This document shows, in pieces, positions 1 to 64,000 of a stretch of 64,000 nucleotides of DNA. A program made the position numbers and the translations under genes. The notes under the pieces are model-generated. The model saw only the letters and a program-made list of their open reading frames with translations, did not search any database and was not told the DNA's origin. Source of the stretch: Streptomyces sp. NBC_01235 (GTDB taxonomy: Bacteria; Actinomycetota; Actinomycetes; Streptomycetales; Streptomycetaceae); NCBI RefSeq assembly GCF_035989285.1, contig NZ_CP108513.1, positions 6,014,001 through 6,078,000 of the forward strand. The letters are read 5' to 3'. Numbering within the stretch: position 1 is the stretch's first letter; every line of letters starts with the position of its first letter.

Positions 1-252
1 GTTGCCCTCGTACCGACTGCGGGTGCCCCGATGTCCGGCAGGGGCGTCTCGGTGCCGGCGGCGGGCTCCCCGGCGTCCGGCAGGGTTGCCCTCGTACCGA
101 CTGCGGGTGCCCCGATGTCCGGCAGCGGCGTCTCGGCGACGGCGGCGGGCTTCCCGTCGTCCGGCAGGGTTGCTCCGGTGCCGATCGCGGGTGCCCCGAT
201 GCCCGCCAAGGACGTCCCGGTATCGGCCGCGGGCTTCCCGGCGCCGGCGGAG
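1..252. repeat. 84-bp tandem repeat, three copies
   Basis: Copies begin at 1, 85 and 169. The first two are nearly identical and the third has diverged. Each copy is 28 codons of the minus-strand partial gene, so copy number can change without breaking the frame. The array may continue beyond the left edge. Confidence 0.85.
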
Positions 253-332
253 GCGATGTCCTCCCCGGTGGCGACGGCCGAGTCCGGTCTCCCGGCGGCC
301 ACGTCCTGTCCCCCGGCGTACGTCCCGTTCAT
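1..332 (-). CDS. Partial Pro/Ala/Gly-rich repeat protein, cut by the left edge
   Basis: The ATG at 332 overlaps the TGA of the upstream DUF4255 gene (ATGA), so the two are probably translationally coupled. The frame stays open to the window edge for 110 residues with no stop. After about 35 residues the protein becomes a 28-residue repeat of the type (A)TLPD-x-GxPAA...TPLPDIGAPAVGTR. The matching DNA repeat has an 84-bp period. I see no signal peptide or transmembrane stretch. In eCIS loci a gene after the DUF4255 gene is expected to belong to the same particle. The repeats look like a flexible low-complexity linker or scaffold. No family is recognised, so the function is open. Confidence 0.6.
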   Translation of the reverse strand, partial: MNGTYAGGQDVAAGRPDSAVATGEDIASAGAGKPAADTGTSLAGIGAPAIGTGATLPDDGKPAAVAETPLPDIGAPAVGTRATLPDAGEPAAGTETPLPDIGAPAVGTRA

Positions 333-1003
333 CGTTTCTCCGGACGTCGGGTCGCGGCCTCGCGGGCGGCGCGGGCAGCGGCCACCTGGTGGGGGCGGTG
401 GGCCCGTTCGCCGGACTCCGGGGGGTCGCCGTCCATGCCGCGCAGGCGGACCGCCGCGCCCTCCGTGACCGGCGGCCCGGCGTCGTACTCGGGGTACGCC
501 GGGAAGGGCGCCGTCACCACCAGGTCCAGGGACGGCTTGAGCTCACCGCCCAGGGCGGACCAGATCTCGGCGAGGGAACGGGACTCGCTCTGGACACCGG
601 CCACCGTCAGCGGCACCGCCAGCCCCAACGCACCCAGGGAGCCCGGGAGTTCGTCGGCGGTGAGCAGCTCGCGCGGGAGAAGGGTCGCCAACACCGCCGA
701 CAGCAGCCGGTGTTCGTCCTGCGGTGTCCGGGTCCAGGCGGTGATGAGGTACGACAGCCTGAACCAGCGCGGGGGTTGGCGGCGTTTCACGACGATGTCC
801 CGTTCGTCCCGCACCGCCATCTGGCCGCGCTGCCGACGGGTCACGTCCTCGCGGATGTCGTACAAGTAGCTGTTGATCACAGGGGCGTTGCGCCGGGCGG
901 CCCAGTCGCGGGTCGGTGCCTCGAAGGACACCTCGATGCCGGAGCCGGCGAGCGCGCCGCCTCCGAGCAGGCCTTTGAGGACTTCGTCCACCTCGTGGAT
1001 CAC
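329..1003 (-). CDS. DUF4255 (Pvc16-like) protein of a contractile injection system
   Basis: A protein of 224 residues. The GTG at 1003 was chosen because GAGGAG lies 7 nt upstream; the frame is open further upstream but without a ribosome binding site. The N-terminal half (IHEVDEVLKGLL, then VINSYLYDIREDVTRRQ and RWFRLSYLITAWT) matches the DUF4255 domain. That family includes Pvc16/cap-adaptor proteins of phage-tail-like injection systems and proteins of contractile tails. The C-terminal 45 residues are charged and probably disordered. It overlaps the next gene by ATGA. The neighbouring LuxR regulators support placement at the edge of an eCIS cluster. The structural genes would lie to the left, outside the window. 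Confidence 0.85.
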   Translation of the reverse strand: MIHEVDEVLKGLLGGGALAGSGIEVSFEAPTRDWAARRNAPVINSYLYDIREDVTRRQRGQMAVRDERDIVVKRRQPPRWFRLSYLITAWTRTPQDEHRLLSAVLATLLPRELLTADELPGSLGALGLAVPLTVAGVQSESRSLAEIWSALGGELKPSLDLVVTAPFPAYPEYDAGPPVTEGAAVRLRGMDGDPPESGERAHRPHQVAAARAAREAATRRPEKR

Positions 1004-1152
1004 CGTCGTGCTCCTCAATCGCCGTACAGCAGCGGCCCCTGGGGCCTGTCCGGCCGATCGTGCCCTTGCCGGGTCGGTTTCCGCAGGCGCGCCGGGGTCG
1101 GCGACCGGGCACGACGCGCTGCCCGGGTGTCCGCCTTCGATTGCCCGTTCGG

Positions 1153-1824
1153 TCAGATGTAGCCTTCCCGCAGGGCATATGCCACTGCGTGCGCCCGGTT
1201 GCGCAGATGCAGCCGCGTCGTGAGTCCGTGCATGACGTTCTTGACGGTTCGTTCGGAGTAGGACAGCTTGCTGGCGATCTCTCCGGTGTCCAGGCCCTCG
1301 GCGACCAGCCGCAGGACGTCCACCTCCCGTGGCGCGAGCCCCAGGGAGGGGGCGCCGGGTCGGCCCGCCGCACCGCGGTGCATGGTGCCCACCTGGCTGA
1401 TCAGCCTGCCGAGCAGGTCGGCGGGCAGGTCGCCGTCGCCCCGGTGGGCGGCCAGCACCGCCTGCACCAGCCGGTGCGCGGTGGCCTCGCGACGCCAGAC
1501 GATGGCCCCGACCCCGCACTCGATGACGTCCAGCAGCTCGGTCTCGCGGATCGTGCCCACGACGAGCACCGCCCGCGCCCCCTCGCTGCGCACGATCCGC
1601 CGGAGCCGGGCAAGCGCCGCCTCGTCGAGGGTGTCCTCGATCAGCAGCGCCACCGTGCCGACGGCGGCCGAGAGCTCCTCGCGGACCTCGACCTCCGGGC
1701 GGGCGCGCAGCTGGCTGACGGCGCCCTCGCGCGAGATCGGGTCCGGTGCCTGGACGGCCACGGGAATCCGCCGCCGGGCACCGACGGCGGCACCGGTCTC
1801 TGGTGTCCGGGGTGAGCTGAGCAA
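1153..1824 (-). CDS. LuxR-family response-regulator-like transcription factor
   Basis: About 223 residues. The N-terminal two thirds resemble a receiver fold (VALLIEDTLDEAAL, ARAVLVVGTIRETELL), but I see no confident phospho-acceptor Asp pattern. The C-terminal 65 residues are a LuxR HTH (LAPREVDVLRLVAEGLDTGEIASKL, YSERTVKNVMHGLTTRL). The TTG start at 1824 has GGGGGA 5 nt upstream; an internal GTG at the PVAVQAP segment is an alternative. It reads toward the DUF4255 gene and diverges from the large LAL regulator at 2119, so it is probably the local regulator of the injection-system operon. Confidence 0.85.
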   Translation of the reverse strand: MLSSPRTPETGAAVGARRRIPVAVQAPDPISREGAVSQLRARPEVEVREELSAAVGTVALLIEDTLDEAALARLRRIVRSEGARAVLVVGTIRETELLDVIECGVGAIVWRREATAHRLVQAVLAAHRGDGDLPADLLGRLISQVGTMHRGAAGRPGAPSLGLAPREVDVLRLVAEGLDTGEIASKLSYSERTVKNVMHGLTTRLHLRNRAHAVAYALREGYI

Positions 1825-2118
1825 CCGTATCCCCCATGTTCACGGGCCCGCCGTCCGGCGGGGGCCGGTGACGGGTGGGTCAGGTCCAGAGTTCTGCGCC
1901 TCCTGCGGCGCGCGCAATCGTGGAGCACCACGAGGCGGACCACGAGAGCAACGCGTCCACGACCACGGTTCACCCGCATCGCCGCAGGTCAGATGCGGTA
2001 ACCGCAGCCCCGTTCGGCCCGTCGTGAGCCTCGCCACAACGGCCGCGCGAACCCTTGCCCGACCGCAGAACCTCTACAGGTACACGTCCGACGTATCCGA
2101 CAGCAGCAGGAGGCAGCG
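1825..2118. promoter_or_regulatory. Divergent promoter region between two LuxR-type regulators
   Basis: A 294-bp non-coding stretch separates the minus-strand LuxR gene from the plus-strand LAL gene. It ends in an AGGAGG ribosome binding site (about 2108-2113) before the ATG at 2119. I could not assign -35/-10 boxes with confidence. Confidence 0.5.
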
Positions 2119-4929
2119 ATGACCGGACCGTTGCGGGAACGCGACGACGCGCACGCACTGCTTGCGGCGCAGGCCGAGCACGTCCGCGCCGGGGGCGGCC
2201 GTCTCGTCCTGCTGCGCGGGGCCACGGGCACCGGCCGGTCCGCCGTCCTGGAGGCCGCCGCCGCGCACGCGACCCACCTCGGCCTGCGCGTCCTGCGCGC
2301 CCGCTGCTCCCCCGACGACAGCGCGCTGCCGTTCTCCTCCGTCCTCCATCTCCTCGGCCCCGTACCGGAGTTCGCGGACGTCGCCCCGGGCGTCGACGAC
2401 CGGGGCAGCGCGGCGCGGCTCTGGCGGCTGCTGCGTTCGTACGCCGACGAGGCACCGCTCATGGTGGCCGTGGACGACGTCCACCTCGCCGACGCGGCCT
2501 CGCGACGCTGGTTCGTGGAGGCGGCCCGCCGTATCGACCGATTACCGGTGCTGCTGGTGGTCACCGAGCGCAGTCAGTACGACATCGACCCTCGGCCCGC
2601 CGGTCTCACCCACGCCCTGTCCCCGTCCCTGGTGCGCACCCACACCCTCGCCCCCCTCACCGACGACGCCTCGGCCGACCTGGTTCGCGCCGCCTTCCCG
2701 ACGGCCTCCGACCGCTGGACGGCGGACTGCGTGCGCGCCGGTGCCGGCAGTCCGCTGTTCCTGCACGCCCTCTTCGACGACCTCGTCGGCGTCCCGCCCC
2801 CGAAGGCCCTCCCGCGGACGTGCGCCGCGCTGTACCCGGGCTCCTATCCGGCGGCGGTCTCCTGGTGGCTGGACAACGCGGGCCCGACGACGGCGGAGGT
2901 GGCCCGCACGCTCGCAGCGCTGGAAGAGGCGGAAGAGGCGGAGGTTGCGGAGGGGGCGGAGTCTTCGGAGGAGGCAGTCGCCGACGCCGACAGGGGCACC
3001 ACCCCCGAATCCCGCACCGCCCTCGCCGCCCTCCTCGCCGACGCCTCCGGCGCCGACCACACCCGTGTCTCCGGCTGGCTGACGGCGATGACACGGCTCG
3101 GAGTGCTGCGCCCGGACCCGGCCGGCCGTCCCCGCTACGCGCACCCCCTCCTCCGGGACGCCGTACTCGGCGGCTGGTCCGCCGCCCGCCGTCAGGACGC
3201 GCACCGGGCGGTCGCCCAGGCGATGCTGCGCCGGGGCGACCATGTCGACGCCGTGGCACGGCAGTTGCTGGGCAGCGCACCGGCCGGTCTGCCGTGGGCG
3301 CTGCGTGTGCTGCGCGAGGCCGGCACCGTCGCCGCGCGCGAGGCCCGACCCCACGACGCCGTCCGCTATCTGCGCCGAGCCATCCGGGAACCCCTCCCCG
3401 ACGACCTCCGCCAGCGCCTGCTCACCGAACTCGGCTCGCTGGAGTACGCCTGTGCCGACGCCCCGGCGGGCATCCCGCGGCTCGCCGAGGCGCTGGACCT
3501 GCCCGCCGACCCCCGCGACCAGGTCCGTACGGCGATCGCCCTGGGCACCGCGCTCGTGGGCCGCGGGGAGGTCCGTACGGCGGTGGCGGCACTGCGTCGC
3601 CTGGAGTCACGGCTGGCGGCCGGCCACGCCGACCTGGCCCGCACCCTCCAGACGGCGTCCGCGCTCCTGTCCGACCAGGACCAGACGATCCGCGGCGAGG
3701 CCTACCGCTGGCTCACCGACACCGCCGAACGCTCCCCGGAGCTCGTCGGCGCCTCCGGCCGGGCCCTCCTCGTGCGGTACGCGTCGACGGCCGGGGAGAT
3801 CCCGGCGCGGGAGGCGATGCGACGTCTGCGCTCCCTCCTGACGGAACCCGCCGACCCCCTCGCCGAGCCGTTCCTGCTGGGCACGGCCGCGGCGGTGGCG
3901 CAGTGGGCCGACGAACTCGACGAGGCGGAACGACTGGTGGAACGCGGTCTGGCCGGCCAGCACCCGTCCCTGCTGCACCCGATGGAACAGGCCCTGCTGG
4001 ACACCAGATGGGACATAGCGGCGGCACGGGGCACGTACGCCGTTCTGCTCGCCGCGCACCCCGGGGCCCCCGTCCGCCGTCACACCGGCGGCGGCCCCGC
4101 CAACCACGACGCGCACACCCTGCTGGCCCTGGTGGAGACGGGCCGTACGCAGGACGCCCGCCGCCTCGCGGACACCTTCGACCTCCGCGCCGCCCCCGAC
4201 TCCTGGGAACTGAACCGCTTCCTCTACGCGCGGGGCGTGCTGCGGTTCACCGAGGGGGATGTCGCGGGCGCCCTCCACGACTTCCTGGAATGCGGCCGCC
4301 GTCAGTCCGCCCGCGCCGTCCTCAGTCCGGTCGTCACGCCGTGGCGGACGGCGGCCGCGGAGTGCCGGCTGGCGCTGGGCAACCCCCAGGAGGCGCTGGC
4401 CCTGGCGGCGGAGGAGCTCCGGCTGGCCCGCGTGTGGGACACCCCGCGCACGCTGGGACGGGCGTTGCGCGTCCTGGCCCGGGCGACGCGTGGACGGCGA
4501 GGCCTGGAACTGGGCGAGGAAGCGGTGGCCGTCCTGCGGAACTCACCGGCCGAAGCCGAACTGGTGGCCTCCCTCCTCGCCCAGGGCCGGCAGCTGACCG
4601 CCGCCGGCGAACGCACCCGGGGCCGCGACTACCTCCGCGAGGGCGCCGAACGAGCCGAACGCCTCGGCAGCGCACGGCTGTTGGCCTACGCCGACCAGGC
4701 CCTGCGCACGGCCGGCGCCCGCCGCACCACCCCCGCCCACACCGGCTCCGCGTCCCTCACCGGCAGCGAACGCCGCATCGCGGAACTCGCGGCGGAGGGT
4801 CGCACGAACACGGAGATAGCGGAACTCCTGCACGTCGCCCGCCGCACGGTCGAAACCCACCTGACGAGCACGTACAAGAAGCTGGGAATCCGACGGAGGG
4901 GGGAACTGCGGGAGGCGCTGGAGGAGTAG
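2119..4929 (+). CDS. Large ATP-binding LuxR (LAL) regulator with a TTA codon
   Basis: A protein of 936 residues. Walker A is GATGTGRS (34-41) and Walker B is LMVAVDDVHLAD (about 114-125). A long helical TPR-like middle follows, and a C-terminal LuxR HTH (SERRIAELAAEGRTNTEIAEL, VARRTVETHLTSTYKKLGI). Codon 142 (2542-2544, Leu in DRLPVLL) is TTA, the codon read by the bldA tRNA in Streptomyces, so translation should depend on development. The known parallel is S. coelicolor SCO4263, a TTA-containing LuxR gene beside a contractile-injection cluster, as I recall it. Here the gene diverges from the small LuxR regulator and DUF4255 gene, so it probably activates that operon. A Glu-rich run of short repeats lies near residues 275-290. 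Confidence 0.9.
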   Translation: MTGPLRERDDAHALLAAQAEHVRAGGGRLVLLRGATGTGRSAVLEAAAAHATHLGLRVLRARCSPDDSALPFSSVLHLLGPVPEFADVAPGVDDRGSAARLWRLLRSYADEAPLMVAVDDVHLADAASRRWFVEAARRIDRLPVLLVVTERSQYDIDPRPAGLTHALSPSLVRTHTLAPLTDDASADLVRAAFPTASDRWTADCVRAGAGSPLFLHALFDDLVGVPPPKALPRTCAALYPGSYPAAVSWWLDNAGPTTAEVARTLAALEEAEEAEVAEGAESSEEAVADADRGTTPESRTALAALLADASGADHTRVSGWLTAMTRLGVLRPDPAGRPRYAHPLLRDAVLGGWSAARRQDAHRAVAQAMLRRGDHVDAVARQLLGSAPAGLPWALRVLREAGTVAAREARPHDAVRYLRRAIREPLPDDLRQRLLTELGSLEYACADAPAGIPRLAEALDLPADPRDQVRTAIALGTALVGRGEVRTAVAALRRLESRLAAGHADLARTLQTASALLSDQDQTIRGEAYRWLTDTAERSPELVGASGRALLVRYASTAGEIPAREAMRRLRSLLTEPADPLAEPFLLGTAAAVAQWADELDEAERLVERGLAGQHPSLLHPMEQALLDTRWDIAAARGTYAVLLAAHPGAPVRRHTGGGPANHDAHTLLALVETGRTQDARRLADTFDLRAAPDSWELNRFLYARGVLRFTEGDVAGALHDFLECGRRQSARAVLSPVVTPWRTAAAECRLALGNPQEALALAAEELRLARVWDTPRTLGRALRVLARATRGRRGLELGEEAVAVLRNSPAEAELVASLLAQGRQLTAAGERTRGRDYLREGAERAERLGSARLLAYADQALRTAGARRTTPAHTGSASLTGSERRIAELAAEGRTNTEIAELLHVARRTVETHLTSTYKKLGIRRRGELREALEE

Positions 4930-4993
4930 GGCAATCCGTGGGACGGCGGATTGCCGAGTTGCGAGCCGTTCCGGCCGACGCGATCCTGACGAC

Positions 4994-5368
4994 ATGGCGC
5001 TCCTTCCTTCGGACATGGTCATCGACGATTCGTCCGTGGGCTTCTTCTTCACCTGCTCCGACCGGCAACCGGCCCCGGCGCGCTACCAGTTCAAGTGCTT
5101 CGACCCCGAGGGAGTCCTGACCTCCGAGCAACTCCAGCTCCTGACCGTGAACACGACCCGGAACGCCCCGAATTCACGGGCCGAGATTCCCGACCGCGTC
5201 TCGGACGCCGTCCTCGAAACGCATTCCGACGCCCCGGTGACCCGGGCCCTGGCCGACCAGAACATCAGACTCCGGCTCGGCGGCTTGGTCGTGGGGGACT
5301 GGGACGTCACGTTCGGCGCCCCCGTGCAACCGTTCCGCCTCGACGGCACATGGACAAGAAAGGCGTAG
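4994..5368 (+). CDS. Hypothetical protein, 124 residues
   Basis: No family is recognised. The protein is soluble-looking and mixed in composition (MVIDDSSVGFFFTCSDRQ, later LRLGGLVVGDWDVTFG), with no signal peptide or membrane segment. Third-position G+C is high throughout, as in real local genes. No clear ribosome binding site precedes the ATG at 4994, which lowers confidence in the start. It is tandem with the LAL gene, 64 bp downstream. Confidence 0.55.
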   Translation: MALLPSDMVIDDSSVGFFFTCSDRQPAPARYQFKCFDPEGVLTSEQLQLLTVNTTRNAPNSRAEIPDRVSDAVLETHSDAPVTRALADQNIRLRLGGLVVGDWDVTFGAPVQPFRLDGTWTRKA

Positions 5369-5431
5369 CGCGAGCGGCCCCGGGATCCCATGAGATCCCC
5401 TGAGAGCTCTTCGGACCTACGATGAGGAGGC

Positions 5432-5776
5432 ATGACAGTCGACCTCTTCGCGGGCATCCCCGTCAACGACTACTCAGCGGCGCTCGCCTGGTACGAGCGG
5501 CTGTTCGGCGCCCCGGCGATGTTCTTCCCGAACGACAAGGAAGCCGTCTGGGAGCTGGCGGAGCACCGGTACGTCTACATCGAGCACCGCCCGGGCCACC
5601 ATGCCGGCCACGCCCTGCACACCCTCTTCGTCGACGACCTCGACGCGCGCGTCGCCGCCGTCACGGCCCGCGGCCTGACCCCCACCCGCCGCGAGACCTA
5701 CGCCAACGGCGTCCGCAAGATCACCTACCACGACCCGGACGGCAACGAATTCGGCTTCGGCGGGGGTCCGGCGTGA
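5432..5776 (+). CDS. VOC (glyoxalase/bleomycin-resistance) family protein
   Basis: A protein of 114 residues, one VOC module. It opens with FAGIPVNDYSAALAWYERLFG and closes with KITYHDPDGNEFGFGG, the signature of single-domain glyoxalase/dioxygenase-superfamily proteins. Members bind a metal or small ligand as dimers, and no substrate can be deduced here. The ATG at 5432 has a strong AGGAGG 2-7 nt upstream. Confidence 0.85.
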   Translation: MTVDLFAGIPVNDYSAALAWYERLFGAPAMFFPNDKEAVWELAEHRYVYIEHRPGHHAGHALHTLFVDDLDARVAAVTARGLTPTRRETYANGVRKITYHDPDGNEFGFGGGPA

Positions 5777-5922
5777 CGAGGCCTCCCGCCGCGCCGGAGG
5801 CGTGCGTCCACCGGGTGGGTGAATCTCGGGGGCGGCTGCTCGGATGTCGTACGTCGATTCGGTTCTTCATTCGATGGTGAGGGCTCCCGCTGTCGTGACT
5901 CGCCGATCGAAAGAGGCAGACC

Positions 5923-7023
5923 GTGACCACCATGGAGCTCGACTACAACAGCGACGCGATCGTCCAGCTGTTGGAGACACCCCCGAAGGACCGTTCCCTG
6001 TCGTGGCTGAAGAGCGCGCTGCAACAGGCGATCATGCTCGAACTCGCCACCCTGCCACCGTACTTGTGCGGCTGGTGGTCGCTGGACGACGACAGCGAGA
6101 CGGGCAAAGCCGCCGACCGCGCCATCCGCGAGATCATCTTCGACGAGATGTCGCACCTCGGGCATGTCTGCAACCTGCTCACCACGATCGGCGGAAGTCC
6201 GCGCATCGCCGACCCGGCCGTGCTGGCGCCGTACCCCTGTCCGCTGCCCGGCGGGGTGCGGCCGAAGATCCATCCCGACCTGGAGGTCTACCTCAGCGGG
6301 CTGACGCAGGACTCGGTCGAGATGTTCTCGCAGATCGAGGCGCCGGAGAGGCCGCTCGCGCAGTTCGCGGAGGAGACGTTCGCGTCGATCGGGGCCTTCT
6401 ACACCGCGATCCTGGAGGCCTTCACGCAGCACGGGAGCGAGATCAAGGGCACCCGACAGGTGATCGAGAACATGGCGGGGCACGGGGGGGGGAACAGCCT
6501 CTTCGCGATCAGGACCCTCGCCGACGCCGAGAAGGCGATCGAGATCATCAAGGAGCAGGGCGAGGGTACCGACCAGACACCGGAGAACACGTTCCCCGGG
6601 TACATGGGCGAGCTGTCCCACTATTACGTCTTCCGGGAGATCTTCCGCGGCCGGAAGCTGAAGAAGATCCAGGAGACCCCCCCGAGGTGGGACTTCCAGG
6701 GGGACGCCATCCCGATGCCGCACGCCCGTCCGATGGGCAGGGTGCCGAAGGGCGGCTGGGCGGCGGACCCGGACACCCGCCCCACCCCGACCGTGCAGGC
6801 CGAACTGGACAAGGTCAACCAGACGTTCAGCGACATGCTGCGCTCGCTGGAGAAGGCCTGGCAGCAGGACACTCCGGAGGAGGCGGGGCGGCACCTGGGC
6901 GCCGCGATCGGCAAGATGTTCGCGCTCGGTGAGCCGGCGATCAAGCTGATGGGGATGAAGCTGCCCAACGACAGCACCCTGCACTACGGCCCGGAGTTCC
7001 GGTACAGCCCGCCCCAGGCGTGA
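5923..7023 (+). CDS. Ferritin-like (VioB/RebD N-terminal type) protein
   Basis: A protein of 366 residues. The N-terminal half has the ferritin-like signature ALQQAIMLELATLPPYLCGWWS with a paired IREIIFDEMSHLGHVCNLL (E-x-x-H), giving di-iron-type ligands. This domain occurs in iminophenylpyruvate dimer synthase relatives (VioB, RebD) and in many stand-alone bacterial proteins. The C-terminal third (SDMLRSLEKAWQQ onward) is helical. The GTG at 5923 is preceded by AGAGG at 6 nt; the ATG three codons in is an alternative. It has no indolocarbazole genes nearby, so its substrate is unknown. Confidence 0.8.
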   Translation: MTTMELDYNSDAIVQLLETPPKDRSLSWLKSALQQAIMLELATLPPYLCGWWSLDDDSETGKAADRAIREIIFDEMSHLGHVCNLLTTIGGSPRIADPAVLAPYPCPLPGGVRPKIHPDLEVYLSGLTQDSVEMFSQIEAPERPLAQFAEETFASIGAFYTAILEAFTQHGSEIKGTRQVIENMAGHGGGNSLFAIRTLADAEKAIEIIKEQGEGTDQTPENTFPGYMGELSHYYVFREIFRGRKLKKIQETPPRWDFQGDAIPMPHARPMGRVPKGGWAADPDTRPTPTVQAELDKVNQTFSDMLRSLEKAWQQDTPEEAGRHLGAAIGKMFALGEPAIKLMGMKLPNDSTLHYGPEFRYSPPQA

Positions 7024-7063
7024 CGGGCCGGGAGGCGAAGGGCGCGCCCTACCGCTCGAACCG

Positions 7064-7290
7064 TCACGTCGACGGGGCCCCCGACACCCTCACCACCCTC
7101 ACCACCCGCACCGCAATGTCCACCGTCGTCCCGGTCGTCCCGTCGCTCCGCTTGCCCGTGCAGGTGAGCCGGGCGTCCGGGACGGCCTTCAGACCGGTCG
7201 GGCAGGTGACGTCGGCCTTCGTGCCGACCCGGGGGAGAGGGTGGTAGAGGCTTTCCGTGCGGCCGGACGCTGTCCGGGGCGAGGGCCTTC
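7064..7290 (-). pseudogene. Decayed DUF4333-like protein C-terminus
   Basis: On the minus strand, VGTKADVTCPTGLKAVPDA followed by RLTCTGKRSDGTTGTTVDI resembles the DUF4333 domain of secreted actinobacterial proteins. Just upstream, the expected preceding segment YDTVLVDGRKALAPDSV continues in another frame, so there is a frameshift near 7270. No start codon or signal peptide remains, and the 5' part has been replaced by the remnant of another gene. Confidence 0.5.
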
Positions 7291-7309
7291 CGGCCGTCGA
7301 CCAGGACGG

Positions 7310-7651
7310 TGTCGTACGCGTCTCCCCGCCCTCCCCGCCGCCCTCCCCCGCGAGGCGCAGGCCGCCGCCGTCCGCGTCGTCCAGGAGGCCCTGACAGACG
7401 TCCGGCGCCACGCCGCCGACGCCACCACGGTCACCGTCCGCCTCCGCCTGCGCCCCGACGGAGGACGCCTGGAGGCGACCGTCTCCGTCGCCGGCCGTGG
7501 CGGCGCCCAGTTCCCCGCCGAGGCCCACGGCGGCGGCTTCGGCCTCGTCGGCCTGCGCGAACGGGTCACGGCCCTGGGCGGCGAACTCCGCACGGGCCCG
7601 GGGACGGCCGACCACGGGCGGGAGGTCCGGGCGCTCTTCCCGGCCCGCTGA
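7310..7651 (+). pseudogene. Sensor histidine kinase C-terminal remnant (HATPase end)
   Basis: The frame from about 7310 encodes the last part of a NarL/DesK-type histidine kinase: LPREAQAAAVRVVQEALTDV (N-box, with D where N is usual), then GGGFGLVGLRERVTALGGEL (G-box) and a terminal VRALFPAR. The sensor, DHp and start are missing. It abuts the opposite-strand DUF4333 remnant near 7300, so two unrelated genes were truncated at one junction. No partner response regulator lies directly downstream. Confidence 0.7.
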
Positions 7652-7751
7652 ACCGACCTCCGGGTTCCCGGCGAGGCCCTGTGACAGGCCTGTGACCGGA
7701 GGAGTGGCTTCCGCCACAGCCGGGTGCTCGTGGGCCTGGTGGGGTGACCGG

Positions 7752-8123
7752 ATGCGCTCCGCCCTCTCCGCCCTCTCCGCTCCCTCCGTTCTGCGGAGCT
7801 ACCTGCCGCCGCTCCTGGTGCACGTGCTCATCGGCCTCCCGACGGCCGTCGTCGTGCTGTGCGCGCGCTGGTACATCGCCCACGGGCACTGCGACTACGG
7901 CGACCTCGGCCGCCGTGACCTGGACAACTGCACGTACGACCAGATCGAGGACAGCGGTTTCGTGCTCATCGTCTTCGTGCTGTTCGCCGTGTTCGTCGGC
8001 CTGCTGCTCGTCCTGTTCGACGGGCTCCGGCCCTTGAGGACGGGTCGTTCGCTGCGTCCACGGCTCCTGACCCTTCCCGCGATCCTCCTGCCGTACGCCG
8101 TGTATGCGGCGAGCGGTGGGTGA
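7752..8123 (+). CDS. Small integral membrane protein
   Basis: A protein of 123 residues with three predicted membrane segments (around LVHVLIGLPTAVVVLCARW, GFVLIVFVLFAVFVGLLLVL and LLTLPAILLPYAVYAAS). A short loop contains HCDYGDLGRRDLDNCTYDQ. No family is recognised. The frame is open upstream into the kinase remnant; the ATG at 7752 is the first sensible start. It ends 24 bp before another membrane protein and is probably co-transcribed with it. Confidence 0.65.
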   Translation: MRSALSALSAPSVLRSYLPPLLVHVLIGLPTAVVVLCARWYIAHGHCDYGDLGRRDLDNCTYDQIEDSGFVLIVFVLFAVFVGLLLVLFDGLRPLRTGRSLRPRLLTLPAILLPYAVYAASGG

Positions 8124-8147
8124 CCGGAGCACGGGAGCGGTGGAGTA

Positions 8148-8603
8148 GTGGACCTGTTGGCGTTCTTCGGCCCGGTGGCCGTCACGCTCTTCCTCGTGCC
8201 GTTCGTCTTCGTCCTCCACTTCTGGGTTCGGGCCCGGGGGTGGGCCCCGGCCCGGCGGTGGGTGCTGCTCGGCTCGGTCGTGGCCGTGGCCGGGTACGGT
8301 GCGGCGACCGTCTACGGGCTCGCGTTCATCCACCCCTTGGACCTCTGCGCCTCTCCGACCGGCGACGGGGTGTACATGGACCTGATGCGCGACTACCGCC
8401 TCGACCACGTCACCGTGGACGCGTTTCCGCCCCGGGTGACCTGCGTCTGGGGGCGCGTCCTGCCGGACGGCGACCCCCAGGAGCTGGTGGTCTCGACGTG
8501 GGGGCGGTGGCTGATGTACGCGGGGCTCGCCGTGGCGGGGGCCGGTGCCTGGCGGGCCCGGCTCGGCCGGGATGCCCCGGAGATCCGCAAGAACCTTGCT
8601 TGA
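8148..8603 (+). CDS. Small membrane protein, 151 residues
   Basis: Membrane segments lie at about residues 7-27 (GPVAVTLFLVPFVFVLHF), 40-60 (VLLGSVVAVAGYGAATVYG) and 120-135 (WLMYAGLAVAGAGAW). The loop between the last two contains two Cys residues (LDLCASPTGDG, RVTCVWGRVL) that could form an extracytoplasmic disulfide. The GTG start is at 8148. It lies 24 bp after the preceding membrane gene. Its stop codon lies inside the operator-like palindrome of the next gene. Confidence 0.65.
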   Translation: MDLLAFFGPVAVTLFLVPFVFVLHFWVRARGWAPARRWVLLGSVVAVAGYGAATVYGLAFIHPLDLCASPTGDGVYMDLMRDYRLDHVTVDAFPPRVTCVWGRVLPDGDPQELVVSTWGRWLMYAGLAVAGAGAWRARLGRDAPEIRKNLA

Positions 8604-8626
8604 CTTAGGCAAGTACCTGCTACGGT
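8599..8626 (+). promoter_or_regulatory. Promoter with 15-bp palindrome overlapping -35
   Basis: CTTGACTTAGGCAAG (8599-8613) is an almost perfect palindrome (arms CTTG-x-CT and AG-x-CAAG). It contains a CTTGAC -35-like hexamer, followed at 16 nt by TACGGT (8621-8626). A repressor bound here would block the promoter of the response regulator at 8657. Confidence 0.6.
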
Positions 8627-8656
8627 GACGGCAGTCCCCACGCGAAGGGTGCCGTC

Positions 8657-9379
8657 ATGTCCCTGTACGGGAACGTCGTGGACGAGCCGTCGCCGCCGCA
8701 CGGGGACGGGCAGCAGGTCCTGGTCGTCGCCGGTGATCCGGTGGACAGTGAACTGGTCAGCACCACACTGGAGTTGGCCGGCTACCGGGTCGGCACGGCG
8801 GGCTCCGGCGCCGAGGGCATGGTCCGGCTCAGCAGACAGCGGTTCGACCTCGTCGTCTGGGACGCCACCCTGCGCGAGAACGCCTACCTCGCCTGGGGCC
8901 GCCGCGTCGCCCCCGCCGACCGGCCGCCGCTGCTCTTCCTCGCCACCTGCGACTCGCTCCCCGGCCTCGTGCCCGAACTCGGCCGCGAGCGGGAGGACTA
9001 CGTCACCAAACCGCTCCGGGTCGCCGAGATGCTCGCCCGGGTCGAGATGCTGCTGCGCCGCCGCCGGCCCCAGCGGCCCTCGGGCCGGCCCCGGCACGGT
9101 GACCTGATCCTCGACGACGCCACCTGTCAGGCCCGGCGCGGGGCCCGACCCCTCGGCCTCACCCCCGCCGAGTACCGGCTGCTGCGGCACCTGCTGGCCA
9201 ACGCGGAGTGCGTGCTGTCGAAGGAGCAGATCAGCCGGCACGTCTGGGGCGAGTTCCGTGCGGGCGAGGCCATCGAGAAACTCGTCTCCCGCCTGCGGCG
9301 CAAGGTGGACCGGGAGGAACCCGCACTCATCCACACCCGCCGGGGCTTCGGCTACTGGCTGGGCCGCGCCGACCTCTGA
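8657..9379 (+). CDS. OmpR/PhoB-family response regulator
   Basis: A protein of 240 residues. The receiver domain spans about residues 21-135; the likely phospho-acceptor Asp lies in FDLVVWDATL and the conserved Lys in DYVTKPLR. A winged-helix DNA-binding domain follows (LTPAEYRLLRHLLANAECVL, EAIEKLVSRLRRKVD, HTRRGFGYWL). No sensor kinase is adjacent, although a dead kinase remnant lies 1 kb upstream, so it may be an orphan. The stretch of acidic residues near the N-terminus of typical receivers is partly missing (VLVVAGDPVDSELV), so phosphorylation is uncertain. Confidence 0.85.
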   Translation: MSLYGNVVDEPSPPHGDGQQVLVVAGDPVDSELVSTTLELAGYRVGTAGSGAEGMVRLSRQRFDLVVWDATLRENAYLAWGRRVAPADRPPLLFLATCDSLPGLVPELGREREDYVTKPLRVAEMLARVEMLLRRRRPQRPSGRPRHGDLILDDATCQARRGARPLGLTPAEYRLLRHLLANAECVLSKEQISRHVWGEFRAGEAIEKLVSRLRRKVDREEPALIHTRRGFGYWLGRADL

Positions 9380-9402
9380 GGGCAGGCGGCCCGGGCCGCG
9401 CA

Positions 9403-9451
9403 TGTGAGCTGGGTCACGTCGGCGTTCTGTCAGGAAACGGTCCAGCAGGCG
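9403..9451 (+). promoter_or_regulatory. Crp-like box plus ECF41-type promoter
   Basis: GTGA-N6-TCAC lies at 9404-9417. Exactly 24 nt after its first base begins TGTCAGGAAACGG (9428-9440), and CGTC follows 16 nt after TGTCAG. TGTCA with CGTC at this spacing resembles the published ECF41 promoter form (TGTCACA-N16-CGTC). The same arrangement recurs at 48640. Confidence 0.55.
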
Positions 9452-9529
9452 TCAGACAGCCCCGCTTGCCTGGAGGAGGTCACACGACGGTCACCCGAAG
9501 GTCGTACGACGAAGGAGACACGAGACTTC

Positions 9530-9985
9530 ATGCTGAGGCCCCAGGACCAGTTCCACGTGGGCATCGTCGCCGAGAACCTCGCCGCGACGACCGCCCGGCT
9601 CTCCCAGCTGTTCGGACTTCAATGGCACGACGAGATGGGCGCCCCCGTCGAGGTGGAGCTGCCCGGCGGCACCGCGGTCCTCGACTTCGTGTGCGTGTAC
9701 TCGAAGTCGACGCCCAGGATCGAGATCGTCCGGCCCGTCCCCGGCACCCTCTGGGAGCCGACGCCCGGCTCCGGCATCCACCACCTCGGCTACTGGTCCG
9801 ACGACGTCGCCGCCGACACGGCCGAGCTCGAACGACACGGCTACGAGGTCGAGGCGACCCACAGGGGCCCCGACGGCGCGCCGTTCTTCGCGTTCCTGCG
9901 CGGCGGCGAGGTGACGGGCTTCCGGGTCGAGCTGGTCAGCAGCGCCGCCCGGCCGGCCCTGGAGCGGCTCTGGGCCGCCGAGTGA
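9530..9985 (+). CDS. VOC family protein (glyoxalase/dioxygenase fold)
   Basis: A protein of 151 residues. The first metal-site strand reads FHVGIVAENLAATTARLSQL, then GIHHLGYWSDDVAADTAELE, as in methylmalonyl-CoA epimerase-like VOC proteins. The frame is open upstream to 9404, but the ATG at 9530 starts the family homology and has GAAGGAG about 12 nt upstream. It lies 58 bp before an SDR gene and probably forms an operon with it. The promoter region upstream contains the ECF41-like element. Confidence 0.85.
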   Translation: MLRPQDQFHVGIVAENLAATTARLSQLFGLQWHDEMGAPVEVELPGGTAVLDFVCVYSKSTPRIEIVRPVPGTLWEPTPGSGIHHLGYWSDDVAADTAELERHGYEVEATHRGPDGAPFFAFLRGGEVTGFRVELVSSAARPALERLWAAE

Positions 9986-10043
9986 TCCCGGTCATCCCGG
10001 TGACCGTCCGCAAGGCCTTCGACATGGCAACAAGGAGCAACAC

Positions 10044-10913
10044 ATGACGACCGCACACACCGCAGCGACCGCAGCACCCGCACACACCGCCCGTACCGTC
10101 GGCATCGTCACCGGCGCCGGACGTGGCATGGGCGAGGCCTGCGCGCGGCGGCTGGCCGACACGGTGGACGTGCTGTTGCTCGTCGACCGCGACGAGGCGG
10201 GCGTGACGGCCGTCGCCGACGACCTCAACGCCTCCACCGCCCGCGCCGTCGCCCAGCCCTTCGCTCTCGACGTCACCGACCGCGACGGCCTGGCCGGACT
10301 CGCCGCCCGGGTCGCGGAACTCGGCACGCTCCGCGCCGTCGCCCACGCCGCCGGCATCTCGCCCACGATGGCCGACTGGCGCCGCATCTTCGAGGTCGAC
10401 CTGATCGGGACCGCGCTTCTCGCCGAGGCGCTGCGCCCGCTGGCCACCGCCGGGACGGCGCACGTGTACTTCTCGTCGATGTCCCCGCTGCTCGCCGGCG
10501 TCGCCCCCGGACCGGCCGTCGCCGAGATCCTCGACGACCCGCTGCAGGAGGACTTCCTCGACAAGATCCGCGAGGCGGTCGGGCCGGGCATCGAGGAGTC
10601 CACGCTGGCCTACCCCTGGGCCAAGCACGGAGTGGCCCGGTTCGCCCGCAAGGAGGCGGTACGGCTCGGGCCGGTCGGCGGCCGGGTGTGCTCCCTCGCC
10701 CCGGGCATCATCGACACCCCGCAGGGCCGGCAGGAGGCGGCCCGGCACGCGTCGATGCAGAAACTCGTCGACGCGACCCCGCTCGGCCGCACCGGCACCT
10801 CTGAGGAGGTCGCCTCGGTCGTCGCCTTCATCCTGTCGGACGAGGCGAGCTTCCTGAACGGCATCGACGTCCTCGTCGACGGCGGGGTGTGCGCGGCGGT
10901 CGGCGGGAGGTGA
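10044..10913 (+). CDS. Short-chain dehydrogenase/reductase (SDR)
   Basis: A protein of 289 residues. The Rossmann glycine motif TGAGRGMG is near residue 30; the catalytic set is Ser in YFSSMSP and Y-x-x-x-K in YPWAKHG. The C-terminal PGIIDTPQG and DGGVCAAVGG complete a classical SDR. Compared with the family there is an insertion between Ser and Tyr (AEILDDPLQEDFLDKIREA). RBS AAGGAG sits 9 nt before ATG. It follows a VOC gene, a combination that suggests oxidation and rearrangement of a small carbonyl substrate, which I cannot name. Confidence 0.9.
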   Translation: MTTAHTAATAAPAHTARTVGIVTGAGRGMGEACARRLADTVDVLLLVDRDEAGVTAVADDLNASTARAVAQPFALDVTDRDGLAGLAARVAELGTLRAVAHAAGISPTMADWRRIFEVDLIGTALLAEALRPLATAGTAHVYFSSMSPLLAGVAPGPAVAEILDDPLQEDFLDKIREAVGPGIEESTLAYPWAKHGVARFARKEAVRLGPVGGRVCSLAPGIIDTPQGRQEAARHASMQKLVDATPLGRTGTSEEVASVVAFILSDEASFLNGIDVLVDGGVCAAVGGR

Positions 10914-10923
10914 CGTAGGTCAC
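10910..10923. promoter_or_regulatory. Crp-like palindrome GTGA-N6-TCAC
   Basis: GTGACGTAGGTCAC overlaps the stop codon of the SDR gene and lies 47-60 bp upstream of the DUF4287 gene. It fits the GTG-N6-GNCAC form described for Streptomyces Crp. It may control the downstream gene. Confidence 0.45.
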
Positions 10924-10969
10924 CTCACCGGAACCGATCACTTCTGCCTCCACCGCCGGTCTCACAGAC

Positions 10970-11182
10970 ATGACGACACCTCTGAGGGGCCCCGCCAGTT
11001 ACTTCCCGTCGATCGAGAAGAAGTACGGCCGTCCGATCGCCGAGTGGAAGGCCCTGATCCGCGCCTCGCCGCTGACCCGGCACATGGAACTCGTCTCCTG
11101 GCTGAAGACCGAGCACGGCCTGGGGCACGGCCACGCCAACGCGCTGGTGGCCCACACGCTGGCGGAGGACACCGGCGAGTGA
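10970..11182 (+). CDS. DUF4287 domain protein
   Basis: A protein of 70 residues that is almost entirely a DUF4287 domain (YFPSIEKKYGRPIAEWKALI, then LVSWLKTEHGLGHGHANALV). The family is small and soluble, of unknown function. No ribosome binding site is visible before ATG 10970, so it may be leaderless. A Crp-like box lies just upstream. Confidence 0.85.
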   Translation: MTTPLRGPASYFPSIEKKYGRPIAEWKALIRASPLTRHMELVSWLKTEHGLGHGHANALVAHTLAEDTGE

Positions 11183-11201
11183 GCCACCCCGGCCGCGGGC
11201 C

Positions 11202-11264
11202 TCAGCGGCCGTTCGTGCCGGTGCGGTTGCCGTTCCCGTAGCTGTTTCCGTTGCCGCCCTTGGT
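11202..11264 (-). repeat. Duplicated 3' tail of the DEAD-box helicase gene
   Basis: Minus-strand reading gives GNGNRTGTNGR then a stop, matching the last residues of the helicase at 11333. The direct copies are about 131 bp apart and have diverged by several bases plus a short indel. The downstream copy is not translated as part of the helicase, so it is a vestige of a tandem duplication or of an extended low-complexity tail. Confidence 0.7.
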
Positions 11265-11332
11265 GGGGCGGCGCGGCGAGGGCAGTGGGACGTGGGGCGG
11301 CCGCCTGGCGGCGACCGTGCCCCGGCCCGGCC

Positions 11333-12874
11333 TCAGCGACCGTTCGTGCCCGTGCGGTTGCCGTTCCCGCCACCGTTACCGGCGCTGTTTCCGTTGCCCT
11401 TGGCAGGAGCGCGGCGGCGGCCCTGGGAGGTCGGTCGACCGCCTTGGGAGGTGGTCCGGCCGCCCTGCGCGGCGGGGCGGCCGCGGCGGGCGCGCGGGGC
11501 GGAACCCGAGCGCTCGGTGCGCTTCTCCGCGGTGGGCGGCGGGGTGAGGACGACGGGCACGCCCGAGGGCGCCTGCGCGCCGGTGATACGGCTCAGCTCG
11601 GTGCCGCCGGAGCGGACCCGGGTGGTCTGCGGGGTGATGCCGGCGTCGGCCATCAGCCGCGTCATCTCCCGCCGCTGGTGGGGCAGGACCAGCGTGACGA
11701 CGGTGCCGGACTCGCCGGCGCGTGCCGTACGGCCGCCGCGGTGCAGGTAGTCCTTGTGGTCGCCGGGCGGGTCGACGTTGACGACGAGGTCGAGGTTGTC
11801 GACGTGGATGCCGCGGGCCGCGACGTTGGTCGCCACCAGCACCGTGACGTGGCCGTCCTTGAACTGGGCCAGCGTCCGCGTGCGCTGGTTCTGCGACTTG
11901 CCGCCGTGCAGGGACGCCGCGCGCACGCCGACCGCCAGCAGCTTCTTGGCCAGCCGGTCCGCCGCGTGCTTGGTGTCCAGGAACATGATCACGCGTCCGT
12001 CGCGGGCGGCGATCTCCGTCGTCGTGGCGTGCTTGTCCTCGTCCTCGACGTGCAGCACGTGGTGCTCCATCGTCGTCACCGCGCCCGCGGACGGGTCGAC
12101 GGAGTGCACGACCGGGTCGTGCAGGTAGTTGCGCACCAGCCGGTCGACGTTGCGGTCCAGGGTCGCCGAGAACAGCATGCGCTGGCCGTCCGGACGCACC
12201 TGGTCGAGCAGTTGCGTCACCTGCGGCATGAAGCCCATGTCGGCCATCTGGTCGGCCTCGTCGAGGACGGTGATGCCGACCCGGTCCAGCCGGCAGTCGT
12301 CCCGGTCGATGAGATCCTTGAGCCGGCCGGGCGTGGCCACGACCACCTCGGCGCCGGCGCGCAGCGCGCTCGCCTGCCGGCCGAGCGACAGACCGCCGAC
12401 CACCGTGGCGATCCGCAGCCGCAGCGCACGGGCGTAGGGGGTGAGGGCGTCGGTGACCTGCTGGGCCAGTTCCCGGGTGGGGACGAGGACCAGGGCCAGC
12501 GGCTGCCGGGGCTCGGCCCGCTGCCCGTCCATCCGGGCCAGCATGGCGAGGCCGAAGGCGAGGGTCTTGCCGGAGCCCGTGCGGCCACGGCCCAGGACGT
12601 CCCGGCCGGCCAGCGAGTTCGGCAGCGTCGCGGCCTGGATCGGGAACGGGGTGATGACGCCTTCGGTGCCGAGGGCGGCCAACAGCCGCTCCGGCATGTC
12701 GAGTTCGGTGAACGCCTCGACCGGCGGCAGCCCCGGGGTGAGGGTGACGGGCAGGGCGAACTCACCGCCGGACGCGGCGGGACGACTCGGGCGTCCGTTC
12801 CGGCCGGCGGGCTTGGCCGAACGGGAGGGAGCGGCGCCGCCCCGGCGGGAGCGGACGGAGCTGTTGCGGTTCAT
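11333..12874 (-). CDS. DEAD-box ATP-dependent RNA helicase (cold-shock type), copy 1
   Basis: A protein of 513 residues. The start at 12874 (MNRNSSVRS) has a GAGGAAGG ribosome binding site; an upstream ATG at 12922 has none. Motifs in order: Q-motif FPIQAATLP, motif I GRGRTGSGKT, Ia PTRELAQQ, Ib TPGRLKDL, II LDEADQ (DEAD is DEAD-Q), III SATLD, V TNVAARGIHVDNLDLV, VI HRGGRTARAGESG. The tail is Gly/Asn/Arg-rich and low complexity, typical of RNA-binding extensions. It lies behind a csp gene in the same orientation. It unwinds RNA and probably helps ribosome assembly or decay in the cold. Its leader hairpin covers the ribosome binding site. Confidence 0.95.
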   Translation of the reverse strand: MNRNSSVRSRRGGAAPSRSAKPAGRNGRPSRPAASGGEFALPVTLTPGLPPVEAFTELDMPERLLAALGTEGVITPFPIQAATLPNSLAGRDVLGRGRTGSGKTLAFGLAMLARMDGQRAEPRQPLALVLVPTRELAQQVTDALTPYARALRLRIATVVGGLSLGRQASALRAGAEVVVATPGRLKDLIDRDDCRLDRVGITVLDEADQMADMGFMPQVTQLLDQVRPDGQRMLFSATLDRNVDRLVRNYLHDPVVHSVDPSAGAVTTMEHHVLHVEDEDKHATTTEIAARDGRVIMFLDTKHAADRLAKKLLAVGVRAASLHGGKSQNQRTRTLAQFKDGHVTVLVATNVAARGIHVDNLDLVVNVDPPGDHKDYLHRGGRTARAGESGTVVTLVLPHQRREMTRLMADAGITPQTTRVRSGGTELSRITGAQAPSGVPVVLTPPPTAEKRTERSGSAPRARRGRPAAQGGRTTSQGGRPTSQGRRRAPAKGNGNSAGNGGGNGNRTGTNGR

Positions 12875-12882
12875 TCGGAACC

Positions 12883-12909
12883 TTCCTCGATGCGGCACGT
12901 ATCGAGGAA
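12883..12909 (-). promoter_or_regulatory. Leader hairpin sequestering the helicase RBS, copy 1
   Basis: In the mRNA, TTCCTCGAT pairs with ATCGAGGAA (9 bp, 9-nt loop). The 3' arm contains most of the GAGGAAGG ribosome binding site. The second helicase has an equivalent hairpin with changed but still complementary arms. Confidence 0.7.
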
Positions 12910-12979
12910 TTCCTCCCGACATGAGGATTCACAAGAATGAGCCGAAAAATACAAACAAATACGCGGCAGAACGCCATGA

Positions 12980-13014
12980 GCCGGGGCTCGCACTACGAGA
13001 GTGCGAGCCCCGGC
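12980..13014 (-). terminator. Terminator of csp copy 1
   Basis: A perfect 15-bp inverted repeat (GCCGGGGCTCGCACT and its complement) with a 5-nt loop lies 28 bp after the csp stop. A T-rich stretch follows further downstream. It separates csp from the helicase, so the helicase probably has its own promoter or is reached by read-through. Confidence 0.9.
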
Positions 13015-13042
13015 CACGTGGTACGCGTAGGTCGCGTCAGCG

Positions 13043-13246
13043 TCAGGCGGGAACGATGTTCTCGGCCTGCGGGCCCTTCTGGCCCTGCGTGACGTCGAAG
13101 GTAACCTTCTGGCCTTCCTGAAGCTCGCGGAAGCCCTGGGTGGCGATGTTCGAGTAGTGGGCGAAGACGTCGGGGCCGCCACCCTCCTGCTCGATGAAGC
13201 CGAAGCCCTTTTCCGCGTTGAACCACTTCACGGTGCCAGATGCCAT
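13043..13246 (-). CDS. Cold-shock domain protein, copy 1
   Basis: A protein of 67 residues, a single CspA-type OB fold. RNP1 is KGFGFIEQ and RNP2 is VFAHYSNI. It is an RNA/ssDNA chaperone. RBS AGGGAGA lies before the ATG at 13246. The leader contains a conserved hairpin. It is 57 of about 67 residues or more identical by eye to copy 2 at 31631. Confidence 0.95.
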
Positions 13247-13272
13247 ATTGAATCTCCCTTGGGGCAGTGCCC

Positions 13273-13294
13273 GGTGTCCGCACCTTGCGGACCC
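13273..13294 (-). promoter_or_regulatory. csp copy 1 leader hairpin
   Basis: The leader of csp contains GGGTCCGCA and TGCGGACACC, able to pair with one bulged base. The element ends about 26 nt upstream of the start codon. The csp at 31631 has an equivalent hairpin at 31861-31884 with different outer pairs. Long structured leaders are usual for cold-shock genes. Confidence 0.6.
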
Positions 13295-13501
13295 GGCGTC
13301 GCAGGATCAGAGATAAGCCCCGGAAACAAAAAGAGTGCCCGTCGACGGAAGGTCGAAGAGCACTCACAAGCCTCTGGTAACCGAAACTGCCACTCTTATC
13401 ACGGTAGCACAGGTCTGGACGAAGGGCCCGCGAAGCGCACCCAGAACATCTGAGTACCCGTACTCAAGAGCGAGGGCACCGCCTCCCGGCAGGCTGATCG
13501 T

Positions 13502-13798
13502 ATGAACAGGATTCGAGTGAGCAGGGGCCTCGCGGTGGCCGGTGTGGCCGTGGCGGCGCCGGCCGGCTGTTCCCTCCGGATCGAGGAGGCCAGCTGCGGC
13601 GGCGGCCAGTACCCGGTACTGGCGGTCAACAGCAGCGGCAGCGACTGCGTGCCGAACGGCGAGGAGCCGGCCAAGGGATGGGTCCGCTACCCGGCGGGGA
13701 AGGTCCCGGAGAAGGTCGGCGACAAGTGGGACACCTACTGGAGCACCCACACCGTCGACGAGAACGGCCGGATCATCGAGCTCGCCGAGGGCGAATGA
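13502..13798 (+). CDS. SCO0607-type small lipoprotein
   Basis: A protein of 98 residues. A short signal peptide ends in the lipobox APAGC (Cys 24), so the mature protein should be lipid-anchored outside. The mature part is CSLRIEEASCGGGQYPVL onward, with Cys residues and WVRYPAGKVPEKVGDKWDTY, as in the SCO0607 family of Streptomyces lipoproteins as I recall it. The function is unknown. It is divergent from the csp gene. Confidence 0.75.
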   Translation: MNRIRVSRGLAVAGVAVAAPAGCSLRIEEASCGGGQYPVLAVNSSGSDCVPNGEEPAKGWVRYPAGKVPEKVGDKWDTYWSTHTVDENGRIIELAEGE

Positions 13799-13846
13799 GC
13801 GCCGAACGCCGTAGTCGGCGCCGAACGCCGTAGTGAGCGCCGAACG
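13799..13846. repeat. 19-bp-period short tandem repeat
   Basis: GCGCCGAACGCCGTAGT occurs twice (13799-13815, 13818-13834), followed by a partial third copy (13837-13846). It lies between the lipoprotein stop and the DUF952 gene. Confidence 0.8.
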
Positions 13847-13884
13847 TCCGGGCGGGCGCCGAGTGTCTGTTGTATAACCCGATC

Positions 13885-14256
13885 ATGATTTATCACGTCG
13901 TACCGCTCGACGAGTGGAACGCCGGCCCCGACCGGCCCTACGCGCCCGCCTCCCTCGCCCAGGACGGGTTCGTGCACTGCTCGCCCGACGAGGAGACGAC
14001 GCTCACCGTCGTCAACGCGTTCTACCGGGACGCCTCCCGGCCGCTGCTGGCGCTGGTCCTCGACGAGGAGCGGCTCACCGCGACGTGCGAGTGGGAGGCC
14101 GCCGCCCCCGCTCCGCCGCCCGGGGTCGCCGACAGCACCCTGTTCCCGCACGTGTTCGGCCCGGTCGACCGCGACGCCGTCGCCAGGATCCTCGAGGTCC
14201 GTTGGGACGAGGAGGGCCGGGCGACGGCGCTGGTGGAGACGGAGGCCGCTGGCTGA
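13885..14256 (+). CDS. DUF952 family protein
   Basis: A protein of 123 residues. MIYHVVPLDEWNAG, then RPYAPASLAQDGFVHCSPDE and HVFGPVDRDAV are the hallmark blocks of DUF952, whose fold resembles ADP-ribosyltransferase-like proteins; no activity is established here. The ATG at 13885 starts the conserved block; a TTG at 13870 is in frame but outside the homology. No strong ribosome binding site is seen. Confidence 0.85.
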   Translation: MIYHVVPLDEWNAGPDRPYAPASLAQDGFVHCSPDEETTLTVVNAFYRDASRPLLALVLDEERLTATCEWEAAAPAPPPGVADSTLFPHVFGPVDRDAVARILEVRWDEEGRATALVETEAAG

Positions 14257-14263
14257 CGGCGGG

Positions 14264-14512
14264 TCAGCCGTTGTCCCGGCCGCCGCTGCTGTTGCGCCTC
14301 CTCGTCCTGACGTAGTGGACGGTCCCCAGGACGAGGACGATCATCACGACGTCCTAGGCAAGGGACGGCAGGGCGTTCACGGTCCTCGAGGAGGAGCCCC
14401 CGAAAACGATCGCGGTCGCGACGTGCGCGATCGACATGGCGAGGAGCATGATGCCCACGCGGAGCAGCGAGACCCCGCCCCTCTGCTCGTCCGGCCCGTC
14501 CCCGGCGTTCAT
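14264..14512 (-). pseudogene. Small two-segment membrane protein broken by an in-frame TAG
   Basis: From ATG 14512 the frame gives about 52 residues including IMLLAMSIAHVATAIVFGG. A TAG follows at 14356-14354 (codon 53), after which the same frame continues with DVVMIVLVLGTVHYV and a basic tail to TGA at 14264. Both halves look coding and membrane-spanning. A single base change can account for the break. No family name is given. Confidence 0.55.
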
Positions 14513-14528
14513 CTGCTCGACGTCTCCC

Positions 14529-14582
14529 GAAACACCGAATCGACCGGAAACGCCGAATAGCCCGGAATCACCGAATCGTCCG
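14529..14582. repeat. 18-bp tandem repeat, three copies
   Basis: Units 14529-14546, 14547-14564 and 14565-14582 share the form GAAACACCGAATCGACCG with 2-4 differences. They lie in the gap between the broken membrane gene and terB. Confidence 0.85.
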
Positions 14583-14689
14583 GGCGGCGATTCCCCTTCC
14601 CCTGCCCCGCTACGCGGACGCGGGCATACGTCCCGGCCCCGAAGGACCGGGGCGCATGCCCGGAAACAGCACCTGGCGACGTGCGCCGG

Positions 14690-15145
14690 TCAGAGGTCGA
14701 ACTCGTGCGGCGGCAGCTCGAGGGTGAAGCACGCCTCCCGCACGATGGCCTGCTCGGTCTTGTCGAAGTCGCCGTCGGCGCCGCCGATGACGATGCCGAT
14801 CTGGATGACGGCACGGGCCTCGGCCGGCTTCTTCTTCGCCTTGGCGATCTCCTGCAGCACGCTGACCTTGCCGAAGGCGAAGTCGGTGGTCAGCTTGTTG
14901 AGGTTCTCGTCGAAGCGCCGCTGAAGGTCCGTGGCGTCGAAGTTCTGCAACACCTCGTTGGTGGCGATGAGTTGGGCCACGCGCTGCCGCTCGGCGGGGT
15001 CGATGGTGCCGTCGGCGGCGGCGACCAGGGCGCACATCGCCATGCTCGCGTCGCGGAAGGCACCGCTCTTGAGGTCGTTCTTCTTCGCCACGAGCTGGGT
15101 CTGCATCGTCGACGCGGACTCCTTGATGCGGTCCCACAGGGCCAT
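14690..15145 (-). CDS. terB: TerB family tellurite-resistance-type protein
   Basis: A protein of 151 residues, the usual TerB length. The characteristic acidic blocks are present: ALVAAADGTIDPAERQRV and GIVIGGADGDFDKTEQAIV, which form the internally repeated metal-binding helices of TerB. The first 30 residues (WDRIKESASTMQTQL) match cytoplasmic TerB. In Streptomyces TerB usually works with TerD-type proteins in stress or calcium-linked membrane processes; none is adjacent. Confidence 0.9.
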   Translation of the reverse strand: MALWDRIKESASTMQTQLVAKKNDLKSGAFRDASMAMCALVAAADGTIDPAERQRVAQLIATNEVLQNFDATDLQRRFDENLNKLTTDFAFGKVSVLQEIAKAKKKPAEARAVIQIGIVIGGADGDFDKTEQAIVREACFTLELPPHEFDL

Positions 15146-15260
15146 GAGAACTCCAGAAGGTCGGTTCGGGTCATCTACAGCAACGTAGAAACTAACAGCC
15201 GTCCCGATAAGTTCCGTTGAACAAGGGCTGTTGCGTCGATGGCCGTCCCGGTACGGCAGG

Positions 15261-16067
15261 TCAGAGGCAGACCAGACCCAGCAGACAGATGTCCGACGGT
15301 GAGGTCGCCGCGGGCGCGGGGCTCGTCTGGGACGAGGAGGACGACGAATTCGATGTCGATGACGACGATTCCGTGCCGTCGGTCGCCGCGGGAGCGGGTG
15401 TCTGCTGATCGGTTGTGCCGGCCTCGTCGGTGGGGGCGGTGGGAGTGGTGACCGGTGCGTCGTAGGACGAGGAGCCGGTTCGCTGCCGGGGGACCGACGG
15501 CGCCGTGGGAGTCGCGGGGGGCGTGGGGGTGGAGGCCAGGTCGTCCGGGTGGGTGTTCGCCGGTGACTGCGCCGGGGGAGTGGAGGACCGTTTCGACCGG
15601 TGCGCCTCGGACCCGGTCACCGTCGGGCGGGTGTGGTCCGAGGCCGGTTCCTCACCGCCGTACGTGGTCGGGCGCTCCGGCGCCGTGGCCGCCTGCGTCC
15701 GGTCGCCGGTCTGCCGGTCCAGCGAGGCGATGGTCAGCCCGCCACCGACGAGTGCGACGGCCGTCGCGACCACGGCTCGGCGCTGGTTCTTCTTCCAGCG
15801 GGCCAACTGGCGCCGACGCGCCGCCCGTCCCTGCGGCGCGGGCAGCGGCACGGGCGGCACCACGCTCGCCAGTTCGGGCGAGTCGCTCGCGAGGTCGGGC
15901 GAGTCGGGTGACTCGGGCGAGTAGCGCGAGCCGAGTGGGGCAGGTGACGGTTCGTCGAGGTTCCGCGGCGCGATGATCCGCGGCGCGATGTCCGGTGCGT
16001 AGGCGCCGCATCCCGGGCACACCAGGGCGCCGTTGAGATGTCGGCGACACGTGGAGCAGTAGTCCAT
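15261..16067 (-). CDS. SCO2400-type zinc-ribbon, single-pass membrane protein
   Basis: A protein of 268 residues. It begins MDYCSTCRRHLNGALVCPGC, a CxxC...CxxC zinc ribbon followed by GAYAPDIAP, as in the SCO2400 family. A basic stretch (RRRQLARWKKNQRR) precedes one membrane segment (AVVATAVALVGGGLTIASL). The C-terminal 130 residues are Ser/Thr/Pro-rich and low complexity, presumably outside, and end in a short hydrophobic CLLGLVCL. The start at 16067 has AGGAAG upstream; longer versions start without one. The function is unknown. Confidence 0.8.
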   Translation of the reverse strand: MDYCSTCRRHLNGALVCPGCGAYAPDIAPRIIAPRNLDEPSPAPLGSRYSPESPDSPDLASDSPELASVVPPVPLPAPQGRAARRRQLARWKKNQRRAVVATAVALVGGGLTIASLDRQTGDRTQAATAPERPTTYGGEEPASDHTRPTVTGSEAHRSKRSSTPPAQSPANTHPDDLASTPTPPATPTAPSVPRQRTGSSSYDAPVTTPTAPTDEAGTTDQQTPAPAATDGTESSSSTSNSSSSSSQTSPAPAATSPSDICLLGLVCL

Positions 16068-16084
16068 CTGCGGTCTTCCTACGC

Positions 16085-16121
16085 GGGGGGCACGGGGGCA
16101 CGGGGGCACGGGGCACGGGGG
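16085..16121 (+). other. Potential G-quadruplex
   Basis: Five G-runs of 6, 5, 5, 4 and 5 bases are separated by identical CAC loops on the plus strand. It lies 20-50 bp upstream of the SCO2400-type gene start, so on that gene's template or leader it may affect promoter opening. Confidence 0.6.
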
Positions 16122-16341
16122 TCCGGTGGTCGCACACGCTAACGAGTCGTTCGAAGGACTGTGTGCAGCCTGTGTGACGCTCCTGCACGGATCCCTCGCG
16201 GATCCCTTGAGGGGATGGAGCACAGGCCTGCGCGCACGCAAGGTCCGCGCCCCTCGGCGCACCTCCATGCGTCCATCTATGTGAACAGGAAACAAGTACG
16301 CGTCTATTGACGTGCTCAGGCCATGGCCCTAACTTCCGGGA

Positions 16342-16353
16342 GAAAGCGCTTTC
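16342..16353. promoter_or_regulatory. LacI-family operator GAAAGCGCTTTC
   Basis: A perfect 12-bp palindrome with the central CG typical of LacI-family operators sits 44 bp upstream of the secreted pectate-lyase-like gene. Sugar-responsive repression of a secreted polysaccharide-degrading enzyme is the expected use. No intact LacI gene lies in this window; a headless one is at 53983. Confidence 0.75.
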
Positions 16354-16396
16354 CAGCTCGGCCGACCCGCACTCGTCCCGTTCCTGGAGATGAACC

Positions 16397-17980
16397 ATGC
16401 AGCTGAGATCCGTCATGGCCTGCGTCAGCCTGGTGGCAGGCACGCTCGTCGCGCTCGCCGGCACCGCGCCCGCCCAGGCCGCCACCACCACCCGCTACGA
16501 GGCCGAGACCTCCCCGGCGGTCTGCACCGGCACCATCGACTCCGACTGGACCGGCTACTCCGGCAGCGGATTCTGCAACGGCACCAACTCGACCGGCGGA
16601 TACGCCCAGTTCACCGTGAACGCGGCAACGGCCGGCACGGCGACGCTGAACGTCCGCTTCGCCAACGGCACCACCGCCGCGCGCCCGGCCGCGCTCGTCG
16701 TCAACGGGACGACGGTGCAGACGCCGTCCTTCGAGGCCACCGGCGCCTGGTCGACCTGGGTCACCAAGACGCTGACCGTGTCGCTCAACGCGGGCAGCAA
16801 CACCATCCGTCTCAGCCCCACCACCGCGGACGGGCTGCCCAACGTCGACTACGTCGAGGCGACGACGGCCGACAGCACCACACCCCCGGCCGGCGGCGCG
16901 ATCTACGTCTCGCCGAGCGGCACGGACAGCGCGGCCGGCACCCAGTCCGCGCCGACCACCCTCACCTCGGCGATCAGCCGCGTCACCACGGGCGGGACGA
17001 TCTACCTGCGCGGCGGGACGTACGCGTACTCGTCGACGGTCACCATCCCGGCGACCAGCAGCGGCACGGCGAGCGCCCTGACCACCCTGTCCGCCTACCC
17101 GGGCGAGACGCCGGTGCTCAACTTCTCGGCGCAGAGCGAGAGTTCGTCCAACCGCGGGCTCCAGCTGTTCGGCTCGTACTGGCACGTCTACGGCCTCGTC
17201 GTCGAACGCGCCGGCGACAACGGGATCTACGTCGGCGGCAGCGACAACGTCATCGAGCGCACCATCACCCGCTACAACCGGGACACCGGGCTCCAGCTCG
17301 GCCGGATCGCCTCCAGCACCCCCGCCGCCCAGTGGCCGTCCGACAACCTCATCCTCTCCGCCGAGTCGCACGACAACGCCGACTCCGACGGCGAGGACGC
17401 CGACGGCTTCGCCGCGAAGCTCACCACCGGCACCGGGAACGTCTTCCGCTACGCCGTCTCCCACAACAACATCGACGACGGCTGGGACCTCTACACCAAG
17501 ACGGACACGGGCGCGATCGGCCCGGTGACCATCGAGGACTCGCTGTCCTACAACAACGGCACGCTCAGCGACGGCACCGTGAACTCCAACGGCGACCGCA
17601 ACGGCTACAAGCTCGGCGGCGACGACATCGCCGTCAACCACGTCGTACGGCGCAGCATCGCCTACCACAACGGCCATCACGGGTTCACCTACAACAGCAA
17701 CCCGGGCTCCATGGCCGTCTCGAACAACCTGAGCATCGACAACGCCGAGCGCAACTACTCCTGGGACGCCGGGACTTCGGTGTTCCGCAGCAACACCTCG
17801 TGCCGGTTCGGCGTGAGCGGGTCCAACGACAAGACCATCGGTGACGCCGACAGCACCAACCAGTTCTGGACCGGCACCAACGGCTCCCGCTGCGCCTCGT
17901 ACTCCGGGGCGCTGGCATGGTCCTTCGCCTCGGACGGGAAGCTCGTGGTGACGCTGGGGGGCAAGCAGGTGACGTTGTGA
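16397..17980 (+). CDS. Secreted CBM-PL9-type pectate lyase/right-handed beta-helix protein
   Basis: A protein of 527 residues. A signal peptide (about residues 1-29, cleavage after AQA) is followed by a CBM35/CBM6-like sugar-binding module (30-155: YEAETSPAV, GYAQFTVNA, PNVDYVEA). A short TPPAGG linker leads to a parallel beta-helix. The block DADGFAAKLTTGTGNVF then DDGWDLYTK matches family PL9, where the Lys of the DGFA-x-K segment is catalytic. The likely role is extracellular cleavage of pectate or a related polyuronide. A LacI-type operator is upstream and a bidirectional terminator is downstream. Confidence 0.85.
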   Translation: MQLRSVMACVSLVAGTLVALAGTAPAQAATTTRYEAETSPAVCTGTIDSDWTGYSGSGFCNGTNSTGGYAQFTVNAATAGTATLNVRFANGTTAARPAALVVNGTTVQTPSFEATGAWSTWVTKTLTVSLNAGSNTIRLSPTTADGLPNVDYVEATTADSTTPPAGGAIYVSPSGTDSAAGTQSAPTTLTSAISRVTTGGTIYLRGGTYAYSSTVTIPATSSGTASALTTLSAYPGETPVLNFSAQSESSSNRGLQLFGSYWHVYGLVVERAGDNGIYVGGSDNVIERTITRYNRDTGLQLGRIASSTPAAQWPSDNLILSAESHDNADSDGEDADGFAAKLTTGTGNVFRYAVSHNNIDDGWDLYTKTDTGAIGPVTIEDSLSYNNGTLSDGTVNSNGDRNGYKLGGDDIAVNHVVRRSIAYHNGHHGFTYNSNPGSMAVSNNLSIDNAERNYSWDAGTSVFRSNTSCRFGVSGSNDKTIGDADSTNQFWTGTNGSRCASYSGALAWSFASDGKLVVTLGGKQVTL

Positions 17981-18009
17981 CCGAGTGACCGACGGGGGGA
18001 CGTACGTGA

Positions 18010-18043
18010 GAAGGCCCGGGGCCGGCAGGCGACCCGGGTCTTC
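18010..18043. terminator. Bidirectional terminator between convergent genes
   Basis: An 11-bp stem (GAAGGCCCGGG against CCCGGGTCTTC, one G-U) with a 12-nt loop lies 30 bp after the lyase stop and 28 bp before the Rieske gene stop. Confidence 0.75.
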
Positions 18044-18070
18044 GTCACGTGGACGTGTCGTCGTCCTTCC

Positions 18071-19105
18071 TCACTCGGGCGGATAGAACTGGGCGTACCA
18101 GCGGCGCAGTTGCCTGATGCCCTTCTCGTGCGGGAGCAGGACCGGCCGGGGCTGGTGGATCTTGTGGTCCCAGATCCTGACCTCCTCGCGCACCTCGCCC
18201 AGGGCCTCCGCGCGGAAGACGAGCTTGAGCGCGGGCGTCAGGAACGGGGCCCGTGCCGGTTTGCGGAGGTAGTACAGCATCCGCAGCTCGCTGGTGCGGT
18301 CGTCGACGGGGGTGGAGAGGGCGACCGCGGTCACGGAGAGCGCCGGGCCGTGGGTGCGGACCACCATGACACCCGGGCCGTACATGAACGCGTCGAAGGT
18401 GTTGTCGATGTTCCAGCCGAGCACGCGCCGCCGGATCCGTCCGCGGACCTCGGCGAACGGACCGTCCACCTTCCAGTCCTGGACGGGGGGCTCGCTCTGC
18501 CCGTGGATGTGGTGGAAGTGGGACTCGTCGACGATGTTCTCCCGCATCTCCTGGACGTGGATGCGGGCCCGGCAGGTGTCGTCGACAGGGGAGGCGAAGT
18601 CCATGGACGTGGTCTCCGGGATGTCGGGGACCTCCCAGGAGGGCTCGGCGGAGGACTCGTCGGGGCCGGCGTACACGAAGACGAGTCCGCTGTGCTCGCG
18701 GACCAAGAAGCCGCCGAGGGCCACCTTGGGCGTGCGGACCGCGAACGGTGCCGTCACACACCGCCCGTCCGTCCCGAACCGCCATCCGTGGAAGGGGCAT
18801 TCCACGGTCCCGTCCACGACCTTCCCGCCGACGCCCAGATGCGCGCCGTAGTGCGGACAGTGCGCGTCCCGCACGGCGGCCCGCCCGTCGGCCCCGCGGA
18901 AGGCGATGAGCGCCCGCCCGAAGTAGTGCAGGCCGACGACCTTGCCCGGCTTCAGTTCGCGGCTGCGCAGGACGGCGTACCAGCCGTGCGGCACGGCCGG
19001 CATCGGATAGGCGTCGGCTCGGGGGTCGCGGGGGAGGGCGGCGAGGGGGTCGGTGTCCCCGCGCCGCCCTTTGGCCTTGTCATGGCTCCGACGGAGTAAA
19101 TCCAT
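18071..19105 (-). CDS. Rieske 2Fe-2S ring-hydroxylating oxygenase
   Basis: A protein of 344 residues. The Rieske domain has C83-P-H85 and C103-P-F-H106, ligating [2Fe-2S]. The catalytic domain has N190-x2-D193-x2-H196-x4-H201 (NIVDESHFHHIH), the mononuclear iron site. The overall plan resembles KshA/cholesterol 7-desaturase-like monooxygenases acting on steroids or hopanoid-like rings; the substrate is not determined. No reductase or ferredoxin gene is adjacent, so electrons must come from elsewhere. A broken copy of its 5' end lies about 1 kb upstream. Confidence 0.9.
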   Translation of the reverse strand: MDLLRRSHDKAKGRRGDTDPLAALPRDPRADAYPMPAVPHGWYAVLRSRELKPGKVVGLHYFGRALIAFRGADGRAAVRDAHCPHYGAHLGVGGKVVDGTVECPFHGWRFGTDGRCVTAPFAVRTPKVALGGFLVREHSGLVFVYAGPDESSAEPSWEVPDIPETTSMDFASPVDDTCRARIHVQEMRENIVDESHFHHIHGQSEPPVQDWKVDGPFAEVRGRIRRRVLGWNIDNTFDAFMYGPGVMVVRTHGPALSVTAVALSTPVDDRTSELRMLYYLRKPARAPFLTPALKLVFRAEALGEVREEVRIWDHKIHQPRPVLLPHEKGIRQLRRWYAQFYPPE

Positions 19106-19114
19106 GCGGTGATG

Positions 19115-19762
19115 TTAGAGGTTCTGGTGCGAGTCCTGAGTGGTGGTGTTGGTTGTTCCCTGGCTGTGGAACGTGTTGTTCGTGTCGCTGTTGTACGTCG
19201 GCAGGACGTGGCTGAGGGTGAGGTCGATGGGCAGGAGCGAGCCGTTCCCGGTGCCGCCGCCGTTTCCGCCGCGGTCGCCGCCGGTGACAGGGGTCGGATC
19301 GCTCGCCCTGGCGCTGAGGCCGCCTCCTGCCTGTTCGACGACGGTGGCGGTGTTGGTGACGGTGCAGGGAGCGTCTTCGGCCACGTTGACGACGATCTCC
19401 ACCGTGTAGAGGGAATCGGGAGGCAGGTCGGTGGTACAGGTGACCACTGTGAACGTGGCGTCCCTGCTACAGGTGCCGAAGTCCCCGTTGGAGTTGAAAG
19501 AGGCGACCGTGAGGCCCTGGGGCAGGGCGTCGGTCATCACCGTCGTGCCGATGGCCTCGGTCTCATCGGTATTGCTGACCGTGATCTGGTAGGTCCCCTG
19601 CCCGCCTCGGGCGAAGTCCCCCGTGTGGGCCTTCGAGATGTTCAGATTGCCCTGGGCGTACGCGGGCGTGGTCCCGATGCCGAGCGGCAGGGCGACGCTC
19701 AGCGTCAGAACGGTGGCGGCGGCGGACGCGCGCCGCCTCAAGGTGTGCGTGGGCCAGGCCAA
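19115..19762 (-). CDS. Secreted DUF11-type repeat-domain protein
   Basis: A protein of 215 residues. The TTG start at 19762 is preceded by AGGAGG at 7 nt. The signal peptide (basic TLRRR, hydrophobic core, cleavage near AYA-QG) leads to a DUF11/Ig-like domain (LNISKAHTGDFARGGQGTYQ, TVSNTDETEAIGTTVMTDAL, VTNTATVVEQAGG). The tail is Gly/Asn/Thr-rich (NNTFHSQGTTNTTTQ). It has no sorting signal, so it is probably secreted or loosely bound to the wall. It sits between the Rieske gene and its broken copy. Confidence 0.8.
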   Translation of the reverse strand: MAWPTHTLRRRASAAATVLTLSVALPLGIGTTPAYAQGNLNISKAHTGDFARGGQGTYQITVSNTDETEAIGTTVMTDALPQGLTVASFNSNGDFGTCSRDATFTVVTCTTDLPPDSLYTVEIVVNVAEDAPCTVTNTATVVEQAGGGLSARASDPTPVTGGDRGGNGGGTGNGSLLPIDLTLSHVLPTYNSDTNNTFHSQGTTNTTTQDSHQNL

Positions 19763-19974
19763 GGTCGGGTCCTCCTGTTGTGCGACGGTCGTGCCGGGGC
19801 GCCCACGACGCGCACGTGACGCATGCCGGACACCTGCACTGACAACAAAGGACGCCGGGAGGACCGGCTCAAGGGGCGCCGCGCCGATTTCACCCGATCG
19901 CCAGGGAAGCCCGGCGCGAGGGGCGGCGGGCCCGGGTGAAGGCGACGTCGGCCTCCCGCAGGGCGCGTTCGCGG

Positions 19975-20163
19975 AACGGAAGGCGATGAGCGCCCGCCCG
20001 AAGTGGTGCAGGCCGACGATCCTGCCCGGCCGCAGCTCACGGCCCCGGAGCACGGCGTACACCCGTACGGGACGGCGGGCATCGGATACGCGTCGGCTCG
20101 CGGATCCCGCCCGAGGGCGAGCCCGGGAGGGAGTGGTCGTGGCCGTGGTCGCGTGCTCGTCAT
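19975..20163 (-). pseudogene. Broken 5' copy of the Rieske oxygenase gene
   Basis: Minus-strand DPRADAYPMPAVPYG matches residues 27-41 of the Rieske protein. A one-base deletion near 20063 then moves the match to another frame (YAVLRGRELRPGRIVGLHHF, GRALIAFR), after which homology ends at about 19975. The start region (GTCATGGCTCCGACG) is shared too. The frame then runs into unrelated sequence (ERALREADVAFTRARR, stop near 19891). It is a partial duplication of the gene at 18071-19105 that decayed. Confidence 0.85.
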
Positions 20164-20218
20164 GGCTCCGACGTAATGGAAGGCGCCGATGCCAGTGGGC
20201 CTAAGAGAGCCCGGCGGT

Positions 20219-20294
20219 AGGCGTCACTTGAGTCTTCTGGTGGTGGGTAGGTGTCCCAGCGGTAGCGCGGCGGACACGCGTGCGGAGCGTGACG
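20219..20294 (-). mobile_element. IS remnant (3' end of an IS5-like transposase)
   Basis: About 75 bp match the end of the element at 21638: both start AGGCGTCACT and share CCCAGCGGTAG and TGCGGAGCGTGACG in order. Nothing of the transposase beyond this remains. With the copy at 21638-22502, it brackets the SDR/MerR pair. Confidence 0.75.
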
Positions 20295-20375
20295 AGTACG
20301 CATGGCCGCGCCCGGCTGATCCGTAGATCCTCGAACGTCGGCTGAAGCCTGGCCGGGCGGGCGGCTGCTGAAGGG

Positions 20376-21086
20376 TCAGGCGGCGGGAACCGCCTGCGGA
20401 TAGAGCACGCTCGGGTCGGCGGACAGGGCCGCCTTGAGCTGGACGCAGTTGTTGTCGGCGAGGATCTCCATCTTCCCGGCCTCGATACCGTCGAGGCCGG
20501 CGCGCACGACATCGGCGGGGTCGTTCTTCTCCACGTCCCACCCGGCCATCATGTCGGTGTCGGTGCTGGCCAGGTGCAGGCCCGTCACCGCGGTTCCCTG
20601 GCCCGCGAGTTCGAGGCGGATGCCGTTGGTGAGGCTCCACGCCGCCGCCTTCGCCGCGCTGTAGGCGTTGGCCCCGTCGTAGGCGAGCCAGGACATCGCC
20701 GACAGGACGTTGAGGATGGCCCCGCCGCCATTGGCGGCCAGGACGGGGGTGAACGCCCGGACCACGTTGAGGGTGCCGAAGTAGTTGGTGTCCATCTCCA
20801 GCCGGATCTTCTCGGGGTCCCCGGTGACGAGGTTCTGCTGGGTGAAGACGCCGGCATTGTTGATCAAGAGGGTGACGTCCGAGGCCGCGCCCGCCGCAGC
20901 GGCGACCGAAGCCGGATCGGTGATGTCGAGCCGCAGTACTTCCGCACCGGGGAGGTCGACGAGGCGGGGGGTGCGCGCGGTCGCGTAGACCTTGGTGGCG
21001 CCCCGGTGCAGGAGTTGTTGGGCGAAGTGCCTGCCGATGCCGCGGTTGGCGCCGGTGACGAGGGCGACGGAACCGGTGATCTTCAT
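20376..21086 (-). CDS. Short-chain dehydrogenase (SDR), MerR-controlled
   Basis: A protein of 236 residues. TGANRGIG Rossmann motif, NNAG at LLINNAGVF, catalytic Ser in LSAMSWLAY and Y-x-x-x-K in YSAAKAAA. RBS AGGAGA lies 7 nt before the ATG. It diverges from a MerR regulator with a 16-bp palindrome between them, the usual layout of a MerR-induced oxidoreductase. The substrate is unknown. IS remnants lie on both sides of the pair. Confidence 0.9.
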   Translation of the reverse strand: MKITGSVALVTGANRGIGRHFAQQLLHRGATKVYATARTPRLVDLPGAEVLRLDITDPASVAAAAGAASDVTLLINNAGVFTQQNLVTGDPEKIRLEMDTNYFGTLNVVRAFTPVLAANGGGAILNVLSAMSWLAYDGANAYSAAKAAAWSLTNGIRLELAGQGTAVTGLHLASTDTDMMAGWDVEKNDPADVVRAGLDGIEAGKMEILADNNCVQLKAALSADPSVLYPQAVPAA

Positions 21087-21149
21087 GGGGAGTCTCCTGG
21101 CAGTGGTGAGGTGATTCCTGTCCGGGCTGTTCGCGGGCTACGCTAGAAC

Positions 21150-21165
21150 CTGACGTTGACGTCAG
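21150..21165. promoter_or_regulatory. MerR-type operator in SDR/MerR divergent promoter
   Basis: CTGACGT-TG-ACGTCAG is a perfect palindrome (7-bp arms). On the SDR strand it lies between TTGCCT and TAGCGT with a long spacer of 19-20 bp, the geometry MerR activators act on. Confidence 0.7.
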
Positions 21166-21176
21166 AGGCAAGAAAT

Positions 21177-21190
21177 GTGATCCAGGTCAT
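21177..21190. promoter_or_regulatory. Imperfect Crp-like box
   Basis: GTGATCCAGGTCAT is one base short of GTGA-N6-TCAC and sits directly upstream of the MerR start. It is weaker than the other boxes in this window. Confidence 0.3.
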
Positions 21191-21203
21191 CGAGGGGGCG
21201 TTG

Positions 21204-21572
21204 ATGCGCATCGGTGAGCTGGCCTCAAGGGTGGGCGTGAGCGTGCGGGCACTGCGCTACTACGAAGAGCAGGACCTGCTGGCCTCGGTGCGCAGCCCCA
21301 GCGGCCAGCGGCAGTACCCGGACAGCGCGGTCGACCGCGTCCAGCTGATTCAGCAGCTGTACTCCGCAGGGCTGTCGAGCAGGGCGATCGTGGAACTGCT
21401 GCCGTGTGTCGAGACCGGTGACGTGACCCCCGAGCTGCTCGACCGGCTGTCGGCCGAGCGGGGCCGCATCGATGCGCAGGTCAGCACCCTGGTGAAAACC
21501 CGGGACCGGCTCGACGCCATCATCACCACGGCTGCCACAGCCAGGAGCGCGGGCCGGCCCTGCCCTCGTTGA
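21204..21572 (+). CDS. MerR-family transcriptional regulator
   Basis: A protein of 122 residues. It opens with MRIGELASRVGVSVRALRYY then EEQDLLASVRSPSGQRQYP, the winged HTH of MerR proteins. A dimerisation coiled coil (about 80-112) follows. The short C-terminus lacks metal-ligand Cys residues of the metal sensors, so it probably senses an organic ligand or redox signal. ATG 21204 has GAGGGGG upstream; TTG 21201 and the farther start at 21156 are less likely. Confidence 0.9.
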   Translation: MRIGELASRVGVSVRALRYYEEQDLLASVRSPSGQRQYPDSAVDRVQLIQQLYSAGLSSRAIVELLPCVETGDVTPELLDRLSAERGRIDAQVSTLVKTRDRLDAIITTAATARSAGRPCPR

Positions 21573-21642
21573 GCAGCGCGCCTTCCCCAGGCGTGCGGCA
21601 GTGCTTGTCCGCCCGACGCAGACGGACGCCCGTCAGCAGGCG

Positions 21643-22502
21643 TCACTCGAGTCTCTTGGCGGTGGACCGTCCGTCCCAGCGGTAGAGCGGGGTCGCGCGG
21701 CGGATGAGCATGCGGAGCGTGACGATTGCGGCGGACAGGTAGAGGTAGAAGTCCACAACGCACTGGCGCTTCTCGGTGCAGCGGCGGAGCTTGCCGAAGC
21801 CGTTCATCCATGCGTGGCTCCGCTCCACGACCCACCTCTTGCCGGCCTGGATCGGTGCGGGCACGCCCTTGCGGGCGATCTCGCCGGTGAAGCCCAGTTC
21901 CTCGAGCGCGGCCCGGGTCTTGTCACTGTCGTAGCCCGGTCTAAGTTGACGTTGACCTGCTCGGGAAACACACCGACCTGCTTCTTCGCGGCCTCCAGGG
22001 TGGGCACGAGCAGCGGGGAGTCATGACGGTTGGCCCCGGCCGAGACGAGACCGATCGGGACGCCGCGGGCTTCGGTGGCCACTGAGCGTTTCAGGCCCTG
22101 CTTGCCCCGGTCGACCGGGGAGCGTCCGGCTCTCTCGCCGCCGCAGGGAGCCTTGGTGATGCACCCGTCGACGGACAGCTCATGGAGTTGGAGGCCGATC
22201 ATGCGGTCGTACGCCTGCAGGGCCAGCCCGTGGACCTGCTCGGCCATGCCCAGCTGTGACCAGTACTTGACGCGGCGTCGGATGGTGCGGTCGGAGCACT
22301 GGCGGTCGGCGATCCGCCCGTATCCGGAGCCGTGCACCAGGGAGGCGATGACGCGCTCGAAGACAATCCGGTCCGGGATGCGCGGGTTGTGGCAGCCGAG
22401 CGGATGGGTATCGACATGCTCGGGCAGCAGCGCTGCGAACTGGTCCCACAGGGGTTCGAGCAGGCATGATGGCAGGACAGGCAGCAGTCCTCCGGTGATC
22501 AC
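21643..22502 (-). pseudogene. IS5-like transposase gene with frameshift
   Basis: The 5' part (PDRIVFERVIASLVHGSGYG, QLHELSVDGCITKAPCGGER, VPIGLVSAGANRHDSPLL) is an IS5-family DDE transposase with the first Asp in VDG. Near 21937 a single G is missing (GAC CGG GCT AC where GAC CGG GGC TAC is expected). The rest, including DSDKTRAALEELGFTGEI and VVERSHAWMNGFGKLRRC (the E of DDE), lies in the next frame and ends at 21643. No slippery run is seen, so this looks like a mutation, not programmed frameshifting. The second Asp falls at the break. Confidence 0.85.
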
Positions 22503-22594
22503 CGAGCGTCAAGAACTCCATGATCACCCAGGCTCGTGCCTGTCTTGCCTCCGGGTCGTCACACGGCCATTCGCCACACCTACCGCCGGGCTCT

Positions 22595-23374
22595 CTAAGA
22601 TCCTTCCGGTTCGGCCGGTTCGGCCGGTTCGGCCGGTTCGGCCGGTTCGGCCGGTTCGGCCGGTTCGGCCGGTTCGGCCGGTTCGGCCGGTTCGGCCGGT
22701 GGGGCGGTCAAGTCGGCGGTCAGGACGGCCAGTTCGGCGGCGAAGAGTTCTGCCGGGTCGAAGCCCATGCCGGTGAAGTGGCCCGCGAGTTCGAGGGACA
22801 GGGCGCCGTGCAGGCGGGTCCAGAGGGTCAGGGCGCGGTGCAGGGTGGCGGGCGGGGCGGGGTGGCCGTCCGCCCATTGTCGGCCGAGGCCTTCCAGCCG
22901 CGCGGCGAACGGGAGTGCCGGGCCGTCGGACGGGACGTCGGTGCAGGCGTCGAGCAGGGACGTCATGATCTCGGACGCGATCACGGTGACGTCGTCGGGT
23001 GCGTGGTAGCCGGGGACGGGCGTGCCGTAGACGAGGAAGTACCGGTGCGGGTCGTCCAGGGCCCAGGCGCGCAGGGCGTGCGCCAGGCCTGACAGGCCCG
23101 CGCCGGAGTCCGCGGTCGCTCGGAAGGTGTCGGCGAGGCTTCGGTACGCGTCCCGGATGAGCTCGGTGATCAGTTCGTCGCGGCCGGCGAAGTAGCGGTA
23201 CAGCGCAGGGCCGCTCATGCCCATCTTCTTGGCGATCGCGTTGAGGGAGAGCGCGGACGCCCCCGCCGTGGCGATCTGCTCCCACGCGCGCTGCTTGATC
23301 TCCGCACGCACCTGGGCGCGGTAGCGCTCGCGCGGGGTCTTCGTGTCGTCGTCGGCGGCTCCCGGCATGGTCAT
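22595..23374 (-). CDS. TetR-family regulator with (Pro-Ala-Glu)n tail
   Basis: A protein of 259 residues. The N-terminal HTH is AWEQIATAGASALSLNAIAK then KMGMSGPALYRYFAGRDELI. A TetR_C-like ligand domain follows (DPHRYFLVYGTPVPGY). The last 30 residues are PAE repeats encoded by a 9-bp tandem array. It diverges from a zinc-type oxidoreductase gene and most likely represses it. The tail is not part of the family fold and its length probably varies between strains. Confidence 0.9.
   Translation of the reverse strand: MTMPGAADDDTKTPRERYRAQVRAEIKQRAWEQIATAGASALSLNAIAKKMGMSGPALYRYFAGRDELITELIRDAYRSLADTFRATADSGAGLSGLAHALRAWALDDPHRYFLVYGTPVPGYHAPDDVTVIASEIMTSLLDACTDVPSDGPALPFAARLEGLGRQWADGHPAPPATLHRALTLWTRLHGALSLELAGHFTGMGFDPAELFAAELAVLTADLTAPPAEPAEPAEPAEPAEPAEPAEPAEPAEPAEPEGS
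22607..22700. repeat. 9-bp tandem repeat (GGTTCGGCC), about 10 copies
   Basis: Units are identical throughout, which implies recent expansion. The array lies inside the 3' end of the TetR gene and encodes Pro-Ala-Glu repeats. Confidence 0.95.
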
Positions 23375-23398
23375 GGTTAGAGGTTATCACTGAAGTTA

Positions 23399-23427
23399 TT
23401 GACAGTTGCTCTCTCGCTGAGTTACAA
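23399..23427 (+). promoter_or_regulatory. Promoter of the zinc-type oxidoreductase gene
   Basis: TTGACA (23399-23404) and TTACAA (23422-23427) are separated by 17 bp. The palindrome AGTT-AC-AACT (23420-23429) overlaps the -10 region and is a possible TetR site. The whole 105-bp divergent gap is AT-rich for this genome and repeats CTGAAGT twice. Confidence 0.6.
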
Positions 23428-23479
23428 CTTCTAACGAACACGAGAGCTGATAGCTGAAGTAACTCGAGCGGAGGTAGTC

Positions 23480-24511
23480 ATGAACACCGAAGGACTCGTC
23501 GAGGTCGTCCTGCCGGGCAAGGTCGAGCCGGAAGGGCTGCGGATCAGGCACGGAGCCGTCCCCGCGCCGGGCCCCGGACAGGTGCTGATCCGGATGGAGG
23601 CGACCGGGGTCTCCTTCGCCGAGCAGCAGATGCGCCGCGGCCGGTACTACGACCAGCCGCCGTTCCCCTTCGTGCCCGGCTACGACCTGGTCGGCACGGT
23701 GCAGGCGACCGGCGAGGGCGTCGAGCCGGGCCTGGCCGGCACCCGGGTGGCCGCGCTGGTCAAGGTCGGCGGCTGGGCCAGCCACGTGCTCGTCGACGCG
23801 GCCGACGCGGTGCCGGTGCCCGACGGGGTCGACCCGGCGGAGGCGGAGACCCTCGTCGTCAACGGCATCACCGCCTGGCAGATGCTGCACCGCAAGGCGC
23901 GGATCCAGGCCGGGCAGACCATCGTGGTGCACGGCGCCAACGGCGGCGTCGGCTCGGTCCTGGTCCAGCTGGCGCAGGCCGCCGGCGTGCGGGTGATCGG
24001 CACGGCGTCCGCCCGCCACCACGACGCCCTGCGGCACCAGGGAGTGATCCCCGTCGACTACCGCACCGGGGACCTGGCCGCACGCATCCGCGCCCTCGCC
24101 CCCGCCGGTGTGGACGCCGTCTTCGACCACGTCGGCGGCCGGGGCATTGTCGACTCCTGGAGCCTCCTCGCCCCCGGCGGCACGCTCGTCTCGTACGGCA
24201 CCGCCTCCACACGGGACGACGAGGGCTCCAAGCAGTGGCCCGTGCTGAAACTGCTCGGCCGGCTGTGGCTGTGGAACGCGCTGCCGGGCCGCCGCCGCGC
24301 CTACTTCTTCAACGTCTGGGCGGGCCGCGCCCTGGCCCCGAACCGCTTCCGGGCCCGCCTGCGCACCGACCTGACCGAGCTCTTCGCTGCCCTCCAGCGC
24401 GGTGAGGTGACCCCTCGGATCGCCGCCCGCCTCCCGCTCGCCGACGTCGCCGACGCCCTGCGCCTGGCCGAGTCCGGCACGGTCGCGGGCAAGGTCGTCC
24501 TCAATCCCTAG
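23480..24511 (+). CDS. Medium-chain (quinone/zinc-type) oxidoreductase
   Basis: A protein of 343 residues. GroES-like N-terminal fold, PFVPGYDLVGTVQATGEGVE, then the NADPH-binding HGANGGVGSVLVQLAQAAGV. No structural-zinc Cys cluster is visible, so it belongs with quinone oxidoreductase-type members, not alcohol dehydrogenases. RBS GGAGG lies 5 nt before the ATG. It is divergent from and probably repressed by the TetR at 22595. Confidence 0.9.
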   Translation: MNTEGLVEVVLPGKVEPEGLRIRHGAVPAPGPGQVLIRMEATGVSFAEQQMRRGRYYDQPPFPFVPGYDLVGTVQATGEGVEPGLAGTRVAALVKVGGWASHVLVDAADAVPVPDGVDPAEAETLVVNGITAWQMLHRKARIQAGQTIVVHGANGGVGSVLVQLAQAAGVRVIGTASARHHDALRHQGVIPVDYRTGDLAARIRALAPAGVDAVFDHVGGRGIVDSWSLLAPGGTLVSYGTASTRDDEGSKQWPVLKLLGRLWLWNALPGRRRAYFFNVWAGRALAPNRFRARLRTDLTELFAALQRGEVTPRIAARLPLADVADALRLAESGTVAGKVVLNP

Positions 24512-24534
24512 ACGACGGCGCATCCGATGCGCCG

Positions 24535-24562
24535 GATGTACCCGATGTACCCGATGTGCCCG
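24535..24562. repeat. 9-bp tandem repeat (CCGATGTAC-like), three copies
   Basis: The array is in the gap before the secreted SRPBCC gene and ends about 30 bp before its start codon. Copies differ at one or two bases. Confidence 0.75.
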
Positions 24563-24590
24563 ATCACCACAACGAAACGAGGGAAACAGC

Positions 24591-25274
24591 ATGTCCGGCA
24601 CCAGGCGCACCGCCACGCTGACGATCACGCTCGCCGCCGTCGCCGCCGTCCTCGTGACCGCCGTCCCGAACGCCCAGGCGGCCCAGGCGGCCCAGGCAGC
24701 CCAGGCAGCCCAGGCCGCCCCCGCCCATCACATCGACACGTCGTCCACGTGCCGAGGGCAGGGCGTGGACGCCTCCGCCCGCATCCGCTACCGGTCCGAC
24801 GTGGTGATCGAGGCGCCGCTGAGCACCGTCTGGAAGCTGCAGACCGACGTCGAACGGTGGCCGGTCTGGCAGCCGCCGGTCACCAGCGCCGAACGCCTCG
24901 ACGCCGGCCGGCTCAGGAAGGGCTCGCAGTTCCGCTGGACCACCCCGGCGCCCGCCACCCCCACCACCCCGGCGACCACCCTCGAGATCACCTCAACCGT
25001 CCGGCAACTCCAGCGCGGGGCCTGCGTCCTGTGGAGCGGACCCGCGATCGGCGAGGGCCTGCGCATCGACGAGGGCGTCCACCTGTGGACCTTCACCGAG
25101 TTGAAGGGGGGCGTGCGCGTCCACACCGAGGAGACCTGGACCGGCGCGCAGGTCGAGGCGGACGTCCCCACCGCGACCGCGGCCCTCGGCGCGGGCCTCG
25201 AGGCCTGGCTCCAGGACCTGAAGGCCGCCGCCGAAGGCGCACACGGCCGGCACAGTCGTCAGCGTCAAGCCTGA
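24591..25274 (+). CDS. Secreted SRPBCC-fold protein
   Basis: A protein of 227 residues. A Sec signal peptide (about 1-30, AVPNAQAA) runs into AAQ repeats encoded by a 9-bp array (GCCCAGGCG-like, about 24675-24720). The mature part has the START/Bet v 1 pattern: VVIEAPLSTVWKLQTDVERW, then PVWQPPV, and VHLWTFTELKGGVRVHTEET. Family members bind hydrophobic ligands in a cavity; secretion of one is unusual. It is tandem with the oxidoreductase 80 bp upstream. Confidence 0.8.
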   Translation: MSGTRRTATLTITLAAVAAVLVTAVPNAQAAQAAQAAQAAQAAPAHHIDTSSTCRGQGVDASARIRYRSDVVIEAPLSTVWKLQTDVERWPVWQPPVTSAERLDAGRLRKGSQFRWTTPAPATPTTPATTLEITSTVRQLQRGACVLWSGPAIGEGLRIDEGVHLWTFTELKGGVRVHTEETWTGAQVEADVPTATAALGAGLEAWLQDLKAAAEGAHGRHSRQRQA

Positions 25275-25400
25275 CGATCGTCGGGGGGCGGGCGGGGTCC
25301 TTCCCCGGGTGTTCCGGTTGGCCGTGTCGGCCGCCGGTGTGGGAGTGCTCGCGCTGCTGTATCCGGGCGAAGAGCCAGGGAGCGGGACGCGTTGGGCCCA

Positions 25401-25414
25401 TGTGACACAGGTCA
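25401..25414. promoter_or_regulatory. Crp-like palindrome upstream of the sigma factor gene
   Basis: GTGACACAGGTCAC fits GTG-N6-GNCAC and is a GTGA-N6-TCAC palindrome, 50 bp before the sigma-factor start. Confidence 0.5.
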
Positions 25415-25463
25415 CGGGAAGGCGGAGTGAGGTGCCGGACAGCTCATGGAGGTGAGCACACAT

Positions 25464-26147
25464 ATGCGTACCCGGGTGCGGGCCGGGGAATCGGGCGCGT
25501 TCGCGGAGTTGTTCGACGCCTACTCCCGCGCCGTCTACAACCATGCCTTCCGGCTGACCGCCGACTGGTCGACGGCCGAGGACGTGATGGCCGCGACCTT
25601 CATGGAGGCGTGGCGGCTGCGCGACAGGGTCGAGCCGGAAGGCGGCTCCCTACGGCCCTGGCTGCTGGGCATCGCCACCAACACCGCGCGCAACCAGTAC
25701 CGGAGCAACCGCCGGTACCGGGCCGCGGCCGGTGCCGCCGCGGCGGCCGAGCTGTCGGTGCCCGACCACGCCGACGAGGTGGCCGACCGGGTCGACGACC
25801 GGCGGCGGCTCGCGAAGGCCCTCACCGCCCTCGCCACACTGCGCCGGCCGGAGCGCGAGGTCGTGGCGCTCTGCCTGGGGGAGGGGCTGGACTACGAGGC
25901 GGCGGCCGAGGCCCTCGGGATTCCGATCGGCACTGTCGCCTCCCGCCTTTCCCGGGCCCGTAAGAAGCTGCGCGCCCTTGCCGAGGACGAACCGGCCCGG
26001 GGCCCGGCTGCCCGTCCGAGCGCCGGCATGACGTCTTCGACGGCGTTCGAGAAAGTCGGCCGGAATCGGGAAGGCGGCCGTCCCGGTCGACAGACAAGAG
26101 GTGATCACGCACACGTGGTCCGGCCCGCGCAGGGAGGAAACCGATGA
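25464..26147 (+). CDS. ECF-type RNA polymerase sigma factor
   Basis: A protein of 227 residues. Region 2 is FAELFDAYSRAVYNHAFRLT then DWSTAEDVMAATFMEAWRLR; region 4 is RRPEREVVALCLGEGLDYEA then EALGIPIGTVASRLSRARKK. ATG 25464 was chosen because GGAGGTGAG sits 7 nt upstream; ATG 25446 lies before that site. It overlaps the next gene by ATGA, so the two products probably act together, with the CU044_5270 membrane protein as a likely anti-sigma or effector. Confidence 0.9.
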   Translation: MRTRVRAGESGAFAELFDAYSRAVYNHAFRLTADWSTAEDVMAATFMEAWRLRDRVEPEGGSLRPWLLGIATNTARNQYRSNRRYRAAAGAAAAAELSVPDHADEVADRVDDRRRLAKALTALATLRRPEREVVALCLGEGLDYEAAAEALGIPIGTVASRLSRARKKLRALAEDEPARGPAARPSAGMTSSTAFEKVGRNREGGRPGRQTRGDHAHVVRPAQGGNR

Positions 26148-27259
26148 ACGCGAACACGTCCCGGCAGAGTCAAGCCGAGTGGGAAGAGGGCGCACAGCTC
26201 TTCGCCCGGACGGCGCGTGACCTGCCGACGGGCCGTCACCAGTTCCACAAGGAGCGCATGATGGCCCAGATCCACGAGATGCAGACGCAGATGCAGACGG
26301 AAGAGCGTGCGGCGGCGAAGCCGACCGCCCCGGCGAAGACGCGGCGGTTGCGGCTGCCGCGCCCGGCGATCGCGCTGCCCGCCATGGCCGTCGCCGTGGC
26401 GGCGGCCGTCGTCGTCGGCGTGGTGAACTCCGGTGCTGACGGGGTCAGGGACGGCGGTGTCGCCACCGGACCGGGCCTGACCACCACCGTCGGCGCAGCG
26501 ACGACCAAGGGTGTGCCGCAGCTGCTCGGCCAGATCTCGCTGGCGGCGGCCGAGGCATCCCGCCCGGCCCTGAAGCCCGGCCAGTACGTCTACATCGAGT
26601 CCAGGACGGCCGACAGTTTCGTGAAGACCGTCGACGACGAGAGCACCCTGGCCAGCCACAAGCTGCACACGCGGCAGGTGTGGGAGTCCGCGGACGGCAC
26701 CAAGGGCTGGCTGATCGACCCGGCCGTCAACGACAGCCCCGAGGGCGAGACCCTGAGCCTCCCCGACGAGCAGGGCAACACCCCGCAGGCCTCCCTGAAC
26801 GGGCCGTCGTACGACTACCTGAGCAAGCTGACCACCGACCCCGACGAACTCCTCGCGAAGATCTACAAGGAGACCAAGGGGATGGGCAACTCCCCCGACC
26901 AGCAGGCGTTCACCACCATCGGCGACCTGCTCGGCGAGAGCTACCCGCCGGCGGCGCTCTACTCGGCGCTGTTCAAGACGGCCGCGAAGATCCCCGGGGT
27001 CGTGGTCGTGAACGACGCCGTGGACGCCGTCGGCCGGCACGGGGTGGCCGTGGCCCGGCTGGACGAGACCAGCGGAGAGCGCGAGGAGTGGATCTTCGAC
27101 GAGAAGACGCATGTCTTCCTGGGGGAGCGCTCGGTCCAGGTGAAGGGGACCAGCGGGGAGGGCGGCCTGATCAAGCCCGGCACCGTCGTCTTCACCAGCG
27201 CCATCGTCAACCGGGCCGTCGTCGACGGCATCAAGCAGACGCCGTCCCAGTCCGGCTGA
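26144..27259 (+). CDS. CU044_5270 family membrane protein, sigma-factor partner
   Basis: A protein of 371 residues. A cytoplasmic N-terminal 65 residues, one membrane segment (IALPAMAVAVAAAVVVGVV, about 72-92), then a large extracytoplasmic domain (VYIESRTADSFVKTVDDEST, YLSKLTTDPDELLAKIYKE) with no catalytic motif seen. This family is regularly encoded right after ECF sigma genes in actinobacteria and is thought to be a surface partner. It starts inside the sigma gene stop (ATGA). Its last 29 bp overlap the convergent hydrolase gene. Confidence 0.85.
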   Translation: MNANTSRQSQAEWEEGAQLFARTARDLPTGRHQFHKERMMAQIHEMQTQMQTEERAAAKPTAPAKTRRLRLPRPAIALPAMAVAVAAAVVVGVVNSGADGVRDGGVATGPGLTTTVGAATTKGVPQLLGQISLAAAEASRPALKPGQYVYIESRTADSFVKTVDDESTLASHKLHTRQVWESADGTKGWLIDPAVNDSPEGETLSLPDEQGNTPQASLNGPSYDYLSKLTTDPDELLAKIYKETKGMGNSPDQQAFTTIGDLLGESYPPAALYSALFKTAAKIPGVVVVNDAVDAVGRHGVAVARLDETSGEREEWIFDEKTHVFLGERSVQVKGTSGEGGLIKPGTVVFTSAIVNRAVVDGIKQTPSQSG

Positions 27260-28076
27260 GGCGGGCCCGCGGGTCGGCGCCCGTCGTGCGGAGATGGGCG
27301 TCGATCAGGGCGAACGTGGCCTCCGGCTGTTCGATGTGCGGGAGGTGCCCGGCTTCGGGGACGACCTGGAGCCGGCCGTCGGCGAACGCGTCGGCGTAGG
27401 CCGCTCCATAGGCCGGCGTGACGATGCGGTCGCTCTCGCCCCACAGCAGGAGCGTGGGGACGGTGACGCGACGCAGGCGGCGCAGCAGCTTCGGGTCGTG
27501 CATGCCGGGGTCGCCCGCGAGGGTTCGCAGGGTGGCCATGTTGGCCCGCATCGCGGCGAGTTGGGCGCGCGGGAGGAGCGCCGGGTCCTGGTAGTACCGG
27601 TCCGAGTCGTGCCAGGCGTACTCGGCGACACCGCGGGCGTCGAGGGCGAAGAAGTCCCGGATCGGCTCGGCGGGGACGTGCACGCCGACGGCGTCGATCA
27701 GGACGAGGCCGGTGATGACGCCCGCCGTGTCGCGCACGGCCATCTCCGCGGCCGTCCAGCCGCCGAGCGAGGAGCCGACTACGAGGACGTCGCGCAGCCC
27801 GCGGGCGTGCAGGTGGTGGAGGTAGGCCAGGGCGAGGTCGTCGACGCCGGTCAGCCAGTCGGGGCGGTGGGTGCCGTTCCAGCCGGGGTGGGTGGGCGTG
27901 AGGGTGTGGGCGGTCCGTGCCAGGTGGGCGGCGAGTCCGGCGACCGTGGCCGGTCCGCCGCCGCCGTGCAGGACGAGGACGGGGCGGCCGGTGCCGGCCG
28001 TGGAGAGGGTGAGGGGCAGGTCCGGGTACAGGTCGATGCTGTGGTCGGCAGGCGTGTGGCCGTTGTCGGTAGGCAT
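27231..28076 (-). CDS. Alpha/beta hydrolase
   Basis: A protein of 281 residues. Oxyanion VLVLHGGGGP, nucleophile elbow VGSSLGGW, Asp in LLWGESDRIV and His in AGHLPHIEQP form the full triad. The cap region (FFALDARGVAEYAWHD) is that of small esterases/C-C hydrolases. The ATG is at 28076. It is divergent from a MarR regulator whose palindrome lies between them. Confidence 0.9.
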   Translation of the reverse strand: MPTDNGHTPADHSIDLYPDLPLTLSTAGTGRPVLVLHGGGGPATVAGLAAHLARTAHTLTPTHPGWNGTHRPDWLTGVDDLALAYLHHLHARGLRDVLVVGSSLGGWTAAEMAVRDTAGVITGLVLIDAVGVHVPAEPIRDFFALDARGVAEYAWHDSDRYYQDPALLPRAQLAAMRANMATLRTLAGDPGMHDPKLLRRLRRVTVPTLLLWGESDRIVTPAYGAAYADAFADGRLQVVPEAGHLPHIEQPEATFALIDAHLRTTGADPRARLSRTGTASA

Positions 28077-28104
28077 GCGCCCACTCTAACTAAAGATGTT
28101 TATA

Positions 28105-28116
28105 TAAGCTAGCTTA
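28105..28116. promoter_or_regulatory. MarR operator candidate TAAGCTAGCTTA
   Basis: A perfect 12-bp palindrome in the AT-rich 61-bp gap between the hydrolase and MarR starts. A single MarR dimer here could cover both promoters. Confidence 0.75.
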
Positions 28117-28137
28117 GTCATGCTCTAGACTGAGCCC

Positions 28138-28563
28138 ATGCCCGATGAACTCCAGCTCCTGGGACGAGCCGTCAAGCAGGCGCAGTACCGACAGCACCGC
28201 GCCCTGGACAGCCGGCTCGCCGCCGTCGGCGCCACGCTCGCCCAGTGGGACGCCCTCCGGGCGATCAGCGAGTCACCCGGGGCCACAGGCCGCGCACTGG
28301 CGGCGGCCACGTTCCAGAGCGAGCAGGCGTTCGGCACACTCGCCGGGCGCATGGTGGCGCTGGGCCTGATCGAGCGCCGCCCCGGCGGCGGGCGACGCAT
28401 CGAGCACCACCTCACCCCGTCCGGCGAACAGGTCCTGGCGGCCGGCCACCGGATCGCGGACGAGGTCCTCGCCACCTGCTTCGCCCCCCTGGACGAGACC
28501 GACCGCGCGACGCTGCTGAACCTGCTGCGACGCGTGACGGCCGACGCGGACCCGGACGCCTGA
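28138..28563 (+). CDS. MarR-family transcriptional regulator
   Basis: A protein of 141 residues. Winged HTH at ALAAATFQSEQAFGTLAGRM then IERRPGGGRRIEHHLTPSG, with helical dimer ends. No Cys residue is placed as in OhrR (no near-N-terminal Cys), so a small ligand is the likely signal. It is divergent from the hydrolase. Confidence 0.9.
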   Translation: MPDELQLLGRAVKQAQYRQHRALDSRLAAVGATLAQWDALRAISESPGATGRALAAATFQSEQAFGTLAGRMVALGLIERRPGGGRRIEHHLTPSGEQVLAAGHRIADEVLATCFAPLDETDRATLLNLLRRVTADADPDA

Positions 28564-28672
28564 CCCGAACGCCCGGTCCGGATGCCTGGCCCGGAGGCCG
28601 AAGCCGCCGCGCGGACAGTAGGGCTCGGCCCTTCGGGGCGGTGGCGATCGAGCCGGCCAGTACGGTAGGGGT

Positions 28673-29065
28673 GTGGAAGCAAGTGAGACGTCGCTCGTGG
28701 ACCGCGTGCGCAACGCCGGCGGTGACGGGACCTGCCCGCAGCGCCTGGTCATGGAGCACGTCACCAGCCGCTGGGGCACCCTGGTCCTGATCGCGCTGCT
28801 GGAGCGCTCGTACCGCTTCGGCGAACTGCGCCGGGAGATCGGCAGGGTCAGCGAGAAGATGCTGACCCAGACCCTGCAGACCCTGGAGCGCGACGGCCTG
28901 GTCCACCGTGACGCCAAGCCCGTGATCCCGCCCCGCGTGGACTACTCCCTCACGGACCTCGGCCGCGAGGCGGCCGACCAGGTCCGGAGTGTCGCGCAGT
29001 GGGCGGAGCGGCGGGTGACGGCGATCCAGCGGGCCCGCGAGGAGTACGACGCCGCGAAGTCGTGA
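28673..29065 (+). CDS. HxlR-family transcriptional regulator
   Basis: A protein of 130 residues. CPQRLVMEHVTSRWGTLVLI, then FGELRREIGRVSEKMLTQTL and VDYSLTDLGREAADQV are the HxlR block. A Cys (CPQR) lies just before the HTH, as in redox- or electrophile-sensing members. The start is GTG 28673 with a weak ribosome binding site. No divergent target gene is obvious; the nearest neighbour is convergent. Confidence 0.9.
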   Translation: MEASETSLVDRVRNAGGDGTCPQRLVMEHVTSRWGTLVLIALLERSYRFGELRREIGRVSEKMLTQTLQTLERDGLVHRDAKPVIPPRVDYSLTDLGREAADQVRSVAQWAERRVTAIQRAREEYDAAKS

Positions 29066-29107
29066 CCGCGACAGGCCGTCCGGTCGGCCAACCGGACGAC
29101 AGACAAC

Positions 29108-29163
29108 GAGGCCCAGGTCGTCGACCTGGGCCTCTGGTGTTTCCCCGGCGGTTTCCCGCCGGG
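29108..29163. terminator. Two hairpin terminators between convergent genes
   Basis: 29108-29134 is a perfect 12-bp stem (GAGGCCCAGGTC) with a 3-nt loop; 29144-29163 is an 8-bp stem (CCCGGCGG) with loop TTTC. They serve the HxlR gene and the opposing SCO5918-type gene. Confidence 0.9.
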
Positions 29164-29165
29164 CC

Positions 29166-29480
29166 TCACGCGTCCTGGGGGTTGGGACTGCCGAGCAGTT
29201 CCGACGCGTTCTGGAGCGGTGTGAGGACGTACTGGGGTGTCGCCTGGGGGTGGTCGTGGCAGGTGAAGCCGAGGCGGGCCATGGCCCGGACGACCTCTCC
29301 GCCGGTGAAGTCGCGGCGGTCCTGCCGGGTGATGATCTCGCCGACCTGCTTCACGGGGTAGCGGCGGCGGCCGATGGTGACGGACTCACCGGTGATCAGC
29401 TCGGGCGTGACGCCCTTCATCGAGTCCAGCACCCCGTTCCTGGTCAAGTCGAACGGGTAACGGGCGATGACACAGCGCAT
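29166..29480 (-). CDS. SCO5918-type conserved protein
   Basis: A protein of 104 residues. MRCVIARYPFDLTRNGVLDS, then VTIGRRRYPVKQVGEIITRQ and GGEVVRAMARLGFTCHDHP match a Streptomyces family I know as SCO5918. RBS GGGAGG lies before the ATG at 29480. The order here (this gene, CBS-like gene, DEAD-box helicase, csp) appears to match the S. coelicolor SCO5918-SCO5921 region, which helps assign copy 2 of the cold-shock module as the ancestral one. Confidence 0.8.
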   Translation of the reverse strand: MRCVIARYPFDLTRNGVLDSMKGVTPELITGESVTIGRRRYPVKQVGEIITRQDRRDFTGGEVVRAMARLGFTCHDHPQATPQYVLTPLQNASELLGSPNPQDA

Positions 29481-29530
29481 GATGCCTCCCAGGGAGGAGA
29501 AGGGAACGGGGACCGGAGGGAAGAGACGGG

Positions 29531-29806
29531 TCAGCGGGAGCGGGGAAGGACGTCCCGGAGACGGGACCGGTCCGTGTAGGCGGAGCTGTCCCGGAAGGCG
29601 GAGAGCCGGGTCCGGGAGACGGCACCCGTGCACTGGTCGTCGCCGTCGCACAGGAGGAGGTACTCGACTCGGGCACTGGCCATCAGGGAGAGGGCCACCT
29701 CGACCGTCATGTCGTCGAAGACCCGGGGCCCGGACGCGGCGCCGGCGTCAATCCTCTTCGCGGGAGCGGGATCCGCGCGGTGTTGCAGCATCCGAACCGG
29801 TGTCAA
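29531..29806 (-). CDS. Small CBS-domain-like protein
   Basis: About 91 residues. MTVEVALSLMASARVEYLLL then CDGDDQCTGAVSRTRLSAF is the half-domain pattern of a CBS module. The TTG start at 29806 has AGGAG upstream; the frame is open to 29899 and the true start is uncertain. It lies between the helicase and the SCO5918-type gene, all in one direction, so probably one operon. CBS half-domains bind adenine nucleotides. Confidence 0.65.
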   Translation of the reverse strand: MTPVRMLQHRADPAPAKRIDAGAASGPRVFDDMTVEVALSLMASARVEYLLLCDGDDQCTGAVSRTRLSAFRDSSAYTDRSRLRDVLPRSR

Positions 29807-29922
29807 GAAATGTCTCCTGCCGAGATGGGTGAGCTTGCTGGTCGAGCTCGTCGCGGTCGTCGGGATCGTCGAGGTCGTCGAGATCACCGCGATCGCCACG
29901 GTGAGCGGGGAGGCCTCAGGCC

Positions 29923-31422
29923 TCAGGCCGCCGGATCGACGGCGGGCCGCTGCCGCGTCGTCGTCCTGCGTCGGCCCGCCTCCGCCGAGGGCCGGCCGCC
30001 CTGCCCGCCCCGGCCGCGACTGCCCCGGGAAGCGGAAGAGGTGCCCGCGCGCCGGGGACGCTTCTCGGCGGCCGGTGCGGTGATGACGACCGGGACGCCG
30101 GACGGGGCCTGGGCGCCCGTGATGCGGCTCAGTTCCGCCTCGCCCGAACGCACCGGGGTGATCCGGGGGGAGATGCCGGCCGTGGCCATCAGCCGGCTCA
30201 TGCCGCGCCGCTGGGCGGGGGTCACCAGGGTGACCACGCTGCCGGACTCGCCGGCGCGGGCGGTACGGCCGCCGCGGTGCAGGTAGTCCTTGTGGTCGCT
30301 GGGCGGGTCGACGTTGACGACGAGGTCGAGGTTGTCGACGTGGATGCCGCGCGCGGCGACGTTGGTCGCCACCAGCACCGTCACATGACCGCTCTTGAAC
30401 TGGGCGAGGGTGCGGGTGCGCTGCGGCTGGGACTTGCCGCCGTGCAGGGCCGCGGCGCGCACGCCGCTGCTGAGCAGGTGCTGGGTCAGCCGGTCCACCG
30501 CGTGCTTGGTGTCCAGGAACATGAGCACCCGGCCGTCGCGCGCCGCGATCTCGGTGGTCGTGCGGTGCTTGTCGGCGTCGTGCACATGGAACACGTGGTG
30601 CTCCATCGTGGTGACCGCGCCGGCCGACGGGTCGACGGAGTGCACCACCGGGTCGCTGAGGTAGCGGCGGACGAGCAGGTCGACGTTGCGGTCGAGGGTG
30701 GCGGAGAACAGCATCCGCTGACCGTCGGTGCGCACCTGGTCGAGAAGTTCGGTGACCTGGGGCATGAAGCCCATGTCGGCCATCTGGTCGGCCTCGTCGA
30801 GGACGGTGATGGCGACATCGGCGAGGCGGCAGTCGCCGCGGTCGATGAGGTCCTTCAGCCGGCCCGGCGTCGCGACGACGATCTCAGCGCCGTTGCGCAG
30901 CGCACTGGCCTGCCGGCCGAGCGACATTCCGCCGACGACGGTCGCCAGGCGCAGCCGCAGGGAGCGGGCGTACGGGGTGAGCGCGTCGGTGACCTGCTGG
31001 GCGAGCTCGCGGGTCGGGACGAGGATGAGGGCGAGCGGCTGGCGGGGCTCGGCACGCCGGCCCTGCGTACGGGCCAGCACGGCGAGGCCGAAGGCGAGGG
31101 TCTTGCCCGAGCCGGTGCGGCCACGGCCGAGCACGTCACGGCCGGCCAGGGAGTTCGGCAGGGTCGCCGCCTGGATGGGGAACGGCACGCTCACACCCTC
31201 GTGGCCGAGCGCGGCCAGCAGCGGTTCCGGCAGGCCGAGGTCGGCGAACGCCTCGACGGCGGGCAGTGCGGGGGTGATCGTCTTCGGCGGCGCGAATTCG
31301 CCCTGGAGTGCGGCCGGGCGGCGTCCGTGGCCGGCGGAGCGGCGCGGAGCGCTGCCTCCGAAACGGCTGCCCGCCGAGCTCGCGAAACGGTCGTATGTGC
31401 GGTTATTTCGTGCACGATTCAT
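29923..31422 (-). CDS. DEAD-box ATP-dependent RNA helicase (cold-shock type), copy 2
   Basis: A protein of 499 residues. Motifs: FPIQAATLP, GRGRTGSGKT, PTRELAQQ, TPGRLKDL, LDEADQ, SATLD, TNVAARGIHVDNLDLV, HRGGRTARAGESG. It is highly similar to the helicase at 11333 through the core, with different N- and C-termini. The C-terminal tail is Arg/Gly/Ser-rich. The start at 31422 has GGAAGG upstream, inside a leader hairpin. It follows csp copy 2 in the same direction. Confidence 0.95.
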   Translation of the reverse strand: MNRARNNRTYDRFASSAGSRFGGSAPRRSAGHGRRPAALQGEFAPPKTITPALPAVEAFADLGLPEPLLAALGHEGVSVPFPIQAATLPNSLAGRDVLGRGRTGSGKTLAFGLAVLARTQGRRAEPRQPLALILVPTRELAQQVTDALTPYARSLRLRLATVVGGMSLGRQASALRNGAEIVVATPGRLKDLIDRGDCRLADVAITVLDEADQMADMGFMPQVTELLDQVRTDGQRMLFSATLDRNVDLLVRRYLSDPVVHSVDPSAGAVTTMEHHVFHVHDADKHRTTTEIAARDGRVLMFLDTKHAVDRLTQHLLSSGVRAAALHGGKSQPQRTRTLAQFKSGHVTVLVATNVAARGIHVDNLDLVVNVDPPSDHKDYLHRGGRTARAGESGSVVTLVTPAQRRGMSRLMATAGISPRITPVRSGEAELSRITGAQAPSGVPVVITAPAAEKRPRRAGTSSASRGSRGRGGQGGRPSAEAGRRRTTTRQRPAVDPAA

Positions 31423-31430
31423 GCAGAACC

Positions 31431-31458
31431 TTCCTTGTAGCGGGCGCGTGACAAGGAA
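31431..31458 (-). promoter_or_regulatory. Leader hairpin sequestering the helicase RBS, copy 2
   Basis: In the mRNA TTCCTTGT pairs with ACAAGGAA (8 bp), with a further GCG/CGC pairing inside the loop. The 3' arm holds part of the AAGGAAGG ribosome binding site. Relative to copy 1, both arms have changed together (CTCGAT/ATCGAG against CTTGT/ACAAG). Confidence 0.7.
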
Positions 31459-31569
31459 TTCCGCAGCTGGAGGAACGGCGCAGAGAATCGCGAGAACGTG
31501 CCGAAAACGGGGTGGAGAGGAGGAAGAGCGAGAGTGGAGCGCGGGGAGGAATCACCCGGAAACGAAGCG

Positions 31570-31605
31570 AGCTGGGGCCCGCACCCCAAGGTGCGGGCCC
31601 CAGCT
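31570..31605 (-). terminator. Terminator of csp copy 2
   Basis: A perfect 16-bp stem (AGCTGGGGCCCGCACC and its complement) with loop CCAA, 26 bp after the csp stop. It is in the same position as the terminator of copy 1 but differs in sequence. Confidence 0.9.
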
Positions 31606-31630
31606 GCGAAGTATGCGTCAGCGCCGATGA

Positions 31631-31834
31631 TCAGGCGGGAACGATGTTCTCGGCCGTCGGGCCCTTCTGGCCCTGAGCGATGTCGAACGACACCTTCTGG
31701 CCTTCCTGGAGCTCGCGGAAGCCCTGGGCGGCGATGTTCGAGTAGTGGGCGAAGACGTCGGGGCCGCCGCCGTCCTGCTCGATGAAGCCGAAGCCCTTTT
31801 CCGCGTTGAACCACTTCACGGTGCCGGTTGCCAT
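31631..31834 (-). CDS. Cold-shock domain protein, copy 2
   Basis: A protein of 67 residues with RNP1 KGFGFIEQ and RNP2 VFAHYSNI. It differs from copy 1 at a few positions only (for example [18 protein letters not shown] against [18 protein letters not shown]). RBS AAGGAGA lies before the ATG at 31834. Its leader hairpin is conserved. It is in the same order relative to helicase 2 as copy 1 is to helicase 1. Confidence 0.95.
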
Positions 31835-31860
31835 CTTGAATCTCCTTCGGGACGGTGCTC

Positions 31861-31884
31861 GGAGTTCCGCACTGTGCGGACTCC
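31861..31884 (-). promoter_or_regulatory. csp copy 2 leader hairpin
   Basis: GGAGTCCGCA and TGCGGAACTCC pair with one bulged base and a 3-nt loop, at the same distance before the start codon as the hairpin of copy 1. The outer pairs differ (GAGT/ACTC here, GGGT/ACC there) but remain complementary. Confidence 0.6.
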
Positions 31885-32458
31885 GGTCGCCGTGATGATC
31901 AACCCGTCGGAAAACCTCTAGGCAACCACAACTGCAACTGAGTCGACAGTAGCACGCCGTGATCGGGCGGGGCGGGAAAAATAATTCTGCGTGATCTCCC
32001 GTTTCGGGAATATTCATCGATCGCCGCGCCGATTTCACGCTTCTTGCCAGTTCGCGAGAACCGATCACACGGCGTCTGTCGCCAGTGTCACTTCGGGGCG
32101 TCCGGCCGAGGGGGCGCCGGTGGCCGGGCGGTGATCACCTCCGGCCGGACGGCGCCGCGGGCGCGCGTCGGTGGCGGGCAGGGCGAAGTCGACGCCCTTG
32201 CGGCATGGCGTGGCCGCCGGCTCCCGGCAGCCCAACGGCGGTGTACGCAAGGGGGGTTGTGCGACGTCAGCGCCCGCCGTCCGAGGGCCGTGGCCCGGCG
32301 TGGGCTTCGTCGCCGTCCTCGTCCGTGCCGCCCCCACGGCCGTCGTCCGGTGCGGTCCACGGAATCGGGATCGACGGAATAGCGTTGAAAACGGGTAGAT
32401 GTGAACATATCCGCACCTCGATGCGGCGGAGAGCTCGACGAGAGCGAGATGAGCGGTC
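31885..32458. other. Non-coding gap: csp upstream region and SpoIIE gene promoter
   Basis: The left part is the AT-richer upstream region of csp copy 2. I see no credible gene. Close to the right end, GGGTAG (about 32393-32398) preceded by GTT-rich sequence loosely resembles the GTTT-N14-GGGTAT form of sigma-B-type promoters, which would fit a SpoIIE phosphatase gene, but the match is weak. Confidence 0.4.
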
Positions 32459-34930
32459 ATGGAGGAGACGGGTTCCGTCCGGGACGTCGTCGACGAGGCG
32501 CTCACCGCGCGCGTCACCGTCGACGAGCACGGCACCGTGACCGGGTGGAACGACGGCGCCGAGGTGCTGCTGGGGTACCGGGCGGGCCAGGTTCTGGGCC
32601 GGCCGGCCGTCGCCCTGCTCGCCGAGGAGCCCGCCGCACCCGAGCTCCCGCCGTTCGACCGACTGCCGAGATGGCACGGAGAACTCGCCCTCAGGCACCG
32701 GGACGGTCACCGCGTCGAGGCCCGCGTACTGGCCCATCACAGGACGCCGGAGTCCGGCGGCGGGGAATGGCTGGTGCTCTCCTCCCTCACCGGGCGGGAA
32801 CCGCCGCCGTCCGGCGAGGATCTGGTGGGCTGGAGCTTCGCCCAGTCCCCGTCCTGTGCGCTGGCGCTGTACGACAGCGGGCTCCGGCTGCGGCGGGCCA
32901 ACGCCGAGATGGAACGCTCCGTGGGCCTCACCGAGGGTGACATGCGCGGGCTGCGCGTGCCGGAGATCGTGGACAACGAGACGGGCCGGCTGGCGGAGCA
33001 GGACATGACGCAGGTCCTGGCGACCGGCCGGCCGCACTACCGCGAGAACTATCTGCGGGCCGCCGGTGAGCCCCGGGAGCACGCCTGGTCGGTCGTCCTG
33101 GCGCCGCTGAGGGACTCCGGCGGCCGGACCCGGGGTGTCTGTCTCACCGCGCACGACATGACCGAGCAGTTCTGGGCCCGCAGGCGCCTCCAGCTGATCG
33201 CCGAGGCCGGCCGGAGCATCGGCAGCACCCTCGACGTGACGCGGACGGCACAGGAGCTGGTGGACGTGGCGGTGCCCGACCTCGCCGACTTCGTCAGCGT
33301 CGATCTGCTGGCCTCCCTCGACGGCGGAGGCGGCGGGGACGGCGGGGACGAGGAGTACCGGGCCACCGGGTCGGGCGGCGCCCTCGTGCTGCGCCGAATC
33401 GCCCACCAGTCCGTGCTCCCGGGGGTACCCGAGGCGGCCGTCGCCCCGGGCGGGACGGACGAGTACCCGCAGGGCTCCCCGCCGACCGAGAGCGTGCGGT
33501 CGGGGCGGGCGCAGCTGTACCGGATGACCGATTCCGCGATCGTCGACTGGGCCGCCCAGCACCCGCTGCGCGCCGCCCGGATCCGCGAGTTCGGCTTCCA
33601 CTCGGTGATGACCGTGCCGCTGACCGCGCGCGGTGGCATCCTGGGCGTCGTCGTCCTCGTCCGGCACCTGCACCCCGACGCCTTCCAGCGGGACGACCTC
33701 GTGCTGGCCGAGGAACTGGCCGCCAGGGCGGCCGTCTGCATCGACAACGCCCGGCGGTACACCCGTGAACGCGCCACGGCCGTCACCCTGCAGCGCAGTC
33801 TGCTGCCGCAGCGGCTGCCGGAGCAGCTCGCGGTGGAGGTCGCGTACCGCTACCTCCCGGCCGGCTCCCGGGCCGGGGTGGGCGGGGACTGGTTCGACGT
33901 GATCCCGCTGTCCGGAGCCAGGGTGGCGCTGGTCGTGGGCGACGTCGTGGGCCACGGCATCCACGCCTCCGCGACCATGGGACGGCTGCGTACCGCCGTG
34001 CGCACCCTCGCCGACATCGATCTGCCGCCCGACGAGCTGCTCACCCATCTCGACGACCTGGTCGCCCGCCTGGCCGGCGAGGTGTACGGCTCCGACTGGA
34101 CCTTCGAGACCGGCGGAGGGGGAGGGAGCGGCATGCCCCTCTCCGCGGGCGACGTCGGAGCGACCTGCCTGTACGCCGTGTACGACCCCGTCTCGCGGCA
34201 CTGCACGCTCGCCCGGGCCGGGCATCCGCTCCCCGTCGTGGTGAGCCCGGACGGCACCGTCGAACTGCTCGACCTCCCGACCGGGCCCCCGCTCGGCCTG
34301 GGCGGACTTCCCTTCGAGTCGGCGGAGATCGAGCTGCCGGAGGGCAGTCTGCTCGTCCTCTACACCGACGGCCTGATCGAATCCCGTGAGGCGGACATCG
34401 ACGACGGCCTTTCCCGGATGTGCCAGGCGCTCACCCGCCCCGCGGCCTCCCTCGACGTCGTGTGCGACACGGTTCTCGGCGCCGTCCTCCCGCAACGGCC
34501 CTCCGACGACGCGGCCCTGCTCGTCGCCCGCACCCGGGCGCTGGACTCCACCCGGGTCGCGGTGTGGGACGTCGCCCACGATCCCGCCGCCGTCGCCGAG
34601 GCCCGCAAGAACGCCGTCGGGCGACTGGAGACCTGGGGCCTGACCGACGCGGCCTTCGTCACCGAACTGATCGTCAGCGAGCTGGTCACCAACGCCATCC
34701 GGCACGCCGAGGCGCCCATCCAGCTCCGTCTCATCCACGACAGAAGCCTGATCTGCGAGGTCTCGGACGCCAGCAGCACCACGCCCCACATGCGCCGCGC
34801 CCGTACCTACGACGAGGGCGGCCGGGGCCTGCTCCTGGTCGCGCAGCTCACCCAGCGCTGGGGAACCCGCCCCTCCGCCAGGGGCAAGACGATCTGGGCG
34901 GAACAGGACGTGAGTTCCGGGAGACCGTGA
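32459..34930 (+). CDS. PAS-PAS-GAF-SpoIIE phosphatase-HATPase protein
   Basis: A protein of 823 residues. Order: PAS (about 10-90, VDEHGTVTGWNDGAEVLLGY), second PAS (about 125-240), GAF (about 250-435), PP2C/SpoIIE phosphatase (about 450-680, GGDWFDVIPL and YTDGLIESRE carry the metal Asp residues), HATPase_c kinase-like domain (about 700-823, LIVSELVTNAIRHAEAPIQL, GRGLLLVAQL). Such proteins combine anti-anti-sigma phosphatase and anti-sigma kinase in one chain and control sigma-B-type factors. The start is ATG 32459. No sigma or STAS gene lies next to it. Confidence 0.9.
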   Translation: MEETGSVRDVVDEALTARVTVDEHGTVTGWNDGAEVLLGYRAGQVLGRPAVALLAEEPAAPELPPFDRLPRWHGELALRHRDGHRVEARVLAHHRTPESGGGEWLVLSSLTGREPPPSGEDLVGWSFAQSPSCALALYDSGLRLRRANAEMERSVGLTEGDMRGLRVPEIVDNETGRLAEQDMTQVLATGRPHYRENYLRAAGEPREHAWSVVLAPLRDSGGRTRGVCLTAHDMTEQFWARRRLQLIAEAGRSIGSTLDVTRTAQELVDVAVPDLADFVSVDLLASLDGGGGGDGGDEEYRATGSGGALVLRRIAHQSVLPGVPEAAVAPGGTDEYPQGSPPTESVRSGRAQLYRMTDSAIVDWAAQHPLRAARIREFGFHSVMTVPLTARGGILGVVVLVRHLHPDAFQRDDLVLAEELAARAAVCIDNARRYTRERATAVTLQRSLLPQRLPEQLAVEVAYRYLPAGSRAGVGGDWFDVIPLSGARVALVVGDVVGHGIHASATMGRLRTAVRTLADIDLPPDELLTHLDDLVARLAGEVYGSDWTFETGGGGGSGMPLSAGDVGATCLYAVYDPVSRHCTLARAGHPLPVVVSPDGTVELLDLPTGPPLGLGGLPFESAEIELPEGSLLVLYTDGLIESREADIDDGLSRMCQALTRPAASLDVVCDTVLGAVLPQRPSDDAALLVARTRALDSTRVAVWDVAHDPAAVAEARKNAVGRLETWGLTDAAFVTELIVSELVTNAIRHAEAPIQLRLIHDRSLICEVSDASSTTPHMRRARTYDEGGRGLLLVAQLTQRWGTRPSARGKTIWAEQDVSSGRP

Positions 34931-34950
34931 CGCCGCCGGAACGGCAGCGC

Positions 34951-35006
34951 TCACACGCCGTCGTTCACACGCCGTCGTTCACACGCCGTCGTTCACACGC
35001 CGTCGT
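34951..35006. repeat. 14-bp tandem repeat (TCACACGCCGTCGT), four perfect copies
   Basis: The array fills the gap between two convergent genes and ends at the stop codon of the minus-strand one at 35007. A partial fifth unit runs into that gene. Confidence 0.95.
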
Positions 35007-35267
35007 TCACACCTCGTCCGAGTGGGCGTGGTCCTCGGTGGCCGATTCGCTGGTGGCGAGCCAGGAGCGGGCCGGTTCGGCCGTGCGTGCGGTGTCGATG
35101 GTCAGGTGGAGCCGGGTGCCTCCCTCCTGACCGGCGGGGTAGCTGCGCTGCTCGGACGAGGCGAAGCAACGGCGGAGCACCTCGGCGACGCGGCGGGCGA
35201 CCTCAGGGGTCGCGGCGACGATGCGGACTTCGGCGTTGCCCTCCGAGGGCAAGGGCTCTTGATCCAC
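35007..35267 (-). CDS. Small conserved protein, first member of a DUF5994 pair
   Basis: A protein of 86 residues. GTG 35267 has AGGAGG 3-8 nt upstream. Core: VRIVAATPEVARRVAEVLRR, CFASSEQRSYP, GTRLHLTIDTAR. An ORF with the same core lies at 63126-63464, also beside a DUF5994 gene on the opposite strand. The fold and function are unknown to me; the core looks like one alpha/beta domain. Confidence 0.8.
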   Translation of the reverse strand: MDQEPLPSEGNAEVRIVAATPEVARRVAEVLRRCFASSEQRSYPAGQEGGTRLHLTIDTARTAEPARSWLATSESATEDHAHSDEV

Positions 35268-35543
35268 GCGTACCTCCTGCGAGGGGCGGCGCCGGGCGAA
35301 CGCGGTTGCTCGCCGCACACGTCCGGCCCCTTCCGCAGTCTATGGCGGCTTCGCAACTCCCTGCCCCCGAACCGGGGCCCCGGTGGTCACGCGGAGTAGT
35401 CAAGGAGTACGGGGGAGTACGGTGGGGGCGCGGGGATCCTTCGTACACCGGTGTCCAGACCGGTCTCGTCCTCGCTCCGTGCGACTGGAAACGCCCGCCC
35501 AGGCCCGCGACTTCCTCCCTTGCGCCTCCCTTACGGAGCAGAC

Positions 35544-35939
35544 ATGACCACCGCACTCCAGCCCCCGCCGCCTCCCTCCCACCCCCTCCTCCGTCTGACC
35601 CTGGCGCCCCACGGCACGATGCCCCGGCCCATCGACGGGGCGTGGTGGCCCCGCTCCTACGACCTGCTGGCCGAACTCCCCCACCTCCTGAGCGGGTTGC
35701 CGGCGGCGTGGGGCCAGATCACCAGGGTCACCGTCAACGGGGCGAAGTGGTCCGCCGTCCCCGGCCGGATCCTCGTCTGCAACCAGGTCGTACGGCTGTC
35801 CAGGACCCTGACGTCGTCCGCCCCGCACACCATCGTCCTGCTCGCGCCCGGCCGGGGCCGCTGGGATCTGGTGGTCGTGCCGCCCGACACCACCGAACAG
35901 GCCGCGAAACCGCTCATGGCGGCGGCGGGCCACGCCTGA
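35544..35939 (+). CDS. DUF5994 family protein
   Basis: A protein of 131 residues. LRLTLAPHGTMPRPIDGAWW then PRSYDLLAELPHLLSG and ITRVTVNGAKWSAVPGRI match DUF5994, a Streptomyces family of unknown function. RBS GGAG lies 7-8 nt before the ATG. It is divergent from the small gene at 35007. A second such pair lies at the right edge. Confidence 0.85.
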   Translation: MTTALQPPPPPSHPLLRLTLAPHGTMPRPIDGAWWPRSYDLLAELPHLLSGLPAAWGQITRVTVNGAKWSAVPGRILVCNQVVRLSRTLTSSAPHTIVLLAPGRGRWDLVVVPPDTTEQAAKPLMAAAGHA

Positions 35940-36203
35940 GTGTGACGGTCCCGGCGCGCCCTGGTTCGGTTCGGGTCCTCGGGAACCGTGCTCCTGGGCA
36001 TGAGGTTTCCGGTGCCGGGGTGCGCGCGGTCCGCGCGACCGCCCTGCCGCCGAAGGCCGTTGGGGCGCCGTGAACCACACGGCGAGCACCGGGCTTCCGC
36101 CGCGTGCCGTGCGTCGGGCCGGGGGCCGGGATCCTCGCCGACCTGGCCTCAGGGTCCTGAGCCGACTCGGTCCTGCGACGCCGCCGGCCGGCCCGGCCAG
36201 GTG
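35940..36203. other. Intergenic, no feature seen
   Basis: Convergent gap between DUF5994 and TetR. Open frames here have no family resemblance, and I see no clear hairpin. Confidence 0.5.
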
Positions 36204-36821
36204 TCAGTGCGGGTGGCGCAGTCCCGCGACGAGGAGTCCGGCCAGCCGGCGTGCGTCGTAGCGGGGATCGTTCTCCGCGCCGATGCAGAGGTTCCCGACG
36301 CCGCGCATGAGCTGGTAGGCGCCGATGCCGGAGCGGATCTCGTCGGCGGCGGTCGCGGCGTCGAGCAGCTCGGCGCACACGGGTACGAGGCGGTCGAGGA
36401 AGTAGGCGTGCAGGGTCTCGAATCCGGCGTTGTCGGACTGGAGCACGGCGGCCAGTCCGTGCTTGGTGACCAGGAAGTCGACGAAGAGGTCGATCCAGCG
36501 CCCCAGCGCGGCGTGCGGGGTCGGGCCGGCCGCCAGCAGGGCCGGACCGGCCTCGGCGCAGGCCTCCACCTGGTGCCGGTAGACGGCGATGACGAGATCG
36601 GCCCGGGTGGGGAAGTGCCGGTAGATCGTGGCCGTCCCGACGCCGGCCTCGGCCGCGATGTCGCGCACCGGCGCCTCCACGCCCGACGCGACGAACACCC
36701 TGGCGGCCGCGTCGAGCAGGGTCTCCTGGTTGCGCCGGGCGTCCGCCCGCTTGGGCCGGGGCCCGGACGGGGGCCGGGCCGGGTGCCCCGCGCCCGTGTC
36801 GCCCGTGTCGCCGCCGTTCAT
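36204..36821 (-). CDS. TetR-family regulator of the aldo-keto reductase
   Basis: A protein of 205 residues. HTH: LLDAAARVFVASGVEAPVRD then IAAEAGVGTATIYRHFPTRA. C-terminal domain of the SbtR-like type (GLAAVLQSDNAGFETLHAYF). ATG 36821 has GGAGGGA 8 nt upstream; much longer frames are spurious. Two 21-bp palindromes lie between it and the divergent reductase. Confidence 0.92.
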   Translation of the reverse strand: MNGGDTGDTGAGHPARPPSGPRPKRADARRNQETLLDAAARVFVASGVEAPVRDIAAEAGVGTATIYRHFPTRADLVIAVYRHQVEACAEAGPALLAAGPTPHAALGRWIDLFVDFLVTKHGLAAVLQSDNAGFETLHAYFLDRLVPVCAELLDAATAADEIRSGIGAYQLMRGVGNLCIGAENDPRYDARRLAGLLVAGLRHPH

Positions 36822-36869
36822 CGTGTCGCTCCCTCCGCCGCCGAGCGGGACAACCCTACCGACCTTGCT

Positions 36870-36915
36870 AAGCGGGACAGTGTTCCGTATCGTCAAACGG
36901 GACGTTGTTCCGTTT
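36870..36915. promoter_or_regulatory. Pair of 21-bp TetR operators
   Basis: Site 1 (36870-36890) has arms AAGCGGGAC and GTTCCGTAT; site 2 (36895-36915) has arms AAACGGGAC and GTTCCGTTT, each with a 3-bp spacer. Their centres are 25 bp apart. Both share CGGGAC and GTTCCGT. Two dimers could bind side by side over both promoters. Confidence 0.85.
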
Positions 36916-36944
36916 GTTGGCGATGCCGTTGAGGAGACACAGTC

Positions 36945-37964
36945 ATGCAGTACCGCACCTTGGGCCGCACCGGTGTGCAGGTCAGCTCCCTCGCGCTCGG
37001 CGCGATGAACTTCGGCGCGATCGGGCGCACGGGCCAGGACGAGGCCACCGCCCTCGTCGACGCGGCACTCGAGGCCGGGATCAACCTCATCGACACCGCC
37101 GACATGTACAGCGCCGGCGAGTCGGAGGAGATGGTCGGCAAGGCCATCGCCGGCCGCCGCGACGACCTCGTGCTGGCCACGAAGGCGGGCATGCCCATGG
37201 GCGACGAGCGCAACCACCGGGGCAGCTCGCGCCGCTGGCTGGTCACCGAGCTGGACAACAGCCTGCGTCGCCTCGGCGTCGACCACGTGGACCTCTACCA
37301 GATCCACCGCTGGGACCCGAGCACCGCCGACGAGGAGACCCTCTCGGCCCTGACCGACCTCCAACGCGCCGGAAAGATCCGCTACTTCGGCTCCTCGACC
37401 TTCCCCGCCCACCGCATCGTGCAGGCCCAGTGGGCCGCCCGCGAGCATCACCTCGGCCGTTACGTCACCGAGCAGCCCAGCTACTCGATCCTCCAGCGCG
37501 GCATCGAGGCCCATGTGCTGCCCGTGACCGAGGAGTACGGGCTCGGCGTGCTGGTGTGGAGCCCGCTGGCCTCGGGCTGGCTGTCGGGCGCGATCCGCGC
37601 GGGCCGGCCCGTCACCACCAGCCGCTCGACGTTCATGCCGGAGCGCTTCGACACCGCCCTCCCCGCCAACCGGGCCAGGCTCGACGCCGTCGAGCGGCTG
37701 GCCGAGGTCGCCGACGAGGCCGGTCTGACGATGATCCAGCTCGCCCTCGGCTTCGTGACCGCCCACCCGGCCGTGACCAGCGCGCTCATCGGCCCCCGCA
37801 CCCTGGACCACCTGAACGCGCAGCTCGCCGCCGCCGACACCGTGCTCTGCGCCGACGTCCTCGACGCGATCGACGCCATCGTCGCCCCCGGCACCGACCT
37901 GGCCGCACACGAGAAGTACGACACCCCGCCCGCGCTGCTCGACCCGGCACTGCGCCGCCGCTGA
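36945..37964 (+). CDS. Aldo/keto reductase
   Basis: A protein of 339 residues. Catalytic Asp in NLIDTADMYSAGESEE, Lys in LATKAGMP, His in VDLYQIHRWDP, and the NADPH-binding LIGPRTLDHLNAQL. The AKR TIM barrel of the YajO/potassium-channel-beta type. RBS GAGGAG lies 9-10 nt before the ATG. It is controlled by the divergent TetR. It is followed by a broken flavin-oxidoreductase gene. Confidence 0.93.
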   Translation: MQYRTLGRTGVQVSSLALGAMNFGAIGRTGQDEATALVDAALEAGINLIDTADMYSAGESEEMVGKAIAGRRDDLVLATKAGMPMGDERNHRGSSRRWLVTELDNSLRRLGVDHVDLYQIHRWDPSTADEETLSALTDLQRAGKIRYFGSSTFPAHRIVQAQWAAREHHLGRYVTEQPSYSILQRGIEAHVLPVTEEYGLGVLVWSPLASGWLSGAIRAGRPVTTSRSTFMPERFDTALPANRARLDAVERLAEVADEAGLTMIQLALGFVTAHPAVTSALIGPRTLDHLNAQLAAADTVLCADVLDAIDAIVAPGTDLAAHEKYDTPPALLDPALRRR

Positions 37965-37984
37965 CCGAGAGGGACGACGACCCC

Positions 37985-38380
37985 ATGACCCACCCGACCC
38001 CGACCCGGCCCAGCTTCGGGATCATGACCGCCCCCATGCAGGTCGACTACCACGACGTCCTGCGGGTCTGGCGCGAGGCGGACGCCGTCCCGGAGATCGA
38101 GCACGCCTGGCTGTTCGACCACCTCATGCCGATCGGCGGCGGACGGCCCTGCCCACGAGGTGGACCCTGCTCTCCGCCCTCGCCGCCCACGATCGGCCGA
38201 GACCCGGCCGAGATCACCCGCTCCGTCCACCTGCCCGTCTCCTACGACCGGCCCGAGGACACCCGGAACGCGATCGGCGAGGCGACCGCCGCCGGCTTCC
38301 ACCACCTCGTCCTCGGCCTGTCGGCGCCCTACCCCGCCGACGTTGCACGGTGGGTCGCCGACGAGCTCATCGACACGTAG
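37985..38380 (+). pseudogene. LLM-class (F420/FMN) oxidoreductase with internal deletion
   Basis: The frame starts TRPSFGIMTAPMQVDYHDVL then EIEHAWLFDHLMPIGG, a normal luciferase-like N-terminus. Near 38145-38190 the reading continues in another frame (HE-x-WTLLSALAAH) and then jumps to the C-terminal block IGRDPAEITRSVHLPVSYD to the end. Only about 130 of the usual 280-300 residues remain. It has at least one frameshift and a deletion of the middle. It followed the aldo-keto reductase as an operon partner. Confidence 0.85.
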
Positions 38381-38382
38381 CT

Positions 38383-38925
38383 TCAGCGCGGCGGATCCTG
38401 CTGTTCGGCGGGGAAGAGGATCGGGCTGAGGAGGTAACGGGAGCGTTCCCGCGTGGGCCGGTTGGCGAGAAGCGGGGCGATGGCGGTCTGCAGGGCGCCG
38501 ATCAGTGCGACGAGTTCCTCCCGGCTCAGCCAGACCGCGTGCTGCCGGTAGCCGACGAGGTCGTCCACCGGATCGCTGCCCTCGCGCTCCAGATAGCCGC
38601 CGAACTCGGCGACCAGGGCGGCCATGGCGGCGGCGAACGCCCACTCGTGCTGCCGCGGAGTGAGCGCACGCGCGGTGTCCGCGTCGATGCCGGCGTGTTC
38701 CTGTCGCAGCCTGTAGCGGCGTTCGACCGCCCCCCGCACTCGCTGCTCGTCGGCCACGTCGAGGATGCCGCCCGAGGTGAGCAGGTCGACGTGCCGGTAG
38801 ACGGTCGCCTTGGACACGTCCGGGATCAGGGCGGACAACTGCCCCGTGGTGAGAATCCGCCCGCCGCGCAGCGCGTGGACCACGCGGAGGCGGACGGGAT
38901 GCGTCAGGAGTTCCAAGGAGTCCAT
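38383..38925 (-). CDS. ArsR/winged-HTH regulator
   Basis: A protein of 180 residues. LELLTHPVRLRVVHALRGGR, then LIPDVSKATVYRHVDLLTSG is an HTH of the ArsR-like/DUF4423-type family. The C-terminal domain (HEWAFAAAMAALVAEFGGYL) is helical. It is divergent from a hydrolase gene, with a 24-bp palindrome in the 61-bp gap. Confidence 0.85.
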   Translation of the reverse strand: MDSLELLTHPVRLRVVHALRGGRILTTGQLSALIPDVSKATVYRHVDLLTSGGILDVADEQRVRGAVERRYRLRQEHAGIDADTARALTPRQHEWAFAAAMAALVAEFGGYLEREGSDPVDDLVGYRQHAVWLSREELVALIGALQTAIAPLLANRPTRERSRYLLSPILFPAEQQDPPR

Positions 38926-38948
38926 GACGCAACTTTCTCATGCATGCT

Positions 38949-38972
38949 ACCTTTCTCAAACTTGCGAAAGGT
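38949..38972. promoter_or_regulatory. Operator palindrome between HTH regulator and hydrolase
   Basis: Arms ACCTTTCTCAA and TTGCGAAAGGT (11 bp, one mismatch) with a 2-bp spacer. A second CTTTCTCA sits just upstream at about 38933-38940. Confidence 0.8.
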
Positions 38973-38986
38973 AGGGGGTGGGGTAC

Positions 38987-40294
38987 ATGCCGAGTGCGGA
39001 GCGGACCGCTGTGCAGGTGGTCACGTGGGCCCGCGACGGCCGTTTCGCCGAGATCGCGGCACTCTTCGCACCGCCCTTGCGTGCCGCGCTGACCGCCGAG
39101 GCGCTCCGGACGGCCTGGCTCGCCGAGACCGCGGGCGCAGGGCAGCTGACAGACCTCGGTGAACCGTCGAGCGAGCCCCTGGGGCAGGACCTGACCCGGG
39201 TCACCGTGCCCGTGCTCTGCGAGCGGGGAGGGGGAGGGGGACGGGAGGGTTTCACCGTCATCATGTCGGTCGACTCCGTCGGCCTGCTGAACGGACTGCG
39301 CCTCGCGCCCCCCGACGCCCCACCGTGGACCCCGCCCGCCTACGCGGATCCCGACGCCTTCGAGGAACACGACGTCACGGTCGGCGCCGGTGCGCTCGCG
39401 GTGCCCGGCACCGTGTCGGTCCCGCGAGGCGACGGCCCGTGGCCCGGGGTCGTCCTGCTCAGTGGAGGGGGACCCTTCGACCGGGACGGGACCGCCGGAC
39501 CCAACAAGCCCCTCAAGGACCTCGCCTGGGGGCTGGCGAGCCGAGGCGTGGCCGTGTTGCGCCACGACAAGGTGACCTTCACGCACGCGGCGGAGACGGC
39601 CGCCGCCGACGACCTCACCATGACGGGCGAGTACGTTCCCCATGCCGTGGCGGCCGTCCGCCTGCTCCGGATGACGCCGGGCGTCGACCCCCGCCGGGTG
39701 TTCGTAGCCGGGCACAGCATGGGCGGCAAGGTCGCCCCGCGGGTCGCCGAGGCCGAGCCGTCCGTCGCGGGCCTGGTGATCCTGGCGGGTGACGCCGAGC
39801 CGATGCACCGGGCGGCCGTCCGGGTCGTGGGCCGTCTTGCCGCGCTCGACCCCGGCCCGCACTCCGACGCGGCCGTCGCCGAGATCGCCCGCCAGGCCGA
39901 GGTCGTCGAAACCTCCCTCACCTCCGACACGCCGCGCCAGGACCTGCCGTTCGGCCTTCCCGCCGCGTACTGGCTGGACCTGGGCTCCTACGACCCGGTC
40001 GCCACCGCCGCCTCCCTGGCCAAGCCGCTGCTGATCCTCCAGGGCGGCCGGGACTACCAGGTCACCGTCGAGCACGATCTGGCCCTCTGGCGGGCAGGCC
40101 TGGCGGGACGTCCGGACGTCGCCATCCGCATCCACGAACCCGACGACCACCTCTTCTTCCCCGGCACCGGCCCGTCGACGCCCGCCGGATACACGGCCCG
40201 CCAGCACGTCGACGCGGCGGTCATCACGGACATCGCCACATGGCTTGGCATACACCGGTCTGGTACATGGACTACGCTTGGTACATGTCCATGA
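38987..40294 (+). CDS. Alpha/beta hydrolase with N-terminal DUF3887-like domain
   Basis: A protein of 435 residues. The N-terminal 100 residues (VVTWARDGRFAEIAALFAPP) look like a DUF3887-type domain. The hydrolase domain follows: VVLLSGGGPFDRDG (oxyanion), nucleophile VAGHSMGGKV, Asp in ILQGGRDYQV, His in PDDHLFFPG. It resembles BAAT/dienelactone-hydrolase-like peptidase S9 relatives. ATG 38987 is preferred; GTG 38978 is possible. Its 3' end overlaps the antitoxin start. Confidence 0.85.
   Translation: MPSAERTAVQVVTWARDGRFAEIAALFAPPLRAALTAEALRTAWLAETAGAGQLTDLGEPSSEPLGQDLTRVTVPVLCERGGGGGREGFTVIMSVDSVGLLNGLRLAPPDAPPWTPPAYADPDAFEEHDVTVGAGALAVPGTVSVPRGDGPWPGVVLLSGGGPFDRDGTAGPNKPLKDLAWGLASRGVAVLRHDKVTFTHAAETAAADDLTMTGEYVPHAVAAVRLLRMTPGVDPRRVFVAGHSMGGKVAPRVAEAEPSVAGLVILAGDAEPMHRAAVRVVGRLAALDPGPHSDAAVAEIARQAEVVETSLTSDTPRQDLPFGLPAAYWLDLGSYDPVATAASLAKPLLILQGGRDYQVTVEHDLALWRAGLAGRPDVAIRIHEPDDHLFFPGTGPSTPAGYTARQHVDAAVITDIATWLGIHRSGTWTTLGTCP
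40261..40287. promoter_or_regulatory. Direct repeats TGGTACATG at the toxin-antitoxin promoter
   Basis: Identical 9-mers at 40261-40269 and 40279-40287, spaced 18 bp, the second overlapping the antitoxin start. This fits ribbon-helix-helix antitoxin autoregulation. Confidence 0.6.
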
Positions 40295-40551
40295 AGCGCA
40301 CGAACGTCTACGCCGACCCCGACGACCTGGCGATCATCAAGGAGGCGGCCAAGCGTCGGGGGATAAGCGAGGCCGAGATCATCCGCCAGGGGATCCATCT
40401 CGCGGCCATGGCGAACCGCGTGTGGGACGAGCCGCTCTTCTCGCGCACGTTCGAGGGGCCGGGGCGTACGCCGTCCAAGGAAGAGGTCCGTGACACGGTC
40501 GCCGACGCGGTCCGCCGTGAGGCCGGTTCAGAGCCCGGAACCGCCGCGTGA
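40285..40551 (+). CDS. Ribbon-helix-helix antitoxin of a PIN toxin
   Basis: A protein of 88 residues. MKRTNVYADPDDLAIIKEAA then KRRGISEAEIIRQGIHLAAM is a ribbon-helix-helix DNA-binding fold; the acidic C-terminal half would wrap the toxin. Starts at 40285 or 40291 are both possible; 40267 is also in frame. It ends in a GTGA overlap with the toxin. The pair may form a VapBC-type system. Confidence 0.9.
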   Translation: MSMKRTNVYADPDDLAIIKEAAKRRGISEAEIIRQGIHLAAMANRVWDEPLFSRTFEGPGRTPSKEEVRDTVADAVRREAGSEPGTAA

Positions 40552-40991
40552 TCATCGTCATCGCGGACACGTCGGGTCTCCTGGCCGCCCTCGACTCGGC
40601 TCACCCCGAGCACGGGGCGGCGAACGAGGCGATCATGGCGGCCGGTCTCCTGGTCATGTCACCACTTCTGCTGGCCGAGCTCGATCACGTCGCCACCCGC
40701 GAGCTCGGGCGGGAGGCCGCCCTCGGCGCGGTCGACGACATCCGGCGCTGGATGAGCCGGGGCCGCGTCGCCCTGCCGGAGATCACGGAGGACCACTTGG
40801 CGGCGGCCCAGTCCGTCCGAGTCCGCTACCGCGCCCTCGACCTGGACCTCGCCGACGCCGTGAACGTGGCCCTCGCCTCCGACTACGACACCGACGCGAT
40901 CCTCACCCTCGACCGACGCGACTTCCGTGCTGTACGCCCCTTGGGCCGCCACAAGGCATTCCGGGTCCTGCCCGACGATCTGCCGCTCTGA
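40548..40991 (+). CDS. PIN-domain toxin (VapC-like RNase)
   Basis: A protein of 147 residues. Acidic site residues: Asp in IVIADTSGLL, Glu in LLLAELDHV, Asp in LDLADAVNVA and Asp in ILTLDRRDF. It would cleave RNA with Mg2+/Mn2+ and be held off by the upstream RHH protein. GTG start in the GTGA overlap. All four acidic residues are present, so it is probably active. Confidence 0.9.
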   Translation: MIIVIADTSGLLAALDSAHPEHGAANEAIMAAGLLVMSPLLLAELDHVATRELGREAALGAVDDIRRWMSRGRVALPEITEDHLAAAQSVRVRYRALDLDLADAVNVALASDYDTDAILTLDRRDFRAVRPLGRHKAFRVLPDDLPL

Positions 40992-41028
40992 CGCGCGCCC
41001 TGTACGGGTTCGGCGGCCGTCGCTCTCC

Positions 41029-41559
41029 TCACTGACGTGCGTCGCGGATGCTGTTCCTCGCTGCCGCTATGAAACTTCGCAACGTGTCCCAGAACGCGTG
41101 GTAGGCCGTGTCGAAGTCGGGGCTGTACACGGCGGAGGTCGCGGCCATGGCCTCGATGGCGAGGTAGACGTCCTTGGAGGCCGCCTCCAGACGGCCGGCC
41201 GCCTGGGAAACCTCGTCCGGGCCCTCCAGATTCGCCGTGTGGATCGCCAGGGTCATCTCCGCGTGGAGGCGAAGGTGCTGACGGAGGACTTCTCTCAGCG
41301 CCGTGGTCCGCGCCGCCGGGTCCGTCAGTTCCACCGCAGGCAGGACACCCAGGAACCAGTCGCCCACGAGGTGTGACTTGTGGACGACCTGGACGTAGGC
41401 GGACCGTCGTGACGCTCGCATGTTCTCCGCCTGTTGTGCGGCGCGGGCCGTCTCGGCCTGGATCTGAGCGGCCCGTGTACTGCCCCGATTGCCCACCCAG
41501 CTCGCGAGGATCGCTGTGGCACCGGTGAGCGCGGCAACGAGGAAACCCAAGTCCGGCAT
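41029..41559 (-). CDS. Hypothetical protein with N-terminal membrane segment
   Basis: A protein of 176 residues starting MPDLGFLVAALTGATAILASW, one membrane helix or signal anchor, then NRGSTRAAQIQAETARAAQQ, a likely coiled coil. The rest is helical. It is common in Streptomyces without a known role. The ATG 41559 fits the conserved start; a longer frame exists. Confidence 0.7.
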   Translation of the reverse strand: MPDLGFLVAALTGATAILASWVGNRGSTRAAQIQAETARAAQQAENMRASRRSAYVQVVHKSHLVGDWFLGVLPAVELTDPAARTTALREVLRQHLRLHAEMTLAIHTANLEGPDEVSQAAGRLEAASKDVYLAIEAMAATSAVYSPDFDTAYHAFWDTLRSFIAAARNSIRDARQ

Positions 41560-41599
41560 GAGGGGATGCTGCCTGGAGCCGACTCGACGCAAACACTCC

Positions 41600-42898
41600 T
41601 CAGTCCGGCCCCCGTGTCTCCGCCGCGCGCCGCGCCAGGGCATCGAAGACCACAGCCGTGTACAGCACCCCGCCGGTGATCATGAACTGGGCCGGGGGAT
41701 CGACTCCCAGCAGTGCCATTCCCGAGGCGATCGACTGGATGATGAGCACCCCCAGCAGCGCGGACCAGGTCGAGCCGCGGCCGCCGAACAGGCTGGTGCC
41801 GCCGATGACGGCTGCGGCGATGGCGTTGATCAGCAGCGTGCCGGAGCCCGGGACCTGGCTCGCCGAGGTGAGCTGCGACGCGACGAAGAGTCCGCCGACC
41901 GCCGCCAGGGTCCCCGACACCATGAACACCGAGATCCGCACGCGCGTCACGTCGACGCCGGCCCGCCGGGCGGCCTCCACACCGCCGCCCAGCGCCAGGA
42001 TCTGCCGGCCGTAGGGCGTGCGGCGCAGGAAGAGGTCCGAGACGACGACGACTCCGAGGAAGATCAGCAGCGCCAGTGGCAGCCCCTCGAACCGGCCCAG
42101 GACGTAGACGGCGGTGAACGCGGTCACCGCCAGCAGGCCCGTCCGCGCCCAGATCTCGCCGACGGGCCGGCACGGCATCCCGGCGGCGCCGCGGCGCCGG
42201 CGGTCACGGTAGGAGACGAGGAGGTACACGGCCGTGGCGAGTGCCGCCAGGCCGTAGGTGACGACGGGGGCGCCGAAGTACCGGCTGGTCAGCGTGGCGA
42301 CCAGGCCGTCCTCGCTGAAGTTGATGGAGGTCTCCGTCCCCAGCAGGATCAGCATCAGGCCGTTCCAGGCCAGCAGGCCCGCCAGGGTGACGACGAACGC
42401 GGGCACGCCGACCTTGGCGATCGTGAACCCGTGGAGGGCACCGGCGGCCGTACCGCAGATCACCGCGATGACCACGGCGAGCCACTCCGACATCCCGAGG
42501 TTCACGTTCAGCGCCGCGAACATGGCACCCGCCAGACCCGCGAGCGAGCCCACCGAGAGGTCGATCTCGCCGATCAGCAGCACGAAGACGATGCCGACGG
42601 CGATCATGCCGGTCCCGACGATGTCCACGCTGAGGACCGACAGGTTGCGCGGCGAGAGGAAGTTGTCGTTGAGACCCTGGAAGACCATCCAGGTCACGCC
42701 GAGACCGAGCAGGGCCGGGACAGGGCCGAGGGCGCCTTCGGGCAGCCTGCGGCGAATGGCTCCGGCGTACGCCCCGAGACCCCCGGTGTGCCACCCGCGT
42801 CCGTCGCGGCCCCGGCGTCCGTCCCCGCGCCGGTCGGCGGTGGGCGCGGCATCCGACTCGGCGGCGCGCGCCCGGGCCCGCCTCCCCCTCATGGCCAT
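41600..42898 (-). CDS. ABC sugar importer permease (ribose/xylose type)
   Basis: A protein of 432 residues with about ten membrane segments. FVLLIGEIDLSVGSLAGLAG and LAWNGLMLILLGT are the block shared by RbsC/XylH-type permeases, and ALGGGVEAARRAGVDVTRVR is their cytoplasmic loop. The first 10 bases of the gene overlap the end of the ATPase gene. The order binding protein, ATPase, permease and the long N-terminal extension fit the XylFGH type. Confidence 0.9.
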   Translation of the reverse strand: MAMRGRRARARAAESDAAPTADRRGDGRRGRDGRGWHTGGLGAYAGAIRRRLPEGALGPVPALLGLGVTWMVFQGLNDNFLSPRNLSVLSVDIVGTGMIAVGIVFVLLIGEIDLSVGSLAGLAGAMFAALNVNLGMSEWLAVVIAVICGTAAGALHGFTIAKVGVPAFVVTLAGLLAWNGLMLILLGTETSINFSEDGLVATLTSRYFGAPVVTYGLAALATAVYLLVSYRDRRRRGAAGMPCRPVGEIWARTGLLAVTAFTAVYVLGRFEGLPLALLIFLGVVVVSDLFLRRTPYGRQILALGGGVEAARRAGVDVTRVRISVFMVSGTLAAVGGLFVASQLTSASQVPGSGTLLINAIAAAVIGGTSLFGGRGSTWSALLGVLIIQSIASGMALLGVDPPAQFMITGGVLYTAVVFDALARRAAETRGPD

Positions 42899-43668
42899 GC
42901 TTCCTCCGGGCGTGTCGGGCGGTGGGAGGCGGCGTTGTCCGCCGCTCCGGTGATGGAGGCGATGATCTGTTCCTGCGAGGTGGTGTTCACGTCGAACAGA
43001 CCGTTGTTGCGGCCGAGGCGCAGGACGGCGACCCGGTCGGCGACGGCCTTGATGTCACCCATGTTGTGGCTGATGAGGAGCACCCCGAGGCCCTGGTCGC
43101 GCAGCTCCTCGATGAGGTCGAGGAGCTGACCGGTCTGCTCGACGCCGAGGGAGGCGGTGGGCTCGTCGAGCAGGAGCAGCCTGGGCGCGCCGAGGAACAG
43201 GCGGGTGATCGCGACGACCTGCCGCTGGCCGCCGGACAGCGTGGCGAGCGGCACCCGTACGTCGGGTATACGGATGGACAGGGTGTGCAGCAGCTCGCGG
43301 GTGCGGCGCTCCATCTCCACCTCGTCGAGGATGCCGAGCCGGTGGATCTCCCGGCCGAGGAAGAGGTTGCCGACGACGTCGAGGTTTCCGCACATCGCGA
43401 GGTCCTGGTAGACGGTCGCGATGCCCAGCACCTGGGCGTCCTGGGGGCGCTTGATCTGGACGGCGCCGCCCTGCCACTCGATGACACCCTTGTCGGCGGG
43501 ACCGACCCCCGAGATCACCTTGACCAGGGTGGACTTGCCGGCGGCGTTGTCACCCACGAGAGCGACCACCTCCCCGGCCCGGATCTCCAGCTCGACGTCC
43601 ACCAGCGCCTGGACGGCGGCGAATCGCTTGGAGACGCCGCGCAACGCCAGCAGGGGCTGACCCGGCAC
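42889..43668 (-). CDS. ABC sugar importer ATPase
   Basis: A protein of 259 residues. One ABC domain only: Walker A GDNAAGKST, signature LSGGQRQVV, Walker B LLLLDEPTASLG, switch His in LLISHNMGD. RbsA proteins have two domains, so this single-domain form matches XylG-like or truncated members. GTG 43668 has GAAGGAGGTGG upstream, the strongest ribosome binding site of the operon. Confidence 0.92.
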   Translation of the reverse strand: MPGQPLLALRGVSKRFAAVQALVDVELEIRAGEVVALVGDNAAGKSTLVKVISGVGPADKGVIEWQGGAVQIKRPQDAQVLGIATVYQDLAMCGNLDVVGNLFLGREIHRLGILDEVEMERRTRELLHTLSIRIPDVRVPLATLSGGQRQVVAITRLFLGAPRLLLLDEPTASLGVEQTGQLLDLIEELRDQGLGVLLISHNMGDIKAVADRVAVLRLGRNNGLFDVNTTSQEQIIASITGAADNAASHRPTRPEEAWP

Positions 43669-43692
43669 GGGGCCACCTCCTTCCGCCTTCGG

Positions 43693-43731
43693 GGAAAGCT
43701 CGTCGGGAAGCTTGTCGGGAAGCTCATCGGG
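43693..43731. repeat. 12-bp tandem repeat between binding protein and ATPase genes
   Basis: GGGAAGCTNGTC-like units occur three times in the 72-bp gap. They may form weak structure in the mRNA that sets the ratio of binding protein to ATPase; no clean hairpin is seen. Confidence 0.7.
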
Positions 43732-43740
43732 TGAGTCTCA

Positions 43741-44847
43741 TCAGGTCAGTCCGGCCTTGTCGCAGGCGGACCGGAGCTGCGGGGGGCAGATCTGGGCGAT
43801 GGTGTACATACCGTCCTTCACCAGAGTGTCCTTGATGTTGCCGACGGTCACGGAGACCGACGGGAGCAGGACCGCCGGAATGTCCTTGGTGGTGGCGTTG
43901 TCGACGGTGCCGGTGGCGATGGACTCGACCGACTTGCCGCGCCCCAGGGCGATGGCCATCTCGACGGCGGCGTCGGCGGCCGGCTTGTACGGCTTGTAGA
44001 CGGTCATGTACTGGTCGCCCCTGACGATGCGCCGCACGGCCGCGAGGTCGGCGTCCTGGCCGGTGATCGGGGGCAGCGGCCTGACCTCGGTGGCGTTGAG
44101 GGCGGAGACCGCGGCGCCGGCGAGGCTGTCGTTGGCGGCCAGGACGCCGTCGATGTTGCCCGCGCCCAGGGCGGCGACGGCGCCCTTCATGTTCACGAAG
44201 GCGTTCTCCGGCCGCCAGCCGACGGTGTCGTACGACTTGCCGATCTTCACCTTGCCCTTGAGGACGGAGAGCGCTCCCCGCTTGAACCAGTCGGCGTTGG
44301 GGTCGGTCGTGGCGCCGTTCATCATGACGATCTGGCCGCCGCGCGCCTTCGCGCCCATGGCCTTCAGCAGCCCCTCTCCCTGAAGCCTGCCGACCTTCGC
44401 CCCGTCGAAGGTGACGTACCCGGCGATCGGGCCCTGCGCGAGCCGGTCGTACGCGACCACCGGGATACCGGCCCGGTGCGCGGCCTCGACCGACGGGCGC
44501 AGCAGCTCGGGGTCGACGGCGGCGATGATCAGGACGTCCACACCCCTGGTGATCATGGATTCGAGCTGCTGCCGCTGGACGGCCGGGTCGGGCGTGGCGG
44601 CGAAGGCCGCCGGGCAGTGCGGGCACAGCTCCTTCAGCTTTCGCTCGATCAGGGGCCGGTCGAACTGTCCGAAGCGAGAGGCCCCGCCGCCCGGGAGCAG
44701 CAGGCCGACGGTGAGGCTGTCGTCGCCGCCCGCCCCGCCCCCGCCGCAGGCGCCGGTCAGCGCGAGACCGGCGGCGACCGAGGCGGCCACGGCGGCACGG
44801 GTGAGGGACCTGCCCATCAGAGCCTGAAGGCTGACACGGAGATCCAT
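43741..44847 (-). CDS. ABC sugar importer substrate-binding lipoprotein
   Basis: A protein of 368 residues. Signal peptide with lipobox ALTGAC (Cys about 34). LacI/RbsB-type periplasmic fold: LTVGLLLPGGGASRFGQFDR, MITRGVDVLIIAAVDPE, GIPVVAYDRLAQGP, VLAANDSLAGAAVSALNA. A sugar-binding Arg/Asp set (DRLAQG, QDADLAAVR) fits xylose-type binding proteins. It comes first in the operon. Confidence 0.92.
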   Translation of the reverse strand: MDLRVSLQALMGRSLTRAAVAASVAAGLALTGACGGGGAGGDDSLTVGLLLPGGGASRFGQFDRPLIERKLKELCPHCPAAFAATPDPAVQRQQLESMITRGVDVLIIAAVDPELLRPSVEAAHRAGIPVVAYDRLAQGPIAGYVTFDGAKVGRLQGEGLLKAMGAKARGGQIVMMNGATTDPNADWFKRGALSVLKGKVKIGKSYDTVGWRPENAFVNMKGAVAALGAGNIDGVLAANDSLAGAAVSALNATEVRPLPPITGQDADLAAVRRIVRGDQYMTVYKPYKPAADAAVEMAIALGRGKSVESIATGTVDNATTKDIPAVLLPSVSVTVGNIKDTLVKDGMYTIAQICPPQLRSACDKAGLT

Positions 44848-44869
44848 TTCTTCGATTCCTTAGAAATTT

Positions 44870-44895
44870 CGCCCGATTTTATCCCGTATTGGGCG
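44870..44895. promoter_or_regulatory. Possible operator in the sugar-operon promoter
   Basis: Arms CGCCCGAT and ATTGGGCG (one mismatch) separated by 10 bp in the AT-rich gap between the importer operon and the divergent esterase gene. No regulator gene is next to it. Confidence 0.4.
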
Positions 44896-45010
44896 TCTAC
44901 CGCCAAGCGTAGCCAAGCTGTCGGCGTGCTCCCCGTTGCGCGGCGCGGGAGGAGCGTTCATTATCAGGAATCCTGTTACTTCAAAGTTGTAGCGATAGGT
45001 AGGTCGGACC

Positions 45011-45913
45011 ATGTCCTTCAGTCCCGGAATCCAGGCCAGAGGAATCCAGCTGCTGCTCAGCGGCATGATGACCCGCGTCCACGAGGACCTGCGCTTCGCC
45101 GACATCCCGAAGCGCACCGAGTCCCTCCGGGTGGAGACCGGTGCCGGCCCGGTGACCTGCACCGTCTACCGCCCGCCGGCGACCACCGACACCCCCACCG
45201 CCCCCGCCCCCGTGTACGTCAACTTCCACGGCGGCGGCTTCATCGTCGGCCGCCCCGAGCAGGACGACCACATCTGCCGCTACATCGCCGCCGAGGCGGG
45301 CTGCGTCGTGATCAACGTGGACTACGCCGTCGCCCCGCAGCGGCCCTTCCCCGCCGCCGTCACCCAGGCGTACGACGTCGTCGAGTGGGTCGCCGAGAAC
45401 GGCCCCGCCCACGACTGGGACGGCTCGCGCCTCGCCGTGGGCGGGCACAGTGCCGGAGCCAACCTCACCGCCGCGGTCTGTCGCACGGCCCGGGACCGCG
45501 GCACCTTCTCGCCCCGGCTCCAGATCATCGACTCCGCGCCGCTCGACCAGCTCGCCGACCCGTCCACCAAGCTCTCCCCGATCGCCAAGCCGCTGCTCGC
45601 CCCTCACCTCATACGGGTCTTCACCGCCGCCTATGTCCCGGACCCCGCCGACCGCGCCCACCCCCTCGTCTCGCCCGGGCTGGCCGACGACCTCGCCGGT
45701 CTGCCGCCCGCCCTGGTCATCACCGCGGAGCACGACCGCCTGCGCGACGAGGGCGACGCCTACGCCAAAGCCCTGGACGCCGCCGGCGTCCCCGTCACCC
45801 ACCGTGTCTTCGAGGGCGTCGACCACTACTTCACCCACACCGGCCCGGTACCGTCCGGAAAGGAGGCCATCGAGCTGATGGCCTCCAGCCTGCGCACCGC
45901 GCTCAGCGCCTGA
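45011..45913 (+). CDS. Alpha/beta-hydrolase esterase of the HSL (family IV) type
   Basis: A protein of 300 residues. HGGG oxyanion motif in YVNFHGGGFIVG, nucleophile GHSAGAN, Asp in ITAEHDRLRDEG and His in FEGVDHYFTH. It is a hormone-sensitive-lipase-like carboxylesterase, cytoplasmic. It diverges from the sugar-importer operon. A dead MFS gene follows 5 bp after its stop. Confidence 0.93.
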   Translation: MSFSPGIQARGIQLLLSGMMTRVHEDLRFADIPKRTESLRVETGAGPVTCTVYRPPATTDTPTAPAPVYVNFHGGGFIVGRPEQDDHICRYIAAEAGCVVINVDYAVAPQRPFPAAVTQAYDVVEWVAENGPAHDWDGSRLAVGGHSAGANLTAAVCRTARDRGTFSPRLQIIDSAPLDQLADPSTKLSPIAKPLLAPHLIRVFTAAYVPDPADRAHPLVSPGLADDLAGLPPALVITAEHDRLRDEGDAYAKALDAAGVPVTHRVFEGVDHYFTHTGPVPSGKEAIELMASSLRTALSA

Positions 45914-45917
45914 CGCC

Positions 45918-46400
45918 GGCCGGCCCGCTGCTGCACGGTGCCAAGGCCGGTGACCTGTTCGGGCATCGGTGCCTGTTCCAGGTGGGCATCGCCGTCTTCA
46001 CCCGCGCCTCGCTGCTGGGCGGACTCGCCCCGAGCGCGGGGCTGTTGAGCGGCGCCCGCTCCTGCGGGGCGTCGGCGCCGTGCTCGCCGCGCCCAGCGCG
46101 CCCACCCTGATCACCACGTTTTCGGTGGGCAGGTCACGCAACACCGCGATGGGCGTGTACGCGACGGGCGGGGTCGGCGCCACGGTCGGCCTGCTGCTCG
46201 GCGGCACGCTGACCGACGCGCTCGACCGGCGCTGGGTGTTCTTCGTCAACATCCCCATCGGCCTGGCCGTCCTCGCCGGTACGAGGTCCCTCGTCGAGGC
46301 CGAAGGTCGGCGAGGTCCGCAACGGCACCCGACCCGGCCGAACGCCGCCCCGGCCGCCTCGACGTGCCCGGCGCCGTCACCGGCGCGATCGGATGCCGCA
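45918..46400 (+). pseudogene. EmrB/QacA-type MFS transporter remnant
   Basis: Three frames carry consecutive pieces: GAKAGDLFGHRCLFQVGIAV (TM2-3), then from about 46055 GAVLAAPSAPTLITTFSVGR and VGATVGLLLGGTLTDALDRR and WVFFVNIPIGLAVLAG (TM4-6), then GRLDVPGAVTGAIG. There are at least two frameshifts, and the C-terminal half of the transporter is missing. Confidence 0.85.
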
Positions 46401-46528
46401 CACCGAACAACTTCGTGAACGCCGTCGTCAACGTCATGACCGTCATATCGACGCACTGCCTCCGTGTGGAACCTCGGACATCTGTTCGCCATCAAGCAGG
46501 GCGAACGGGCTGGGGATCACGGACGAAC

Positions 46529-47407
46529 ATGGGGTGGCACGCGGTGGACAGGCGGATCAAGAGGGCGGCGCTGGCCTGTCTCCTCCTCACGACGGTCTTT
46601 GCGACGGGCTGCGCAGCCGAAACCTCCGCGGACGCGTCCGCCGACTCCCCTTCCGCCGCCCCGGGCTCCTCCACACCGTCCACCCACGCGCCCCGCGGCG
46701 ACGCGGGTGCACCCGCGGGCACCGCGGCGGCCTACCGCAAGTGGGGCATCAAGCCGCTGGCGGCACCGCCCGCCCCGCCCGCGGCCAAGCCGGTGGGGCA
46801 GGCGGCCGCCGGCAGCGGGGTGCCGGTGATCAGCGAGATACCCACCAAGGAGAAGATCGTCTTTCTCACGTTCGACGACGGTGCCGAGAAGGACCCGAAG
46901 TTCGTGACGATGATGCGGGAACTGAAGATCCCCTTCACGATGTTCCTGACGGACGCCGCCATCCGCGCCGACTACGGCTACTTCGAGCCGCTCCAGGGAC
47001 TCGGCGACAGCATTCAGAACCACACGCTGACCCATCCGAACCTGCGCACCCTGGGCGCGTCCGCCCAGAAACTGGAGATCTGCGGCCAGCAGAAGAAGCT
47101 GAAGGACCGATACGGCACCGCGCCCCGGCTGTTCCGCCCGCCCTACGGCAACTGGAACGAGGACACCCGAGCCGCCGCGGCGTCCTGCGGCCTGGAGAAA
47201 ATCGTCCTGTGGCGCGAATCCATGCAGATCAAGAACATGCAGTACCAGCGCGCGGACAAGAAGCTCCACCCCGGTGACATCATTCTGGCCCACTTCCGCG
47301 GACCGTCCGAGCTCAAGGGCACGACGATGACCGAGATGACGGCGAACATGCTGCGCCACATCCAGGAACAGGGCTTCACGGTCGCCCGCCTGGAGGACTA
47401 CCTGTAG
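46529..47407 (+). CDS. Polysaccharide deacetylase lipoprotein (NodB domain)
   Basis: A protein of 292 residues. Signal peptide with lipobox FATGC (Cys about 28), a Ser/Ala/Pro-rich linker (30-95), then NodB: LTFDDGAEKDPKF (catalytic base Asp and metal Asp), HTLTHPNL (metal His pair), RPPYGNWNE, WRESMQ and LAHF, where LLHD-type His is usual. Likely deacetylates cell-wall or surface glycan outside the membrane. ATG 46529 chosen for the signal peptide; the ribosome binding site is weak. Confidence 0.88.
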   Translation: MGWHAVDRRIKRAALACLLLTTVFATGCAAETSADASADSPSAAPGSSTPSTHAPRGDAGAPAGTAAAYRKWGIKPLAAPPAPPAAKPVGQAAAGSGVPVISEIPTKEKIVFLTFDDGAEKDPKFVTMMRELKIPFTMFLTDAAIRADYGYFEPLQGLGDSIQNHTLTHPNLRTLGASAQKLEICGQQKKLKDRYGTAPRLFRPPYGNWNEDTRAAAASCGLEKIVLWRESMQIKNMQYQRADKKLHPGDIILAHFRGPSELKGTTMTEMTANMLRHIQEQGFTVARLEDYL

Positions 47408-47449
47408 CCCCCACGGGCCGGACGACGCCGACGTCGGGCAGTGCCGCTG

Positions 47450-47562
47450 ACGCCCGGGGAGACGAAGCCGGTGGCAATGAACCGGGTGACGTGCTCCTCC
47501 GACTCCCGGACGTCGAGCACGTGGAAGGCGTCGTCGGCGAACCACGCGACGTGCGGCACGCA
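47450..47562 (-). pseudogene. Possible Dabb/antibiotic-monooxygenase-like remnant
   Basis: Minus-strand VPHVAWFADDAFHVLDVRE then SEEHVTRFIATGFVSPGV looks like the middle of a small ferredoxin-like (ABM/EthD) protein. No start, end or RBS fits it. The rest of the 280-bp gap (47408-47687) shows nothing. Confidence 0.3.
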
Positions 47563-47687
47563 CGTTTCGGCGCGGCGCGATCCGCGCGGGTGCGCGCACG
47601 ACGACGCCGGGCGAACCAGAGCGGTCAGACACTTTGGGGCGGGCCGTTCCCGCGGAACCATCCTCCGCGAGAGCTAGGATCCGTGCC

Positions 47688-48632
47688 ATGGCCCTGACCA
47701 TGAACGACGTGGAACGGTTCGAGGCGTCAAGGCCCCGCCTGGAGGCCATCGCCTACCGCCTCCTCGGCTCCGCCGGTGAGGCCGAGGACGCCGTGCAGGA
47801 GACGTTCCTGCGCTGGCAGGCCGCCGACGTCGGCCGCATCGAGGTCCCCGAGGCCTGGCTGACGAAGGCTCTCACCAACCTGTGCCTCAACCAGCTCACC
47901 TCGGCCCGCGCACGGCGCGAGACCTATGTGGGCCAATGGCTGCCCGAGCCGCTGCTCGCCGGAGACCCGATGCTCGGTCCGGCCGACACCGCCGAGCAGC
48001 GCGAATCGGTCTCGTACGCGGTTCTCACCCTCCTGGAGCGCCTCTCCCCCAACGAGCGGGCGGTGTACGTGCTGCGGGAGGCCTTCGACTACCCGCACCG
48101 GGAGATCGCCGAGATCCTCGACATCACCGAGGCCGCCAGCCAGCAGATCTTCCACCGCGCCAAGAAGCACGTCGCCGACGGCAAGGCCCGCGCCGAGATC
48201 GACGAGGACGCCGCCCGGCGGATCGTCGAGGAGTTCCTCGCGGCCGCCACCAGCGGCCGTACCGAGCCGCTCGTGCGGCTGCTCACGCAGGACGCCGTCG
48301 CGATCGGCGACGGCGGCGGGAAGGTCCCGGCTCGCGCCAAGGCGTTCGAGGGTGCTCTCGCGGTCGCGAAGTTCATGCGGGGGCTGTTCAAACCCGGCGC
48401 CGCCAAGCGCGCCCTGGTCGGCGGCTCGCCCGAGGTCTACGCCACGACGGCCAACGGCGCCCCCGCCGTCGTGGCGGTTCTCGACGGCCGAGTCATCGGC
48501 GTCATGTGCCTGGAGATCACCGCCGAGGGCATCGCCGCGTTCCGCAACCAGGTCAACCCCGACAAGCTCGCACGCGCGACCCGGCGATGGGCGGCTGCCG
48601 ATCACGGGGAACCCCTGCTCAACGCCTTCTGA
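47688..48632 (+). CDS. ECF41-type sigma factor (SigJ-like)
   Basis: A protein of 314 residues. Region 2 (FEASRPRLEAIAYRLLGSAG, EAEDAVQETFLRW), then the linker WLPEPL, region 4 (LSPNERAVYVLREAFDYPHR, EIAEILDITEAASQQIFHRA) and a SnoaL-like C-terminal domain with DGGGK. The WLPEPL and DGGGK/R motifs are diagnostic of the ECF41 group, whose fused C-terminal domain acts as an internal anti-sigma-like control. ECF41 genes usually sit beside COE-type (carboxymuconolactone decarboxylase, oxidoreductase, epimerase) genes; here an FAD oxidoreductase follows. Confidence 0.95.
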   Translation: MALTMNDVERFEASRPRLEAIAYRLLGSAGEAEDAVQETFLRWQAADVGRIEVPEAWLTKALTNLCLNQLTSARARRETYVGQWLPEPLLAGDPMLGPADTAEQRESVSYAVLTLLERLSPNERAVYVLREAFDYPHREIAEILDITEAASQQIFHRAKKHVADGKARAEIDEDAARRIVEEFLAAATSGRTEPLVRLLTQDAVAIGDGGGKVPARAKAFEGALAVAKFMRGLFKPGAAKRALVGGSPEVYATTANGAPAVVAVLDGRVIGVMCLEITAEGIAAFRNQVNPDKLARATRRWAAADHGEPLLNAF

Positions 48633-48639
48633 CCCCGAT

Positions 48640-48690
48640 GTGAGGTGCTTCACATCCCATTCCTGTCAGGAAACGGGGGGCCGCCCGGTT
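48640..48690 (+). promoter_or_regulatory. Crp-like box plus ECF41-type promoter of the FAD oxidoreductase
   Basis: GTGA-N6-TCAC at 48640-48653. TGTCAGGAAACGG begins exactly 24 nt after its first base (48664-48676), as in the VOC/SDR promoter at 9403. The -10 side is CGGTTC (about 48686-48691), less like CGTC than at 9403. The neighbouring ECF41 sigma is the natural user. Confidence 0.55.
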
Positions 48691-48725
48691 CAAGTGGCGA
48701 ATCCGCTCAAGACAGGAGCAGGGAA

Positions 48726-49922
48726 ATGCAGCATCGCATCGTCGTCCTCGGAGCCGGATACGCCGGAGCCATCGCCGCCGGCCGCGTCGCCCGGCGGCTG
48801 CGCCGAGAAGACGTCGCCATCACCCTTGTCAACGCCGAGCCCGACTTCGTGGAGCGGGTCAGGATGCACCAGCTCGCGGTCGGCCGGTCCCTCGCGCCCC
48901 GGCCCTTCAGCGAGATGTTCGCGGGCACCGGCGTCGAACTGAAGGTCGCGAAGGTCACCGGCGTCGACGTCGACCGCAAGACCGTCGCCGTCACCGACGC
49001 GAACGGCGCCGGCGAGCTGGAGTACGACACCCTCGTGTACGCCCTCGGCAGCGGCTGGAACGACCAGGGCGTCCCCGGCACCGCCGAGCACGCCCACGAG
49101 ATCGCGAGTCGTCCCGGAGCGCTGCGGCTGAGCGAGCGTCTGGCCCGCCTGGACGCCGGGCAGTCCGTGGTCGTGGTCGGCGGCGGCCTCACCGGCCTGG
49201 AGGCCGCGACCGAGATCGCCGAGGCCCGCCCGGACCTCGACGTCTCCCTCGCCGCCCGTGGCGGGCTCGGCGACTGGCTCTCGCCCAAGGGCCGCGGGCA
49301 CCTGCGGAAGGTCTTCGACAAGCTCGGCATCACGGTGCACGAGCACGCCGCCGTCACCGGTGTCGAGGCCGACCGCGTCGCCACCGTCGACGGCACGTCC
49401 ATCCCGGCCGCGGTCACCGTGTGGACCACCGGCTTCGCCGTCCACCCGATCGCGCAGGCCACCGCCCTGGAGGTCACCGACACCGGCCGGATCGTGGTCG
49501 ACGAGACCATGCGCTCGGTCTCGCACCCCGACGTGTACGCCATCGGCGACGCGGCCCTGGTGGCGGGCCCCGGCGACAAGCCGCTGCGGATGTCGTGCGC
49601 CTCGGGCGTCCCCACCGCGTGGCAGGCCGCCGACTCCATCGCGGGGCGCCTGACCGGCGGGAAGCTCCCGAACGTGCCGCTCCGCTACTTCAACCAGTGC
49701 ATCTCGCTGGGCCGCAGGGAAGGCCTGATCCAGTACGTCACCGCCGACGACCGCGCCGTCCGGGCGGCTCTGACAGGACGACTCGCCGCCGTCTACAAGG
49801 AGTTGGTCTGCAAAGGCGCGGCCTGGGGCGTCGCCAACCCGACGCTCGGGATGCCGACCCGGCGCCGCCGCGTCGTCCCGGAGCCGGTCCGGGCGGGCTC
49901 GTCGGTCAAGGCGCCGGCCTGA
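48726..49922 (+). CDS. FAD-dependent NAD(P)H oxidoreductase (NDH-2/disulfide-reductase type)
   Basis: A protein of 398 residues. N-terminal FAD motif VVLGAGYAG, second nucleotide motif VVVVGGGLTGLEAATEIAEA, ATG-like VTVWTTGFAV and the C-terminal FAD Asp in DVYAIGDAALV. No redox CxxC is seen, so it is closer to NDH-2/AIF relatives than to disulfide reductases. ATG 48726 has an AGGAG-type RBS 8 nt before it. Likely target of the ECF41 sigma upstream. Confidence 0.9.
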   Translation: MQHRIVVLGAGYAGAIAAGRVARRLRREDVAITLVNAEPDFVERVRMHQLAVGRSLAPRPFSEMFAGTGVELKVAKVTGVDVDRKTVAVTDANGAGELEYDTLVYALGSGWNDQGVPGTAEHAHEIASRPGALRLSERLARLDAGQSVVVVGGGLTGLEAATEIAEARPDLDVSLAARGGLGDWLSPKGRGHLRKVFDKLGITVHEHAAVTGVEADRVATVDGTSIPAAVTVWTTGFAVHPIAQATALEVTDTGRIVVDETMRSVSHPDVYAIGDAALVAGPGDKPLRMSCASGVPTAWQAADSIAGRLTGGKLPNVPLRYFNQCISLGRREGLIQYVTADDRAVRAALTGRLAAVYKELVCKGAAWGVANPTLGMPTRRRRVVPEPVRAGSSVKAPA

Positions 49923-49932
49923 CGCACACATC

Positions 49933-49969
49933 GAAGCGGGCGCCCTCGACGCGAGGGCGCCCGCTTCGC
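49933..49969. terminator. Bidirectional terminator
   Basis: A perfect 17-bp stem (CGAAGCGGGCGCCCTCG and its complement) with loop ACG, 11 bp after the FAD oxidoreductase stop and before the convergent sialidase-like gene. Confidence 0.93.
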
Positions 49970-50091
49970 CGTCGGTCGGCAAGCGCCCGCCCGAGAACCT
50001 CATCCACCTCGCCGCACTCTGCGGACACGTCGAGAAGGCGGCGCCACCGGTGGATCCGGGGACGCCGCCTTCTGTTCGTACCGTCACGGCA

Positions 50092-52203
50092 CTAGCTTCG
50101 GCTCCACTGCTGGGTGGCGTTGCCCAGACCGGTCCACAGCTGGACCTTCGAACCGTTGGCCGTGCCCCAGCCGGTCACGTCGATGACCAGGCCGTTGGAG
50201 CGGTTGACGATGGTGCCGTCGACCCGGAAGGACCACTGCTGGCTGGTCTTTCCGTTGCAGGCCCACAGGATGAGCTTGGTGCCTGCGGTGGTGCCGTCGG
50301 CGTTCGCTGCGAGGCACTTGCCCAAGACGCGGAGTTCGCCCGCGGCGGTCTGCGTGATGGTCTGGTTCGCGTTCCCGGAGCAGTCGTAGATCTGCACCTG
50401 CACGCCCGTCTGGCCGTTCGGCACATCGAGGCAGCGGCCGGAGTTGGCGCCCTTCAGCGTGAAGGACGCGGCAGTCGGCAGGGGGTCCTGGACGAGCTGC
50501 CACTCCTGTGAGCCGTCGGTCGTCGACGACGCCAGGGTGACGGAGCCGCCCGCGGTCGCCCCCGTCATGTAGAGGCTGGTGTTACGGACCGAGCGGAGCC
50601 GGTAGTACCCGTCGGACGACGGGACGAGGGTCCACTCCTTGTCGGTGGCTCCGTCGTCGACCCACTGGGCCAGCTTCTGCCCCGCCGTCGCGCTGCCGGT
50701 CCAGACGGCGACCGCGCGGCCGCCGGACTTGTTGAGCAGCGTCACGTCGCTGCCCTTGGCGGCCAGATGCCAGCGCTGGGTGTCGGCGGTGGAGTCCGCC
50801 GCGCCCAGCACGAGGTCGGGGGTGTTGCCGGTGAGGTTCGCGTCCTGGGTCTTCCCGGACGCGGTGGTGAGGACCTGGCCGGTCAGCCGGTTGACGAGGC
50901 TGGAGTAGGCGCCGTCGGAGCGGCCGAGGTCGACCTCGGCGTACTTCACGGGGCCGACGCTGCCGCCGCTCCAGGACGCCTGGAGGATGAGCACGCGTCC
51001 CGTGCCGTCGACGTACTGGAGATTACGGCTGTACCCGGCGGCGATCGGCGTCTGGTACTGCTTCCATGTGCCGGTGCTCAGCCCGGACTCGTTCACCCAG
51101 ACGCTGCCGCTGCCGGAGGCGTTGTAGACGATCCGGCCGTCCGGCATCGGGAGGAGCACCGGGCTGCCGCCGGTGGACAGCGCGTTCCCGCCCGAGGGCA
51201 CGGGCAGGGAGGTGATCGCGGCGTCCGTGGCCGAGAAGAACTTCGTCGGGTCGTCGGAGATCCGGTAGCGGACGTTCGTCCCGCCGCCCCAGTACTCGTA
51301 CGTCAGGAGCCACTTGCCGTCGGTCGTCGGGGCGATGGTCGTCATGCCCGGACGGCCGCCGCCGATCTCGGTCCTGCCGGCCACGCTCACCGTGGAGCCC
51401 GGGACGTCGACGACCGGGTCGCTCCAGGACGTGCCGCTGCCGCCGTCCCAGGTCCGGTGCACGAGGACCTGGCCGCCGGAGTCGGTCGCCGTGTCGTTGT
51501 CCGTGGCGAGGGTCGGGGCGCCGGTGCTGGTGCTGTAGCCGGTGTAGTCGTTCTCGTCGGAGTAGTAGGCGATGAGCTTGCCGTTGTGGGCGAGCAGGTG
51601 CGGTTCCCAGACGGGGTCGACCTGGGCGTGGGTGTTGGCCGTGGAGACGCGGCCGATGCTGCCCGCGCTGCCGCCCTGCCAGCCGCCGGCCGCGATGATG
51701 TTCTGGATGCTCCAGGTCGAGCCGTCGTCCGTACTGGCGTACAGGGCGAGCGCCACGTCCTTGCGGTCGCCGTCACCGGACGGCGTCCAGGAGGAGTCGG
51801 CGGCCTTCTGCTCCTCGTAGTAGTAGTCGTCGCCCGAGACGATGCTCGCGAGCAGCAGCGTGCCGGCGCTCAGGTTTCCGACGTCCTGCGGGAGCACGTA
51901 GAGATACGGGTTGGTCCAGTTGCTCGTGTACTTCGCGTACGCGGGGTCGCCGGAGAGGTAGGCGGGGGCCTTGACGTCGGCCAGCTTCGCCCACGTCGTG
52001 CCGTCGTCGTCGCTCTTGTAGACGGGCATCGTCTGACCCACCGGAGCGCTCTGACTGTTCTCGAACGCCGCCACGATCCGCCCGCTCGGCAGCTGGGCCG
52101 ACTTCGGGTAGAGCACACAGGGGTTTGGAGCTGCTGCCGCTGGAGTGCGTTCGAAGGTGTTCAGGTGAGCGGGAGTGAGTGTGGGTGGTCTGTGTCGTGT
52201 CAT
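50092..52203 (-). pseudogene. Sialidase-like/ricin-lectin secreted protein lacking its own 5' end
   Basis: The open frame is 703 residues. From about residue 30 (PNPCVLYPKSAQLPSGRI) it is a six-bladed BNR/sialidase-like fold with Asp boxes SDDDGTTW and STDDGSTW. A RICIN-like segment follows (about 445-560), then a ricin B-type lectin with QxW-type repeats (GRCLDVPNGQTGVQVQIYDC, CNGKTSQQW, GNATQQW). No signal peptide exists; the first 29 residues are read from the end of the adjacent TnpB-like element. So the native start and secretion signal are gone. The element sits exactly where the 5' end should be. Confidence 0.85.
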
Positions 52204-53982
52204 GTGGTTCGGCCGTGGTGTCGGTTTCAGTGAGGAACTGACGTTCTCTCATCGAATGCGTGACCTTCACGGGCGACGCTCGTTTCCATGGCAAAAGGAT
52301 CTTCGGGTGGGGCCGGGCGGGGGTGACGGGATGGGTGAGCTGAGGAGTGTGGCGGCGTCGTTCGTCGCGTCCGGTCCGAGTGGGGTGGCTGTCCGGACCC
52401 GTCTCAAGCACCTGGCGTCGGACGATGAGAAGGTGCTGCGTGTGGTGGGCGCGCATCTGGGGTCGCTGGCCTCGAAGGATCTCAAGGCGCGCTGCCGGGA
52501 CGGCCTGGCGCACTCCGGCGATACGTGGGCGGTGCGTAAGCGGGAGCTGACGCCGTTCTCGTCGTCGCGGTGGGCGGGCAGTATCACCAAGGCCTCGCAT
52601 GACCAGTGGGCGCTGGCCCGCCGCTGCCAGCTGGCCCACATCCAGAACCTGGAAGCCGGCATCCGCACGCTGACGCACCGACTGTCCCTGCCGATCGGGC
52701 AGAAGGGAACCAGACAGGCCCCGGGCGGTTACCGGTCCCGGCGGGAGTGGCATGCGAAGGCCCGGCGGCTGCGCGTGCTGGAGGACCGGCTGGCCGCCGT
52801 GCGGGCCGACCGCGAGGCCGGAGTTGTGCACGTCGTACGCGGCGGCAAGCGCCTGGCCCGTGCCCGGCACCACCTGGAGGCGGCCCAGCTCACCGAGTCC
52901 GGATGGCGGAGACGCTGGGAGGCGGAACGCTGGTTCTGCCAAGCGGACGGTGAGCCCGGCAAGCGCTACGGCAACGAGACGATCCGCGTCAGCCCCGACG
53001 GCGAGGCGAGCATCAAACTTTCCGCACCGCTCACACATCTGGCCAACGCCCCGCACGGACGGTACGTCCTGGCCTGCCGGGTCACGTTCGCGCACCGGGG
53101 CGCCGAGTGGGCGGACCGCGTCGCGGCCAACCGGGCGATCGCCTACCGCATCCACTACGACATGGGCCGGGACCGCTGGTATGTGACCGCCTCCTGGCAG
53201 CTCCCGCCCACCCCCACCCTCCCCATCGAGGCCGCGCTCGCCCACGGGGTGATCGGCGTCGACATGAACGCCGACCATCTGGCCGCCTGGCGCCTGGACA
53301 TCCACGGCAACCCGACCGGCGCCCCGCACCGTTTCGTCTACGCCCTTTCCGGTACCGCCCAGCACCGGGATGCCCAGGTCCGCCACGCCCTCACCCGCCT
53401 CCTGCACTGGGCCCGCGCGTGCGGTGTGAAGGCGATCGCGGTGGAGGATCTGGACTTCGGCGCGGAGACGACCCGGGAGAAACACGGCCGCAAACGCTTC
53501 CGGCAGCTCATCTCCGGCATGCCCACCGGGAAGCTCCGCGCCCGGCTGGCCTCGATGGCCGACGCCACGGGTATCGCGGTCATCGCCGTCGACCCGGCCT
53601 ACACCAGCCGGTGGGGCGCCCAGCACTGGCAGAAGCCCCTCACCCCCACAACCCGCACAACCACTCGCCACGAGGCTGCTGCCGTGGCGATCGGAAGGCG
53701 CGCCCAGGGACACCCGATCCGGCGACGGACGGCACCGCCCCCACAGCACCGGAGTGATGCGGTGGGGCATCGGACCGCCCAGGCCAGACGGGATGTTCCT
53801 GGGCGTGAGGGAACCCGCCCCCGCATCCCCGGACCACGGACACGATCCGTGCCGCCCGGACGCGGAGCGAACGCGGGCAACCAGAACGCCCAACACCGTC
53901 CGGGGCGTTCGGCCGAGCTTGGGTTCTGGCAACAGGACTCACTCCCGCTCAGTCTCTAGGAACGGTTTCGCAGGGTCGTGGG
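52131..53982 (+). mobile_element. TnpB-type (IS200/IS605-like) element without TnpA
   Basis: A single tnpB-like gene is bordered by a perfect 15-bp inverted repeat: TGAGCGGGAGTGAGT at 52166-52180 and its complement at 53937-53951, the latter inside the 3' end of tnpB. It lies between the truncated sialidase gene and a truncated LacI gene. No TnpA (Y1 transposase) is present, so it could move only with help in trans. Exact boundaries cannot be set from sequence alone. Confidence 0.7.
52331..53959 (+). CDS. TnpB-like RNA-guided-nuclease-family protein
   Basis: A protein of 542 residues from ATG 52331 (MGELRSVAASF); the frame is open to 52175. RuvC-I Asp is D311 in GVIGVDMNADHLA, RuvC-II Glu is E372 in IAVEDLDFGAE. 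The RuvC-III position is E448 in TRHEAAAVAIGRRA, where Asp is usual. The zinc-ribbon block between II and III has no CxxC: YTSRWGAQHWQKPL stands where YTSQ-x-CxxC is typical. The Arg/Pro-rich C-terminal tail is read through the likely guide-RNA-encoding end. A +1 shift just before 52331 suggests the original start (ATG at 52289, MAKGSSGG) is lost. It may or may not be active. Confidence 0.8.
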   Translation: MGELRSVAASFVASGPSGVAVRTRLKHLASDDEKVLRVVGAHLGSLASKDLKARCRDGLAHSGDTWAVRKRELTPFSSSRWAGSITKASHDQWALARRCQLAHIQNLEAGIRTLTHRLSLPIGQKGTRQAPGGYRSRREWHAKARRLRVLEDRLAAVRADREAGVVHVVRGGKRLARARHHLEAAQLTESGWRRRWEAERWFCQADGEPGKRYGNETIRVSPDGEASIKLSAPLTHLANAPHGRYVLACRVTFAHRGAEWADRVAANRAIAYRIHYDMGRDRWYVTASWQLPPTPTLPIEAALAHGVIGVDMNADHLAAWRLDIHGNPTGAPHRFVYALSGTAQHRDAQVRHALTRLLHWARACGVKAIAVEDLDFGAETTREKHGRKRFRQLISGMPTGKLRARLASMADATGIAVIAVDPAYTSRWGAQHWQKPLTPTTRTTTRHEAAAVAIGRRAQGHPIRRRTAPPPQHRSDAVGHRTAQARRDVPGREGTRPRIPGPRTRSVPPGRGANAGNQNAQHRPGRSAELGFWQQDSLPLSL

Positions 53983-54366
53983 TCACGCGGTATTGACGCG
54001 GCGGCGAACGGACGTCGAGGTCCGCAGTACGAGTTCCGTGGCCAGTTCGATGCGCGGGGATGCTGGCTGCCTGCCCTGGGCGAGATCCAGGAGCACCCGG
54101 GTCGCCTCACGCCCCAGTTCCTCGAACGGCCGGCGCACCGCGCTCAGCGGCGGGCAGGCCATGGCCGCCACCAGAGTGTCGTCGAAGGACATGACCGCCA
54201 GGTCGTCCGGCACGGAGAGGCCGTCCTGCCGGGCCGCCTCCAGCACGCCGAGCGCCTGCGCGTCGCTGGCCGCGAAGACAGCCGTGGGCGGGTCGTCGGC
54301 CCGCAGGATCTGCAGGCTCGCGGCGAGCGCCTCGCCGTAGTCGAAGTCGGTCGAGCGGACGATCGC
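53983..54366 (-). pseudogene. LacI-family regulator without DNA-binding domain
   Basis: Minus-strand SIVRSTDFDYGEALAASLQI then AVFAASDAQALGVLEAARQD, GLSVPDDLAVMSFDDTLVAA and PPLSAVRRPFEELGREATRV are the C-terminal half of a LacI/GalR sugar sensor. The frame breaks at about 54366, so the HTH and first ligand lobe are gone. It ends 24 bp from the TnpB-like gene. It probably once controlled the sialidase-like gene. Confidence 0.85.
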
Positions 54367-54608
54367 TCAAGACCCGGGGGCACGGCTCGTGGCGAAGCGG
54401 TCCATGGCGTCCAAGGACGCCGGGAGGGCTTCTACGGGCTGGTCCCCTGCGGTCGGGAGCGCGCATCCGGCACGCCTCCTTCGGCCGGAAGGGGGCGACG
54501 GGCCCCGCGCTTTTCCGGACCAAGAGGTCGTCCTTGGCTGTACCTGGCGCAGGGCCCGGACGGCTTCGAGGGTTCGCCCGCCGTTGCCGGTGACGGGCTA
54601 CAACCTCT
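54367..54608. other. Gap with no recognisable gene
   Basis: Several short overlapping frames are open on both strands, but none resembles a known family. It probably contains scrambled remains of the LacI 5' region and a deletion junction. Confidence 0.4.
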
Positions 54609-55943
54609 TCATTTGTGCTCGCGCAGGAAGCTAGGGATCTCGTCGCGGGTCGGGTAGTTCGGCAGGAGGGCTGGCTTGTCCTGAAGGAACGCAGTGATGA
54701 CGGCGGCGGCTCGGTCGTTGTTGTCGTCGAGGCCGTTCCACATGTGGTGTCCGACTCCTGGCATGTACTGCGTGCGCTGGATGGCGGGGTCATTGGCAAG
54801 GATGGCGGTCGCCCATTGACGGACCTGGGAGGAGCACTCCGCGATCATCAGCATCGCGGGGGTCCGGGACTGGCGCAGATGCGGTGCGATGGAGGGCGAG
54901 TCCTTGATCGTCTGCTGGACGCGGAGGCTGGCGGCGGGGCTGAAGGAGAAGTTCTGTGCGGTGTCCTCAGCGGGGATGCGGTGCGCGTCGCGTGCGCAGT
55001 AGGCGGATGCGGTGTCGCTGCCGAGGTCGGCGGCGGTGAAGGCGTTGTCGCCTTCGGCCTGTCCGATCAATCCGGTGTCGGGGGTGAGAAGTCCGAGTCG
55101 CATGAGGCCGAGTGCCACGGCGTACCGGGGGACGTGCGTCGATCGCGGTCCGGTCATGGCCGGCGCGAGGCCGCGCGCGGATTTTCGGCCCTTGTGCCCG
55201 GTGATGTGTGCGGTGGGGCCGTCCATGGGGCCGGGCTCGGCGATGATCGCCCGATGCAAGCGTGCGGCGACGCTCGGGTCGGCCAGGGCTCGGGTGAGCA
55301 CGGCCCCGCCCGAGGAGAATCCGAGGATGTCGACCTTGCCCTTGTCCAGGCGGTCGACGAAGGCGGCGAGGTCGCGGACCGACCTGGAGATCGTGTACTG
55401 GCCCATGGGGAGCAGGTCGCTTCGTCCGCCACCAGCCTGTTCGTAGGCGTAGACGTCGTAGCCCTGGCGTGCCAGGAGCTGCAGGAACCGGTGGTCGAGC
55501 ACCGAGATGCCACGGACCGGTCCGCCGTTGAGGTACACGAACGGGATGGAATGCCGGGTGCCGGAGTTCGCGGGCGGGTAGTGGTACACCGCGACCCGGC
55601 TGCCTGTGGTCAGGCTCCAGTGCTGCGTGGCCACGAACGGCAGGGCGGGCGGGTACCGCCGGGCCGTCGGCACGGTCGGGATGCAGACCGCCGCCGTCAA
55701 TGCGGCCGCGACAACCACCGGCAGGAACGGCACGAGCCGCGCCGGCCAAGTGCGGCGCCGACCCCGCCACGCGGCGAGGACAGCCCCGACTCCAAGGGTC
55801 GTCAACCATGCGGCGAGCCCCGAGCCTGCCCCGTCTGTGAGGGCGATCAGTGCGAGAAAGACGACGACCAGCGTCGCGACGGCGGCCAGGGCCAGCAGTA
55901 AGCGTCCGGTTAAGCGGACGAGACGTATGGCGTACGTGGGCAC
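54609..55943 (-). CDS. Membrane-anchored alpha/beta hydrolase
   Basis: A protein of 444 residues. Three hydrophobic segments at the N-terminus (LLLALAAVATLVVVFLALIA, AAWLTTLGVGAVLAAW, VPFLPVVVAAALTAAVCI). The hydrolase domain follows: FVYLNGGPVRG (oxyanion), nucleophile ILGFSSGGAV, Asp in LMIAECSS (weak) and His in PGVGHHMWNG. It resembles proline-iminopeptidase-like hydrolases with a cap. It diverges from a TetR regulator that likely controls it. Confidence 0.88.
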   Translation of the reverse strand: MPTYAIRLVRLTGRLLLALAAVATLVVVFLALIALTDGAGSGLAAWLTTLGVGAVLAAWRGRRRTWPARLVPFLPVVVAAALTAAVCIPTVPTARRYPPALPFVATQHWSLTTGSRVAVYHYPPANSGTRHSIPFVYLNGGPVRGISVLDHRFLQLLARQGYDVYAYEQAGGGRSDLLPMGQYTISRSVRDLAAFVDRLDKGKVDILGFSSGGAVLTRALADPSVAARLHRAIIAEPGPMDGPTAHITGHKGRKSARGLAPAMTGPRSTHVPRYAVALGLMRLGLLTPDTGLIGQAEGDNAFTAADLGSDTASAYCARDAHRIPAEDTAQNFSFSPAASLRVQQTIKDSPSIAPHLRQSRTPAMLMIAECSSQVRQWATAILANDPAIQRTQYMPGVGHHMWNGLDDNNDRAAAVITAFLQDKPALLPNYPTRDEIPSFLREHK

Positions 55944-56014
55944 AGCGGACGACCTCCGAAAGTTTCAGAACACTGTTTCAAAACGACGTTATCAGAGAGG
56001 GTAGGCTGCTGACC

Positions 56015-56632
56015 GTGGGTAGGCCGAGAACAAACGACGAGGCCGTCAAAGAGCGGCTTGTGGTGTGCGCGACCGAGATGCTCGCCACCCGTCCGCGAGA
56101 GTCGGTCACGGTCCGCGCCGTGGCCGCTGCTGCCGAGGCGTCGACCACGGCGGTGTACTCCTTGTTCGGTGGTAAGGACGGGCTGATCCGTGCGGTGCGC
56201 GACAGAGCCGTCGCCGGCCTGTTCCAGGACGTGTCGGCGGTGCAGACCTCCGCGGACCCTCTCGCCGACCTCTACGCGCTGGCCGTCGCCTACCGTCGTT
56301 GGGGGCTCGGACACAGCCACCTGTACACGGTGCTGTTCGGCGGCGTGCAGTCCTTCGACCCGTCGGGGGAGGTCGGTGCCAGTGACCCGATCCGTCCGCT
56401 CCTCACGGCGATCGATCGCGCGTTGGCGGCGCCCGTCCTCGTCGGCGGAGCAACGTCGATCGCCCTGTCGATCTGGGCCACCCTGCACGGGCTCGTGACT
56501 CTCGAACTGGCCGGGGCCCTCGACGCCGCCACGGCCGATGCGGCATTCCGATCGACGATTCACGCCACGTTGCGCGGATGGACGACCCCGGCGGTGTTCC
56601 TCAGCCTTCGCCGAGCCGAACTCGCTCCTTGA
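56015..56632 (+). CDS. TetR-family regulator of the hydrolase
   Basis: A protein of 205 residues. HTH TVRAVAAAAEASTTAVYSLF then GGKDGLIRAV; C-terminal TetR_C-type domain (YRRWGLGHSHLYTVLFGG). GTG 56015 chosen for the family start GRPRTNDEAV; GAGAGG lies about 15 nt upstream. GTTTCA occurs as a direct repeat in the 71-bp divergent gap. It ends 5 bp before the integrase remnant. Confidence 0.9.
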   Translation: MGRPRTNDEAVKERLVVCATEMLATRPRESVTVRAVAAAAEASTTAVYSLFGGKDGLIRAVRDRAVAGLFQDVSAVQTSADPLADLYALAVAYRRWGLGHSHLYTVLFGGVQSFDPSGEVGASDPIRPLLTAIDRALAAPVLVGGATSIALSIWATLHGLVTLELAGALDAATADAAFRSTIHATLRGWTTPAVFLSLRRAELAP

Positions 56633-56637
56633 CAGGA

Positions 56638-57622
56638 TCAGGGCCGGTTTCCGGGCCCTCCCGGTCCCTGCTGGGGCGGGGGTGCGTGGTCGGTGAAGAC
56701 CGGCATGCCAAGGTCGACCAGCTGCGGCCGACCATCGGTCGGAGCCCGCTTGAGGCTGTTGAGCTTGGCCATCGCAGCGTCAAAGCTGACCTGGAGCCCC
56801 TCGACCTCACCGAGCCAGCCGTTGGCGCGGGCCTCGCGGATGCGTTCTCGGAGGTTCTGGATGATCTCGATGAGTCGGGACCGCTGGCGTGGATCGATCT
56901 GGAGGACGGGGCAGCGAATGCAGGCGTGTTCGTGCTTGCAGGGGGTCCCATAGGGGCGCCCGCAAGTCCCCAGGGAGACCTTGCGCAGCTCGAAGTGCTG
57001 CTGGAAGTCGCGCCACTCCTGCTCAGTGGGCTCCCGGTATTCCTCGACCGGGCGTTCGGCCCGGCGGCGGTCGAGGAAGCCGCGGTAGGTGCGGATCAGA
57101 TCGTCCTGAAAGACCGCGAGGTATGCCTGAGTGGTCGTCAGAGTTTTGTGTCCGAGGATGCGGGCGGCGCCGGTCGGACCGCGCCAGCGGCACCGGGTTG
57201 ACCAGCGGGCCGCCGCCCGTCTCGATCCAGAAGTCGTAGAAGCTGCGCAGCACCGCGTTGCTGTGCCGGATCGTCCGCGGCTTGTAGCGGTCGTCCAGGT
57301 GCGTCTTCTTCGTGATCGGATTCGTGGTGCCCGCGGTCGACGCGGAATGTGTACGCGCCGACCTGCGCGGCTTCGTCGCAGCCCGGAGCCACAGGACGAA
57401 GTCCCGCACCTCCGCTGAGGTCGCACGGTGCCACTCGACATCGACCACCCGCAGCCACCGCCACCAGCGCAGCAGGTCGAAGGCGTAGCTGCGTACGCTG
57501 CCGGTCCGGTTGTCCCGGGAGATGAAGTCGATCAGGAACCTGCGGACCGGCTGCACGACTTTCCCCTCCTCATCGAAGACCAGCCAGGGCACGACACCTG
57601 GGTCCATAGCCACCCGCCCCAC
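56638..57622 (-). pseudogene. Tyrosine recombinase/integrase with catalytic core deleted
   Basis: The 5' part (57622 to about 57170) encodes a SAM-like N-terminal domain (SVRSYAFDLLRWWRWLRVVD, RTIRHSNAVLRSFYDFWIET). The second frame carries the C-terminus: ILGHKTLTTTQAYLAVFQDD (final His and Tyr) and a Cys-rich CGRPYGTPCKHEHACIRCP tail. The central core with the first Arg and HxxR box is missing, and the two parts are in different frames near 57170. It is a dead integrase, possibly of an integrative element. Confidence 0.85.
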
Positions 57623-58149
57623 CGTGGGAGCTGGATGGCGCGGACGTCACGGGATTGATCGTTCAACTCCGTTGCGCTCCTTCGTTCTCGGATGGCGCAA
57701 CGTCTACCGACTAGGCCAGGCGGGGGATGCGCTCAAGCTCGGCGTGTCCTGCGGTAGTCCGGTCAACGTCTCCCTGTCGGCCTCCCCGATGGCATCGGCC
57801 CCACGGCCTTCGCCGCACCCGTCCTCGGCCTGTCGCCGCCGGCCCGGCAGGCAGGGCAGCTCGACGCGGCCCGGAATCCGGTCGACGTCCTGGCCCTGGT
57901 CAACCAGCTCGCCGCCACCTGGGCGGCCCAGACCGAGATCACCGCGGCCGCGACTCGGACGGCTGCGGACCCGTCCACGGCGGCCCGCCGCACCGCCGTG
58001 GTGAACGCCGGGGCTTTCCGTAAGAGTCTCGGTAAGAACCACGCCCCACGCGCCGTTCACCTACAACCTTTCGTCTCGACAGGTCGTCCAATTGGCGCCC
58101 GGTGCTGGTCACTGCGCCGGGGTCTCTTCTGTCCCAGCTGGGGGAAGTC
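57623..58149. other. Gap with degenerate coding-like sequence
   Basis: Plus-strand frames read DALKLGVSCGSPVNVSLSAS, then in another frame PTAFAAPVLGLSPPARQAG and VNQLAATWAAQTEITAAAT. This has coding-like composition but no recognised family. The right part leads to GGGGAAG, the ribosome binding site of the next gene. Confidence 0.4.
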
Positions 58150-59493
58150 ATGAGTTCTGTCTCCGTCGGGCGTGTGCTGCGTCGCGGGGCATGTGCCGGA
58201 GCCGTGGGGGCGCTGGTCGTCGCCGGTCTCGGGAGCGGGGTCGCCTTCGCGGACGAGGCGCAGACCGATCAGCTGTGGATCCAGGCGCCGTACGAGCAGT
58301 CGGTCACCGTCGCTCCGGACGGCGGTGCGGCGCAGTACCGGTCGCTGGCGCTCGGCCTGTACCACGACAACGACAACTTCACCGTGACCGACGGCCGGCT
58401 GACCGTCGACGTCTCCGGGCTCGCCGGGGTCGCCGAGGTGGCCTGGCCCGACAACTGCGCACCGAACGACGCCGGCACGGTCGCCGTGTGCGAGACCGGG
58501 GACGTGCCGACCCGCTACAGCGCGCAGGTGCAGCTGAAGGTGCGGGCCGCCGCCGGCGCCGCCGTAGGAGCGCAGGGTGCGATCGAGTACTCCGCCGGGG
58601 CCACCGGCGGACCCGACGGCACGCTGGTGGCCCCGGAGGGCTCCGAGACCTTCGTCACCGTCGGCTCCGGCCCGGACCTCGGCATCGGCGCGACGCCGGA
58701 CGTCACCGGCGTCGCGCCCGGCACCAGCCTCACCGTGCCGTTCTCCGTGACCAACACCGGCAACGAGACCGCCCACGGCTTCAGCGTGAGGATGTGGGCG
58801 ACGTACGGCCTCGACGTCGCCACCCGCTACCCGCAGTGCACCTACACCGGGCCGGACGACGGCGGCGAGTACACACCCATGACGTACGTGACCTGCTCCT
58901 TCGACACCGACGTCGCGCCCGGTGCCACCGTGGAGCTGCCGGAGCCGCTGCGGCTCGCCGTCACCGACCACGCGCTGTACGAGCGGTTCGACTACGAGGT
59001 CCAGCCGGGCGGCGACGCCACCGACCTCGACGGCTCGGACAACGGCCGCTCCTGGCACATCGACGCCGACAACACCGCCGACTTCGCGGTGCACGGCACC
59101 GAGGTGAGCGGCGCGGCCGGCGACACCGTCACCGCCGGCTTCCGCTTCGTCAACCGCGGCCCGGCCTGGGTCGGCAACGTCGCCTCCGGCGACCCGGTCG
59201 CCGTGATCGACTACTACCTCCCGGAGGGCACCACCGCCACGTCCGTGCCCGCCACCTGCCACAACGCCTGGACGTCCGGCGACGACCCGGCCATCGGCCA
59301 CTACGCCTGCACCCTGCCGATGTGGGCCAAGCCGGACCTGAAGGTCAGCTTCCCGTTCCAGCTGCGCATCGACCGGGTCGTCCCCGACGCGACGGGCCAC
59401 GTCATCGTCCACCCCCACTCCGACAAGCCCACCACCTTCGACCCGAACACCAAGAACAACTCGGCCAAGGTGGTCGTCAACCCGTCTTCCTGA
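58150..59493 (+). CDS. Secreted DUF11/CARDB-like domain protein
   Basis: A protein of 447 residues. Signal peptide (1-about 35, cleavage near AFA-DE). Two or three Ig-like domains follow, the middle one DLGIGATPDVTGVAPGTSLT then VPFSVTNTGNETAHGFSVRM and the last AAGDTVTAGFRFVNRGPAWV. Cys pairs (NCAPND...VCETG; CTYTG...TCSFD; CHNAW...YACTL) suggest disulfides in each domain. No sorting signal. Probably a surface or secreted structural or adhesive protein. Confidence 0.85.
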   Translation: MSSVSVGRVLRRGACAGAVGALVVAGLGSGVAFADEAQTDQLWIQAPYEQSVTVAPDGGAAQYRSLALGLYHDNDNFTVTDGRLTVDVSGLAGVAEVAWPDNCAPNDAGTVAVCETGDVPTRYSAQVQLKVRAAAGAAVGAQGAIEYSAGATGGPDGTLVAPEGSETFVTVGSGPDLGIGATPDVTGVAPGTSLTVPFSVTNTGNETAHGFSVRMWATYGLDVATRYPQCTYTGPDDGGEYTPMTYVTCSFDTDVAPGATVELPEPLRLAVTDHALYERFDYEVQPGGDATDLDGSDNGRSWHIDADNTADFAVHGTEVSGAAGDTVTAGFRFVNRGPAWVGNVASGDPVAVIDYYLPEGTTATSVPATCHNAWTSGDDPAIGHYACTLPMWAKPDLKVSFPFQLRIDRVVPDATGHVIVHPHSDKPTTFDPNTKNNSAKVVVNPSS

Positions 59494-59633
59494 CAGCGGT
59501 CAGGGGTGCGCGGGAAGACGTTGCTCTCGAGGCTCGTCTCCCACGCACCGGTGTGCGCCCAGTGCGTGGTCGCGCGTTTGCCGTCCAGCGGGCCGGCGGC
59601 GCCCGACTCGAACTGACGCCCCGCCGACACGGC

Positions 59634-59670
59634 CGCCCCGCCGCCCGTCACCCCGACGGGCGGCGGGGCG
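59634..59670 (+). terminator. Terminator after the secreted protein gene
   Basis: A perfect 16-bp stem (CGCCCCGCCGCCCGTC and its complement) with loop ACCCC, 140 bp after the stop. Confidence 0.85.
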
Positions 59671-59770
59671 CCCATTTCCGCTCCGTCGCGACTGTCGCTG
59701 GTGCCGTAGTGCCTGCGTGCACGCCTCGGCCACCGGCCTTGTGGGACCGCTCTGCCTGACGGTCTGCAAA

Positions 59771-59799
59771 TCAGGCAAAAGGGGCAAAAAGACTATAAT
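59771..59799 (+). promoter_or_regulatory. Asp23 operon promoter with perfect TATAAT
   Basis: TATAAT (59794-59799) lies in an AT-rich island unusual for this genome. 17 bp upstream the -35 position (59771-59776) is TCAGGC, poor. RBS GGGAGGAA lies 8-15 nt before the ATG at 59846. Confidence 0.6.
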
Positions 59800-59845
59800 T
59801 TGAAGAGTGAGTGCCCTGTGAGCTCCTCAAGGGAGGAATGTCCCT

Positions 59846-60277
59846 ATGACTGAGAACACCGGCGTAAAGCTCGGCGGTGCGCCCGGTTCGCGCGGGCGGA
59901 CGACCATCGCCGACGTGGTGGTGGAGAAGATCGCCGGAATGGCGGCCCGGGACGTGCTCGGCGTCCATGCCCTGGGCAGCGGATTCGCCCGCTCGATGGG
60001 ATCCGTGCGGGAGCGGATGCCTGGCGCCGGCACTGGCAAGTCCGTCACGCGCGGGGTCGGTGTCGAGGTCGGAGAGCGGCAGGCTGCCATCGATCTGGAG
60101 ATCGTCGTCGACTACGGCGTCTCGATCACGGACGTGGCCGGTGCGGTGCGGGAGAACGTGATCTCCGCGGTGGAGCGGATGGCGGGTCGGGAAGTCGTTG
60201 AAGTCAACATCATGGTCAGCGACGTGAAGCTGCCCGACGAGGAGGACGAAGGGGAAGAGCGGCAGCGGATCCAGTAG
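59846..60277 (+). CDS. Asp23/Gls24 family envelope stress protein
   Basis: A protein of 143 residues. GRTTIADVVVEKIAGMAARD then VLGVHALG, GVGVEVGERQAAIDLEIVVD and VNIMVSDVKLPDE are the Asp23 core. Asp23 proteins bind the membrane through AmaP-type anchors and answer alkaline or envelope stress. The acidic tail is normal. It is first in a small operon with a DUF2273-like membrane protein. Confidence 0.93.
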   Translation: MTENTGVKLGGAPGSRGRTTIADVVVEKIAGMAARDVLGVHALGSGFARSMGSVRERMPGAGTGKSVTRGVGVEVGERQAAIDLEIVVDYGVSITDVAGAVRENVISAVERMAGREVVEVNIMVSDVKLPDEEDEGEERQRIQ

Positions 60278-60316
60278 GCCGGGGCGCAGCAGTCTGCTTG
60301 AGTCGAGGAGCGCGTG

Positions 60317-60541
60317 ATGAGCAGGGCCGTGGTGGGCTTGATGGCCGGAATGACGCTGGGGTTCGCGGCGTATTTCGGTGACTTCTGGGCTTTCCTGCTG
60401 GTGCTGGGGCTGGGCGTCGTCGGTCTCGTGGTCGGGCGGTTCACCGAAGGTGATTTCGAACCGGGCGACTTCGTCCGCCGCCGGGACCGGCAGGAGCGGA
60501 TCCGCGATGACCGGCGACGGGTCCGGGGAGACTGGCGGTAG
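60317..60541 (+). CDS. DUF2273-like small membrane protein
   Basis: A protein of 74 residues. One hydrophobic hairpin (AVVGLMAGMTLGFAAYFGDF and WAFLLVLGLGVVGLVVGRFT), then a charged cytoplasmic tail rich in Arg. DUF2273 proteins accompany Asp23 in many Gram-positive operons. ATG 60317 has GAGGAG 6 nt upstream; GTG 60314 is also possible. Its stop overlaps the next remnant (TAGTG). Confidence 0.8.
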   Translation: MSRAVVGLMAGMTLGFAAYFGDFWAFLLVLGLGVVGLVVGRFTEGDFEPGDFVRRRDRQERIRDDRRRVRGDWR

Positions 60542-60720
60542 TGACCGGTGAAGCCGGTCGGCGTCCGGGCATCCCCCGCGGGGAGCGCGGTGCGACCGCC
60601 GTCGCCGACCGGGTCGTCGCGAGGACCGCTTCCCAGGTGGCCCTTCCGTGGGCCGGACGATGTGCTGCCGGGCGCCGAGGGACGCACAGTGCGTCCCGCC
60701 GTAGCCGAGAGGCCACGTAG
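60541..60720 (+). pseudogene. Truncated second Asp23 gene
   Basis: The GTG at 60541 overlaps the previous stop. The frame reads ERGATAVADRVVARTASQVA, the start of an Asp23 domain, but then changes to low-complexity sequence (LPWAGRCAAGRRGTHSA) and stops at 60718-60720. In Streptomyces this operon normally has two Asp23 genes around the DUF2273 gene, so the second was lost by deletion or frameshift. Confidence 0.75.
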
Positions 60721-60753
60721 ATCCCGTTGGGTTCCTTCCCAGGAGGACCCGTC

Positions 60754-60924
60754 ATGATCCTCTCCCTGACCCTGCTCATCGCCGGAATCGCTCTGGTCGC
60801 CGTCGGCGCGGCCGTCGACGGCATGCTCTATCTGGCGTCCGTCGGCGTACTGATTCTCATCGCGGATCTGCTCTACCTGGTGGCCCGCTCCATCTGGCGC
60901 CACCGCCGGCGCCCGGCCCGCTGA
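60754..60924 (+). CDS. Small hydrophobic membrane protein
   Basis: A protein of 56 residues. Two membrane segments (LSLTLLIAGIALVAVGAAV, YLASVGVLILIADLLYLVA) and a basic C-terminus. RBS AGGAGG lies 5-6 nt before the ATG. It may belong to the Asp23 operon. The family name is unknown. Confidence 0.75.
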   Translation: MILSLTLLIAGIALVAVGAAVDGMLYLASVGVLILIADLLYLVARSIWRHRRRPAR

Positions 60925-61115
60925 ACGGCGCCCGAATGCCCCGGACCGGTCCGGGCCCGCTCTCCCGAGCCGCCGGCGTAGCCCGCCGGCCCGGGCGAGC
61001 GGGGGCCGTCGCATGCGGCATTTGCGACCGCGGGTGCGACCTCGGGTGCGACCTTGGTACGAAACTCCAGGTCAGCGGCCTGCTTCAGCGGGGGAGCGGT
61101 GCATCGTCGACGGAC
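60925..61115. other. Gap with a short 12-bp repeat
   Basis: About 61024-61056 a GGTGCGAC-containing unit of about 12 bp is repeated two to three times. I see no gene and no clean hairpin; the gap separates convergent genes. Confidence 0.5.
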
Positions 61116-62357
61116 TCAGTCGAGGGCGGCGAGATGACGGGCGTCGCCGCCGCGCCACTCGATGAGGAAGATGGTCGCGTCGTCGGTCGTGGTGCCGCCG
61201 CGTTCCTGTTTCAGGGTGTGGGAGAGCGCTCGTACCACCGCCCGTACCTCGATGCGGTCGCCGAGGATCCGGTTGGTCCACTCGATGAGCTGCTCCTCAC
61301 CGAACTGTTCCCCGCCGACCTGGTGCTCCTCGATCAGGCCGTCGGTGAAGCACAGCAACCGGTCCCCGCGTTGCAGTGTCCGCTCGCTGACCACCGGCTC
61401 CTCACCGCCGAAGCCGACCGGCAACGTGGTCGGGCTCTCCAGCCGGTCCACCACGGCGCGGTCACGGATCAGGAACGGAGCCGGATGGCCGGCGTTGACC
61501 CAGCGCAGCCGGCCTGTGGTGATGTCCAGGACCATCATCTGCGCGGTGACGAAGTGGTCGGGGCCGAACTGTTCGTTGATGGCCCGGTCCATGAACGCGT
61601 ACACCTGGGACAGATCGGTGCTGGCCCGTCGCGTGTGGCGATAGGCGCCGATGGCCACCGTCGCCATGGTCGCCGCGTCCAGCCCGTGGCCCATCGCGTC
61701 GATCATGGCCACGTGAAGGATGTCGCCGTTGAGGGCGTAGTCGAAGCTGTCGCCGGCCACGTCGTAGGCGGGCTCCAGGATTCCGGCCACCTCGACCTGC
61801 GGAACCGTCATCGACAGCGGGGGCAGCAACGACCACTGGATCTCCGCGGCCACGCTCATCGGGGCGCTGCGGCGGGCCTGGAAGAACAGGTCGGTGTAGG
61901 CGTCCTTGGTGACGATCATGTCCGCGACCAGACCGGCGAGTCTGCGGAGCAACCGCCGGTCGTCGTCATCGACGCTGTCCAGCGTGACGGCCATCGCACC
62001 GATCTGGTCACTGCCGTCGAGCAGCGGCAGGTACATCCGCACACTGTCGCCCTGCGGCACCTCCACCGTTCTGCGGCTCAGGAACGCCTCGCCGGCAGGG
62101 GAGTCCTCGACCGGCTCCGGGCGGCCGACCTCCAGCCTGTGGCCCGGCAGCGGCACCAGCAGCACCTGTTCGTAGTCCTGCAGCAGGATGGAGACCTCCC
62201 GCCCTCCGACCCTGGCCACCTCTTCCGCGACGAGTGGGGCGATCAACTCCGGCGGCATCTCGTGGGCCCGGTCCAGCAGCACACCCAGCAGTCGTTCGCC
62301 AAACCCCTCAGACCGGTCCACCCCGATCCGGCCCGGCTTCCGCCCACCGTCCGTCAT
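61116..62357 (-). CDS. SpoIIE-type PP2C phosphatase
   Basis: A protein of 413 residues. The N-terminal 175 residues form a GAF-like sensor (ILLQDYEQVLLVPLPGHRLE). The PP2C domain has VAGDSFDYALNGDILHVAMI (metal Asp), DAMGHGLDAATMATVAIGAY, NAGHPAPFLIRD, FTDGLIEEHQ and TDDATIFLIEW. It lacks the HATPase seen in the protein at 32459. Likely dephosphorylates an anti-anti-sigma factor. The start ATG at 62357 has GAAGGGAAG upstream; the much longer open frame above it has no coding pattern. Confidence 0.88.
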   Translation of the reverse strand: MTDGGRKPGRIGVDRSEGFGERLLGVLLDRAHEMPPELIAPLVAEEVARVGGREVSILLQDYEQVLLVPLPGHRLEVGRPEPVEDSPAGEAFLSRRTVEVPQGDSVRMYLPLLDGSDQIGAMAVTLDSVDDDDRRLLRRLAGLVADMIVTKDAYTDLFFQARRSAPMSVAAEIQWSLLPPLSMTVPQVEVAGILEPAYDVAGDSFDYALNGDILHVAMIDAMGHGLDAATMATVAIGAYRHTRRASTDLSQVYAFMDRAINEQFGPDHFVTAQMMVLDITTGRLRWVNAGHPAPFLIRDRAVVDRLESPTTLPVGFGGEEPVVSERTLQRGDRLLCFTDGLIEEHQVGGEQFGEEQLIEWTNRILGDRIEVRAVVRALSHTLKQERGGTTTDDATIFLIEWRGGDARHLAALD

Positions 62358-62765
62358 CGCTGTCTGCTTCCCTTCGGCCCGGGGCATGGGGAACCCATCG
62401 GGGTGGCTGCGTCCACGCGGTGTTCGTCGGGCGGCCCGGTGCCCCGGCCTCGTCGAACCGCAGCCGGTGCGGGCGGTGCCGACCGGAACGGCGCCGGCGC
62501 CTCCGGCACCCCGACCACGTATCCCGACGCGGTGCCCCGACACAACGCACACCGCGCCCCTCTCGGATCCACCCGGCGGGCAACGGCGATCAGCGTGGCA
62601 CGACGCCGGCGACCGGCACAGGCTCGCATCGCCGCCCGGTCCGACGAGCCGATTACGCCCTGGGCGGCATGTCGCCCCCAAACGCCGTTCACCACAAGGG
62701 GATTGGGTCGACGGAGCCCAGGCACGCCGACCGGTGGGCGTGCCTGGCCCCGGGGTACCGGTCTT
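62358..62765. other. Gap upstream of the SpoIIE gene, no gene seen
   Basis: Frames on both strands are open but lack family resemblance. It should contain the SpoIIE-gene promoter. Confidence 0.4.
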
Positions 62766-62866
62766 GGCCGAAGGGGCCGAAGGGGCCGAAGGGGCCGAAG
62801 GGGCCGAAGGGGTCGAGGGGGTCGAGGGGGTCGAAGGGGCCGAGGGGGCCGAGGGGGCCGAGGGTG
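62766..62866. repeat. 9-bp tandem repeat (GGGGCCGAA-like), about 11 copies
   Basis: Units vary at position 5-6 (GCC/GTC) and by one A/G. Minus-strand reading gives Gly-Pro-Phe/Leu repeats. The core GGCCGAA is shared with the 9-bp array at 22607. Confidence 0.9.
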
Positions 62867-62960
62867 GCCATGGCCGGCTGGTCGGTGGCGGAGTCCACGT
62901 AGATCCCTTCCAGGGAACCGATCCTGCGCCTCTCCGGGGCCACGAGGCCGTGGTCGCGAC
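62866..62960 (-). pseudogene. PRC-barrel domain remnant joined to the repeat array
   Basis: Minus-strand RDHGLVAPERRRIGSLEGIY then VDSATDQPAMATLG is the first half of a PRC-barrel domain. The second half is replaced by the 9-bp repeat, and no start with RBS fits upstream. Confidence 0.6.
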
Positions 62961-63125
62961 ACTCCGGACACCGGCGGAATGGATCATGCGCCCTGCTCCT
63001 GGCGGCCGCGTCCGTCGTGCTCCAACGACCCCGGCGTATACACACCGGGGTCGCCCTTCCGGGCCGGTCGCACGTGAGAGTGTGCCGACCCGCTTTCATG
63101 CTATGCCTGGTGCACATTTCGGGCA

Positions 63126-63464
63126 TCAGATGTTTCGCGGTTCTCGTGTCCATTCGGTTCCGCGCGGTCCGGGAAGGGCATTCGCCCAGCGGCAGCCGCG
63201 TTCCTCCAGGACCCACTGGTGATCAGCCAGGAGCGCGCGGACTCTGCTGCGCGCGGTGTCCACCGTGAGGTGGAGGCGGGTTCCGCCGGCCACCGTGCCG
63301 ACGGGACAGCTGCGCCGCTCGGACGAGGCGAAGCAGCGACGGAGAACCTCCGCGACCTGGCGGGCGGCCTCGGGGGACGAGGCGACGAGGCGCACGTCGA
63401 CGTTCCCGGGCAGAGGGCGGTTCCGTCGACTCCTCGGGGTGACGCCGTCCCGGCCTGCCCACAT
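63126..63464 (-). CDS. Small conserved protein, second member of the 35007 family
   Basis: A protein of up to 112 residues. Core VDVRLVASSPEAARQVAEVL, RRCFASSERRSCP and GTRLHLTVDTARSR aligns with the protein at 35007. It has an N-terminal extension and a different C-terminus (GCRWANALPGPRGTE). The start is uncertain. It is divergent from a DUF5994 gene, as in the first pair. Confidence 0.7.
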   Translation of the reverse strand: MWAGRDGVTPRSRRNRPLPGNVDVRLVASSPEAARQVAEVLRRCFASSERRSCPVGTVAGGTRLHLTVDTARSRVRALLADHQWVLEERGCRWANALPGPRGTEWTREPRNI

Positions 63465-63770
63465 CGCCGTAGCGGTGGGCCGCGATCCTTGCGTCGCGTA
63501 TGACCAGGCATTCTTCCCGGTAACGCGCCGTCTGGGTCACCGGGCGGGGACTTCGCCCTCGTTACCGGGCATCGTGTGCATCCGGCTCGGTGATGCTCCT
63601 CCTCTCCGGACGGCGCCTTGGGGTCGGGCCTGTCCGGAGCAGGAGCGCAAGGCCGAGGAGTACTCTGAAAGCACCGAGGATATTTCGCGCACCGGCTACC
63701 ACGCCGGTGTCGTTTTCGGCGATCGAATAGGCCGGGTCGGCCGCGGTCGGCCCGGGGCAGGGTTCGCGTC
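63465..63770. other. Divergent gap before the second DUF5994 gene
   Basis: A 306-bp gap with no credible gene. A GC-poorer stretch near 63659-63700 may be the promoter of the DUF5994 gene. Confidence 0.4.
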
Positions 63771-64000
63771 ATGACTGCGACCATTTCCCTCTCGCCGACA
63801 CACGAAGACCGGCTCTCGTCGTCCTCCCCCACTTCCTCCTCCACTTCCTCCTCTCTCCGTCTGTCGCTGGCTCCTGTCGGCGTCGCACCGGCTCTTCTGG
63901 ACGGCGCATGGTGGCCCCGCTCTCGCGATCTCGGGGCGGAACTCCCGGCCCTGACAGCGGTACTGGATCCGCTGTGGGGGCGGATCACCCGGGTCACGGT
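63771..64000 (+). CDS. Partial DUF5994 family protein, cut by the right edge
   Basis: From ATG 63771, 76 residues are visible. LRLSLAPVGVAPALLDGAWW then PRSRDLGAELPALTAVLD and WGRITRVTV match the first DUF5994 protein (35544) closely. A Ser/Thr-rich segment precedes the conserved block. The rest lies outside the window. Confidence 0.85.
   Translation, partial: MTATISLSPTHEDRLSSSSPTSSSTSSSLRLSLAPVGVAPALLDGAWWPRSRDLGAELPALTAVLDPLWGRITRVT

Follow-up and report, generated by a model that had tools for sequence, protein, structure and literature searches.

Results

Two csp-helicase gene pairs share a hairpin in the helicase leader

The window analyzed here is a 64,000-nucleotide stretch of the 11.09 Mb genome of Streptomyces sp. 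NBC_01235. On its minus strand lie two gene pairs in which a cold-shock protein gene (csp) precedes a gene for a DEAD-box RNA helicase, termed helicase 1 and helicase 2 (Table 1), and both pairs display the same order of csp, terminator-like inverted repeat without T run, helicase leader and helicase. The repeat at 12980..13014 was not called by the terminator scan, which requires a T run. NCBIfam yielded no specific subfamily for the helicases, the top models (DbpA, CshA and RhlE types) remaining far under their cut-offs. The genome harbors a third csp-helicase pair (L087), absent from the initial annotation, with the same leader. Inspection by eye revealed a transposase-like gene on the opposite strand upstream of this third pair (L087 3909-4449), as well as a structured-looking leader of csp itself, with GGGCACUGCCCC or a similar sequence directly 5' of the csp SD, in the window (13244-13290, minus strand), in L087 (3309-3420, minus strand) and in some relatives. 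An ATG at 12922, upstream of the helicase leader hairpin, is in frame with helicase 1; automatic annotation may therefore begin this gene 16 codons early, masking the leader.

Table 1 Genes and leader features of the two csp-helicase pairs in the window
Feature	Position	Strand	Basis
Cold-shock protein gene upstream of helicase 1, 67 aa	13043..13246	-	Pfam CSD 107 bits
15-bp inverted repeat after csp of helicase 1, terminator-like, without T run	12980..13014	-	Sequence
P1 hairpin, helicase 1: 5' arm 12909-12901 UUCCUCGAU, 3' arm 12891-12883 AUCGAGGAA	12883..12909	-	Sequence, fold, model R1
P1 apical loop GUGCC, helicase 1	12894..12898	-	Substitution counts, 182 sequences
SD GAGGAAGG of helicase 1, mostly within P1 3' arm	12881..12888	-	Sequence
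P2, weaker hairpin: GGUUC (12882-12878) with GAACC (12872-12868), AUG in loop and closing pair	12868..12882	-	RNAalifold consensus, pair tables
Helicase 1 start codon ATG	12874-12872	-	
Helicase 1, DEAD-box RNA helicase, 513 aa	11333..12874	-	Pfam DEAD 153.5 bits, Helicase_C 96.8 bits
Cold-shock protein gene upstream of helicase 2, 67 aa	31631..31834	-	Pfam CSD 105.2 bits
Terminator-like inverted repeat after second csp gene	31570..31605	-	Sequence
Extended P1, helicase 2: UGCGGAA (31465-31459) can pair with UUCUGCA (31428-31422), up to A of AUG	31422..31465	-	Sequence, fold with similar extension
P1 hairpin, helicase 2: 5' arm 31458-31451 UUCCUUGU, 3' arm 31438-31431 ACAAGGAA	31431..31458	-	Sequence, fold, model R1
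Helicase 2 start	31422	-	
Helicase 2, DEAD-box RNA helicase, 499 aa	29923..31422	-	Pfam DEAD 149.8 bits, Helicase_C 95.9 bits

The hairpins that the initial annotation had placed in the two leaders (P1) were confirmed in the sequence. On the plus strand the arms read TTCCTCGAT (12883-12891) and ATCGAGGAA (12901-12909) for helicase 1, and TTCCTTGT (31431-31438) and ACAAGGAA (31451-31458) for helicase 2. In mRNA sense the 5' arm is UUCCU(C/U)G.. in both leaders, and the 3' arm, AUCGAGGAA in helicase 1 and ACAAGGAA in helicase 2, runs on into the SD (GAGGAAGG and AAGGAAGG, respectively), in agreement with the proposal that it carries the ribosome binding site. With the A of the start codon as position 0, P1 pairs -35..-27 with -17..-9, plus -25 and -24 with -19 and -20. 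The arms were also said to differ between the copies and yet remain complementary, which is correct for two pairs changed on both sides (C-G to U-A and A-U to U-A, including a double change at -28/-16 in helicase 2), while a third pair is lost in helicase 2. The GAA/UUC part of the extended P1 of helicase 2 has a predicted pairing probability of 0.97. As a general feature this extension was rejected, since its mean pairing probability exceeds 0.5 in only 10 of 182 sequences and none of five tested pairs was significant; it is kept for helicase 2 only.

Isolated leaders of 47 and 49 nt fold at -19.8 and -19.5 kcal/mol (z = -3.3 and -3.4), and 1 of 200 shuffles for helicase 1 and 2 of 200 for helicase 2 fold equally well. 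In a longer context (86 and 91 nt) the z scores weaken (-1.8 and -1.0), and the native fold is matched by 10 and 35 of 200 shuffles. Single leaders are therefore not decisive, and the case rests on the comparison with relatives.

Arms and loop of P1 are conserved and the SD is predicted to be occluded

We counted substitutions per site by parsimony on the helicase tree (182 sequences). The P1 5' arm (9.2), the SD arm (8.5) and the loop (11.0) change far less than the leader just upstream (45.4) and the third codon positions of the helicase core (26.9), and approach its first codon positions (8.0). Initiation does not need the 5' arm, so that conservation at this level calls for pairing or a bound ligand. 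The apical loop follows the pattern GNGCC, whose first G and last C can pair, and is almost invariant save for the hypervariable N (substitutions at -24 G, 1; -23 N, 42; -22 G, 1; -21 C, 9; -20 C, 2; 182 sequences), which may suggest a specific ligand. Arm spacing ranges from 12 to 36 nt among the 171 elements matched by a simple motif, 112 of which have 14 nt. Many of these spacings are not multiples of three, and hence the leader is not coding. A conserved GUG or AUG in the loop, as part of a short upstream reading frame or an N-terminal extension, was likewise considered and rejected, as its middle base changed 42 times and the spacing is not in triplets.

Base pairing of the SD within the leader hairpin is a prediction of the folding model. 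The consensus register of P1 has a predicted probability above 0.5 in 160 of 182 sequences and below 0.3 in 19, some of these owing to misalignment or another register. For the segment -40..-6 at 30 °C, the hairpin reaches a predicted median of -14.1 kcal/mol, the weakest being -5.3 kcal/mol. Predicted SD accessibility lies below the mean of versions with a shuffled 5' part in 142 of 146 elements, which are related sequences and not independent, and the mean unpaired probability of the SD is 0.158 compared with 0.375 after shuffling. Taken singly, the three leaders of the own genome are less distinct, 15, 25 and 15% of 20 shuffles hiding the SD equally (the two window leaders and L087, respectively).

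A second, weaker hairpin may cover the start codon

A further possible partner of the conserved GGAAGGTTC is the start-codon region, a pairing absent from the initial annotation. The RNAalifold consensus pairs GGUUC at -8..-4 with GAACC at +2..+6 around the AUG (P2). P2 is kept in 95% of cells (140 sequences), its predicted probability being 0.35 in the helicase 1 leader and above 0.5 in only 89 of 182 sequences. Some leaders carry a matching change where codon 2 is AGC instead of AAC (GGCUC in L087 and L042), and P2 is kept with a G.U pair alone in L158, L165, L172 and L176. At least one P2 pair is lost where codon 2 is AAG (L055, L058, L151, L168, L221 and L241). We consider P2 likely but not proven, with weaker support than P1. 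Elsewhere, the search for further GGAAGGTTC-ATG sites in the own genome returned four in total, two of them the window leaders; L081 and L082 show no such hairpin by eye and were taken for chance.

Covariation in the leader is modest

The covariation that the initial annotation read from the two copies was only partly recovered among relatives. A targeted, tree-based test returned 3 of 17 pairs at nominal p ≤ 0.03, uncorrected for the 17 tests: -27/-17 (p = 0.002), -30/-14 (p = 0.007) and the P2 pair -6/+4 (p = 0.03). No significant pairing excess was found by this test for the other 14 pairs. At -30/-14, the 182 sequences comprise 83 CG, 53 UG, 34 UA and 8 CA states. On the tree of 140 sequences, five double pair-to-pair changes fall in P1 (0-2 in slid controls) and three in P2 (0 in slid controls).

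Alignment A1 is made of 61 distinct leaders from 80 relative loci (the best 80 of 574) and the three own-genome leaders. Its cells pair in 94.7% of cases compared with 27.9-49.5% when slid, and the covariation score of 0.154 (0.118 when shuffled) was reached by none of 500 shuffles. A single inner pair accounts for 13 of the 16 doubly changed cells, and the number of A1 pairs changed on both sides (3) did not rise above shuffles (136 of 500).

An alignment-wide, R-scape-like scan (G test, substitutions re-placed on the helicase tree, 140 sequences, 71 columns) identified no significant P1 or P2 pair, its top pairs being mostly neighbouring or upstream columns. Swapping arms between members in a duplex test was not significant either, own arms beating the mean swap in 101 of 164 cases; among 21 diverged helicases, own arms reach -17.74 kcal/mol compared with -17.21 kcal/mol when permuted, and 1946 of 20000 permutations were as low. 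Because the SD is fixed, its partner can hardly vary, and covariation tests have little power here. The 14 non-significant pairs, the failed scan and the arm swap still count against strong covariation, and covariation is modest.

The element is linked to the helicase gene

The closest helicase relatives are mostly Streptomyces (76 of the best 80 of 574). A covariance model (R1) built from the 61 + 3 leaders of A1 matches the window at 12869-12925 (73.5 bits, helicase 1) and 31417-31475 (54.8 bits, helicase 2). Its only other match in the own genome, at 72.1 bits, likewise lies at a csp-helicase pair, the next best scoring 15.9 bits; an R1 search for a wider regulon in this genome thus found none beyond the three helicases, which are close paralogues. 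Of the 80 relative loci (best 80 of 574), 72 score at least 30 bits with R1. Among the 40 genomes listed for the own genus in an evenly drawn class sample, the element occurs in 36, the own genome being one of these (E ≤ 0.01). It is present in 100 of 121 genomes and 14 of 17 genera of family f1 (E ≤ 1e-5), which we take for Streptomycetaceae judging by its named relatives. Beyond this family, a helicase preceded by the element was seen in a Nonomuraea (L079), and two other families contribute five genomes (G180, G299 and G315; G095 and G196). Fifteen other class matches of 21.7-28.9 bits (L184, L187-L190, L192-L201) lack an adjoining helicase and look like noise. One locus of this group, L188, displays at 1501-1562 a strong inverted repeat, TTCCTTGAC..GTCAAGGAA, inside TCAAGA..TCTTGA.

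For genomic context, we kept 188 elements: 149 R1 matches carried forward (75 + 74) minus L179, which has no start codon, plus 40 chosen from the family f1 search, all 40 before a helicase, with loci L202-L211 of that search left out. These counts leave aside the 15 helicase-less class matches, reverse-strand echoes, the second match in L005, class matches with E above 0.0012, and G326 and G353, which lie slightly on the stronger side of that limit. A helicase lies downstream, on the same strand and in frame with the chosen start, in 187 of the 188, a figure that depends on the choice of rows, as L149 was kept and L179 dropped and both lack a helicase start behind the element. A csp gene within 1 kb upstream accompanies 174 of the 188; the element therefore follows the helicase rather than the csp gene. 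Helicase trees were built first without L119, L120, L147 and L149, and then without L149 alone. The two orphan leader copies, both at 1501-1557 of their loci, differ in context: L179 has a csp gene upstream and no helicase behind, and L149 no recognisable helicase downstream.

Replaced arms and losses in divergent members

In some members the outer arm has been replaced and the SD is nevertheless covered without a gap, by GCCUUCCUC pairing with GAGGAAGGC (L178, L180, L181 and L185; L174 is similar). Another replaced arm, CCUUCCUC, occurs in genus g150 of family f1 (L218, L219, L223 and L226), with the SD still covered. Together with the conserved 5' arm and loop, the low predicted SD accessibility and compensatory changes in several lineages, these replacements bear out the earlier view of a selected RNA structure that sequesters the ribosome binding site. 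We regard selection on leader structure across species as well supported by these sequence comparisons.

An R1 match of at least 30 bits is absent from 8 of the 80 close relatives (best 80 of 574), including L001-L004 and L007, whose helicases are 92, 83, 91, 92 and 87% identical. In these five the P1 5' arm is gone and the csp terminator abuts the ribosome binding site. Judged from such genomes, the element is dispensable and can be lost. Other pairings are predicted to cover their start codon (AUG unpaired 0.03-0.17, SD unpaired 0.43-0.47). After the csp terminator of L002, L003 and L007 (~2460-2510), CGGUUCAU perfectly complements AUGAACCG at the start codon; in L001 and L004 the two are mismatched. 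This pairing is possibly a replacement lock in members without the P1 5' arm.

Discussion

We propose that the leader is a cis-acting translational lock, in which the conserved P1 blocks the SD and an RNA-remodelling activity opens or sets the lock, and give this reading a probability of about one half. With the ribosome binding site expected to be hidden in a conserved hairpin, further helicase synthesis would probably require the cell to unfold the RNA actively. Likewise, a strong SD covered by a hairpin of roughly -14 kcal/mol points to slow default translation that depends on an active opener. Helicase translation would be low by default, and the leader would need active remodelling, most likely by an RNA-unwinding or chaperone activity. 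The opener may be the helicase itself (autogenous control), with which the close linkage of element and helicase is compatible; both its identity and the sign of its effect are what we infer. Alternatively, the cold-shock protein from the gene upstream might act in a feed-forward manner. The GNGCC loop would serve as a recognition site for a bound protein or RNA, and P2 may also cover the start codon in many members. A more elaborate model, which we put forward tentatively and expect to fail rather than hold, casts the leader as a helicase-sensing riboregulator: it would be a built-in substrate of the helicase or the upstream cold-shock protein, translation would report free RNA-unwinding capacity, GNGCC would be a docking site, and the hairpins at SD and start codon would form two gates.

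In the autogenous leaders of ribosomal proteins, a conserved structure at the gene of an RNA-binding product acts on translation initiation. The helicase leader resembles these in its conserved structure; its product is a helicase, for which binding or rRNA mimicry is hypothetical. By analogy, the helicase or a partner might bind the GNGCC hairpin and hold it closed when helicase is in excess. The gene behind the element would then encode its presumed ligand in 187 of the 188 kept cases; in the own genome the element occurs at helicases only, namely all three close paralogues. A loop that is near-invariant apart from a single hypervariable base likewise suggests that a ligand binds there. There is also a precedent for helicase autoregulation in Synechocystis, where expression of the cold-related RNA helicase gene crhR is autoregulated (PMC3485376). 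Set against this, the bare hairpin is already predicted to be stable at its median energy, which makes a repressor seem unnecessary, and we consider such negative control doubtful. Reports on crhR place its control at transcript accumulation, RNase E, processing of the rimO-crhR operon and protein stability (PMC3485376, PMC10989914). The two cases have in common an RNA helicase gene, with the autoregulation established for crhR being proposed for the present leader, and differ in the conserved SD-occluding hairpin, none being described for crhR in the available text of these papers (PMC3485376, PMC10989914). One of them states that control of RNA helicase expression 'has not been well characterized' (PMC3485376).

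A plain constitutive attenuator, setting a low fixed translation rate or serving unregulated protection or processing of the mRNA, for instance against or by a nuclease, is unlikely. Loss of the element in some lineages means that a fixed tuning role could be enough. A low rate is, however, easily obtained with a weak SD, and the combination of strong SD, strong block and near-invariant loop suggests switching.

Zipper-type thermometers such as FourU and ROSE hold the SD in a hairpin before a stress gene. The present consensus has no run of four U against the SD, and its median stem is predicted to remain closed in the physiological range. The cspA leader thermosensor of enterobacteria (Rfam RF01766) is a leader structure in a cold-shock gene set, a setting shared by the csp-helicase pairs, and no such Rfam match was found in the window or in low-threshold scans of the leaders. 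The initial annotation had raised control by temperature, and an SD-sequestering hairpin in a cold-shock gene pair does invite the idea of a stem that melts on warming and so makes the SD accessible. Heat shock of S. coelicolor raises the translational efficiency of six csp genes, including SCO3731, as their transcripts fall (PMC6009599); the helicase is not named in the available main text of that study (PMC6009599). A DNA-methylation study gives SCO3732 the annotation DEAD/DEAH helicase (PMC10148868). For helicase 1, predicted SD accessibility indeed rises from 0.02 at 10 °C to 0.21 at 37 °C, a partial exception, while its AUG closes on warming, predicted accessibility dropping from 0.63 to 0.14 between 10 and 45 °C. 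Helicase 2 is flat (SD unpaired 0.26-0.29 from 10 to 65 °C), and across 146 elements the energy model gives a median SD unpaired probability of 0.166 at 10 °C, 0.174 at 42 °C and 0.195 at 60 °C. Such near-flat accessibility from 10 to 60 °C speaks against direct melting, and we hold an RNA thermometer to be very unlikely.

Least probable of all is a DNA operator or promoter part whose likeness to a ribosome-binding-site hairpin is incidental: the arms also form a DNA palindrome and protein binding would be compatible, but the excess of U.G (53) over C.A (8) at -30/-14 favours RNA, the variable arm spacing (12 to 36 nt in 171 elements) keeps no fixed half-site distance and would hardly be tolerable for a dimeric DNA-binding protein, and the position is tied to SD and start codon, even though P1 as a whole shows only a weak wobble asymmetry, with 42 changes to G.U and 36 to A.C.

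No Rfam family reached its gathering score in the window, and low-threshold scans of three leaders returned one hit, three hits and none, every hit falling far short of its gathering score. We found no description of this leader element in the open-licence literature searched. Leaders that sequester the SD are a known kind, of which the present family seems to represent a new variant, set apart by its link to a DEAD-box helicase and its near-invariant loop. Should the riboregulator reading be true, this would be, to our knowledge, the first case in actinomycetes of a conserved leader family devoted to a DEAD-box helicase. If it locks the start site of its own helicase, this short and widely conserved element would be useful as a reporter of RNA-unwinding capacity in antibiotic-producing Streptomyces, and as a simple system, with a defined natural target, for testing whether opening is the work of an RNA helicase or of a cold-shock protein.
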